Source: Limnothrix sp. CACIAM 69d
GTDB taxonomy: Bacteria > Cyanobacteriota > Cyanobacteriia > CACIAM-69d
Direction of reading: 5' to 3'
Length of the DNA stretch: 42,340 bases
Assembly: GCA_001913845.2 (NCBI GenBank)
Contig: MKGP02000036.1
Span: 1 to 42,340, forward strand
Shown here piece after piece: positions 1 to 42,340 of this stretch. Positions within the stretch are counted from its first letter, which is position 1; every line of letters starts with the position of its first letter. The notes beneath the pieces are model-generated. The model was given only the letters and a program-made list of their open reading frames with translations, made no database searches and was not told the DNA's origin. The translations under genes were made by a program, and so were the position numbers.

Positions 1-41
1 CCTTCGCCCCCCTTGGGAGAAGGGGTTGGGGGATGAGGGCT
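1..41. repeat. Partial G-rich dispersed repeat (right half)
   Basis: The window opens inside a repeat whose right half, from CTTGGGAGAAGGGG to GGGGGATGAGGG, matches the right half of the element at 16044-16183 almost base for base. The left half lies outside the window. Such CCCTCACCCC/GGGGATGAGGG elements form long imperfect hairpins and are common in filamentous cyanobacterial genomes. Confidence 0.7.
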
Positions 42-114
42 GTTAGCTGATTCGTGCAGGAGGTCTATTGGTTTAAAAAACGAGGTCATCAGGGTTTCAG
101 GTGATTTGACGACA

Positions 115-193
115 GGCCCTAAGCCCCTTGTCTGCGTTGATCACGGGGGTGTGCAGCGTAGCAACTTGGACTTTCCAGACAGTCTCTTAGTAA
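115..193. repeat. Degenerate copy of the MITE right half
   Basis: The segment TAAGCCCCTTGTCT, followed about 45 bases later by TTTCCAGACAGTCTCTTAG, parallels the right half of the MITE at 21413-21544 in order and spacing. That element has TAAGCCCCTTGTCT and then TTTTCAGACATCCTCTTAG. The left half is not recognisable, so this is a decayed relic or a partial copy. Confidence 0.5.
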
Positions 194-310
194 TTAATTG
201 ATTAAAAAATTAGGTAGTACTGCAACTCAGCAATGATGAACAGCCGGTAGCCTTTCTGGGTAAGCAATCTTGCACTGGAAATCATCACCTTGCAGATAGC
301 ACCGAAGTTT

Positions 311-356
311 ATTCTATGAATGCACGTATACCAATTCTATGAATGCAAATATACCA
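311..356. repeat. Tandem 2 x 23 bp repeat
   Basis: Two adjacent 23-base units begin with ATTCTATGAATGCA and end with TATACCA. They differ at only two positions. No function is apparent, and two units are too few for a CRISPR array. Confidence 0.7.
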
Positions 357-540
357 ACTAGTTTTAAAAACTTAAATCAGTCTTGCCCGCTAGTGCTACA
401 AATCACTGCCTAAAGCCACCGTTCGTTCTGAAATTAGAGTCATGTTGCTGCCTAAAACTAATATTAGGTGTTATCTTGAGTCAGCCTACTTTTACAGAGT
501 TGATCACAGATTTATTTTGATAGGGTAAAGATCTCGGATT

Positions 541-600
541 TTCTTGTGCGATTTTTTACACTCGAATGTCTTTTTGTGTAATTTTTTACACTCAATCAAT
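541..600. repeat. Direct repeat with palindromic core, upstream of the kinase genes
   Basis: Two units of about 30 bases share TTGTG..ATTTTTTACACTC. In the second unit GTGTAATTTTTTACAC is a perfect inverted repeat (GTGTAA-TTTT-TTACAC); the first unit has GTGCGATTTTTTACAC. Two dyads on the same face, three helical turns apart, would suit cooperative binding of a dimeric regulator, but this is inference. The site is about 190-250 bp ahead of the kinase start. Confidence 0.4.
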
Positions 601-791
601 TTCTTTCATGAAACTTTTACAAAACTCCGATAGATTTGGCAGTCAGCAATCAACCTAAGGACACAAGGGAAATGGAAGCAGCTATTTACTCTGAAATGAA
701 ACAGATAAGTTACTTGATCTGCCCATAATTTCAAGCAGAGTTTACAGTCCAAGTTCATGACCTGATCACCCGCCACCGATTTCAGATCGTT

Positions 792-3230
792 ATGATTTTG
801 CACTCCCAGCCAACCGACAAGAAGTTTTCAGCCACGCTGCCAGGCCTTAGTTCTTACCTCAGCCTGAAATTGTCTCGCAACCTGCTGATGCGGTTGATTG
901 TGGGAGGCACGGCGCTGCTCGTAGGCGTGGGCGCATATATTAGCTATCAAACTGTGCGCCAAGCAACACTGGAAAACTTGAAACAGGATGCACTATCCCG
1001 CGTGACCAGCAGGTCTCAGGATATTGATAGTTGGTTGGCATTGTTGAAAACACGCGTGGAAATGTTATCCCACGTTGAGGTGGTGCAATCGATGGACTGG
1101 GCGATCGCCAGTCCTTATCTAAAAGCTGAAGATCAACGAATTGGAGATTTTTCGTTCTTTGGCTTCACCACAGCAGCAGGAATTCGCCAAAGCACTGTTC
1201 CCAAGACCAAGCCGGCCGATGTACGCGATCGCCGATGGTTTCAAAAGGCAATCACTGGGCAAATTTATGTCGATGATCCCATGATTGCTCGGATTACTCG
1301 TGTTCCTGGTGTGGCTATTGCCGCGCCTATTTTTAAAGATCAAAACTCCAAACCGCAGCCCGTTGGGGTAATCCATGGAGTGGTCACGATCGATCGGATC
1401 AAGCAAGTCACCAATCAGTTGAAATATGGCGATCATAGCTATGCTTTTGTGCTCAATTCCAAGGGCGAGGCGATCGTACATCCCAACTCAGCGTTCATGT
1501 CCACCATAGACAAGCCCGCGCCGAGCTTGATAATTGCCCAAGATGCAGGATTGGCCCACATTGCCCAACAGATGGTCAATCGGCAGCAGGACATTCAATT
1601 GGTCAAAATTAATGGGCTTGAAAGCTATGTGGGTTTTCGACCACTCACCGAAGCGCAATGGTCTGTGGCACTGGTGATTCCGCGCCAGAATATTGAATCT
1701 CAGCTTCAGCTACTGGATGGCATTGCGATCGTTGTTTTGCTGCTCGTGGGCACACTGATCGGCGTTTTGGTCTATGTTCAATCCACGGAGCAAGCACAGC
1801 TCAAACAATCCAAGGCCGCAGCAGATTTTGCTAATCAGGCCAAGAGCGAATTTCTATCAAACATGAGCCATGAGTTACGCACACCCCTAAATGGCATTTT
1901 GGGCTATGCCCAAATTCTCAGCCGTTCCAAAACCTGGGGTAAAAAAGAACAGGATGGCATCCAAATTATTCATCAGTGTGGAACTCATCTGTTGACCTTA
2001 ATTAATGACATTTTGGATCTTTCTAAAATTGAAGCTCGTAAACTTGATCTGGCAATCAATGAATTTCATTTGCCCTCATTTCTACAGGGCGTTTGCGAAA
2101 TTTGTCGGATCCGTGCTGAGCAAAAAGGCATTGCTTTTACCTATCGAGCCGATTCAGATTTACCGATCGGGATTCGCGCTGACGAGAAGCGACTACGCCA
2201 AGTCTTGATTAACCTTCTCGGCAATGCAATCAAGTTTACTGATAAAGGACAAGTAACATTTCGCGTCCAAGCCCAAAAGCTCGATGCTCCATCCCTATAC
2301 CATCTGCGATTTCAGGTCGAGGACACGGGCGTGGGGATGACACCACAACAATTAGAAAAGATTTTCTTGCCATTTGAGCAAGTGGGCAATAGCAAAAAGC
2401 AGTCAGAAGGCACTGGTTTAGGACTCGCTATCAGTCACAAAATTGTGTCCTTAATGGGTAGCCAAATTGAAGTGGAGAGCACGCTGGGCCAAGGCAGTAC
2501 CTTTTGGTTTGATGTGCAGTTACCGGAGGCCAAAGAATGGGCAACCGCTTCTAGAACAATTGACCAAGGAACTATTGTGGGTTATGAAGGCAAGCAACGC
2601 ACCATCATTGTGGTAGATGATCGTTGGGAGAATCGCTCTGTGATTGTTAGCCTCTTAGAGCCACTTGGTTTCAAGCTTGTGGAAGCCCAAAATGGTCAAG
2701 ATGGTTGGGAAACTGCACTAACCCATACTCCCGACTTAATCATTACGGACTTGATGATGCATGTCATGGATGGCTATCAACTACTCAGACAAATTCGCGC
2801 CTCTGAGACTTTGCGCAATGTTGTGGCGATCGCTTCGTCAGCCAGTGTCTTTGAAAGCAACCAGCAAGAGGCGATCGATGCGGGCGCTAACTTGTTCTTG
2901 CCCAAGCCAGTCCAAGCTGAAGTGCTGCTTCAAATCTTGCAAGAGCAACTCAATTTGACTTGGATTTATGAGCGAGCCACCATCCTTGATACTGCCTCAA
3001 CAACTGAACCCCTTCAGACCCAAGATGTTATTCCTCCCGCTTCAGAAATTGTGCAACGGTTGCACGATCTCCTGATAGACGGCGATACTCAAGAAATCTT
3101 ATCCATGGTTGCTGAGCTGACAGAGTCTAACCCGAACATGGCCCCTTTTTCTGAGCAGGTCACTCAATTAGCGACTCGCTTTCAGCTTAAGCAACTACAA
3201 GCATTGCTTGAGCGCTACTTAGTTCAATAA
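792..3230 (+). CDS. Membrane hybrid sensor histidine kinase (dCACHE-HisKA-HATPase-REC)
   Basis: An 812-residue sensor kinase that should detect an extracytoplasmic ligand and autophosphorylate on histidine. A first membrane segment (about residues 29-55) precedes a periplasmic dCACHE-like domain (about 60-300, with RDRRWFQKAITG and VAIAAPIF motifs typical of double-Cache sensors). A second membrane helix follows at about 307-330. The HisKA H-box SNMSHELRTPLNG puts the phosphohistidine at His360. The N-box LINLLGNAIKFTDKG and the G-boxes EDTGVGM and GTGLGLAI follow. A C-terminal receiver (about 607-720) has the acidic pair VVDD and phospho-acceptor Asp653 in ITDLMM. The final 80 residues are helical and unassigned. 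The 423-residue response-regulator kinase starts 132 bp downstream on the same strand, so the two may form a phosphorelay. The ligand is unknown. The ATG at 792 gives a cytoplasmic N-terminal tail; a start at 882 is possible. Confidence 0.9.
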   Translation: MILHSQPTDKKFSATLPGLSSYLSLKLSRNLLMRLIVGGTALLVGVGAYISYQTVRQATLENLKQDALSRVTSRSQDIDSWLALLKTRVEMLSHVEVVQSMDWAIASPYLKAEDQRIGDFSFFGFTTAAGIRQSTVPKTKPADVRDRRWFQKAITGQIYVDDPMIARITRVPGVAIAAPIFKDQNSKPQPVGVIHGVVTIDRIKQVTNQLKYGDHSYAFVLNSKGEAIVHPNSAFMSTIDKPAPSLIIAQDAGLAHIAQQMVNRQQDIQLVKINGLESYVGFRPLTEAQWSVALVIPRQNIESQLQLLDGIAIVVLLLVGTLIGVLVYVQSTEQAQLKQSKAAADFANQAKSEFLSNMSHELRTPLNGILGYAQILSRSKTWGKKEQDGIQIIHQCGTHLLTLINDILDLSKIEARKLDLAINEFHLPSFLQGVCEICRIRAEQKGIAFTYRADSDLPIGIRADEKRLRQVLINLLGNAIKFTDKGQVTFRVQAQKLDAPSLYHLRFQVEDTGVGMTPQQLEKIFLPFEQVGNSKKQSEGTGLGLAISHKIVSLMGSQIEVESTLGQGSTFWFDVQLPEAKEWATASRTIDQGTIVGYEGKQRTIIVVDDRWENRSVIVSLLEPLGFKLVEAQNGQDGWETALTHTPDLIITDLMMHVMDGYQLLRQIRASETLRNVVAIASSASVFESNQQEAIDAGANLFLPKPVQAEVLLQILQEQLNLTWIYERATILDTASTTEPLQTQDVIPPASEIVQRLHDLLIDGDTQEILSMVAELTESNPNMAPFSEQVTQLATRFQLKQLQALLERYLVQ

Positions 3231-3362
3231 CCATTCTCGTCGTTGAGCTTGTTTCTTTCGGCTTAATGATCCCGCAACACTTCAAAAAATCTAGCAAATT
3301 TTGGGAAATGCTTGCATAATCTCTCCCACTCACTGGATGATTAAATCAACTCCTGATGGCCT

Positions 3363-4634
3363 ATGTCAGCATCTGCGTCGAATGAATTTATTTTAATTGT
3401 CGATGACAATCCAACTAATTTGGCGGTTTTATCAGAAGCGCTGAATAGTGCCGGGTTACGTTTTCGCGTGGCGATCGATGGTGAAAGTGCGTTGGCGCAG
3501 GTCGATCGCAATCTTCCAGATCTCATTTTGCTAGATGTCCAAATGCCAGGTATTGACGGCTTTGAAACCTGCCGCCGCCTCAAGGCCAATCCACTCACAA
3601 GGTCGATTCCAGTTATTTTTACCACTGCTTTTTCAGACACGGAAAACAAAGCCAAAGGCTTTGCCCTGGGAGCAGTGGACTATATTCCCAAGCCATTTGA
3701 TCAAACAGAAGTTTTAGCTCGATTACAAGTTCATCTCAAACTCAAAAAACTAACGGAGTCTTTGGAACATCAAGTTCATGACCGCACAGCCGCTTTGCAA
3801 AAAATGCAAGTGCAGCTTGTTCAGCAGGAAAAATTATCAAGTTTAGGAGAAATGATTGCGGGCATTGCACACGAAATTAACAATCCCATCAACTTCATTG
3901 CCAGCAATGTGGATCCGCTGCGAGAGCACATCAATAACATGGCGGAAATTCTGCGGCTCTATCAGCAAGAGCATCCACAGCCTTCACCAGCATTAGCCGC
4001 CGTTTTGGAAGATTTGGAACCGGATTTTATTTTTGAAGACAGCCTCAAAATTATCAATTCCTTGACTCTGGGAGCCGAGCGAATTCGCGGAATTTCCACA
4101 TCGTTGCGCACGTTTTCGCGTTCTGATACCGAAACTAAAATTCCAGCGAACTTGCATGAAGGTCTGGACAGCACCCTGATGATTTTGCAACATCGCTTAA
4201 AAAGTAGTGATCATCGTCCTGAAATTTCGATTCTCAAGTCCTATGGTGAACTGCCCCTACTGCCTTGCTATCCAGGACAAATCAATCAGGTATTCATGAA
4301 TTTGCTAGCCAATGCGATCGATGCCCTAGAGGAGAGCGCACTGAAAGGCAAAAGCCTCGATGCTGGGCTGCAAATTCAAATTACAACTCAGACCACCCAT
4401 GATCAGCAGATTGCGGTTTGCATTGCTGACAATGGAATTGGCATGAATGAGTTAGTTAAACAACGGCTATTTGAGCCGCTGTTTACAACCAAGCCCGTTG
4501 GCAAGGGTACAGGACTCGGCCTAGCGATCGCCCATCAGATTGTGTCTGAAAAGCATAGCGGCACTTTGGAGGTGCAGTCAGAACTAGGCCGAGGTACTCA
4601 ATTTCTGATTCGTTTACCAATTAATCCAAAATAA
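3363..4634 (+). CDS. Response regulator-histidine kinase (REC-HisKA-HATPase)
   Basis: A soluble 423-residue two-component protein with the receiver at the N-terminus. The receiver covers residues 8-125, with acidic pocket IVDDN, phospho-acceptor Asp58 in LLDVQMPG and the conserved Lys in IPKPF. A short coiled segment leads to the HisKA H-box IAGIAHEINNPIN (His170). The ATPase domain has MNLLANAIDAL (N-box), ADNGIGM and GKGTGLGLAIAHQI. The H-box and the GTTKP-like FTTKPVGKGTG sequence place it in the HPK4-like group common in cyanobacteria. It probably accepts phosphate from a kinase, plausibly the adjacent upstream membrane hybrid kinase, which controls its own kinase domain. No DNA-binding domain is present. 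The output partner is not in the window. Confidence 0.9.
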   Translation: MSASASNEFILIVDDNPTNLAVLSEALNSAGLRFRVAIDGESALAQVDRNLPDLILLDVQMPGIDGFETCRRLKANPLTRSIPVIFTTAFSDTENKAKGFALGAVDYIPKPFDQTEVLARLQVHLKLKKLTESLEHQVHDRTAALQKMQVQLVQQEKLSSLGEMIAGIAHEINNPINFIASNVDPLREHINNMAEILRLYQQEHPQPSPALAAVLEDLEPDFIFEDSLKIINSLTLGAERIRGISTSLRTFSRSDTETKIPANLHEGLDSTLMILQHRLKSSDHRPEISILKSYGELPLLPCYPGQINQVFMNLLANAIDALEESALKGKSLDAGLQIQITTQTTHDQQIAVCIADNGIGMNELVKQRLFEPLFTTKPVGKGTGLGLAIAHQIVSEKHSGTLEVQSELGRGTQFLIRLPINPK

Positions 4635-4963
4635 ATTGATTCAGAATTGCAACAACTTGCCGGAATGATCGGCTATTTTGATCAATCAATTCTGGAATTT
4701 AAATCATATAAATCGCAATCTATGAATTGCGATCGAAGACATAGTTTACCCTGAGAGCGATCGCATAACCTTGTTAGCCCCCAGCGTTGGTCAGGAACTG
4801 ATTAATGTTTGCGCTATTCATTCGCTCTCGCTGGCAAATTTCATCAATACTTGCATCGTGATCCCGTGACAGAAGCAACGCGATCGCCCGAAATGACCTT
4901 GCTATAATCACCCAATTGCCCGGACTCTGGGCAACCTAGCAATCGTGAAAGGGCGATCGACTC
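4635..4963. other. Intergenic region carrying the argJ promoter
   Basis: These 329 bases hold no gene. They contain CGATCG-type sites and the extended -10 box described separately. An inverted GATCAATCAATT-like stretch just after the kinase stop (about 4670-4700) could be a weak terminator, but no clear stem with a T-run is seen. Confidence 0.5.
4900..4908 (+). promoter_or_regulatory. Extended -10 promoter element for argJ
   Basis: TGCTATAAT is a consensus extended -10 box lying about 55 bp before the argJ start codon. Transcription would start near 4915. No good -35 is visible, which suits an extended -10 promoter. The same TGCTATAcT form occurs ahead of the cobalamin riboswitch. Confidence 0.5.
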
Positions 4964-6205
4964 ATGGCAGACTGGCAAGTGATTTCCGGCGGCGTAACGG
5001 CTCCCAAGGGTTATCAAGCGGCGGGTATTACAGCGGGCTTGAAACCCTCAGGTGCCCCCGATTTGGCCCTGATTTACTCTGAAGTGGAGGCGATCGCAGC
5101 CGGGATTTTCACCACCAGCCAGGTGCGCGCCGCTTGTGTGGACTACTGCCGCGATCGCCTGCAAGCCAAGCCCAGCGCTCGCGCGATTTTGGTGAACGCC
5201 GGTCAGGCCAACGCGGCCACCGGAGCCGCTGGTGTGGCCGACGCAGAAGAATGCGCCCAATTGCTGGCTAAAGAACTGGACATCGATCCCAACACGGTGC
5301 TGCTGGCTTCCACGGGTGTGATCGGTCAACGCATCAAAATGGAACCGATGCGGGCCGGCATTCCTCAGGTGGTGGCAGCTCTGTCCGACGAGGGGGGAGT
5401 CAGCGCCGAAAGGTCAATTCTCACCACAGATTTGGTGGCCAAGTCGATCGCCCTGGAAACCACGATCGCTGATCGCCCCGTGCGGATTGGCGGGATGTCG
5501 AAGGGGTCGGGGATGATTCACCCGAACATGGCGACAATGCTGGCGTTCGTCACCTGTGATGCGGCCGTGTCGCCCCAGCTTTGGCAAGAAATGCTGTCGC
5601 GGGCGGGCGATCGCAGCTTCAACCAAATCACCGTCGATGGCGATACCAGCACCAACGATTCTCTGTTTGCCCTGGCGAACGGTCAGTCGCGCACTCCCGC
5701 AATCACCCAATGGGGCCCGGAAGCCGAAAAGCTAGAAGCTATGCTGACAGCGGTTTGCACCCACCTAGCCAAGGCGATCGCCCGCGATGGGGAAGGGGCT
5801 ACCTGCTTGATTGAAGTGGCCGTCAGCGGTGCGGCTGACGAAGCCGCCGCCCGCGCCGTGGCCAAGACGATCGCCGGTTCCGCCCTCACCAAGTCCGCCA
5901 TTTTCGGTCGCGATCCCAACTGGGGCCGGATTGCCGGGGCCGCCGGTCGCGCCGGGGTGAAGTTCGACCAAAACAACCTGCGAATTCAGCTCGGTGACAT
6001 CGTGTTGATGGAAAACGGGCAACCGCTAGCGTTCGATCGCATGGCCGCCCACAACTACCTGAAAGCCGCCGCCGAAGGTGAGTACCTGAAAACCGACACC
6101 GTGGCGATCGGGGTCAGCATTGGCGACGGGCCCGGTTCCGCGAAGGCCTGGGGCTGTGACCTCAGCTACGACTACGTGAAGATCAACGCCGAGTACACCA
6201 CCTGA
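4964..6205 (+). CDS. argJ: Bifunctional ornithine acetyltransferase / N-acetylglutamate synthase
   Basis: A 413-residue ArgJ. It transfers acetyl from N-acetylornithine to glutamate in the cyclic arginine pathway, and bifunctional forms also use acetyl-CoA. The self-cleavage site is intact: in NMATMLAF the nucleophilic Thr191 would become the N-terminus of the beta chain. Upstream GGMSKGSGMIHP and the C-terminal GRDPNWGRI and GDGPGSAKAWGCDL signatures are all present, and length is normal for the family. Whether it is bifunctional cannot be told from sequence. It is monocistronic here, with its own extended -10 promoter and a palindromic repeat 25 bp past the stop. Confidence 0.97.
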   Translation: MADWQVISGGVTAPKGYQAAGITAGLKPSGAPDLALIYSEVEAIAAGIFTTSQVRAACVDYCRDRLQAKPSARAILVNAGQANAATGAAGVADAEECAQLLAKELDIDPNTVLLASTGVIGQRIKMEPMRAGIPQVVAALSDEGGVSAERSILTTDLVAKSIALETTIADRPVRIGGMSKGSGMIHPNMATMLAFVTCDAAVSPQLWQEMLSRAGDRSFNQITVDGDTSTNDSLFALANGQSRTPAITQWGPEAEKLEAMLTAVCTHLAKAIARDGEGATCLIEVAVSGAADEAAARAVAKTIAGSALTKSAIFGRDPNWGRIAGAAGRAGVKFDQNNLRIQLGDIVLMENGQPLAFDRMAAHNYLKAAAEGEYLKTDTVAIGVSIGDGPGSAKAWGCDLSYDYVKINAEYTT

Positions 6206-6229
6206 TTCTGACCGTTGAATGGCAGTAGG

Positions 6230-6251
6230 CAAGGGGCTGAAGCCCCTTGTC
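6230..6251. repeat. Palindromic repeat AAGGGGCTGAAGCCCCTT
   Basis: A near-perfect hairpin between the convergent ends of argJ and the Uma2 gene. It is one of six copies of the same core in this window, and here could double as a bidirectional terminator. Confidence 0.75.
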
Positions 6252-6265
6252 TGGGGTGGTGATTG

Positions 6266-6826
6266 CTAGGACATTTCATCGAGGCCAGCGTAGAGATCCT
6301 CGATCGCGATCGTTAAACCAATACTGATTAATTCCACCCGATCGCCTGCTTGATAAATTTGGCTTTCCCAGCGATCGCCTGCAACTCGTCGCCGACATTC
6401 CACGGCGACTTTTTCTTGGTCAATTAACACATACTCTTCGAGGGTTTCAATTGCTTGATAATCTTCAAACTTGGTAGTGCGATCGAATAATTCCGTAGAG
6501 GGTGATAGCACTTCTGCGATTAATTTGGGGTAGCGTTTAACATAGCGATCAGTGCGATCGCGCGGGTCACAGGTGACAAACGCATCAGGATAGTAGAAGA
6601 AGCGATCGCCATAGCTGACTTTCACATCACTGCCATAGAATCGGCAATCCGTTTGGCGCAAATGACCATGAATCGCACTCAGCAAATTAATGCAAATAGC
6701 GCTATGGTTACCGCTGCCGCTAGCCATGGCGTAAACCAAACCATAACGGTACTCATGGCGTTGGCTACTGGCTTGTTCCAGCTCTAAATATTCAGGGGCA
6801 CTAAATCCGCTGGGAACTGCAATCAT
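6266..6826 (-). CDS. Uma2 family endonuclease-like protein
   Basis: A 186-residue member of the Uma2 (DUF820) family, a PD-(D/E)XK-fold group greatly expanded in cyanobacteria and often called restriction-endonuclease-like. Visible hallmarks are YGSDVKV, YYPDAFVTCDPRD (the PD aspartate), PKLIAEVLSPST (the glutamate strand) and EYVLIDQ. The family is widespread but its substrate and biological role are not established. It is convergent with argJ and divergent, 53 bp away, from the glycosyltransferase fusion. A paralogue with the same motifs lies at 10425-10994. Confidence 0.9.
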   Translation of the reverse strand: MIAVPSGFSAPEYLELEQASSQRHEYRYGLVYAMASGSGNHSAICINLLSAIHGHLRQTDCRFYGSDVKVSYGDRFFYYPDAFVTCDPRDRTDRYVKRYPKLIAEVLSPSTELFDRTTKFEDYQAIETLEEYVLIDQEKVAVECRRRVAGDRWESQIYQAGDRVELISIGLTIAIEDLYAGLDEMS

Positions 6827-6879
6827 ATTGCGACTGTTCTGGCGCTCTAGATTTTAGGATAGCAAATGGATAAGAGCCA

Positions 6880-8349
6880 GTGAAATTGAGCCATTCAGAA
6901 CTAACGATCACCCTCTTCGTTAAAGCACCGGAACTGGGGCCAGTGAAATCGCGCCTCGCTAAGACGATCGGGGCGGATTTTGCGACGGAATTTTATCGAT
7001 CAATCGGGCGGGACTGGTTCGATCGCCTCACGGAATTTGCCGACTCCCAGCAAGCCGATGTCCGCGTGTTTTATGCGCCTGATTTGGGGCGATCGCTCGT
7101 GCGAGAGTGGCTGGACTGCGACGATCGCCAATTGGTGGCTCAGGGCGATGGGGATTTGGGCGATCGAATGGCGCGGGCGTTCACGACTTGTTTCGGGCAG
7201 GGGAGCGATCGGGTCTTGCTCGTCGGTAGCGACAGCCCCGATTTACCCGATGCGATTTTGACCCAAGGGGCAGAAGCCTTGATCGAAACCGGCGCGACAA
7301 TTTGCCCCACGGAGGATGGTGGTTACTGTTTGGTAGGGTTTCAGCGCGATCGCTTTTTGCCCAGCATTTTTCAAAACATGATTTGGAGTACCGAAACGGT
7401 TTTTTCAGAGACGATCGCCCGGTTTCAATCCGCTAATCAGCCCGTTACAATCTTGCCTCGTTGGTACGACATTGACCACGCACAAGATTTAGATCAATTC
7501 TGGCAATTGAATCAGCAGAATTCAGCTCTGGAACGATCAATTGCAACGCTGGAAAAAATCCGACAGCCGATCGCCCTTTCGGTGATTATGCCCGTGCTGA
7601 ATGAAGGGGAACGGATTCAAAAAATGCTGGATCACTTAGCGGAAATTTCGGGACAAATTCCCTACGAAGTGATTGTGGTGGATGGCGATCGAGCGGGGTC
7701 AACCTTGCAATATTTGCCGAGCGATCGCCCAGTGCGAGGGATCACGGCGGCGCGGGGTCGGGGGCTGCAAATGAACGCAGGCGCAGCGATCGCCCGAGGG
7801 GAAATCCTGCTGTTTCTGCACGCCGACACGCAATTACCCGCAACGGCATTTCAAGTAATCATTCAATTATTTGATCCCGCCCCAAATCCTGATCAAATCC
7901 CAAATCTTGGCAGCAAGGGGCTTAAGCCCCTTGTCCCTGAAGATAGCTCAGGGGATCAACTGGTGGGTGGGGCGTTTGATTTGGCGATCACCTCGTCGCG
8001 GTGGATCTTGCGAACGATCGCCCGGGTCGCTTCCGTGCGATCGCGCCTGACCCGTTTGCCCTATGGGGATCAGGCGATTTTTATCCGGCGATCGGCCTTT
8101 CTGGAATTGGGCGGCTACCCGGAAATTCCGATTATGGAAGATGTGGCCCTGATGCGATCGATTCGGCGGCGGGGCTGGCGGATTCGGATTTTGCCCGATC
8201 GGGTGCTCACCTCGGCCCGGCGGTGGGAGCGTGAGGGCGTTTGGCGCTGCACGCTCCGCAACTGGACGATGTTGCTCGCCTATTTCGCTGGGGTCAGCCC
8301 GTGGACGTTGCTGGCTTGGTATTCACCGGAAAGGTCAAAGGCTTCGTGA
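6880..8349 (+). CDS. DUF2064/TIGR04282-like domain fused to family 2 glycosyltransferase (TIGR04283-like)
   Basis: A 489-residue two-domain protein starting at GTG (6880). Residues about 8-205 form a nucleotidyltransferase-like DUF2064 domain, seen in [26 protein letters not shown] and [10 protein letters not shown]. Residues about 228-485 form a GT2 glycosyltransferase with [28 protein letters not shown], the metal-binding FLHADT and YGDQAIFI. In many genomes these are two neighbouring genes, so the fusion supports a joint role in handling an activated sugar; the product is unknown. A palindromic repeat (7914-7935) lies in frame between FLHADT and GGAFDLAI and is translated as [11 protein letters not shown]. 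The 3' end overlaps lysC by 70 bp on the opposite strand. Confidence 0.85.
7914..7935. repeat. Palindromic repeat inside the glycosyltransferase gene
   Basis: A perfect AAGGGGCTTAAGCCCCTT palindrome identical in core to the intergenic copies at 10348 and 27388. It lies in the reading frame of the glycosyltransferase and adds roughly ten to twenty residues to a surface loop without breaking the gene. Confidence 0.85.
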
Positions 8350-10163
8350 ACCGCCTTCAGGGCTTCCACACCTTGATCCTGTTCGACCACGCAACTGATC
8401 TTGATCGCTGAGGTGGTAATCATCAGCAGGTTGATCCCCTTGGCGGCCAAAGCGTTGAACATTTGGGCCGCCACGCCGGGCCGGTTGATCATGCCCGTGC
8501 CCACGGCGCTAACCTTGGCCACCTGGGCATTCACCACCACTTCACCCCAGCCGAATTCCTGACCGGCAGCCAGCAGCACGGCGCGGGCGGCTTCCGCATC
8601 GGTGGCGGCGGTGGTGAAGGCGATATGGCGGGTGGGGGAGCCGTTGACGATAATCCGCCGTTGGGACTGGACGATCGTATCGACGCTGATGCTCTTTTCC
8701 GCCAGCAGCTCAAAGATTTTGGCGGCCATGCCGGGGCGATCGGGCACGTTGCGGACGGCGATTTGGCTCTGGTTGCGATCGAGCGCCACACCCCGCACGG
8801 GCGGCTCATCGGGGCTGGCGGGCTGCTCGATCGGCAGCACCTCTGGCAAGAGTTGATCTGTATCTAGCTCAAAGGTATGGCGCAGGGCCGCCACCGCCCG
8901 CTGACAGAGGGCTTCTAGGTCGCGATCGGCCGCGTCTCCACCGGGCGCGATGATGCAACCCACCTGCACTTCCGAGGTGGAAATGGTTTCAATATTGATC
9001 CCCGCGTCGGCCAGGGTCTTGAACATTTGGGCCGCCACGCCGGGCCGGCCAATCATGCCCGCGCCATAGATGCTGACTTCGGCCACGTGCCGATCGACCA
9101 CCAATTCCGCTTCGGCTCCCTCCGTTTCCATCGGGCGGGTCGGTTCCGTACGCAGGGTTGGCGCGATCGCCCCGGCCATTGCTTCGGCCCGATCGGCTTC
9201 CTGCTCCGTCACCGTGAAGGCGATGTCGTTGGTGTTGCCCTCGTGGATCGACTGAATAATCAAGTCCACATCCACCGCTTGCTTAGCCAGCTCGCCGAAC
9301 AGCTTGGCCGCGATCCCGGGGCGATCGGGCACACGCAACAAGCCGATTTGCGCCTGATTGGTGTTGTAGCGAATCGCATCCACCGGCCGGGCAATTTCCA
9401 GGTTTTCCAAGGGGCGATCGCCCACCGGCTGCGACACCACCCGTGTTCCGGGATCGTTCGTCCAGCTCGACTTCACAATCAGCGGCACACCGTAATTCCG
9501 GGCAATTTCCACTGCCCGAGGGTGCAGCACCTTCGCACCCAAGCTCGCCAGCTCCAGCATTTCATCGCAGGAAATTTCCGCCATGATTTGCGCGTCCGGC
9601 ACGAGGCGGGGATCGGTGGTCAGCACCCCCGGCACATCCGTATAAATCTCGCAGGCATCGGCCCGCAAGGCCGCCGCCAGGGCCACCGCCGACGTATCCG
9701 AGCCGCCGCGCCCCAGGGTGGTAATTTCCAAATCATCGGCATTCGAGATCCCCTGAAAGCCCGCCGCCACCACCACTTTGCCCTCATCGAGGTGACGACG
9801 CAGCCGATCGGGATCAATGCTCAAAATCCGCGCCCGGGTGTGAGACGCTTCCGTGACGATCCCAATTTGCGCGCCGGTCAGGGAAATCGCCGGTTGCCCC
9901 GCCGCCTGGAGTGCCATGCTCAACAGGGCGATCGACACCTGCTCCCCGGTCGAAAGCAGCATATCCATTTCCCGGCGGCTGGGTTGGTCGCTAATTTCCC
10001 GCGCCAGGGCCACCAGCCCATCGGTGGTTTTGCCCATGGCCGAAACCACCACCACCACGGAGTTTCCCGCTTTCACGGTGTCGATCACCCGAGCCGCCAC
10101 GGACTGAATCCGCTCGATCGAGCCAACCGACGTTCCGCCATATTTCTGAACGATCGTTGCCAT
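8280..10163 (-). CDS. lysC: Aspartate kinase with four ACT domains
   Basis: A 627-residue aspartokinase catalysing ATP-dependent phosphorylation of aspartate, the first step toward lysine, threonine and methionine. The kinase domain (about 1-240) begins [11 protein letters not shown] and includes [25 protein letters not shown] and [10 protein letters not shown]. The C-terminal half contains two paired ACT modules, recognisable from the repeated phrases VPDRPG(I/M)AAK and GMI(G/N)RPGVAAQMF. That gives four ACT domains, the arrangement known for cyanobacterial aspartokinases and their feedback control. I chose ATG 10163 rather than the upstream in-frame TTG at 10181 because the fold starts immediately with ATIVQKYGG. 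The gene converges on and overlaps the glycosyltransferase by 70 bp. Confidence 0.97.
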
Positions 10164-10347
10164 TGGTCTTTGCCCCCACAACCGCTAAAGGTGCAAAAAA
10201 CTTTACCGGAAACCGTCGCCGGCCGCCGCTGCCCCGTCTGCGATCGCCGCTACGGTTTGCCCCGATTTCCGATTCTTTTTGGGTTCTGAACCGTCCCGAT
10301 CGAGCCTGGGATCAACTCAACATGGATCGTTTAGCAATTGCTGCGGA

Positions 10348-10369
10348 CAAGGGGCTTAAGCCCCTTGCC
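10348..10369. repeat. Palindromic repeat upstream of lysC
   Basis: A perfect AAGGGGCTTAAGCCCCTT palindrome in the intergenic space between the lysC start and the second Uma2 gene, flanked by GCGGA and CCCCC as in the copy at 27388. Confidence 0.85.
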
Positions 10370-10424
10370 CCCAAGACTATTATTGGCGCTGATCTCATGC
10401 CGAAAAATACTTTTTAGATAGCCT

Positions 10425-10994
10425 CTAACCCAGCAATGGCACATCTTCGTAGAGATCGTTGATCGTGCCTTGCCAATCGATGCTGTGAAAAAAGACGCGA
10501 TCGCCCGGGCCGTACCACTCCAAAACCCATTGACTATTGTCATTACGGCGAAAGCACTCAACCCGCATTTTATCTTGACTAATCAAGACATATTCTTCCA
10601 GGCTTTCAAGAGCACTATAGTTGAAAAATTTTTCGCCACGATCGCGTAGCTCCGTACTGTCTGAAAGCACTTCAATAATTAATTTAGGAAAGCATTTATA
10701 GTAATCTGTGCCTTGGTCACGTGAATCACAGGTGACGAGCAAATCAGGATAGTAAAAGCAATTATGGCGATCAACTCGCACTTTCATATCCCCCGTAAAA
10801 AGCTGACACCCTTGCTGGCGAACGGGTTTTAAGAGCAATGCCGTTAAGGTTGCCACAATTGTGCAATGGGCACTGCTCGCACCTGCCATTGCATAGATTT
10901 CACCATCAATATAGTCATGCTTTTGGGTAGATTTTGCCTCCTGTTGTAAATAGTCATCAGGGCTGAAGAAATATAAATCCTGTGGAGCGATCAT
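10425..10994 (-). CDS. Uma2 family endonuclease-like protein (second copy)
   Basis: A 189-residue paralogue of the protein at 6266-6826, in the same orientation. Matching motifs are TGDMKVRVD, FYYPDLLVTCDSRD, PKLIIEVLSDST, LESLEEYVLISQDK and GPGDRVFFHSI. The predicted PD...E(V) catalytic core is intact. Expansion of Uma2 genes is typical of cyanobacteria, and copies are commonly scattered singly beside housekeeping genes, as here beside lysC. No partner gene or specific role can be assigned. The start ATG at 10994 gives the usual family N-terminus with a DYLQQE-type motif. Confidence 0.9.
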   Translation of the reverse strand: MIAPQDLYFFSPDDYLQQEAKSTQKHDYIDGEIYAMAGASSAHCTIVATLTALLLKPVRQQGCQLFTGDMKVRVDRHNCFYYPDLLVTCDSRDQGTDYYKCFPKLIIEVLSDSTELRDRGEKFFNYSALESLEEYVLISQDKMRVECFRRNDNSQWVLEWYGPGDRVFFHSIDWQGTINDLYEDVPLLG

Positions 10995-11130
10995 GGACTC
11001 GTTAATCTCTCCTGATAAACTGCTTGCAGTGCGACATCGATCCTAACTTCAGTGTAGCAATGTGGTTGAGATGAGCTATTAGAACCAGTAATGGGGTGTA
11101 ATTCCGATTTTGATCATGCACATTAATTGA

Positions 11131-11195
11131 TGGTGCGCGGGAGAGGTGCAATCACAATCACTTCCCTAAAAACGTTCTCCCGCACACCCTAGTAC
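11131..11195. repeat. Imperfect palindromic repeat (GGTGCG-GGGAGA family)
   Basis: GGTGCGCGGGAGA and, about 40 bases on, TCTCCCGCACACC form inverted arms. The same arms, with GCGTGGG/CCCACAC variants, recur at 12890-12956, so this is a small dispersed element. It occupies most of the 207-bp gap after the Uma2 gene. Confidence 0.7.
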
Positions 11196-11201
11196 AAGCA
11201 C

Positions 11202-11468
11202 TCAACTCAACGACAATAGCCGCCGCATCAAACTCATCACCTCACCAGGATTTTGGGTCGGCTGCATGGGCGACCACTCATACAACTCCGCAAAACCGCG
11301 CAGATACAACACGCGGATCGTATTCTCCACGGCACGCGGCGACCCGATCACCATTACCTTCACCGTTTCGCGCCCATCCGATCGCGCGGGCAAGGAATCG
11401 AGCTGCGATCGCCCCTCAGTCAAGGATTCCGGGGCGATCGGCGTTTCTAAAAAATTCAATGGCTGCAT
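11202..11468 (-). CDS. Small conserved-type hypothetical protein
   Basis: An 88-residue protein from ATG 11468, which is preceded by a good AGGAG ribosome site seven bases upstream. An in-frame start at 11516 would add sixteen residues. The C-terminal half (VKVMVIGSPRAVENTIRVLYLRGFAELYEWSPM) reads as a small alpha/beta unit with a compact, conserved look, and the N-terminal third is disordered. It is divergently transcribed from the XRE regulator 88 bp away, so that regulator may control it. I do not recognise a named family or function. Confidence 0.65.
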   Translation of the reverse strand: MQPLNFLETPIAPESLTEGRSQLDSLPARSDGRETVKVMVIGSPRAVENTIRVLYLRGFAELYEWSPMQPTQNPGEVMSLMRRLLSLS

Positions 11469-11555
11469 GATTCGCTCTCCTACTGAGCGCTCGCTTCCAT
11501 GAAGCATGGTAGTCATCCTTTTAGGTGACTGTCAACCTTTAGGATTCCGTCAGCC

Positions 11556-11834
11556 ATGGGGATGTCATTTACGGAAATCCAGACCTTTGAGACGATCGAG
11601 GGCATGGGAAAAGCCGGCCGCGTTTTGAAACAAGTGCTTGAGGATCACGAGGTGAGCCAATACTCCCTTGCGATGCAGATGGAAATTGAGCGCACCAATG
11701 TTTATCGCTGGTGCAAAGAAATTCGCGATCCCACCGCTGAAACACTGTTGGAAATTGTGAAGGCCCTGAAAGCGCTCAAGCCCGAAGCAGCGCGGGACTT
11801 TGTGCAGCGCTACCTTGGCGAAGTGGTGGAATAG
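11556..11834 (+). CDS. Small XRE-family helix-turn-helix regulator
   Basis: A 92-residue DNA-binding protein consisting essentially of one Cro/C1-type helix-turn-helix. The motif spans about residues 32-72: VSQYSLAMQMEIERTNVYRWC, with the recognition helix around ERTNVYRW, then the RDPTAETLLEIVKAL helices. There is no extra sensor or nuclease domain. It is divergent from the small gene at 11202-11468, a common regulator-target arrangement, and no toxin partner is adjacent on the same strand. ATG at 11562 is an alternative start. Confidence 0.85.
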   Translation: MGMSFTEIQTFETIEGMGKAGRVLKQVLEDHEVSQYSLAMQMEIERTNVYRWCKEIRDPTAETLLEIVKALKALKPEAARDFVQRYLGEVVE

Positions 11835-11912
11835 TCGATCGCCCTTGCCAGCTTCCCGCTGGACTTGTCATCCTTAGCCGATATCACGGTCACATCATTC
11901 AGTATCTACGCG

Positions 11913-12281
11913 CTAATAAGCTCTGCTCAGGTATTTGAATTTTTCGTCCTCGATTAGTTTGCGCAGATTTTGCAAAACTCTGAGGGCATAAGATGCTGCT
12001 AGATAGTCTTCTTTGGGTGATGAGTGGCTTAACTGGCTGAGCATTCGATCGCTTTCTTGGACAATAGCATCGCGAAAGAAGTTGCTCAGTTTTCTGCGGT
12101 TGCTGCCCATCAAGGGAACTACCGCAATTGTGGTGATTTCACCATCTATTTTCACGTCTCGTTCTTCAGACTGACCAATTTTGGAAAATTCTGAATGGGT
12201 GAGCCATTGATAAAGCTCATCGGGAATATCAACAACTTCCTCTTCTTCTCCATTGTCCAAATAAAACGAAAAACTCAACAT
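11913..12281 (-). CDS. Hypothetical 122-residue acidic protein, last gene of a three-gene cluster
   Basis: I do not recognise this protein. It begins with a beta-rich acidic segment (LSFSFYLDNGEEEEVVDIPDELYQWL), has a central segment IAVVPLMGSNRRKLSNFFRDAI and ends in long helices (ASYALRVLQNLRKLIEDEKFKYL). Translation should be efficient and coupled. The ribosome site AGGAGG overlaps the end of the preceding gene, whose stop codon lies two bases before this ATG. Composition is AT-richer than the housekeeping genes. Role unknown. Confidence 0.75.
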   Translation of the reverse strand: MLSFSFYLDNGEEEEVVDIPDELYQWLTHSEFSKIGQSEERDVKIDGEITTIAVVPLMGSNRRKLSNFFRDAIVQESDRMLSQLSHSSPKEDYLAASYALRVLQNLRKLIEDEKFKYLSRAY

Positions 12282-12283
12282 TG

Positions 12284-12484
12284 CTATTCCTCCTGAGCTT
12301 GAGACTTGGTAAATTCAGTTTCAGGAATTTTCTCGGCGTATGCTATGTCATGCTCATCAAAAAGATGTTTTGCTTGTGGAGTTATCTCTCCAGTTGTAAT
12401 GACGGCAGATATACAGTTTTTACTAATAATTTTTCTGGCTTCGGTTAGCCCTAGCTTTCTCTTGGTCTTTATTTCAATATACAT
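12284..12484 (-). CDS. Mrr-like half-domain protein (66 residues)
   Basis: The sequence MYIEIKTKRKLGLTEARKII followed by ISAVITTGEITPQAKHLFDEHDIAYAEK resembles the second half of an Mrr-type PD-(D/E)XK nuclease domain. That half has an E-x-K catalytic strand, then helix, then an ITTG-type strand and turn, then a final helix and strand. The first half of the fold, with the aspartate, is missing from this small frame. It is in the same frame as the preceding 78-residue gene, separated only by TAG GAC, so the two could be one broken gene or a coupled pair. The ribosome site (TTAGGA) is weak and close to the ATG. Assignment is tentative. Confidence 0.55.
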   Translation of the reverse strand: MYIEIKTKRKLGLTEARKIISKNCISAVITTGEITPQAKHLFDEHDIAYAEKIPETEFTKSQAQEE

Positions 12485-12487
12485 GTC

Positions 12488-12724
12488 CTAAGGATCCTGA
12501 TTTGAATTATAGACATCGTTGATTTCACGGATGATCTCTTTGACTCTTGGCTCATCTTCAGGACAAAAATAAAGAATATCGCCACCAGGATCATTTCCTC
12601 TAGTCCGTTCGCAGGCAATACCCTGTGATTCGAGTTGTTGAATGACCCAGCCCACAAGATCTCTGTGGATAGTGTAGTGATGAATCATTTTATCTTCGTC
12701 GGTCATCCAGTTTTGGTCTGTCAT
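12488..12724 (-). CDS. Hypothetical 78-residue protein, first gene of a three-gene cluster
   Basis: A small alpha/beta protein with a strong ribosome site (GAAGGAG, six bases before ATG). The segment LVGWVIQQLESQGIACERTRGNDPGGDILYFCPEDEPRVKEIIREIN suggests helix-strand-strand-helix. It may be self-contained, or the GGD aspartate may supply the missing first half of the Mrr-like domain encoded directly downstream in the same frame. No named family is recognised. Confidence 0.65.
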   Translation of the reverse strand: MTDQNWMTDEDKMIHHYTIHRDLVGWVIQQLESQGIACERTRGNDPGGDILYFCPEDEPRVKEIIREINDVYNSNQDP

Positions 12725-12778
12725 TCAAGCTCCTTCTATCGCTCAATAATTCAGCACATGGTTTCTCAAAACCAGCAA

Positions 12779-12956
12779 ACGTAGGGTGTGTAGGGCAACG
12801 GCTTCTTTGTTTTAGCATCTCTGATTAATGCCCTACGCACCGCTGCAATTGGGGCGTAAATGCGATCTGCAAAATGCGCAATTGGTCGATGGTGCGTGGG
12901 AGAAGATGCGAGCCAAGTTGTTACCCCGTTTGCGTTCTCCCACACACCCTACGCAC
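12779..12956. repeat. Pair of palindromic repeats between the small cluster and the HNH gene
   Basis: Two hairpin-forming elements lie back to back. The first (12779-12845) pairs GTAGGGTGTGTAGGGCA with TGCCCTACGCACC. The second (12890-12956) pairs GGTGCGTGGGAGA with TCTCCCACACACC and is a sister copy of the element at 11131-11195. They fill the 249-bp gap and may mark past insertions. Confidence 0.7.
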
Positions 12957-12973
12957 TTAAATATATGATCTTC

Positions 12974-13708
12974 CTAATCAAGCGCCAAATTTCTACGCCC
13001 AAAACGAATCAGTTCATCATAAGCTTCGCAGACTTGAGTTGCAGCAGTTTCAGCTTTTTCTACACCTTGCAAATATCTTGCATAGTTTGATCCTCCCGTG
13101 AATCGTTTCATACCGGGTTCGATAGCTAAATGACAGGGAAGATCATCAGAAGAATAGGCAGCATATAACAATACGCGGTGGAACTCTTGGATGTTTATTG
13201 TTAACTGCGATTTTCGAGTCTCTAGGTCTGAATTTATAAATTCAAAATCAGGGTCTTTGCATTGATCTAGATAAGATCTTAAGTCATCATGACTGTTGGA
13301 TGGGAATGGAACTCCATAGCTATGCTTTCTCATGAAAGAAATTGATCCTCCTTGGCTCGGAAGGATTTCTCTAATTCTGCGAAAGAGCTTTCGATCTAGC
13401 TCAATATAATCTGGATTTCCGGACACAAAAATCTTATGTGATACTTTTTCATACCACCGATCTCGGTGTTGTCTTAATTCAGACTCTGTGTACTTTCGAC
13501 CCTTTGGATGCTTAGGATTATAAGCCTTTACTTCTGCATGACAGTCGAGACAAAGAGGAATACAGTTTTCGTATGTATCTGGCCCACCTTCTGCTTTTTG
13601 AACAATGTGATGCAACTCTATTTTAAAGCCGCAGAATTTATGACAAAGACAGCAGCTTCTACCACAATCTAAAAGTGCTTTTTCAGAAACAGATTCAGAA
13701 AATCCCAT
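12974..13708 (-). CDS. HNH endonuclease domain protein
   Basis: A 244-residue protein with an N-terminal HNH nuclease. Cys19/Cys22 and Cys53/Cys56 form the zinc knuckles, His33-His34 in ELHHIV give the catalytic and metal-binding histidines, Asn48 in YENCIPL is the central residue and His57 (CLDCH) completes the motif. The remaining 150 residues are helical and unassigned, with no DNA-modification or ATPase partner nearby, so it may be a stand-alone defence nuclease, a toxin or a mobile-element relic. A GGGAAGG ribosome site precedes the ATG. The gene is AT-rich and lacks full GCGATCGC sites, unlike its downstream neighbour, which suggests transfer. Confidence 0.85.
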   Translation of the reverse strand: MGFSESVSEKALLDCGRSCCLCHKFCGFKIELHHIVQKAEGGPDTYENCIPLCLDCHAEVKAYNPKHPKGRKYTESELRQHRDRWYEKVSHKIFVSGNPDYIELDRKLFRRIREILPSQGGSISFMRKHSYGVPFPSNSHDDLRSYLDQCKDPDFEFINSDLETRKSQLTINIQEFHRVLLYAAYSSDDLPCHLAIEPGMKRFTGGSNYARYLQGVEKAETAATQVCEAYDELIRFGRRNLALD

Positions 13709-13987
13709 TTCAACCTTCCCTAAATATTCTCAATGAGAAGACTTTGAATTTGCGAAATCAATGACGATTAATCAGATTTGCTACTTTAAATTTTTAAGAA
13801 TAAAACTTAAAATTCAAGACTCAAACAAACATCTTATATAAAAGATTATACAAGAAACCATCTTTTGGGGTAGTTTCTAAACGGATTGGGAAATGTCACC
13901 CAGTGCCCGTTTAAGTTAGCATGATCGCCCTCGACGACCCAAATCGATATGATGAATCGAGATTAGGCGCATGGGCTGAGGCAGAGC

Positions 13988-16900
13988 ATGGATCGGCGTT
14001 GGTGGTTTTGGATCGATCGCGGCGGGACATTTACCGACATTGTGGCGCGGCGGCCCGATGGGCGGCTGGTGGTGCATAAGCTGCTGTCGGAAAACCCCGA
14101 TCGCTATGCCGATGCGCCCGTTCAGGGAATTCGCGACCTGATGGGACTAGCCACCGACGAGCCGATCGACCTGGCGCAAATTGGGGCGATCGAGATGGGA
14201 ACCACCGTCGCCACCAACGCCCTGCTGGAACGCAAAGGCGATCGCACCGTGCTGGTGATTACCGAAGGCTTTGGCGATGCCCTCCAGATTGGCTACCAAA
14301 ATCGACCCGATATTTTCGCGCTGGAAATTCGCAAACCCGCGCCGCTCTACGAACGGGCGATCGAGGTGCGGGAACGGCTGAGCGCCCAAGGCGAGGTGGT
14401 GCGGCCCTTCGATGCGGCGGCCCAGGCGGCCTTGCTGGCCCAACTGAAAGCAGCGCGGGCCGAGGGTTGCACCAGTTGCGCGATCGCCTTAGTCCACGGC
14501 TATCGCTACCCGCAACATGAGCAAATCGCGGCAGAATTGGCGGCGGCGGCGGGATTCGAGCAAATTTCCGTTTCCCATCAAGTGAGTCCGCTGATTAAGC
14601 TGGTCAGCCGGGCCGAAACCACCGTGGTCGATGCTTACCTGTCACCCGTGTTGCGGCGTTATGTGAACCAGGTGCGATCGACCCTGGCGGGGTCAGATGG
14701 TGAAGCGCTGGCGGGCAAGCTGTTCTTTATGCAGTCCAACGGCGGGCTAACCGATGCCGATCGGTTCCGGGGCAAGGATGCGGTGCTGTCGGGGCCGGCG
14801 GGCGGCATTGTTGGAGCGGTGCAAACCTGCGTGGCAGCGGGCTTTGAGCAAATCGTCACCTTTGATATGGGCGGCACTTCGACTGATGTGGCCCACTACG
14901 CGGGCGAGTATGAGCGGCAGTTTGAAACAGAGGTGGCGGGGGTGCGGCTGCGGGCCCCAATGATGGCGATTCATACGGTGGCGGCGGGCGGCGGCTCGAT
15001 TTTGCACTTCGACGGCCAGCGCTACCGGGTGGGGCCCGACTCGGCGGGGGCGAATCCTGGCCCAGCGGCCTACGGGCGCGGCGGCCCCCTGACCGTCACC
15101 GATTGCAATGTGCAGCTTGGCAAATTGCACCCGGACTTTTTCCCAGCGGTGTTTGGGCCCGAGGGCGATCGCCCCTTGGACAAGGCGATCGTGGCGGAAC
15201 GGTTCGCGCAGATCACCGCTGAGATTGCCCGATCGACCGGCGACGGCCGCAGCCCAGAAGCGGTGGCGGCCGGGTTCCTGGCGATCGCGATCGAGAAAAT
15301 GGCGGCGGCGATCAAGCAAATTTCCGTCCAGCGCGGCTACGATTTGGCGCACTACACCCTCTGTTGCTTCGGCGGGGCGGGCGGGCAGCACGCTTGTCTG
15401 TTGGCGGAAGCCCTGGGAATGACGCGGATTTTCATCCATCCCTACGCCGGGGTGCTGTCGGCCTATGGGATTGGGCTGGCGGATGTGCGGCAAATCGGCG
15501 AACGGGCGATCGAGCGGGTTTTGGAACCGGAGGAGATCGCCGCGTTGGAACCGAGCTTTGGCGACTTGCAAACCGAACTGGAGCCGCAATTGCCGGGATT
15601 CCAGGGAGCAATCCGCACGGCTCGGCTGCGTTACGGCGGCACGGATTCGCCCTTGGTGGTGAGCTGGCCAGCGGCCACGGAACCTGACCCGGCGGGCTGG
15701 TTACGCGATCGCTTCGAGGCCATCCACCGTCAGCGCTACGGGTTCGCCCTGCCCGATAAGCCCGTGGTGATTGAGGCGATCGCCCTGGAGTTGGTGCGCC
15801 ACAAGGATTTACCGCCGGAACCACTGTTGGTAGCGGATCGATCAGCCTCGCCGGAACCGATCACGACGATTCAGATTTATACCGCTGATCGCTGGTGGGA
15901 TGCGCCGGTCTTTGGGCGATCGGATCTGCAACCGGGCGATCGAATCGTCGGGCCAGCGGTGATCGTGGAACCGACGGGCACAAACGTGATTGAACCGGGC
16001 TGGGCCGCTACCTTGGGCGATCGGGGCGGCCTAGTGCTGGAAGCCCTCACCCCAACCCCTCTCCCAGGTGGGGAGAGGGACGAAAGTCAAATCAATACGA
16101 CAGGTTTGATAGCACAGGAAACGGCTGAAACGGTTCCGGCTCCCCTTCTCCCGACTTGGGAGAAGGGGCTGGGGGATGAGGGCCCCGATCCGGTGCGCTT
16201 GGAAATTTTCAACAACCGGTTCAGCGCGATCGCCGAGCAGATGGGCGCAACCCTGCAAAACACCAGCTATTCCGTGAACATCAAGGAGCGGCTGGACTTC
16301 TCCTGCGCCCTGTTCGATCGCGCTGGGCAACTGATCGCCAACGCCCCGCACATTCCCGTCCACCTCGGCTCCATGGGCGAAACGGTCACGGCCCTGATGG
16401 CGGCGCGGGAACTGCGACCCGGCGATGTGTTTGCCAGCAACAACCCCTACAACGGCGGCACGCACCTGCCCGATATCACGGTGATCACGCCGGTTTGGTT
16501 GCGATCGCTCGCCGGAGTCCTGGGCGTGAGCCCGGATTTCTTCGTCGCCTCCCGCGGTCACCATGCGGACTTGGGCGGCCTGACTCCGGGATCGATGCCG
16601 CCCCACAGCCACTCGATCGCCGAAGAGGGCATCCTGTTTGACTTCCTGCCGATCGTCCGGGCCGGGGAATTCCTAGAAGCCGACGTTCTAGCGCAACTGG
16701 CTGACAACCCCTACCCCGCCCGCAACCCGGTGCAAAACCTGGCGGACTTGCAGGCGCAAATCGCCGCCAATGAGCGCGGTTGCCAGGAATTGCAGCGCCT
16801 GGCCGACACCTACGGAGCCGCCACGATCCAAGCCTACGCCGGGTTTGTACAGGACAACGCCGCCGCCTCGGTGGAACGGGCGATCGCCCAATTGCAGGAC

Positions 16901-17728
16901 GGGCAAGCAACGATCGCCCTCGACTGTGGGGCGCAAATTACGGTGCAAGTGCGAATCGATCGGGCGCGGCGGCGGGCGGCGATCGACTTCAGCAGCACAT
17001 CGCCCCAACAGCCGAACAACTTCAACGCCCCGATCGCGATCACCAAAGCCGCCGTGCTCTACGTGTTCCGCACCCTGGTGGCCGACGAAATCCCGTTGAA
17101 TGCTGGTTGTTTGCGCCCGATCGATCTGACCGTGCCACCCGCCAGCCTGCTCGATCCCCGATCGCCTGCCGCCGTGGTGGCCGGCAATGTGGAAACCTCC
17201 CAAGCCGTCGTCGATGCGCTCTACCAAGCCCTCGGGGTGCTCGCCAACGCCCAAGGCACCATGAACAACTTCACCTTTGGCAGCGATCGGCATCAATATT
17301 ACGAAACGATCTGCGGCGGCGCGGGAGCGGGCGCAACCTTCCCCGGAGCCGACGCGGTGCAAACCCACATGACCAACTCCCGACTCACCGACCCCGAGGT
17401 GCTGGAGTGGCGCTATCCCGTGCGGCTAGAGTCCTTCCAAATCCGCCCCGACAGCGGCGGCGCGGGCCAACAGCGCGGCGGCCACGGCGTGATCCGCAAA
17501 CTGCGCTTTTTGGAACCGATGACGGCGGCAATCGTCTCAGGGCGGCGATCGACCCAACCGGCGGGCCTAGCGGGCGGCGCACCGGGCCAACCTGGCCGCG
17601 CCTGGGTGGAACGGCTGAACGGGGCGATCAATCCGCTCGGGGCTACCGATCAGGTGCAGGTACAGGCGGGTGAGGCGATCGCGATCGAAACCCCCGGCGG
17701 CGGCGGCTACGGTCTGCCAAACCCATAA
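13988..17728 (+). CDS. 5-oxoprolinase / hydantoinase A-B fusion protein
   Basis: A 1246-residue fusion of the HyuA-like and HyuB-like halves, the architecture of ATP-dependent 5-oxoprolinase, which opens 5-oxo-L-proline to glutamate. The first half has an actin-like ATPase fold: [45 protein letters not shown] and [12 protein letters not shown]. The second half starts near residue 733 ([17 protein letters not shown]) and shows [23 protein letters not shown] and the C-terminal ETPGGGGYG signature. Between the halves, residues about 686-732 are encoded by a dispersed repeat (16044-16183) kept in frame. The last 13 codons are duplicated, with their own stop, beyond the downstream toxin-antitoxin pair. 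Substrate (oxoproline or hydantoin) is not certain. Confidence 0.92.
16044..16183. repeat. Dispersed G/C-rich repeat inserted in frame in the oxoprolinase gene
   Basis: The element opens CCCTCACCCCAACCCC and closes GGGGCTGGGGGATGAGGG, with inner inverted pairs CTCCCA/GGGGAG and CTTCTCCC/GGGAGAAG. Its right half is shared with bases 1-41. It spans about 140 bp, has no stop in the coding frame, and adds some 46 low-complexity residues ([13 protein letters not shown]... to EKGLGDEG) at the junction of the two enzyme halves. Confidence 0.8.
17674..17712 (+). repeat. 3'-end direct repeat, proximal copy (oxoprolinase tail)
   Basis: The last conserved codons of the oxoprolinase gene ([13 protein letters not shown]). 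A 36-base version with two substitutions and one in-frame codon deletion lies at 18469-18504. The two copies flank the MNT/HepT pair in direct orientation. Confidence 0.85.
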
Positions 17729-17764
17729 ACTAGTGAGTAGCCAGCGTCAGTTTGGACATGAGCT

Positions 17765-18103
17765 ATGGACATCACAAAACCGACTGCGGAGGTTTTCGAT
17801 CGCCTAGCGATTCATCCCGATCGCCTAGCTGAATTTTGTCAAAAATGGCAGGCGATCGAGTTAGCGGTTTTTGGATCAGTCTTGACCGATCGTTTTCGTG
17901 CCGATAGCGATTTGGATTTCCTAGTCACCTTCGCTCCTCAATCCAAAATCAGTCTGCTGGGATTGGTGCAAATGGAAGAGGAGCTATCCGAATTATTGGG
18001 GCGATCGGTGGATTTACTCACACGGCAATCGGTCAAGGAAGATGCTAATTGGCTACGCCGCACTGAAATTCTGAAAACTGCTCGCACTATTTATGAACCG
18101 TGA
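17765..18103 (+). CDS. mntA: MNT-domain nucleotidyltransferase antitoxin
   Basis: A 112-residue minimal nucleotidyltransferase. The active-site signature is complete: Gly37-Ser38 followed by Asp49-x-Asp51 in ADSDLDFLV, plus a later acidic strand in RSVDLLT. In characterised MntA-HepT systems this enzyme adds AMP units to the partner HEPN toxin and silences it. Here the stop codon overlaps the start of hepT by 11 bp, so the two are translationally coupled. The pair sits directly behind the oxoprolinase gene, 37 bp from its stop, inside a segment flanked by direct repeats of that gene's tail. Confidence 0.9.
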   Translation: MDITKPTAEVFDRLAIHPDRLAEFCQKWQAIELAVFGSVLTDRFRADSDLDFLVTFAPQSKISLLGLVQMEEELSELLGRSVDLLTRQSVKEDANWLRRTEILKTARTIYEP

Positions 18104-18452
18104 TTTAACGTATCTGCTAGATATTGCTCATGTCTGCCAAACGGTTTTAGATTTTATTGACGGCATGGATCGAGAGACTTTTAAAGCTGACCGTCGAACG
18201 CATTTAGCAGTTTTATATGAAATTACAGTCATTGGTGAAGTTGCCAAGCGTCTCTCTACTGATTTTCGTCAGAACTACCCATCAATTCCTTGGCGGGCGA
18301 TCGCAGGAATGCGAGATAAACTGATTCATGAATACAATAAGGTTGATTTAGATTTAGCTTGGGAAGTCACTCAATCAGATATTCCAAATCTCATGGAATT
18401 TGCATTCAAAGTCATCTCTACTGATGAGGCATTGGGGTTGGATACTGAGTGA
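18093..18452 (+). CDS. hepT: HEPN-domain toxin, HepT (DUF86) family
   Basis: A 119-residue HEPN protein of the DUF86/HepT type, a predicted RNase toxin. The family's catalytic RX4HXY motif is intact at MRDKLIHEY (Arg74, His79, Tyr81). The tyrosine is the residue that the MntA partner AMPylates in characterised systems. The conserved IPWRAIAGMRDKLIHEY block is typical. Paired with the upstream MNT antitoxin, it forms a complete type VII-like toxin-antitoxin module that appears functional. Confidence 0.92.
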   Translation: MNRDLTYLLDIAHVCQTVLDFIDGMDRETFKADRRTHLAVLYEITVIGEVAKRLSTDFRQNYPSIPWRAIAGMRDKLIHEYNKVDLDLAWEVTQSDIPNLMEFAFKVISTDEALGLDTE

Positions 18453-18465
18453 TGCAAACAGCAAA

Positions 18466-18520
18466 CAAGGCGATCACGATCGAAACCCCCGGCGGCGGCT
18501 ATGGCCCATTAGAGGATTGA
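18466..18520 (+). pseudogene. Displaced oxoprolinase C-terminal fragment (distal direct repeat)
   Basis: Bases 18469-18504 match the oxoprolinase tail at 17674-17712. Read in the same frame they give KAITIETPGGGYGPLED followed by a TGA stop, compared with [18 protein letters not shown] and TAA in the intact gene. It is a stop-terminated relic of an alternative 3' end separated from its gene by the toxin-antitoxin pair. The differing final residues imply the two tails have different origins rather than being a recent copy. Confidence 0.75.
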
Positions 18521-18540
18521 TCCTGTTCGACGAAAACTGA

Positions 18541-18876
18541 CTAGGCGATCGCATAGCCGCTAAATTGGCGGCGAAAGGGTGATTGAAAACCCAACACGAT
18601 ATCTGAAGCCGGTACACCCTGCTCCATCAGCCGTTGACCGATCGCCATTTCAGTACCGTTATGTTGCACCCAGATTTTTCCATCTTTAATATCTAGGTGC
18701 AAAATCAAATTAAAAATTCGCTGATCCCCTTCCCAGCCAATATAAGTTAATTGGTAGTGATGCCGTTCCGGGTCGCAAATAATCACCGTCTCTACGTCAT
18801 CGGACTGACAGTAGGGATGGGCTTCTTCCATCAACAAATTTTGGATTATTTGATGGTATTGCTGTAGCTTATCCAT
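18541..18876 (-). CDS. xisI: XisI family protein
   Basis: A 111-residue XisI. The family hallmarks are visible: QQYHQIIQNLL, DPERHHYQLTYIGWEGDQRIFNLILHLDI, GKIWVQHNGTE and the C-terminal VLGFQSPFRRQFSGYAIA. XisI and XisH were named for their requirement in heterocyst fdxN-element excision, but the family is widespread in non-heterocystous cyanobacteria where no excision role is known. It overlaps xisH by 31 bp, as usual. No fdxN-type element or recombinase is visible nearby. Confidence 0.93.
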   Translation of the reverse strand: MDKLQQYHQIIQNLLMEEAHPYCQSDDVETVIICDPERHHYQLTYIGWEGDQRIFNLILHLDIKDGKIWVQHNGTEMAIGQRLMEQGVPASDIVLGFQSPFRRQFSGYAIA

Positions 18877-19283
18877 TGCTCAATCACCTCTTGAACCGGG
18901 CAATAAACAATCAAATTAACTGAATATTTTCTCAAAGATTTCTGAATGAAGGGGATTTGAAAGAAGTCCTCATAATTATCTTTGGGAACGGCTAGATAAA
19001 GAACACGATCTGGCTCCTTATCCTCTAGAGCTTGCAAGCAGTTCAAATATTGACCTAATGCAGCATGAAAGTCACTGATCTCTGAGTCTGAAATAAAGCT
19101 TTTAATCTCTACTGCGATTTTTTCGCAATCTCGCTGGGCAGCAATAGTTGTCTCAGCTCCTAGATCAATTTTAAGCTTAATTGTTTCACTGATCTGAATT
19201 GTAAATGGATCATGTGTAATCGTCCATCCCTCTTTGTTTAAGCCATGCTTAACGGCTTCGTGAAATTGATCTTTGCGCGACAT
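18846..19283 (-). CDS. xisH: XisH family PD-(D/E)XK-like protein
   Basis: A 145-residue XisH starting at ATG 19283 (MSRKDQFHEAVKHGL). The longer in-frame start at 19340 adds residues foreign to the family. The probable nuclease-fold core is KIDLGAE (Asp40) and KIAVEIKSF (Glu59-x-Lys61), followed by SDFHAALGQY. XisH always accompanies XisI, and the pair is thought to act together. The upstream AGGAC sequence could serve as a ribosome site. Closeness to the MntA-HepT pair makes 17.7-19.3 kb a compact accessory cluster. Confidence 0.93.
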   Translation of the reverse strand: MSRKDQFHEAVKHGLNKEGWTITHDPFTIQISETIKLKIDLGAETTIAAQRDCEKIAVEIKSFISDSEISDFHAALGQYLNCLQALEDKEPDRVLYLAVPKDNYEDFFQIPFIQKSLRKYSVNLIVYCPVQEVIEQWISYSNTIK

Positions 19284-19368
19284 GGCGTTTCTCAGTCCTG
19301 ATGGTGTTGTAAAAATGTTCAGATTCAAACTATAAAGCACCTATGACTGATGCGAATTAGCCACAGGC

Positions 19369-19749
19369 TCAATCTGAATTAGCAGAGCTTGAATCTAAAG
19401 CATCCGGTAGGCGAGCCTCAGGAAATTGCTTTAGGCCCCAGCGAGCGATCGAGCGCAGCACAGGACGCAAACTTTCGCCCGCCTCCGTGAGTTGGTAATT
19501 CATGCGGCGAGTGTGATTGCTGTAGGGCTGTTTGGTAATCAGCCCCAGGGCTTCCAGGGACTTCAGGCGGCTGGCCAAAATATTGGTGGAAATTCCCTCG
19601 GGCGATTCTAAAAATTCCTCAAAGCGCTGCTTGCCAAAAAACAGCATGTCCCGAATGACCAGCAGCGTCCATCGATCGCCCAGGAGATCCAACGTACAGG
19701 CGATCGGGCAGTGAGATCGGTGGTCAACCGCCATAGCACAAGGCTCCAA
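19369..19749 (-). CDS. HxlR-family transcriptional regulator
   Basis: A 126-residue winged-helix regulator of the HxlR family: CPIACTLDLLGDRWTLLVIRDML, RFEEFLESPEGISTNILASRLKSLEALGLI, then the wing NHTRRMNYQLTEAGESLRPVL. Cys14 and Cys18 near the N-terminus are in the position used for redox or aldehyde sensing in several HxlR proteins. It is divergent from the cupin gene 111 bp away, so it most likely controls that gene and itself through the repeated TTGCA-containing sites between them. Confidence 0.92.
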   Translation of the reverse strand: MEPCAMAVDHRSHCPIACTLDLLGDRWTLLVIRDMLFFGKQRFEEFLESPEGISTNILASRLKSLEALGLITKQPYSNHTRRMNYQLTEAGESLRPVLRSIARWGLKQFPEARLPDALDSSSANSD

Positions 19750-19759
19750 ACTTCATCTC

Positions 19760-19860
19760 TGTTCAGGGGTTTGCAACTTTTGCACTTCTCCCTTGCATTT
19801 TACAAGTAACCCTGTTAATTTGATTTTGACTTGCAACTTGCAATCTAAAAGTTAAGTACC
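19760..19860. promoter_or_regulatory. Divergent promoter with TTGCA repeats (probable HxlR operator)
   Basis: The region between the regulator and the cupin gene carries several TTGCA motifs: TTTGCAACTTTTGCAC, CCTTGCATTTTACAAG and ACTTGCAACTTGCAAT. Closely spaced copies of one short motif between divergent genes are what an HxlR dimer site would look like. No footprint data are available. Confidence 0.45.
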
Positions 19861-20421
19861 ATGTACCACGCCTCATCCAGCGCCCAACCCACAGCCCAGA
19901 CCGGCCCAGACTTTGCCGTGACCCACGCGGGGCCGCTTGCCAACCTCGATCGGTTCACCTTTACCCTTGACTTGGGCGATCGATCGCTGCCAGCGCCTGG
20001 AAAACTGTTCTTGAAGGATTTACTAGGGTTAACCGGGGCAGAAATTTCTGTTAATAGCCTTCCGCCCAAAGAGTCGCTGCTTTTCTATCACAAGCATCAG
20101 CAAAATGAAGAGATTTATCTCTTTTTGGCCGGGGAAGGGGAATTCCAAGTTAATGACTGGGTTTTTCCAGTTCAAGAAGGCAGCTTTGTGCGGGTTAGTC
20201 CCGATGGTGAACGCTGTTTGCGTAATCGATCGCCCGTCGATCGCCTAGTTTGGATCGTGGTGCAGGTGCTTGCTCAATCCTATTCCTCGGGGAGCACCAC
20301 GGAGGATGGAATCATGGTTCCCAAACGGGTGAGTTGGATGGGCAAACAGGTGCTTAGCCCTGGTAAAGTTCCAACGCCTCAACAAGGGCTAGATCCTGCG
20401 CAAGGTGACCATGGAGCTTAG
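19861..20421 (+). CDS. Cupin-domain protein under HxlR control
   Basis: A 186-residue single-cupin protein. The metal-site motif is seen at FYHKHQQNEEIYLFLAGEGEFQV (cupin motif 1: His-x-His ... Glu ... Gly) and motif 2 in VFPVQEGSFVRVSPDGERCLRN. The protein begins with a disordered twenty-residue stretch. The exact reaction is unknown. Divergence from an HxlR regulator suggests a stress- or quinone-related inducible enzyme, which is inference only. No obvious ribosome site precedes the ATG. Confidence 0.85.
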   Translation: MYHASSSAQPTAQTGPDFAVTHAGPLANLDRFTFTLDLGDRSLPAPGKLFLKDLLGLTGAEISVNSLPPKESLLFYHKHQQNEEIYLFLAGEGEFQVNDWVFPVQEGSFVRVSPDGERCLRNRSPVDRLVWIVVQVLAQSYSSGSTTEDGIMVPKRVSWMGKQVLSPGKVPTPQQGLDPAQGDHGA

Positions 20422-20431
20422 CAAAATTCAG

Positions 20432-20474
20432 CTACCTAGCGTTTACCTGGCGTTAACATTACCTAGTGTTAACA
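20432..20474. repeat. Short triple repeat with GTTAAC palindrome
   Basis: Three degenerate copies of a TACCTrGyGTTaAC-like unit follow the cupin stop. The last two form an inverted pair, GTTAACA and TGTTAAC with an eight-base loop. It may be a weak terminator or a binding site; there is no T-run. Confidence 0.4.
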
Positions 20475-20650
20475 AAGGCAATCCATTTCCAGCGATCGCC
20501 CGATCGCCAGCACAATCACAGAACAGGAATCTTGTTGGACGATCGATCCATTAGCAGGGGACAACAATCCAGCTCAATCCCCTAGCGTTGCTCCACCATC
20601 CAACAAGTTTTTCATCTCAAATTCAATGGACTTGCACGCTAACCAATACA

Positions 20651-21151
20651 CTACTTACCGGCACAGTAGGTATTCACTTCCTTGACCAGGGCGCTTTCGT
20701 CCTTCGCCGCCGTTTCTCCCATCTTGCTGGCCCCGGTCACATCTTCCTGCAGTTGCTTCAACCGCTTCAAGCTTTCAGGACTCGGCTTTTTCGTCTTTTC
20801 CATTTCCTCCAGTGCGCCGCCCACTTTGCTCGAAGCGGTGCTCAAGTCTGAATAGATTTTGACAAACCGTCCCTGAAAACCCTTCAGGGTCTCATCGGCC
20901 ACTTCCACGGCCCCAATTTCTGTCGATAAGCCACTCAGATCCGTGGACAGTTTCTTCATCGCCGGGGCATCCATCCCCTTAATGCTGGAGCTGATCTGCT
21001 GCCCTTTGTTCACAACGGCAATCAGCTTGTTGCATTGGGCAACTTTACTTTCGCCGCAACCCACCAAAGCTAAGGACAGCACCGCAGAAGCGGCCACTAA
21101 TCGCCCAGCAGAGAGGGATTGACCAAGGCGATGAATCAGGGTGAAAGACAT
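20651..21151 (-). CDS. Putative helical lipoprotein
   Basis: A 166-residue exported protein. The N-terminus has a charged start and a hydrophobic segment ending in the lipobox LVGC, so cleavage and lipidation would occur at Cys32. The mature part is almost all helix (VAQCNKLIAVVNKGQQ, LKRLKQLQEDV), with one more cysteine near the start and one near the C-terminus (NTYCAGK) that could pair. I recognise no named family. It is monocistronic, facing away from the heptose-kinase gene. Confidence 0.8.
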   Translation of the reverse strand: MSFTLIHRLGQSLSAGRLVAASAVLSLALVGCGESKVAQCNKLIAVVNKGQQISSSIKGMDAPAMKKLSTDLSGLSTEIGAVEVADETLKGFQGRFVKIYSDLSTASSKVGGALEEMEKTKKPSPESLKRLKQLQEDVTGASKMGETAAKDESALVKEVNTYCAGK

Positions 21152-21774
21152 GAATAAAATACTCCTCAGATGGAAGTCATTTTGAGTGATCTAAAAAATC
21201 AGCCAATTGCGCTAGCCACGGAACCCAAAGCTTATCAAAATTTTCGGAATTTAGCACAGTTGACAAGCACAATGTTGATTGTTCACAGTCAATCATCACG
21301 AGAAATTTAATGATGATTGATGCTTCAATTTAGTCAAGTCTTGACCGCAATAACTCGTTTCCTGAAGTTGATGAATTTTGAGGAATTTGGATCTAATCAG
21401 AGTTTTGTCTTAGAGGATGTTTGAGAAGTAACTTTGGGCGCTTGCAAAGGCGCTGGTGTCTGTAGGAGCAATGGGCTTAAGCCCCTTGTCTTCGTCGATC
21501 AGTGCAACCCACAAGGTAGCCATTTCGGCTTTTCAGACATCCTCTTAGGTTGCGCAACCCTTGGCAGAATATGAATTGGTTGTTCACGAAAACCAACAAT
21601 TCATCACTCAGAGACCATGGCTAACCGTTAAAGGAATTGGTTTTTTTATTGTTATGACCTATACGGACGCGCTCAACCGCTCGCAGAGTCTTTGAATGAA
21701 TGGAATGTGGTTTCAGCAGGGATCCTGATGTGCTGATAGCCTATTCTATGCTTGCGATCGTAACCTTGCCCCCT
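21152..21774. other. Long intergenic region with a MITE
   Basis: These 623 bases contain no supported gene. The 132-bp MITE at 21413-21544 is the only clear structure, and the rest is AT-rich. The region separates two divergently oriented genes and so presumably carries both promoters. Confidence 0.6.
21413..21544. mobile_element. MITE, 132 bp, with TTA target duplication
   Basis: Terminal inverted repeats GAGGATGTTTGAGAAG (left) and CTTTTCAGACATCCTC (right) match at 14 of 16 positions. They are flanked on both sides by TTA (21410-21412 and 21545-21547), a 3-bp target duplication of the kind made by some IS5-group transposases. It has no coding capacity. Its centre holds the palindrome GGGCTTAAGCCCC shared with the short repeats elsewhere in the window. 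Confidence 0.8.
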
Positions 21775-22821
21775 ATGACTTTTGATCCAGACTTCATGCC
21801 GTTGTTGCGCCGATCGACCGATCGACTCTTGACCCTGATCGATCGCTTCGGGGAAGCGCAGGTGTTGGTGGTGGGCGATCTGACCTTGGATGAGTTTCTG
21901 ACGGGATATGTGGAACGAATTTCCCGAGAAGCGCCAGTGCCGATCATCCGCCATGAACGAACGCGCCAAGTGCCCGGCGGCGGGGCCAATGCGGTCTATA
22001 ACCTAGCGAAGCTCGGGGCAAACGTCCAGGTTGCTGGCTTTTTGGGGGACGATGTGCAGGGGCTGGCCATGCGTCAAATCTTTGAGGCGGCGGGCATTGA
22101 CACCACCGGGGCGCTGGTGGAAGTGGCGCGCCCCACGGTCACCAAAACCCGGATTTCGGCCCACTCGCGCCAGTCCGTGACCCAACAGATCGTCCGGTTC
22201 GATCGCAAGTCCGACGATCCCCCCACGGCGACCGACTGCGATCGCCTGGCTGCGTTTGTGGCCGATCGCGCCCCCAAGGCCCAGGCGGTGGTTTGTTCCG
22301 ACTATGGCGATGGGGTGTTTTCCAGCGGCGTAATCCAAGCGGCCCTGACGGGACAACCGGTGATTGTGGATGCCCAAAAGGATCTGACTCGCTACCGGGG
22401 AGCCACTTGGTTTACGCCCAACCTGCCGGAAGCGGAACGGGAAGCGGGCTTTGGCATTACCGACCAAGACAGTTTGCTAAAGGCGGGGGCGACGCTGCTG
22501 GCCAAAACCGAAGCAGAATACGTGTTGATCACCTGTGGCGAGTCGGGCATGAGCCTGTTTGGGCGATCGGGCAACATTTCCCACATTCCCGCCTTCAACC
22601 GGGCGGAGGTCTTCGATGTGACCGGCGCGGGTGACACGGTGGTGGCGGCCCTGACCCTGGGCCATGTGCTGGGGGCCACGCCTTGGGAATCGGCGGTGCT
22701 GGGCAACTTGGCCGCCAGCCTGGTAGTCCGCCACATCGGCACGGCCACCACCAGCCGGGATGAAATGAAACGGGCCTTGAAAGCTATGCTCGATCGCGGC
22801 GATAGCCCTGAATTCGCCTAG
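21775..22821 (+). CDS. PfkB-family kinase, RfaE domain I (heptose-7-phosphate kinase-like)
   Basis: A 348-residue ribokinase-type sugar kinase most like the first domain of RfaE/HldE, which makes heptose 1,7-bisphosphate for ADP-heptose synthesis. Key blocks are VLVVGDLTLDEFLTGYVERISREAPVPI, PGGGANAVYNLAKLGA, SDYGDGVFS, DAQKDLTRYRGA and the catalytic FDVTGAGDTV, whose Asp is the base. The second (nucleotidyltransferase) RfaE domain is absent. I prefer ATG 21775 to the in-frame ATG at 21700 because the family starts close to this point. The next gene, rfbB, follows 30 bp later, pointing to a shared role in surface-sugar nucleotide supply. Confidence 0.88.
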   Translation: MTFDPDFMPLLRRSTDRLLTLIDRFGEAQVLVVGDLTLDEFLTGYVERISREAPVPIIRHERTRQVPGGGANAVYNLAKLGANVQVAGFLGDDVQGLAMRQIFEAAGIDTTGALVEVARPTVTKTRISAHSRQSVTQQIVRFDRKSDDPPTATDCDRLAAFVADRAPKAQAVVCSDYGDGVFSSGVIQAALTGQPVIVDAQKDLTRYRGATWFTPNLPEAEREAGFGITDQDSLLKAGATLLAKTEAEYVLITCGESGMSLFGRSGNISHIPAFNRAEVFDVTGAGDTVVAALTLGHVLGATPWESAVLGNLAASLVVRHIGTATTSRDEMKRALKAMLDRGDSPEFA

Positions 22822-22851
22822 TTGAATTCCTTGATTGCTGACTCCATAACC

Positions 22852-23967
22852 ATGACTGACTCGATCGCCCGTTCCCCTCGCCGCATCATCATCACGGGTG
22901 GTGCGGGCTTCATTGGTTCCAACTTTGTTCGCCACTGGTGCGATCGCTATCCGGGCGATCGGGTGGTGGTGCTCGATGCCCTGACCTACGCGGGTAACCG
23001 GGCCACCTTGGCCGACCTAGAAGCGGCTGAGCGCCTGCGGTTTATCCAGGGCGATATTACTGATCGCGCCTTGATCGATCGGCTCCTGAGCGAAGAACAA
23101 ATCGACACGATCGCCCACTTCGCCGCCGAATCCCACGTCGATCGCTCGATCCTCGGCCCCGGCGCGTTTGTGCAAACCAATGTGGTCGGTACCTTTACGC
23201 TGCTAGAAGCCTTTCGCCAACATTGGCTGGCGGCGGGCAAACCGACCGATTGGCGCTTTTTGCATGTGTCCACCGATGAGGTCTACGGCTCCTTGGGTGA
23301 AGACGATCCCGCCTTCAGCGAAACCACGCCCTACGCGCCCAACAGCCCCTATTCCGCCTCCAAGGCCGGCAGCGACCACCTGGCCCGTGCCTATTTCCAC
23401 ACCTACGGGATGCCGACAATCATTACCAACTGCTCCAATAATTACGGCCCCTACCATTTCCCGGAAAAGCTGATCCCGCTGATGTGCATCAACATCCTGT
23501 TGGGTAAGCCGCTGCCGGTTTATGGCGATGGGCAAAACATCCGCGATTGGCTCTATGTGGAAGATCACTGCGGCGGGATCGATGCTGCGATCCACAAGGG
23601 CCAACCGGGCGAAGCCTACAACATCGGCGGCAACAATGAGGTGCGGAATTTAGACCTAGTGAAGTTGCTATGTCAGTTGATGGATGAGCTGGCTCCGCAG
23701 CATGGCTGGAGCTTGCCCACCCAACCGAGCAGCAGCCTAATTACCTTCGTGACCGATCGCCCCGGCCACGATCGCCGCTATGCAATTAATGCCGAAAAAA
23801 TCCGCACCGAGCTGGGTTGGGAACCGTCGGTGACGGTCGAAGAGGGGCTGCGCCGCACGGTCACTTGGTATCTAACGAACCGCAGTTGGTGGGAACCGCT
23901 GCTCTCGGCCGATTACCAAACCTATTACCAAAAGATGTACGATCGCCGCCCGGAAGCCGTGGGCTAA
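22852..23967 (+). CDS. rfbB: dTDP-glucose 4,6-dehydratase
   Basis: A 371-residue short-chain dehydrogenase-type enzyme converting dTDP-glucose to dTDP-4-keto-6-deoxyglucose. It has the NAD-binding [36 protein letters not shown], the catalytic [10 protein letters not shown] (Tyr-x3-Lys) and the substrate-binding [21 protein letters not shown] 22852 fits the family better than an in-frame TTG that follows the previous stop codon directly. Operon with the upstream RfaE-like kinase is likely. The other rhamnose genes (rfbA, C, D) are not in the window. Confidence 0.95.
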
Positions 23968-24067
23968 TCGTGGGGGCAAGGGGCGATCGCGCCGTTAACC
24001 CCAACACAATCTGGATCGGTTAGCCTGGGTAGCAAGTTCTGCGATCCTCGCAATCCCCTTGCTGCTT

Positions 24068-24748
24068 ATGCCGATCGCCCCCAATCCGTTGCTGGCTCAC
24101 CCGTCTCGACCCACCCTGCGATCGCTCCCCCAAACCTATGGGGTGCTTGGCCTGACCGCAGGCGGTTGGGCGGGTCTGTTGTTGTGGCTGGGGTTACGGC
24201 CAGTGGTGTGGCTCGGTGGTTCGATCGCCACGCTGATTATGCTGGGCTGGTGGGTGCTGGAAGTGCGGCGACTACCGATCCCCAAAGCCAGTGAGGATTT
24301 GTTGGATGCGGCGGGGCTAGATCACCAGCTTGCAGCTCTGGAATCCTTAGGCGGTCAGTCGGCAACCGCCCAGCGCCTTTGGACAACGGTGGTGCAGGAA
24401 ATGCAATCGCTGCGGGCGGCAGCGGCGGACATCGCCCAGCGGGATTCGTCCTTGGTGCCGGATCTATACGAGGCAATCGTGACGGGATTGGGGTTAGCCG
24501 AGCAGGCCATGAAAGCCACAGCGGCGATCGAAACAGTGCAAACGGCGGCCTATCGCGATCGAGCACGTAGTCAGCAACAGGAGGCGATCGGCCGTTTAAA
24601 AGCAGCCTGCACGGCCATAACCGAATTACGGGATAGCTTGGTACTCGGAGCGATCGCCACCCAAGAAGGGCGATCGTCCTTGCCGGCCCGCTTGAACCTG
24701 ATTGTTGAGGACAATCGAGCCGCGCTCCAACGCCAATCCAGCTCGTGA
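24068..24748 (+). CDS. Two-helix membrane protein with cytoplasmic coiled tail
   Basis: A 226-residue protein from ATG 24068 (an in-frame TTG at 24059 is possible). Two closely spaced membrane segments (GVLGLTAGGWAGLLLWLGL and VVWLGGSIATLIMLGWWVL) precede a helical domain of about 150 residues rich in Ala, Gln and Glu. The motif TAAYRDRARSQQQEA in that domain recurs as TAAYRDRYQAHQQKA in the small protein at 26665-27084. The VWA lipoprotein lies between the two, so the three genes probably act together. No named family is recognised. Confidence 0.75.
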   Translation: MPIAPNPLLAHPSRPTLRSLPQTYGVLGLTAGGWAGLLLWLGLRPVVWLGGSIATLIMLGWWVLEVRRLPIPKASEDLLDAAGLDHQLAALESLGGQSATAQRLWTTVVQEMQSLRAAAADIAQRDSSLVPDLYEAIVTGLGLAEQAMKATAAIETVQTAAYRDRARSQQQEAIGRLKAACTAITELRDSLVLGAIATQEGRSSLPARLNLIVEDNRAALQRQSSS

Positions 24749-24811
24749 ATTGTGATTGGGATGAATTGCAATTGATTGGGACATCGACTTGAGGACTGTT
24801 GAGACAAGCCT

Positions 24812-26584
24812 ATGCTGTTCAAACGCCGCCGACTCCCCAAGCGACAATTGAAGCGACAAGTATGGTCAATTATTTTTGCGATTAGTGCTTGCATCACGGT
24901 TTTGACAGCCTGCTTAGGCGGTGGTATTTCTGAGGCCAAAAGCTTTGACGATGCCGTGAATATTCTGAGCAGTCAAGTGCTGCCCAAAATCACAGTCCAA
25001 GACGAATTGGTAAGCGACGCAGCCGCAGCTCGTTACTCGATCGAAGGCATTACTGATCCGTTGCCGGATCTGACAGATTTTCCAGTTTTTGCAGCCAAAC
25101 CCACGGGCAACTCCGAAATTTATGTGGAGATTTTTGGCTCCACTGAAAAGTCCAATGCGGAACGCACCGATAGCCGTTGGCTGGTGGATGTGGCAGAAGC
25201 GTTCAATCAAAAAAATGTGGCGATCGGGGGCAAGCCCGTGCGCGTGGGGGTGCGCCGCATTGACTCTGGAGCGGGGATGCGTTTGTTAGCAGCGGGTCAA
25301 GCCAAACCAGCCGCCTATTCGCCTTCCAATAATCTGTGGCTGGCGCTGTTGCAAGACAGCGGTGTGACCTTTGAGCCTGTGGCCGATCGGCTCTTGCCCA
25401 ACTCGATCGGTTTTGTGTTGCGGGGCGAGGTTTATCAGCAACTAGCCGCTGCTGGCCCGGTCACGTTCGATCGCATTTTGAACGCGATCGCTGCTGGCAA
25501 AATCACGATCGGCTATCCCAATCCCTATCGCAGCTCCACAGCGCTGAACTTGATGTATGCGCTGTTTTGGCGGGCGGCGGGCCGCGATCAAGCCGGTGGA
25601 TTACTGACCGAGCAAGATATTCAATCCCAACAGGTGGCCTCGGTCTTTGAGCAGTTTCAAAAACAGGTGTTGATTGCCACCAATACCTCACCAGAGCTAC
25701 AAGACATTTTTCTGCGGGATAAATCGACCCTGCAAGCTTTTCCGCTGGAATATCAAAACTATCAAACCATTCAAAAAATGCCGGGGTTTGAGCAAACCAA
25801 ATTTGTCCCCCTCGGCTTGCCCCACACCAATCCCTTGGTCAGTTTCGCTTGGACAACCCCTGACCAAAAAGCAGCCCTTAAGGCCTTTGCGGAATTTGCC
25901 CGATCGCCTGAAATGCAGAAGCTAGCCACAGAAACAGGCTTTGTGGAAACGGACTATACCAAAGCGGGTAAATTTCCTCCGGTCAATCCTTCAGGCAAAA
26001 TTTTGAAAGCGATTCAAGCCCAATGGAAGCGGGGCAAAGACGTGGGCAAAACGGTCTATTTGATGACCGTGGTTGACACCAGCGGCTCCATGGATGGTGA
26101 ACCCCTCAAGGCGGTGCAAGAGGGGCTAAAAGCTGCCACCACCCAAATTAATTCGGGTAATCAAGTGGGGCTGGTCACCTTTAGCGATCAGGTGGTGCGG
26201 CGGCTGGCCTTGGCACCATTCGATCGCCTGCAACATCAAAAATTCTTAGCAGCCATTGAAAACCTGAGAGCCGATGGTGGCACAGCCATGTATGACGGCT
26301 TAATGGTGGCTTTGAATGAGTTGGTAGCCAAAAAGAAAACTGATCCCAATGGTCGTTTTTACGTGATTGTGTTGAGCGATGGGGACTCGAACGCGGGCTT
26401 TAAGTTGCCGGATGTGCAAAGCATCATTGCTCAAAGTGGCATTCGGGTTTATCCGATCGCCTATGGAGAGGTGGATAAAAACCAACTGGAAGCGATCGCC
26501 GCTCTGCGAGAATCTAGTGTTCAAACGGGCGATCCCAAAACCGTTCGTGACCTTCTCAAAGGCCTCTTTGAAACCAATCTTTAG
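24812..26584 (+). CDS. Lipoprotein with solute-binding-like and C-terminal VWA domain
   Basis: A 590-residue exported protein. A basic N-terminus and hydrophobic stretch end in the lipobox-like LTACLG. Residues about 100-395 resemble a periplasmic solute-binding protein of the SBP_bac_11 type (GAGMRLLAAGQAKPAAYSPSNNLW, GYPNPYRSSTALNLMYALFW, KALKAFAEFARSPEMQKLA). Residues about 415-585 are a von Willebrand A domain with complete metal-ion site: DTSGSM starting at Asp422, the TAMYD threonine and LSDGDS. The combination occurs in bacterial surface proteins of unsettled function. Neighbouring small membrane genes on the same strand (64 bp before, 80 bp after) suggest an envelope complex. Confidence 0.88.
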   Translation: MLFKRRRLPKRQLKRQVWSIIFAISACITVLTACLGGGISEAKSFDDAVNILSSQVLPKITVQDELVSDAAAARYSIEGITDPLPDLTDFPVFAAKPTGNSEIYVEIFGSTEKSNAERTDSRWLVDVAEAFNQKNVAIGGKPVRVGVRRIDSGAGMRLLAAGQAKPAAYSPSNNLWLALLQDSGVTFEPVADRLLPNSIGFVLRGEVYQQLAAAGPVTFDRILNAIAAGKITIGYPNPYRSSTALNLMYALFWRAAGRDQAGGLLTEQDIQSQQVASVFEQFQKQVLIATNTSPELQDIFLRDKSTLQAFPLEYQNYQTIQKMPGFEQTKFVPLGLPHTNPLVSFAWTTPDQKAALKAFAEFARSPEMQKLATETGFVETDYTKAGKFPPVNPSGKILKAIQAQWKRGKDVGKTVYLMTVVDTSGSMDGEPLKAVQEGLKAATTQINSGNQVGLVTFSDQVVRRLALAPFDRLQHQKFLAAIENLRADGGTAMYDGLMVALNELVAKKKTDPNGRFYVIVLSDGDSNAGFKLPDVQSIIAQSGIRVYPIAYGEVDKNQLEAIAALRESSVQTGDPKTVRDLLKGLFETNL

Positions 26585-26664
26585 TGGTGGCAGTAATCAG
26601 GATTGATCAGGCCCCATCTTGACCAATAGGTCGGTTCCCTCGGCTGAATGGAAGAACAAGTCAC

Positions 26665-27084
26665 ATGAAATCGATCGACTGGGCATTTTTGAGAACGATC
26701 GCAGTAGGAATCGGCAGCTTTGGTTTAGTGGGTGGGGCGATCGCCTGGATCTTCCCCCCCGCGCGAGTGGCAATCGTGGTCGATCGTGCCTTTTGCGCCC
26801 CCAATCAGTGGCAACTCACAACCGCAGCCTACCGCGATCGCTACCAAGCTCATCAACAGAAAGCCATGGTCATTGAGCGGGTCATTTTAGTGGGCGACTT
26901 GGGCGAAGAGCGCCTATCTCCACTACCCACGCCGGAGGATTTTGCTCGGATCGCCACCTTTGGTCGATCGAATGCTGCGGTCTTAAATCAATGGCAGCAA
27001 ACCAATTCTCTGCCGCCCGAGTTCCAGGGACTCCGCATCGAATTACTCCGATGCGGTCTGCATCAACCACCCCAGTCCCCGTAG
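26665..27084 (+). CDS. Small membrane-anchored protein downstream of VWA gene
   Basis: A 139-residue protein with one N-terminal hydrophobic segment (TIAVGIGSFGLVGGAIAWIF) that could be a signal anchor, followed by a soluble domain of about 100 residues containing VAIVVDRAFCAPNQW and VIERVILVGDLGEERLSPLPTPEDF. The sequence TAAYRDRYQAHQQKA echoes the motif in the membrane protein two genes upstream. No family is recognised. Position and orientation make it the third member of the VWA cluster. Confidence 0.75.
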   Translation: MKSIDWAFLRTIAVGIGSFGLVGGAIAWIFPPARVAIVVDRAFCAPNQWQLTTAAYRDRYQAHQQKAMVIERVILVGDLGEERLSPLPTPEDFARIATFGRSNAAVLNQWQQTNSLPPEFQGLRIELLRCGLHQPPQSP

Positions 27085-27090
27085 GTACTT

Positions 27091-27146
27091 GTTGACATCC
27101 TCCCCAGCCTCAAGGTGTTTTGCCTAGGTCTGGTTGCAGGCAAAAC
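27091..27146. mobile_element. Possible IS200/IS605-type end remnant
   Basis: GTTGACATCCTCCCCAGCCT resembles the GTTGACATCCTCCCC sequence often found at ends of cyanobacterial IS200/IS605-type elements. It is followed by a perfect 9-bp hairpin, GTTTTGCCT (27117-27125) and AGGCAAAAC (27138-27146). No transposase or TnpB is nearby, so at most this is a remnant. Confidence 0.4.
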
Positions 27147-27183
27147 GCGTCATGCGCCGTGGTGGAGTTCAAGCGATCGTCAC

Positions 27184-27234
27184 AGGGCTTCGGCAATCTT
27201 GGTTTGCAGCGTGCTGACCAACTCAGCGATCGCC
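27184..27234 (-). pseudogene. Displaced proS C-terminal fragment (distal direct repeat)
   Basis: These 51 bases match proS bases 28907-28957 at 49 positions, in the same orientation. Read on the minus strand in the proS frame they encode [17 protein letters not shown] followed at once by TGA (27181-27183), compared with [19 protein letters not shown] and TAG in the intact gene. It is therefore an alternative, stop-terminated proS 3' end separated from the gene by the Fic cassette. Confidence 0.85.
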
Positions 27235-27303
27235 CCACGCTCAAAACGCAAAAATCCTAAAATGAGTTGAGCAATACCCAGCAACACGCAAATTATTCTG
27301 ATT

Positions 27304-27340
27304 ACGACGAGTAAAACCCCTAGGGGGTGTCGTTATTTTT
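27304..27340 (+). terminator. Hairpin with T-run, terminator-like
   Basis: ACGAC and GTCGT bracket an inner ACCCCTAGGGGG palindrome, followed by TTATTTTT. It could stop transcription arriving from the VWA cluster before the Fic gene. Confidence 0.4.
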
Positions 27341-27387
27341 CGCTGTGAGGCTGAAACAGTTGATTTTCCCTGCCCGATCGTCGCAGA

Positions 27388-27409
27388 CAAGGGGCTTAAG
27401 CCCCTTGCC
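27388..27409. repeat. Palindromic repeat AAGGGGCTTAAGCCCCTT
   Basis: A perfect palindrome, within a longer imperfect dyad running from GATCGT to ACGATC, about 115 bp before the Fic start. Flanks (GCAGA, GCCCCC) match the copy at 10348. Confidence 0.85.
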
Positions 27410-27523
27410 CCCACGATCTGCTAACGGTGGAATCAGGGTTTTGGATGATTGGACGACGGTTTTCCTACCCTACAGTCATGTTTAAAACTCAAAAATTACT
27501 TTTTGTGGTCAACGAATCGAGCA

Positions 27524-28891
27524 ATGGGCAGAATCAGGAAACCGCGCAACTTCGAGCAACTCAGTGCTGCTATTCCCTTCGAGCAATGGTCGCCCCTGTT
27601 ACCGCGCTATGGCGTGATTGATCAGCAGGGCCGCTATCTACATTGGAATGATTTTCAATGGCGGGTTCAGCACGGCGATGATGAACAGGCCGCGTGGCTG
27701 GCAACCAAATGGGCTAGGGCCGTGATTCGCCAAGACATTCCAATTTTGGCTGCTGAGGGCGATCGCCCCTTTCGGTTTTGTATGCCCAATTCCCTGCTGG
27801 CCAACTTGCACCAAATCGATCGCATGGCCGGCTTCGGTGAAACAGTGGGCGATCCGGCCGTGAGTATTCGCACTGACGAAAAACATAGTTACCTGATCAA
27901 GAGCCTGATCCAAGAAGAAGCGATTACCTCATCACAGTTGGAAGGGGCTTCAACGACTCGGGCCGTAGCCAAAGAAATGCTTGAAAAGGGATTGGCTCCC
28001 AAAGATAAATCGCAACGAATGATTTTTAACAACTACCAATTAATGAAAAAGGTCGTTGAGAAAAAACATGAACCTCTATCAATTGACGTTATTCGCGAAC
28101 TTCATCAAATTGCCACGGATCAGGCAATCGAAAATCAAGCTATTCCTGGAGAATTCAGAACTGATAATCAGATTTTTATTGCTGACACTTACCAAGAGAC
28201 GATCTTTCAGCCGCCTGATTGGCAAACGATTCCCGATCGCCTAGTGGCCCTTTGTGCATTTGCCAACGGTGACTATGGCATCAATAATTCAAAGAGCTTT
28301 ATCCATCCCGTGGTTAAAGCAATCATTTTGCACTTTATGTTGGCCTATACTCATCCCTTTGGCGATGGAAATGGCCGCACTGCCCGCGCGCTATTTTATT
28401 GGAGTGTACTGAGGTCAGGCTATGACACTTTTGAATATGTTTCTATTAGCAAATTTATTCAAGCAAAACGCAGTGACTATGACAAAGCGTTTATCTACAC
28501 AGAAACTGATGACTTTGATTTGACCTATTTTCTCTACAACCAAACGGAAACCATCATCAAAGCAATTCAGGCTTTGCACGATTATCTGGAACGCAAAAAA
28601 CGAGAATTTTATGAATTCATGAGCTGGATTGATCGCAGCCCGATCGCCAAGACCCTGAAGCGAGGCCATTTGGAAATTTTAAAAGCCGCTTTTAAGCAAC
28701 CCGGTCGGGAATTCACCGCCAAGCAAACGGCTGCGGAATTTGGCATTAGCGAAAATACGGCCCGCAGCTATCTGCATAAATTGGTGGCTCAGGATTTGCT
28801 GATTGAGGCGCGATCAAAGGTGGAAAAATCAACCGTCTATATCGCGCCTGCCAATCTACCCGCCCGACTGCAATTGACCGGACTGCCTTAG
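27524..28891 (+). CDS. Fic-domain protein with inhibitory helix and C-terminal winged helix
   Basis: A 455-residue Fic protein, predicted to AMPylate a target protein. The active-site motif HPFGDGNGRTAR starts at His277 and is intact. An N-terminal inhibitory motif S-x3-E-G (Ser136 to Gly141, in TSSQLEGA) marks the self-inhibited class in which Glu140 would block ATP. The C-terminal 70 residues form a winged helix (TAAEFGISENTARSYLHKLVAQDLLIEA), a common Fic fusion. ATG 27524 gives the normal N-terminus; an in-frame start 75 bp upstream adds unlike sequence. It is convergent with proS, five bases apart, and lies in a segment flanked by direct copies of the proS 3' end. Composition is AT-richer than proS. 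Confidence 0.92.
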   Translation: MGRIRKPRNFEQLSAAIPFEQWSPLLPRYGVIDQQGRYLHWNDFQWRVQHGDDEQAAWLATKWARAVIRQDIPILAAEGDRPFRFCMPNSLLANLHQIDRMAGFGETVGDPAVSIRTDEKHSYLIKSLIQEEAITSSQLEGASTTRAVAKEMLEKGLAPKDKSQRMIFNNYQLMKKVVEKKHEPLSIDVIRELHQIATDQAIENQAIPGEFRTDNQIFIADTYQETIFQPPDWQTIPDRLVALCAFANGDYGINNSKSFIHPVVKAIILHFMLAYTHPFGDGNGRTARALFYWSVLRSGYDTFEYVSISKFIQAKRSDYDKAFIYTETDDFDLTYFLYNQTETIIKAIQALHDYLERKKREFYEFMSWIDRSPIAKTLKRGHLEILKAAFKQPGREFTAKQTAAEFGISENTARSYLHKLVAQDLLIEARSKVEKSTVYIAPANLPARLQLTGLP

Positions 28892-28896
28892 GGACG

Positions 28897-30699
28897 CTAT
28901 GCCCGCAAGGCTTCGGCAATCTTGGCTTGCAGCGTGCTGACCAACTCAGCGATCGCCACTTCTTCCGCCGTTCCCGTGGCGCGGGTCACGAGTTCCACCT
29001 TGCCTTGGGCGATCGCCCGGCCCGTCACCACCCGGAACGGAATTCCGATCAAGTCCGCATCCTTGAACTTCACGCCGGCCCGCTCTTCGCGATCGTCCAG
29101 GATCGTTTCGATGCCCGCCGCGTTTAGGTCGCTGTAAAGCTGCTGGGCGATCGCCATTTGGTTCTCGTCGGCAATGTTCGGAACCGTGACGATCGCTTGG
29201 TACGGGGCGATCGCTACGGGCCAGATCATGCCGTTTTTATCGTGGGACTGTTCGACCGCCGCTTGGGCAATCCGCGACACCCCCACGCCATAGCAGCCCA
29301 TCCAAAACGGCTGGCTCTCGCCCGATTCCGTCGTGAAGGCTGCGCTCATGGCTTGGGAATATTTCAGCCCCAGTTGGAAAATGTGGCCGGCTTCGATGCC
29401 CCGCGCCGATTGCAGGATTTGTGAGGGGTCATGCACCGCGCGATCGCCCGGCCGCGCCAAATCCAGTTCCACCACGTCCGGCAGTTTGTATTGGGTTCCC
29501 CAGTTTGCACCCACGACGTGATAGCCCGCTTGGTTTGCGCCGGTCACGAAGTTCTGGAGCTGGCTGGCATTCGGATCCACCAGCCGCAGGAATTGGGGAG
29601 CTGTGTCCTTGGCCGTTGCGATGTGGTCGTCGCTCAAGTCCGGTGCAATGTAACCGAGGGGCAAGGGTTTGGCCGTCCAAACCGCTTGGGCCGCCGCGTC
29701 GGGCACTTTCAGGGCCAGCACCTTCGAGCCGCCGTAGTTCGGGGCCCGTTGGGTAATCGCGTTGAACAATTTCACCTCGTTCACATCCCGATCGCCCCGA
29801 ATGCTAATCAGCACCAGCACTCGCTTGTCGTTATCCAGCACGGCTTCATAGAGCACGTTCTTCACCACCTGGGTCGGGTCGCACTTCAGCACCTCGCACA
29901 ACCGGGCGATCGTGGTGGTGTCCGGCGTTTCCAGGGTTTCAAAACTCGTAAAGGGCGAGGGAACCGCATCCACCGGCAGCGACACGGCCTTTTCCACGTT
30001 GGCGGCGTATTGCTCGTCCTCGGTGAACAAAATTTCGTCTTCGCCCGTTTCGGCCAGGATCATAAATTCCTGGGAAGCGCTGCCCCCGATCGCCCCGGAA
30101 TCCGCCTGCACCGGCCGGAATTTCAGGCCACAGCGGCGCAGCATATTCCGATAGGCCTGATCCATCGCGTCGTAGGTTTCCTTCAGGCTTTCGGGCGAGG
30201 TGTGGAAGGAATAGGCATCCTTCATAATGAATTCGCGACCCCGCAGCAGGCCAAAGCGCGGGCGAATTTCATCGCGGAATTTGGTTTGAATCTGATACAA
30301 ATTCACCGGCAGTTGGCGATAGGAACGGATCAGTTCCTTGGCCACGGTGGTGATCACTTCCTCGTGGGTCGGCCCGAGCATCAGTTCCCGATCGTGGCGA
30401 TCGCTCAGGGTGAAGGCGATCCCCTCGGCTTTGTACACATCCCAGCGGCCAGACTCCTGCCACAGCTCCGCCGGTTGCAATTGCGGCAACAGGCATTCTT
30501 GCGCGCCCGTCGCGTCCATTTCTTCGCGCACAATCTGCGACACCTTTTGCAGCACACGCCACATCAGGGGCAAATAGGCATAAATCCCGCTACCGATTTG
30601 GCGGATGTAGCCCGCCCGCAGCAACAGCTTGTGGCTGGTGACAACGGCTTCGGCGGGGTCTTCACGAAGGGTGACAAACAGGGCTTGGGACAGACGCAT
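28897..30699 (-). CDS. proS: Prolyl-tRNA synthetase, bacterial type
   Basis: A 600-residue class II aminoacyl-tRNA synthetase attaching proline to tRNA-Pro. It has the bacterial form, with the YbaK-like editing insertion between motifs 2 and 3. Motif 2 is seen in [29 protein letters not shown], the editing domain in residues about 225-390, and motif 3 in [10 protein letters not shown]. The anticodon-binding domain occupies the C-terminus. Length is slightly above the usual 570. The last 17 codons are duplicated beyond the neighbouring Fic gene, and the current C-terminus ends EALRA whereas the displaced copy ends EAL. Confidence 0.97.
28907..28957 (-). repeat. 3'-end direct repeat, proximal copy (proS tail)
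   Basis: The final codons of intact proS, matching 27184-27234 at 49 of 51 bases. The two copies bracket a 1.67-kb interval that contains the Fic gene. Similarity stops abruptly on both sides. Confidence 0.9.
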
Positions 30700-30795
30700 A
30701 AAACAGCCAGGAGCAATGCACAGTCCAGAATATCGCAGTTGGGGCGATCGGGCAGGGCGATCGCCCCAGAAACCAACAAACCGCAGCTAATTTCG

Positions 30796-31263
30796 CTAGA
30801 AATTCAAACCGATCCCCGATTGCTCCAACCCAGTAGCATTCAGTTCCTTAAGGCAAAATTCATCCCGGGCTTGGCAAACTGCCTCATAACTTCTGGGAGG
30901 CGAAATGGGCAAAGCGCGTAAATATAAAAAAGCGGCTTGCGCGCCAGATTCCAGCAACAAAACCAGATCAGTTTCGGGATTGTAGCTGTCAACAGCTTGT
31001 AAGATGTGACCATTCATATGGTGGTGATTCAGAATCACCGTATCAGGAAAGGCTAGCCAAGCATTTAAAAATGCGGCGAGCCGCGATCTCACAACATAAT
31101 GGGTACGGAATGTTTCTCCTGCAATGTTGAGCTGCGGTAAATTCAAGCTACAAATCACTGCACCTCGTCCTCCCGCCAAATAATTACTCCAAGCGTTATA
31201 TCCCAGAGCAATTAGATTTTTGGCAACAAAGGACTCCTGCCAATCAGAAGAAGATGTCGCCAT
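30796..31263 (-). CDS. Unknown protein, paralogue of the one at 33583-34017
   Basis: A 155-residue protein from ATG 31263, preceded by GGAG; a GTG at 31284 is a longer option. It shares a conserved start (NLIALGYNAWSNYLAGGRGAVICSL versus FLYIGYVAWQGYLQYGRGIVACTV) and end (LPISPPRSYEAVCQARDEF versus LAISPSECYRQVCDRWSEF) with the protein encoded upstream of nrdA, so the reductase genes are bracketed by two diverged copies of one family. No catalytic motif or membrane segment is seen. As the last gene of the riboswitch-led cluster it may be co-regulated, though an 8-bp hairpin lies in the gap before it. Function unknown. Confidence 0.75.
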   Translation of the reverse strand: MATSSSDWQESFVAKNLIALGYNAWSNYLAGGRGAVICSLNLPQLNIAGETFRTHYVVRSRLAAFLNAWLAFPDTVILNHHHMNGHILQAVDSYNPETDLVLLLESGAQAAFLYLRALPISPPRSYEAVCQARDEFCLKELNATGLEQSGIGLNF

Positions 31264-31315
31264 CCCAAAACTCCAATCCGTCACAATTTCAAATCAGAAC
31301 TCATGATCGAAAATG

Positions 31316-31335
31316 CTGATAATTATGATTATCAG
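31316..31335. promoter_or_regulatory. Perfect 8-bp hairpin between nrdB and the last gene
   Basis: CTGATAAT-TATG-ATTATCAG is a perfect dyad in the 101-bp gap. It could be an operator, an RNA stability element or a weak attenuator; no T-run follows on the minus strand. Confidence 0.4.
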
Positions 31336-31364
31336 TGATAAAGCCCAAGTCGCTGCTTGACTGG

Positions 31365-32084
31365 CTATCGATAACTCGGCAGGGCATCATTAGCAATTTC
31401 AAAAAATGCAGGCTGAATTGCGCGACGGGTTTCCACCAAATCAGAAGCACCTTGATAGAGCAAGCTATCTGACGCATCTAACCAACGTTGAGGCTTCCCG
31501 GAACGTCCTGCTTCAGGAATCCGCAAGCCATCAACCAGCCAACCAACGGTATCTCTTCTGAGGCGATCTAAGGAACTACTGTAGGTCAATCCTAAATCAT
31601 GGGCTGCTTGGCGATGGACGGCCGCATGGACAGACTCGTCACCGGAAATATCGCCCGAGATGATCCCTAAACCCACGCCACCAAACATCCGCAGCAAGGG
31701 CAGAATCACAAAGAAAACGGAATTTTCCAACACGAAGGCCTTGACCAATGGGTGGTCAGGATGATGAATCCATTGCTGATGAATTTGTTTGGCCTCTGCT
31801 TCGTCCCTATCGGTTGTTAGTTGATAGATTTGAGCAGCCATTCCTAACACTTTGTCGTGCCGTTCTTCATCAAGAATATTAGAACGCAGACATTTAACTG
31901 CCGTTGCCGGAAGTATCGTTTTGCCCAAAGCATCGTCTAGCCATTCCGCCACCTCTAATTCAAGAACACGCAGCGCCAGGGCCCGCCCCAAAACTTGATC
32001 CGCGCCCGGCATTGTGTTCATCCTTTCGCCACAAGTGGGTGTCCAGGAGCGCTTGCGAGCCAATTGTTCAGTGTAAAAGTCCAT
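31365..32084 (-). CDS. nrdB: Short class I ribonucleotide reductase small subunit (R2-like)
   Basis: A 239-residue ferritin-like protein, much shorter than the usual 320-380 residues. The dimetal site looks complete: an acidic helix LELEVAEWLDD (ligand probably Glu44), Glu73 and His76 in DEERH, Glu120 in LENSVFF, and Glu150 and His153 in DESVH. The position that carries the radical tyrosine in standard R2, four residues after the first histidine, is Leu80. So the protein probably stores its oxidising equivalent on the metals or elsewhere. It lies 12 bp after nrdA with an AGGAAG ribosome site overlapping the nrdA stop. A different ferritin-like oxidase is possible, but the pairing with nrdA argues for R2. 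Confidence 0.85.
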   Translation of the reverse strand: MDFYTEQLARKRSWTPTCGERMNTMPGADQVLGRALALRVLELEVAEWLDDALGKTILPATAVKCLRSNILDEERHDKVLGMAAQIYQLTTDRDEAEAKQIHQQWIHHPDHPLVKAFVLENSVFFVILPLLRMFGGVGLGIISGDISGDESVHAAVHRQAAHDLGLTYSSSLDRLRRDTVGWLVDGLRIPEAGRSGKPQRWLDASDSLLYQGASDLVETRRAIQPAFFEIANDALPSYR

Positions 32085-32096
32085 CAGAAATGCTTC

Positions 32097-33476
32097 CTAT
32101 TCAGCACAAGCAACACATTCATCGGCCGACAGATCGCAAGTGACCTGTTTCTGTTGAATGATGGTTTTATCAAGAGCAGCCTGCTGACGGACTGGCAATC
32201 GATAGTAGGTTGTCCAAAGTGCCGATCGCATCCATTTTTCTAGAAAATCTTGATCAATCACCTGGGTATCCCAAATGTTGAAGGATATCGAGTGAGCCTG
32301 TCCCGTCGCTTCCATGCTTTGCTGCCAACAATTGGCTAGCCGAAAATAGTCCTCATATCCCACCTCTGAAGCAATTTCCACTCGGGGATGATGATCATAG
32401 GTTTGAATTCCGAAAACACCACTGTAGCGATCGACTTCACAGGCGATCGGGGGGCTAATTTCCGGTGTTGTTGTGTAGCCATTGCGATCAACATAGCGAT
32501 AAGCGCAGGAAGCTGTTGGAGCGATCGTTAGACTGCGCTCCATTCCCTTTTTTTGGGCCCAAGCCGCCGCGCGATCGAACCCTTCAATCAGGCTGTTCAC
32601 TAATCGATCGGCCTTGGTTTGACTTCTTGCGTGGTCGATCGGCCGCAGGCGTAATTCCCAAGCTTCCACCAACTCGCGATAGGTAATACCTTCGATCGCC
32701 AAAAGTGATGCCAAGCCGATTACCCCCAACCCCACCTGTCGATCATGTTCAGGCGATCGATAAAGGCCACTCTCACCCACACCAGTTAGGGGATGAATTG
32801 CACAGAGCATCTTCATGCCATGCTCGAAAGCATCAGGAATATCCTCAATGCAGCACATTCCCAAGTTGACATGTTGCAGCAAACAGGTTCCCCGTGATGG
32901 CAAGAAGATTTCATTGCAAACATTGCCATACAGCAAATTTCCCGCAGCATCAGTCCGAGCTTTAGAGAGCCACAAACTGCCGGATTGCATTTGCTCCATG
33001 ATGTCATTCAGGTATGGCAATTGCAGCAAATCATCATGGACAATTAGCGTGCGTTTAGCCCAAGGCAAGCGATCAATCGGAATCTTAATAAAATCCTGAG
33101 CGTCGGGATGATGACTATCCAAGTGCAAGTTGACCGCCCCATTTTTAAATCGACCGCCCCGGCGGATCGTCTCATTCAAGACGCTGTAAATACGGGCAAA
33201 AGATGTGGGGCCAGAGGCCGTGACATTCGGCGAAACCGTACCCGCAGGCCGAAGCGCTGACAAGTTGATCGCAACACCAGCCCCATAGCGGAGGGCCTGG
33301 CTCGTGAAATGCCAACTATCTTCAATGCCATCCGGGCCATCCATTCGATCCTGCACCGCCAGAACCGTGCAGCTCACCGGCAGCCGCCCCGCAGGATCAT
33401 GGAGCCACTGATCCACTCGCCCTGTCACTGCCACAGTGGGATGGTCTGCCAATGCCAAAATTGACTGCTTATTCAT
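32097..33476 (-). CDS. nrdA: Short class I ribonucleotide reductase large subunit (R1-like)
   Basis: A 459-residue catalytic subunit from ATG 33476 (TTG 33494 is the alternative). It lacks the ATP-cone and the N-terminal helical domain, beginning almost at the barrel. Catalytic residues are present: Cys36 in LPVSC, Asn185-x-Cys187-x-Glu189 in NVCNE, Cys198 in GTCLL, the radical-path tyrosine pair in TTYYRLP and a C-terminal CVAC. The 11-residue spacing between Cys187 and Cys198 and the IAPTASC phrase resemble class II enzymes and short cyanophage reductases. The tyrosine pair and the adjacent R2 gene indicate class I use. Missing the ATP-cone, it should lack that form of overall allosteric control. 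Confidence 0.88.
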   Translation of the reverse strand: MNKQSILALADHPTVAVTGRVDQWLHDPAGRLPVSCTVLAVQDRMDGPDGIEDSWHFTSQALRYGAGVAINLSALRPAGTVSPNVTASGPTSFARIYSVLNETIRRGGRFKNGAVNLHLDSHHPDAQDFIKIPIDRLPWAKRTLIVHDDLLQLPYLNDIMEQMQSGSLWLSKARTDAAGNLLYGNVCNEIFLPSRGTCLLQHVNLGMCCIEDIPDAFEHGMKMLCAIHPLTGVGESGLYRSPEHDRQVGLGVIGLASLLAIEGITYRELVEAWELRLRPIDHARSQTKADRLVNSLIEGFDRAAAWAQKKGMERSLTIAPTASCAYRYVDRNGYTTTPEISPPIACEVDRYSGVFGIQTYDHHPRVEIASEVGYEDYFRLANCWQQSMEATGQAHSISFNIWDTQVIDQDFLEKWMRSALWTTYYRLPVRQQAALDKTIIQQKQVTCDLSADECVACAE

Positions 33477-33582
33477 AAATGAAAGAGAACACAATGAACT
33501 AGCTCATGCATCGAGCTGATCCGCCGAAGCAATCATCAACATCAACACTGCAATCCTTGGTGTTAATCCAGCCTCTGTTGAG

Positions 33583-34017
33583 CTAAGAAGCCAGATTAAA
33601 TTCTGACCAGCGATCGCACACTTGGCGATAACACTCAGAAGGTGAAATTGCTAGGTTTTGCAGCCAGTCAATCTCCACATCTTGACCTTGCTTGACCAAA
33701 ATCAAAATCTCCCGATCGGGTGCATAGGTTTTGATCACGCTCAACAGGCGATCGATTGAACTAACAGGCACAAGGCAAAGGTCAAGGTATAAAGCAGCAA
33801 GGTCGAACGGAATATATTGCACAGACCTTGCCGTTGCATCCTCAATCCCACCCAAGCGATTAGTCACCGTTTTTTGAACTGTGCAAGCCACAATTCCTCG
33901 TCCATATTGGAGGTAGCCCTGCCATGCAACATAGCCGATGTACAGGAAGTTTTCCTGAATGAAAGTGGGTGATCCAACAGTCAGGTCAGACAACCTTGAG
34001 CTAGTGGGATGAATCAT
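33583..34017 (-). CDS. Unknown protein coupled to metE, paralogue of the one at 30796-31263
   Basis: A 144-residue protein from ATG 34017 (an in-frame start 30 bp upstream is possible). It overlaps the 3' end of metE by 17 bp, so translation is likely coupled. The best-conserved blocks with its paralogue are ENFLYIGYVAWQGYLQYGRG near residue 20 and SPSECYRQVCDRWSEF at the end. The centre (FDLAALYLDLCLVPVSSIDRLLSVIKTY) is an alpha/beta mix. There is no named family, signal or metal motif. Position between metE and nrdA suggests a role tied to the B12-independent enzymes. Confidence 0.75.
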   Translation of the reverse strand: MIHPTSSRLSDLTVGSPTFIQENFLYIGYVAWQGYLQYGRGIVACTVQKTVTNRLGGIEDATARSVQYIPFDLAALYLDLCLVPVSSIDRLLSVIKTYAPDREILILVKQGQDVEIDWLQNLAISPSECYRQVCDRWSEFNLAS

Positions 34018-36250
34018 GAATTTCTTCCCGCAGCTTTTGCGTGGCAAGCACCATATTTTTGAGCGCAGGAAGCACTTCTTCCCATCGGCGAGTTTTTAGC
34101 CCGCAGTCAGGATTAATCCAGGTTTGCTGAACAGGCAAAAGATTAGCGCCAGTGCGCAACTGCTGGAGAATTTGTTCCGCACTGGGAACGCTTGGACTGT
34201 GGACATCATAGACCCCGTTCCCAACTTGATACTGATATCCCGCATCCGTGATCTCAAAGAGCGTTGCGTTGTTGCTGCGGCTGTTTTCAATGGATAGAAC
34301 ATCAGCATCGAGGCGCTCAATATGCTCAATAATGTCTCCAAACTCGCAGTAGCACATATGCGTGTGAATCTGAGTTTCAGCCTTCGCGCCACCGGTGGCT
34401 AATCGGAACGAATCCACAGCCCAACTGAGGTATTCATTCCACCGGGCAGATTTCAAGGGCAATCCTTCCCGGAGAGCAGGTTCATCCACTTGCACCATGA
34501 CAGCTCCGGCTGCTTCCAAATCGGCAACCTCATCTCGTAAAGCCAGCGCAATTTGCATGGCCTGTTCACGGCGCGGGAGGTCAGCCCGAGGGAATGACCA
34601 ATTGATCATGGTGACTGGGCCCGTGAGCATTCCCTTCACAGGCTTGTTTGTCAATGATTGTGCAACTCGAAACTCCCGAACGGTCATGGGTTGCAATCGG
34701 GACACATCACCATAAATGATGGGTGGGCGAACGCAACGACTGCCATAACTCTGCACCCATCCATCTGTTGTGAAGGCAAAGCCCTGGAGTTGCTGTCCAA
34801 AATATTCCACCATGTCAGTCCGCTCAAACTCACCGTGAACTAACACATCTAGCCCAACGTCCTCTTGGAGTTTGATGCACTCTGCAATCTTGGTATCGAT
34901 CGCCTGGTGATAGTCCGCTTGGGAAACTTCCCCTTTCTTGTACCGGAGCCGCAGTTGTCGAATGTCTTGGGTTTGCGGAAAAGAACCGATCGTGGTGGTG
35001 GGCAGGGGGGGAAGTTTGGGTTGCTGATTCAGCCGTTGTTCATAGGGAAGGGAGCGCTGAAAATCCTCTACTTTGAGGGTTTGCAACACATCGCGCACTG
35101 CCGGGTTAGGTAAGTTGAAGTGCTTGAATGCCTGCCAACGCAACTCGATCGCCGCTTGCTCGCTGGTCGTGTCCTGTCCGTTGAGGGCGCTTGCCAGCAA
35201 CACCACTTCCGTTAACTTTTGCTCTGCAAAACTGAGCACATCGCGCAAGGGTTGAGGGAGTTGAGTTTCGCAGGTTGCGTCATGGGGAACAAACTGGAGT
35301 GATGCGGAGGGCTGAACACGTAAATTTGGTGTGATTGCCTGCAATTCCTGAAGCAGTTCCAACAGACCCTTGGGTTCAATGGCCCAAACGCTCCGTCCGT
35401 CCACAACACCGGCCCCAAGTACTTTGTCGCGAGGAAAACCATGGGTTTTTACTAAAGATAGATTGTTGCCTCGCGTAAAATCGAGGCTAACTCCAGCTAC
35501 CGGGAGTTGCATCACCCAGTTATAGGCATCCCCCAGATCATCAAAGTAGGTGACCAGTTGAATCGGCAGCCCCGCAGTTGCTAGTTGATGGTAGGTGTGT
35601 TTAATTGCAGTTTCTAAATCACCGGCATGACTGGTCACTAAGGTTGGCTCATGGAATTGCACCTCGGTGATTCCATGAGATTTCAACTGCCCCAGCAGGT
35701 CAAGGTAGAGAGGCAGCAACCGATCCAAATCTGAGTAGAGATCGTTGGAGCGCCGGCTGAGGGTGAGCAGCGTGACCGGACTGAGGATCACGGGAGTCGT
35801 TCGATCGCTGAGAATGAGCTGTGCTCGCTTGACCGTTGCTAAAAAATCATCAAAATTGGCCGCGGGAGCAAGATCAGACTCAATTTCGGGCACGAGATAG
35901 TGATAGTTGGTATCAAACCATTTCGTCATTTCGAGTGCAGGAATCCCGTCTTTGCCCCTGGCCATCGCAAAGTACTGATCAATGCCTGTGAACTGTCGGA
36001 ACCGAGCGGGAATTAACCCCAGACGCACTGACCAATCTAGAACGTGGTCGTAAAGAGTTTGGTCTCCGACGGCAACTCGATCGACCCCAGCTTTTAACTG
36101 AACTGTCCAAGCATGGGTTTCCACGGCTTCTACGACCGATCGCAAGGCGTTGATATCACATTTGCCATGCCAAAAAGACTCTAGGGACTTTTTGACTTCA
36201 CGATTTTTGCCCATGCGGGCATAGCCCAAGGTGGCGGTTTGAATAACCAT
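34001..36250 (-). CDS. metE: Cobalamin-independent methionine synthase
   Basis: A 749-residue MetE, which transfers the methyl group from methyltetrahydropteroyl-triglutamate directly to homocysteine without vitamin B12. Both barrels are present. The N-terminal one begins IQTATLGYARMGKNREVKKSLESFW, and the catalytic one begins near PPLPTTTIGSFPQT. Zinc ligands appear in IHTHMCYCEF (His and Cys) and WINPDCGLKTRRW (Cys), with the VQVDEPALREGLP substrate loop. The start at ATG 36250, with AGGAG upstream, fits the family exactly; upstream in-frame codons are not family-like. A cobalamin riboswitch lies on the same strand upstream, predicting expression only when B12 is scarce. Confidence 0.97.
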   Translation of the reverse strand: MVIQTATLGYARMGKNREVKKSLESFWHGKCDINALRSVVEAVETHAWTVQLKAGVDRVAVGDQTLYDHVLDWSVRLGLIPARFRQFTGIDQYFAMARGKDGIPALEMTKWFDTNYHYLVPEIESDLAPAANFDDFLATVKRAQLILSDRTTPVILSPVTLLTLSRRSNDLYSDLDRLLPLYLDLLGQLKSHGITEVQFHEPTLVTSHAGDLETAIKHTYHQLATAGLPIQLVTYFDDLGDAYNWVMQLPVAGVSLDFTRGNNLSLVKTHGFPRDKVLGAGVVDGRSVWAIEPKGLLELLQELQAITPNLRVQPSASLQFVPHDATCETQLPQPLRDVLSFAEQKLTEVVLLASALNGQDTTSEQAAIELRWQAFKHFNLPNPAVRDVLQTLKVEDFQRSLPYEQRLNQQPKLPPLPTTTIGSFPQTQDIRQLRLRYKKGEVSQADYHQAIDTKIAECIKLQEDVGLDVLVHGEFERTDMVEYFGQQLQGFAFTTDGWVQSYGSRCVRPPIIYGDVSRLQPMTVREFRVAQSLTNKPVKGMLTGPVTMINWSFPRADLPRREQAMQIALALRDEVADLEAAGAVMVQVDEPALREGLPLKSARWNEYLSWAVDSFRLATGGAKAETQIHTHMCYCEFGDIIEHIERLDADVLSIENSRSNNATLFEITDAGYQYQVGNGVYDVHSPSVPSAEQILQQLRTGANLLPVQQTWINPDCGLKTRRWEEVLPALKNMVLATQKLREEIHDSSH

Positions 36251-36909
36251 GGGAATTGAGGCTCCTGAAATTTTGTGAAATTTTGAGTGATGATGACAGC
36301 GCAGTTGAGGGGTGCTCGATCGAACAGAGCACCCGCCGATCGGCTGGGCAAGGCCGCGCGATGTCAAGGGATGAATGTTGAACCCAAGTCCCGGGCGACA
36401 GACAGACCTAATCCAGCCAAAATGCAGCGAGTATGGGCATTAATTTGAGAGTGCCCGAGTCTCGCTGGGGGGCTGAATCCACAAGATTTGCGGTTGTGCC
36501 CCTGTGCTGGAGTTTGTCACTGGCGAGAGCAACGAAGGTTGAGTTTGTCAGTCTTCTTAGTCTCGCTAACACCAAGTCCCGCTAACTTTGATTGGGCGAT
36601 CGGGTCTCTCACAATCTGGAGAAAGTCCAAAATGCAATCAGTGATCGGGAGGCCTGATCATCAGTCCCCGGTCATCGTGGTTGGCCCTTGCCATTGGGTA
36701 GAAACCGGATGGCCCTAGCGGTCAGCCCTTGGAGGGAATTGGGGTCTGCGCCCACCTGGACTTAGGAATTAGTCGGACAGAGAAGCACGGTCAAGGTGCT
36801 GAGCTGAAGCGTTGCGCTGTGAAGATTTGACGACCCAAGCCTTTGGCGGTCGTCAGCAAAATGCTGTAAGTTCATCTGTACCTCGCAGATGTTTAGGGCT
36901 TTGTAGGAT
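36251..36909 (-). other. Unusually long leader between the cobalamin riboswitch and metE
   Basis: About 660 bases separate the riboswitch core from the metE start, with no supported gene. Hairpins on the minus strand include CATCTG/CAGATG just after the riboswitch and GACGACC/GGTCGTC (about 36826-36860), which could form the expression platform. The remainder is unexplained. Confidence 0.5.
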
Positions 36910-37030
36910 TGAATCGGCGGGCATTCTGACTCGGAGAAACACTTCTCCTTCACAGCTGCGGGACAGTGCCGGATTCACACCGAACTTTCCCCGTTACCTC
37001 TAGCGGCTGCTCCCCGCTAGAACCGACTCG
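36910..37030 (-). ncRNA. Cobalamin riboswitch
   Basis: On the minus strand the sequence reads GGTAACGGGGAAAGTTCGGT, then GTGAATCCGGCACTGTCCCG, CAGCTGTGA and finally GAGTCAGAATGCCCGCCGA. This is the ordered set of conserved blocks of the B12-box riboswitch, in which adenosylcobalamin binding shuts off downstream expression. The peripheral stem just before it (CTAGCGG...CCGCTAG) is also present. It points at metE and the nrdAB genes. Confidence 0.95.
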
Positions 37031-37034
37031 GTGA

Positions 37035-37043
37035 AGTATAGCA
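37035..37043 (-). promoter_or_regulatory. Extended -10 promoter element ahead of the riboswitch
   Basis: TGCTATACT on the minus strand lies a few bases before the riboswitch 5' end, so transcription would start near 37028. It has the same extended -10 form as the argJ promoter. Confidence 0.5.
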
Positions 37044-37122
37044 TCGTTTCCTCAACTTGCGGCGCTGGTGAGATTGGAATTCATCGACGCTCACCTTTTG
37101 GGCAGGAGTCTATTGGAGAGAA

Positions 37123-40100
37123 CTAGCGGGTGTCGCCGATGAGGGTGAAGGCGGCCCAGTCGATCGGGTCGGGATATTCCTGAATGGTTCTCAGGGTGGC
37201 TTGGCGCAAGGCCGTTGCCTTGTCCATCCCTTGCCCCAGGAATTGATAGAACTGGGTCATCAGGAAGGCGGTGGGTGCGTCGGGCACGGCCCATTGGGTG
37301 ACGATCGCGCTGGGGGTTCCGGCCGCCAGGAGCGATCGGGACAAGCCCACAATCCCATCGCCGGAAATTGCCCCTTGACCCGTGTTGCAGGCGCTGAGAA
37401 CGACTAATTGCGCCTTTAAGTCCAGATTCAGTAGCTCTCGGGCGGTTAACCAACCGTCATCCCCCGGGCTGTTGCCGGGGGCCAGGGCGATCGCGCTGTC
37501 TAGGCCATGTTTCGCATCCAAAATCCCGTGAGTAGCCAAGTGGATCAGGCTGGCTTGCTCCATTTGCCCCAAGACGGCGGTTTTGGTGGCTTGGGATCCC
37601 AACAGGGGATGCGTGTTCAACATGCGGGCGATCGATTGGGCTTCGATTTCCGCATTGGGCAGCGGGGCCAACTGCGATCGGGTGTTGGTTCGGCTGCTGG
37701 GCAAGCGCGGCATGGTTGGATTACCCACGATCAAGGGGCGATCGGTCAGGGCTGTGCCTTCCTGGCGCAGGCGCTGGGCCTGGTGTTGGGTGCGATCGAG
37801 CACTTGAATCGAAGGAGCCATGGCCAAACTATGGCGCTCAATCAGGTATCGGCCTTGATCATCTTGCAGGGCCGAAAAGGGCACCAAGAACAAATCCTGC
37901 TGGGGCATCACAATCAGTCGATCGCCCGGTTGGGTGGGTAACCATTCAGCGATCGGCTCAATCAAAAGGCGATGGAGCTGGCGCAAACCGGGGGTGATCG
38001 ATCGCCGGTTGCCGTTCGCCGTGGACTGGGCCGATCGGCTGGCGGTGCGTGTTCCCAAAAACAACCGCAGCAACGGGATTTGATCGCGCAAGGTTTGGCT
38101 GTTGGGCAGGGGTACTTGGCGAAAATGCACCTGTCCCGAAGGTTGTACCACCCAAATATTGATAGCCAAGTCGAGGAGTTGGCGTTGGCCCCCGTGGTCT
38201 CGGGTATCCCGTTCGATCGCGTAGGAAATCAGAGTGGCGGACTGCTCGCGGGCCACCCGCTGGATTTGCCCTAGGTCGATCGAGTCCGTCAATTCCGATG
38301 GGTTAGGGGTTAGGGTCGATCGCGCGGCGGATCGATCACCCCATTGGCTTTCTTCCGCCAACAGTTTCAGGAGGGCTTGGGCCCGACCCCGTTCATTGGC
38401 CAGCAGGGCTTGTTCCGGTTTTTGGGCCGCAATCAACACCGTTTGCAAGGTGCTGTAGGTGGTTTCTTGGGTTTCAAAAATCGCCAGCCGGGCCCCATCA
38501 CTGGTCAGGTTTTCGCGCACCTGTTCCCAAGAGGCGATCGCCCGTTGCAGATAATCCGTGGCCGCGTCAAAGTCTTGGAGTCGATAGTACGTATCTCCCA
38601 GGTTAGACAGGGCCCGCGCCGTACCGTGGCGATCGCCCAAGGCCTGCGACAGGGCCAGGGACTTTTGTTGAACCGTGGCCGCGGCCCCGTAGTCTCCTTG
38701 GGCATAGTAGGCCAAACCCAAATTATCGAGGGTGCGGGCGATCGCCGGTTGGTCGTTCGCCTGCTCTGCCAGGGCCAAGCTGGCCTGATGTGCCCTCACG
38801 GCCGCCTCGTAGCGCGTGGCTTGGTAATCCAGCAGGCCAATTTGGGTGAGGGCACGGGCTTGATTACTCAAATCCCGATGTTGCTGGGCGATCGCCAGGG
38901 ACTGCTCAAAATAGGTGCGGGCTTGCTCCAGGTTTTGTTGATTAGTTGCCATCAGGCCCAAGTTATTCAGGATATTGCTTTCCAACGTGGGCGCAGGGTT
39001 CGATCTCAACAGGGCCAAGGCCTGCTCATAATGGGCGATCGCCTCTGGATATTGACCCAAAGCCCCGTAGCTACTGCCCAGGTCACTTTCGGCGATCGCG
39101 GCCAACAGGGGCTGATCGGTGGCCAAGTCACGACTTTCGCGATGGGCCAAAATCGCATCGCCATATTCACCCGCTTGGTAGTGGGCCCGGCCCAACCGCT
39201 GCAAGGCCACCACGATCGCCTTGCGATCGCCACTGTTGCGGGCCCGTTCCAGGTCTTTGCGCTGGCAATCTAACCAAACGGTGTTGTCGCAAAGGGCCAC
39301 TTGCAGGGTTTCGGCCCGCAAGGCTTGCAGATTCAACACTTGCCCCGGGTCGGTGACTGGGCCGTTGGCGGGGATACCCGAGGGATTTGTGCCCTCCAAG
39401 CCGGGCGATCGAGACCCCAGCAAAGCCGTTTGATTAATGGCCTGGTTGGTTTGGGAATTCACCACGCCGGCCGAATGCGCCAGGTTCGAGCCACCCTCTC
39501 CAATTGCACCACTGTTGGGTAAGGGGTTACTGCTCACCGGTAGCCCCGTCGCCAAGGTTCCCACCATCGAATTGTTGGCCGCATCCGTCACCCCCGAGAG
39601 CGGAACCAAAGGCGCTGCATTGGGCGACTGGCCGGAAGAAGGCGCGATCGACCCATTCAAAGATGCAGATGTTGGGACAGTTCCGGTGACGGGGGCCACA
39701 TTTCCGGCAACGCTATTCACGGATCCCGGATTCGCCGCAAAGGTCGCAGAAGCCAGATTCGCCCGCTGCACGATCGCATCGGAGCTAATGGCCGTGCTTA
39801 GGCTATTGCCAACCAGATTTGTAGTGCTAGCATTCGCAGTTCCCGCCACTGGGCTACTTCCCCCCGCGCTCACCGGTTGTTCGGTGGTGTTGGCCAAAGT
39901 GGACTGCACCAACCCATCCACATTGGCAGCCCAAGGGGCCGAAATGGGCGACTTACCTGTAGAGAAATGGATTCCTTGATTAGTGGGTGTCAACAAGCCG
40001 CCAAAGTTCGCGCTATCAAGGCTGAGGTTAACCGTAGCCACCGTGAATGAAGAACCTGTGTTCCCGGTGTTCCCGGTATTACCGGTGTTGGAACTGTTGT

Positions 40101-41892
40101 TCACCACGATCGGCTTCACCGGCAAGAAAGCAGATCGATCGTCATCATCCTCTGAACTGGTGGAATTGGTCGTGGGCGAGTCCACAGGGGCGATCGGGAT
40201 CAAGCTAAAGGAGGTGTTCAGGCCGCTAACGGTGGTGTTGGTGGTACTGGAATTGGAGCCAGTTTGCATGGGAGCCACCGGAATCAGCGACACTGAACTG
40301 CTCAGGGTTGGATTGGTACTGGGGGGATCGTTGGTTGTGCCAGGAATCAGGGTAATGGATCCGGGGTTGATCGTGCCCGTTGTCCCCGTGCCTGTGGGGT
40401 TCAGAGGAACAACAGGGCGTAGGGTTGTGGAGCCAGTGTTGGTGCTGCTGCTGGAACTGGTGCTGCTGGGCGAGGGCGTAGTGGGTCGGGTGGTGGTGGT
40501 CGCAACCACGGGCGAGGAAATGAAGGGAGCGCGATTGCTGCGGGCCGGTGTGGTGCCGAAGGCGAGGGTGGTTTGACCATTACGATCGCTGAAAATCGGT
40601 TCAAAGACCGTGCGAAACAGCACCCGATCGCCCGTCGGTTGCGTCACAAACAATTGACCGCCCGTGCGCAGGGGCAAATTCCCGGCGATCGCTCCTGAAC
40701 TCACTAAAAAAAGATTGTGATCACTGATGATGCCGCTGTCGGGGTGGTGCAAGCCATATAAATCCACCTGCCGATCGCCCCAGAGGGTCAACTGTCCCCC
40801 GGCGCTCAACCGCAAAGGATTCGTGGGGTTGTCGCGCCCGATCGCCGCTTGCCCCGCCAACAAGTGCAAATCGCCCGTGGTGCTGAGCTGACTAGACAGC
40901 AGCAGCAAGTTATGGGCCGCCGACAGGGTGGCCGTTTCGGCCGTGGCTGACTGCACCGCCACATCCCCCGCCACCAAGGGGCCCTCGGAATGGCCGATCG
41001 AAACCGTGCCATCGGGGCGCACTGTCAAGGCATTGGCCGTGACCGGTTGCCCCGCCAGCAGTTCCGGAATCGTTTGCGGAGCGATCGGGCCCCAGGTCAA
41101 ATCCGCACCGGGCCGCCCCCCGATCGGCAAATCCAACGCCAGCACCGACCCTTCCGGCGTGAACCGCACAAAGCGATCGCCCGGAACCGCCGCCACCATC
41201 AGCCGCCCTCCCGGAGCCGACAGGGTTCCCACGCTCAACACCGTGCCCCCCACCAAACTCAGACTTTGACCCGTTGGCACGGCCAGGGCTGCCCGGTTCA
41301 AAATTCCCGCCGGTTGCGACAGGGCAAACGCCAACCCCGTTGGATCGCCCAGCAAATTCGCGTATTGATTGGATCCCATCGCCCGGAACCACAATTCCCC
41401 AGACTCACCAAAGCTCACCCCCGTGGCTGTGGTGGCCGTGAAGGAAGCGGGCACATTCAGCCGAGCATTGGGCCCAAACACCAGACCCGCCGGATTCACC
41501 AAAAATAGATTGGGGTTGCCACCGCTGACCTGGATGAGTCCATCAATTCGCGATGGATCGCCCCCCACCACACGCCCCAGAATGTTGCGCAAGTCCGGCG
41601 TGGCCAGGAAATTCGCAATTTCCTGGGTGTTGAGATTAAACCGCTCAAAGCTATGGAATAGGTTGGTCCCATCGCCCGATCGACTGCCGCCGCTGATATC
41701 GAGGCGATCGCCCTGGGGAGTCACCACCGTGCCCGTGCCGTCGGCCGCCGGGGCGATCGACTGGGCCCAAACCGCCCCCGCGTCAGCGCCCAGGCTCCCG
41801 ATCGTTAAGAAACCCGCAATTCCCGCAATTAAACATCCCCCAACGCCCGCCCCCACGAAGGAGCAGCCACCTAAGTTCCGAAAGACATGCAT
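37123..41892 (-). CDS. Secreted FHA-TPR-CHAT protein
   Basis: A 1589-residue exported protein starting at ATG 41892 (MHVFRNLGG). After a signal segment (GVGGCLIAGIAGFLTI), residues about 45-300 form a filamentous-haemagglutinin-type secretion domain with NLFHSFERFNL and NLFLVNPAGLVFGPNA, the two-partner secretion signature. A long Ser/Thr/Asn/Gly/Pro-rich linker follows (about 440-850). Then come tetratricopeptide repeats (about 880-1180, with the repeating pattern ALxxIGxLxYxxxxYxxA). The C-terminal CHAT caspase-like protease domain is last, with the His1455 (LATHG) and Cys1502 (LSACNTG) dyad intact. Related proteins are common in filamentous cyanobacteria, but their substrate is unknown. 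No TpsB-type outer-membrane transporter lies in the window. Confidence 0.9.
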   Translation of the reverse strand: MHVFRNLGGCSFVGAGVGGCLIAGIAGFLTIGSLGADAGAVWAQSIAPAADGTGTVVTPQGDRLDISGGSRSGDGTNLFHSFERFNLNTQEIANFLATPDLRNILGRVVGGDPSRIDGLIQVSGGNPNLFLVNPAGLVFGPNARLNVPASFTATTATGVSFGESGELWFRAMGSNQYANLLGDPTGLAFALSQPAGILNRAALAVPTGQSLSLVGGTVLSVGTLSAPGGRLMVAAVPGDRFVRFTPEGSVLALDLPIGGRPGADLTWGPIAPQTIPELLAGQPVTANALTVRPDGTVSIGHSEGPLVAGDVAVQSATAETATLSAAHNLLLLSSQLSTTGDLHLLAGQAAIGRDNPTNPLRLSAGGQLTLWGDRQVDLYGLHHPDSGIISDHNLFLVSSGAIAGNLPLRTGGQLFVTQPTGDRVLFRTVFEPIFSDRNGQTTLAFGTTPARSNRAPFISSPVVATTTTRPTTPSPSSTSSSSSTNTGSTTLRPVVPLNPTGTGTTGTINPGSITLIPGTTNDPPSTNPTLSSSVSLIPVAPMQTGSNSSTTNTTVSGLNTSFSLIPIAPVDSPTTNSTSSEDDDDRSAFLPVKPIVVNNSSNTGNTGNTGNTGSSFTVATVNLSLDSANFGGLLTPTNQGIHFSTGKSPISAPWAANVDGLVQSTLANTTEQPVSAGGSSPVAGTANASTTNLVGNSLSTAISSDAIVQRANLASATFAANPGSVNSVAGNVAPVTGTVPTSASLNGSIAPSSGQSPNAAPLVPLSGVTDAANNSMVGTLATGLPVSSNPLPNSGAIGEGGSNLAHSAGVVNSQTNQAINQTALLGSRSPGLEGTNPSGIPANGPVTDPGQVLNLQALRAETLQVALCDNTVWLDCQRKDLERARNSGDRKAIVVALQRLGRAHYQAGEYGDAILAHRESRDLATDQPLLAAIAESDLGSSYGALGQYPEAIAHYEQALALLRSNPAPTLESNILNNLGLMATNQQNLEQARTYFEQSLAIAQQHRDLSNQARALTQIGLLDYQATRYEAAVRAHQASLALAEQANDQPAIARTLDNLGLAYYAQGDYGAAATVQQKSLALSQALGDRHGTARALSNLGDTYYRLQDFDAATDYLQRAIASWEQVRENLTSDGARLAIFETQETTYSTLQTVLIAAQKPEQALLANERGRAQALLKLLAEESQWGDRSAARSTLTPNPSELTDSIDLGQIQRVAREQSATLISYAIERDTRDHGGQRQLLDLAINIWVVQPSGQVHFRQVPLPNSQTLRDQIPLLRLFLGTRTASRSAQSTANGNRRSITPGLRQLHRLLIEPIAEWLPTQPGDRLIVMPQQDLFLVPFSALQDDQGRYLIERHSLAMAPSIQVLDRTQHQAQRLRQEGTALTDRPLIVGNPTMPRLPSSRTNTRSQLAPLPNAEIEAQSIARMLNTHPLLGSQATKTAVLGQMEQASLIHLATHGILDAKHGLDSAIALAPGNSPGDDGWLTARELLNLDLKAQLVVLSACNTGQGAISGDGIVGLSRSLLAAGTPSAIVTQWAVPDAPTAFLMTQFYQFLGQGMDKATALRQATLRTIQEYPDPIDWAAFTLIGDTR

Positions 41893-42285
41893 GGTAAGGA
41901 CAACAAGCAGTGAGTAGGGGTCAGATCCAGCGAGATCAAGACACAATCAAAATCAAGATGCCATCAAATCGCTGAAGTTTTGGGAGAGCTGCTCAACAAG
42001 CAACATACCCATTTTTCGCAAGAATTTGATCCCATACGCCCCGTGGTCAGCCTAGAACATTCGTTTATGAAATTTAGAAACGATGCAAGCTGTTCAAGAT
42101 CCGCTTCTGGATCCATTCAAAAGCTGATGAGACAGTCAATTCAATTACTGGCCAAGTTCTGTTGCTGATTTTTTGCATTACAGCCAAAACGCTAAATTTC
42201 TTATCCATAATTCTTTACAGCCTTTACCTAGAACGATCAGTACGATATAGTTATAAGTACAGTTGGGCTATCGTCAGGAAAATTT
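41893..42285. other. AT-rich intergenic region before the transposase
   Basis: These 393 bases separate the CHAT gene from the transposase start. The last 90 bases (TACGATATAGTTATAAGTAC region) probably include the insertion-sequence left end, but without the right end the inverted repeat cannot be fixed. A 62-codon plus-strand frame at 41980-42168 has no recognisable features. Confidence 0.5.
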
Positions 42286-42340
42286 ATGGGTTGTTATTCT
42301 CTAGACTTGCGCCAGAAAATTGTAGAAGCTTACGAAAAAG
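42286..42340 (+). CDS. IS630-type transposase, N-terminal fragment cut by window end
   Basis: Only 18 codons are visible. They read MGCYSLDLRQKIVEAYEK, the classic opening of IS630-family transposases (YSLDLRQ(R/K)(I/V)V), which starts the helix-turn-helix domain. Whether the element is complete cannot be judged. It is inserted upstream of the divergent FHA-TPR-CHAT gene. Confidence 0.8.
   Translation, partial: MGCYSLDLRQKIVEAYEK

What the first reader, a model, noticed from the sequence alone, without database searches (positions are those of the whole stretch)
30796..37043. Riboswitch-led operon pairs MetE with a class I ribonucleotide reductase: a B12-independence module
A cobalamin riboswitch precedes metE, and on the same strand follow an unknown gene overlapping metE, nrdA, nrdB and an unknown paralogue, with short gaps. 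Cyanobacteria mostly rely on a B12-dependent class II reductase (NrdJ). Co-expressing MetE and an oxygen-dependent class I reductase when B12 is low would replace both core B12 enzymes at once. Riboswitch control of metE, and separately of class I nrd genes in actinobacteria, is established. This combined cyanobacterial operon with two unknown genes is what may be new.
Basis: partly seen in the sequence, partly recalled or inferred. Interest (0 to 1): 0.87.

Follow-up and report, generated by a model that had tools for sequence, protein, structure and literature searches.

The report
Phage-type nucleotide reductase in B12-riboswitch operon
A cyanobacterium carries, inside an operon led by a vitamin-B12-sensing RNA, both a B12-free methionine synthase and a miniature DNA-building enzyme so far known mainly from cyanobacterial viruses, which suggests that a phage-type enzyme was recruited as a spare for use when B12 runs short.

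Summary
On the minus strand: cobalamin riboswitch (36899-37042), metE, small ORF X1, nrdA, nrdB, X1's paralogue X2. The arrangement is conserved in a second species of the genus, with nrdA and nrdB under purifying selection (dN/dS about 0.05). Among 386 cyanobacterial genomes only these two carry it. X1/X2 are a widespread cyanobacterial family, distantly related to the carboxysome chaperone CcmS. They normally follow riboswitch-led metE as metE-X1-X2, so the reductase genes look like an insertion between X1 and X2. The genome keeps the B12-dependent enzymes (MetH, intein-split NrdJ) and a B12-synthesis gene. Its other cobalamin riboswitches precede cobalt-uptake/CobW-like genes and (weaker match) a CbiX-like gene. 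Best reading: a low-B12/low-cobalt backup module replacing both core B12 enzymes, built by adding a phage-type reductase to a B12-repressed metE operon. B12 response of nrdAB and enzyme activity are inferred, not shown. The function of X1/X2 is open.

The parts
36899..37042 (-). Cobalamin riboswitch aptamer (RF00174)
   Evidence: 61.5 bits, E 5.8e-13; present upstream of the same operon in L021
36873..36891 (-). CATCTGCGAGGTACAGATG hairpin directly after the aptamer, probably part of the switching region
   Evidence: near-invariant hairpin in 12 aligned riboswitch leaders of X-containing cyanobacterial operons
36251..36898 (-). 648-base leader between aptamer and metE
   Evidence: 87% identical in L021; folds below shuffles, z -5.35; no minus-strand terminator-like site found in it
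34001..36250 (-). metE, cobalamin-independent methionine synthase (749 aa)
   Evidence: TIGR01371 938.6 bits, above cut-off; PF08267 and PF01717
33583..34017 (-). X1, CcmS-like small protein (144 aa), overlaps metE by 17 bases
   Evidence: family found in 32 of 386 cyanobacterial genomes; profile match to CcmS, probability 95%, shuffles at most 1.7%
32097..33476 (-). nrdA, class O / Cyano SP ribonucleotide reductase alpha subunit (459 aa)
   Evidence: 7urg_A 437.7 bits, E 4.6e-130; about 50% identity to cyanophage alphas; N185-C187-E189, C198, Y424-Y425 and C-terminal CVAC kept; dN/dS 0.058
31365..32084 (-). nrdB, small ferritin-like beta subunit (239 aa); ligands E42, E73, H76, E120, E150, H153; Leu80 where Tyr122 would be
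   Evidence: phrog_6799 E 2.8e-70; invariant ligands across 19 sequences; AlphaFold2 model pLDDT 89.8 matching class I R2 structures; dN/dS 0.049
30796..31263 (-). X2, paralogue of X1 (155 aa from the ATG; an upstream GTG at 31284 is possible)
   Evidence: in a supported X2 clade of 16 rows; 54-64% identical to X2 of other metE operons

Best explanation
A riboswitch-led backup module for low corrinoid or low cobalt. When B12 is plentiful it binds the leader and represses the operon, and MetH and NrdJ do the work. When B12 is scarce the operon is expressed: MetE replaces MetH, and the class O reductase, a dimetal enzyme expected to need no B12, replaces NrdJ. The reductase genes are a phage-type alpha-beta pair inserted between X1 and X2 of an older riboswitch-metE-X1-X2 operon. 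X1/X2 are CcmS-like proteins, perhaps dedicated chaperones or assembly factors of the low-B12 response. Shown: the gene order, its conservation in two species, purifying selection, the class of the reductase, the metE-X association, the presence of MetH, NrdJ and a B12-synthesis gene, and the other genes behind cobalamin riboswitches. Inferred: co-transcription, B12 repression of nrdAB, enzyme activity, direction of transfer, role of X1/X2.
For: Riboswitch and operon anatomy, repeated in L021. Reductase; tree with the window pair sister to viral contig L038 (99/95) inside a supported clade of 13 whose other members are viral. dN/dS 0.05-0.06. Older operon metE-X1-X2, directly adjacent in five loci of four families (L152, L153, L158, L159, L162), with riboswitches in the four where the leader is covered. 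X present in 17 of 23 MetE genomes against 15 of 363 others, Fisher p 2e-16. B12-dependent counterparts and synthesis: NrdJ, MetH, cobI/cbiL. Other riboswitches of the genome precede DUF1636-like/HupE-like/CobW-like genes and, with a weaker match, a CbiX-like gene (gene names by eye). Harrison 2019 (PMC6370689) proposed that cyanophages use this reductase to avoid dependence on host B12; in Limnospira a cobalamin riboswitch 337 bases upstream is induced together with metE (PMC8400943).
Against: No expression data. No clear terminator or expression platform was found, so the riboswitch might act on metE translation only. The 106-base gap before nrdA holds a weak terminator-like hairpin (33501-33517; terminator-like sites in the region are no more frequent than in shuffles). 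PMC12918982 says the class O enzyme is yet to be biochemically characterised. Tree branches leading to the window pair are long, so direction of transfer is uncertain. The organism seems able to make its own corrinoid.
Confidence: 0.74

Rival explanations
1. The riboswitch controls metE only (for example at its ribosome binding site), and the reductase genes are transcribed or translated separately, as a general second reductase for oxygen, stress or repair rather than for low B12.
For: Long 648-base leader without an evident terminator; 106-base gap with a weak hairpin before nrdA, kept in outline in L021; gaps less conserved (79%) than the genes.
Against: No promoter-like site on the minus strand between metE and nrdA (the scan covers sigma-70 type only); X1 overlaps metE; nrdAB lies between two genes of a riboswitch-metE family; whole order conserved in two species.
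Confidence: 0.17
2. The reductase pair is a recent phage remnant or selfish cargo that landed in the operon and does not serve the host.
For: Nearest relatives are phage genes; restricted to one genus and absent from a congener.
Against: dN/dS 0.05-0.06 at dS 0.27-0.45 between species, catalytic and metal residues kept, no other phage gene seen between metE and X2.
Confidence: 0.06
3. On origin only (compatible with the backup role): the class O enzyme is an old cyanobacterial enzyme, lost from almost all lineages and picked up by phages, rather than a phage gene captured by the host.
For: Long branch of the window pair; C-terminal CXXC motif, which Burnim 2022 calls the more ancestral state.
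Against: Found in 1 of 142 genera; the metE-X1-X2 operon exists widely without it; the tree cannot be rooted here.
Confidence: 0.2

Closest known systems
Class O / Cyano SP ribonucleotide reductase (Synechococcus phage S-CBP4, PDB 7urg; Burnim 2022 PMC9531940; Harrison 2019 PMC6370689)
   Same: Minimal alpha without ATP cone or N-terminal helical domain, small beta directly downstream, E-E-H-E-E-H ligands, no Tyr122, YY dyad, C-terminal cysteine pair.
   Different: Chromosomal in two cyanobacterial species, 45-53% identical to phage forms, shorter C-terminal linker, placed in a riboswitch-metE operon.
Cobalamin-riboswitch control of metE in cyanobacteria and other bacteria
   Same: Aptamer upstream of metE, long leader.
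   Different: Here followed by a ribonucleotide reductase and two CcmS-like genes.
B12-riboswitch control of class I nrdABS in Streptomyces (from own knowledge; not checked in a paper here)
   Same: A B12-independent reductase under a cobalamin riboswitch, class II enzyme elsewhere in the genome.
   Different: Conventional class I enzyme, separate from metE.
CcmS, beta-carboxysome assembly chaperone (NF049993; Cheng 2024 PMC11635287)
   Same: Distant profile similarity over about 110 residues, similar size, cyanobacteria.
   Different: No X member reaches the family cut-off; X genes lie with metE and B12-related genes in the loci read.

Membership tests
Class O / Cyano SP ribonucleotide reductase | Minimal alpha (about 430-480 aa), no ATP cone | tested here: met
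   459 aa; only the PF02867 barrel found, no ATP-cone or N-terminal domain; 7urg aligned over residues 14-431
Class O / Cyano SP ribonucleotide reductase | Small ferritin-like beta gene directly downstream | tested here: met
   12-base gap; phrog_6799 2.8e-70; model matches R2 structures
Class O / Cyano SP ribonucleotide reductase | Beta ligands E-E-H-E-E-H, no Tyr122 | tested here: met
   E42, E73, H76, E120, E150, H153 invariant; Leu80
Class O / Cyano SP ribonucleotide reductase | YY dyad and C-terminal CXXC or CXC | tested here: met
   Y424-Y425, CVAC
Class O / Cyano SP ribonucleotide reductase | Clade placed outside classes I and II | not tested
   Only a tree among class O sequences was made
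Conventional class I NrdAB | Full-length alpha with helical domain and PF00268-type beta | tested here: not met
   No such Pfam domains in either protein; NCBIfam class models far below cut-off
Cobalamin riboswitch RF00174 | Aptamer above gathering score | tested here: met
   61.5 against 31.5 bits
Cobalamin riboswitch RF00174 | Binds corrinoid and represses the downstream genes | not testable with these tools
   needs expression or probing data
MetE | TIGR01371 equivalog cut-off | tested here: met
   938.6 against 929.95 bits
CcmS (NF049993) | Family cut-off of 125 bits | tested here: not met
   8 of 32 X members match weakly, best E 0.0012; distant homology by hhalign
CcmS (NF049993) | Binds the CcmK1 C-terminal tail | not testable with these tools
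   biochemical

The most novel reading that the evidence does not exclude
A phage-lineage class O reductase has become a working host enzyme that, with MetE, lets a cyanobacterium copy its DNA and make methionine without B12, under one B12 riboswitch, aided by dedicated CcmS-like chaperones that define a previously unnamed cyanobacterial low-B12 protein family.
Probability: 0.4. Interest if true: 0.88.

Novelty: new variant of a known kind. Interest (0 to 1): 0.78.

Why it matters
It ties a phage-type reductase of uncertain biochemistry to a clear physiological role: the proposal that cyanophages carry this enzyme to escape dependence on host B12 becomes testable in a cell that seems to use the same enzyme for that purpose. 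It also offers a genetic setting in which class O activity can be tested by complementation, shows how riboswitch operons can gain new members, and points to a conserved cyanobacterial gene family tied to B12 status.

Tried and rejected
AlphaFold2 on X2 with X1 gave no usable model (pLDDT 34). No relatives of X1/X2 were found among viral contigs. The first genome-contig scan found nothing; the second found class O genes only in MAGs and single-cell contigs, which may be phage sequence and were not followed up. No cobalamin riboswitch was found near 15 viral/MAG class O loci. proS as a member of the operon was rejected: in L021 about 960 bases of other sequence lie between X2 and proS, and in the congener G386 proS has other neighbours. 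No paper describing a class O reductase in a riboswitch-metE operon was found in the library searched; subscription journals are mostly missing from it.

Full report
What is there. On the minus strand a cobalamin riboswitch aptamer (36899-37042, 61.5 bits) is followed by a 648-base leader, metE (34001-36250), X1 (33583-34017, overlapping metE by 17 bases), nrdA (32097-33476), nrdB (31365-32084) and X2 (30796-31263). The same arrangement, riboswitch included, occurs in a second species of the genus (L021). Between the two species dN/dS is 0.10 for metE, 0.058 for nrdA, 0.049 for nrdB, 0.27 for X1 and 0.18 for X2, so all five genes appear to be kept by selection.

The reductase. nrdA is only 459 residues. 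[quoted passage not shown]), and it is about 50% identical to alphas of cyanopodoviruses and siphoviruses. This is the group called Cyano SP by Harrison 2019 (PMC6370689) and class O by Burnim 2022 (PMC9531940). Catalytic residues are kept (N185, C187, E189, C198, Y424-Y425, C-terminal CVAC; their roles follow from E. coli NrdA). nrdB has no Pfam match but matches the phage beta family (phrog_6799, 2.8e-70), keeps the E-E-H-E-E-H ligands with Leu in place of Tyr122, and its AlphaFold2 model (pLDDT 89.8) matches class I R2 structures, weakly but consistently. In a tree of 90 class O alphas the window pair is sister to viral contig L038 (99/95), inside a supported clade of 13 whose other members are viral contigs. 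The branches are long and the tree is unrooted.

How rare it is. Of 386 cyanobacterial genomes, one per species, only the two of this genus have the alpha; a third congener and three other members of the family do not. Class O hits elsewhere in genome contigs are MAG or single-cell contigs that may be phage sequence (not followed up).

The operon it sits in. X1/X2 relatives occur in 32 of 386 genomes, 21 of 142 genera. X is present in 17 of 23 genomes with this MetE and in 15 of 363 without (p 2e-16; related genomes are not independent, so the p-value overstates). Twelve of the other fetched loci combine metE with X behind a cobalamin riboswitch (a thirteenth, L153, is cut within metE). metE-X1-X2 directly adjacent is seen in L152, L153, L158, L159 and L162, from four families. 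Six further loci have a riboswitch and X without metE, most with DUF1636-like, CobW-like or methyltransferase genes nearby, and in L161 X2-like genes lie beside metH (gene names by eye). The window's X2 falls in a supported X2 clade. So the reductase pair lies between two neighbours of an older operon. In L151 and L157 other small genes lie between X1 and X2, so this gap has taken inserts before.

X1/X2. Eight of 32 members match the carboxysome chaperone CcmS weakly; profile against profile gives 95% probability, E 1.8e-8, while 50 column shuffles reach at most 1.7%. They are distant CcmS relatives, not CcmS. A role as chaperones for MetE or other low-B12 proteins is a guess by analogy.

Genome context. 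The B12-dependent NrdJ (with two apparent inteins), MetH and the B12-synthesis gene cobI/cbiL are present, and the window's alpha is the only PF02867 match in the genome (the monomeric NrdJ is not reached by that model). The genome's other cobalamin riboswitches precede a DUF1636-like/HupE-like/CobW-like set and, with a hit below the cut-off, a CbiX-like gene. That is a coherent low-corrinoid response.

Placement. In the congener G386 and in G133 the sequence similarity to the window ends just upstream of proS, and none of the operon follows. GC at third positions is 0.43-0.53 in the operon genes against 0.75 in proS. Both fit acquisition of the operon within the genus, but do not prove it.

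What is not shown. No expression data exist here; no terminator or clear expression platform was found, though a hairpin CATCTGCGAGGTACAGATG directly after the aptamer is near-invariant in 12 leaders. Whether the riboswitch reaches nrdAB, whether the enzyme is active, the direction of transfer, and the role of X1/X2 are inferences.

Noticed in passing
L022:3079-7593 (own genome, contig C52): The class II nrdJ gene reads as one 1504-aa ORF that appears to hold two inteins.
   Followed up: partly
window 36873-36891 and leaders in L150-L164: Near-invariant CATCTGCGAGGTACAGATG hairpin right after the cobalamin aptamer in cyanobacterial metE-X leaders.
   Followed up: partly
L161:6617-13941: X2-like genes lie beside metH, without a cobalamin riboswitch hit; two IsrR RNA matches lie further off.
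   Followed up: no
L165, L166, L167, L168: X1-type genes with methyltransferase, CobW-like or DUF1636-like genes behind a cobalamin riboswitch.
   Followed up: partly
L021:4147-5107 and L232 around 5920: The site upstream of proS is variable: a nucleotidyltransferase-like gene lies there in G386, and about 960 bases of extra sequence in G033.
   Followed up: partly
window 30700-30796: GC-rich inverted repeat GGGGCGATCGCCCTGCCCGATCGCCCC between X2 and proS, also in L021; possible operon end.
   Followed up: no
window 37123-41946: Long filamentous-haemagglutinin-like protein with TPR-like repeats and a CHAT-like C-terminus (by eye) next to the riboswitch.
   Followed up: no
window 27449-28891: Fic-like protein (480 aa, by eye), also in L021.
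   Followed up: no
L015:4067-4345: Group I intron (86.5 bits) near a class O reductase gene in a gammaproteobacterial MAG contig.
   Followed up: no
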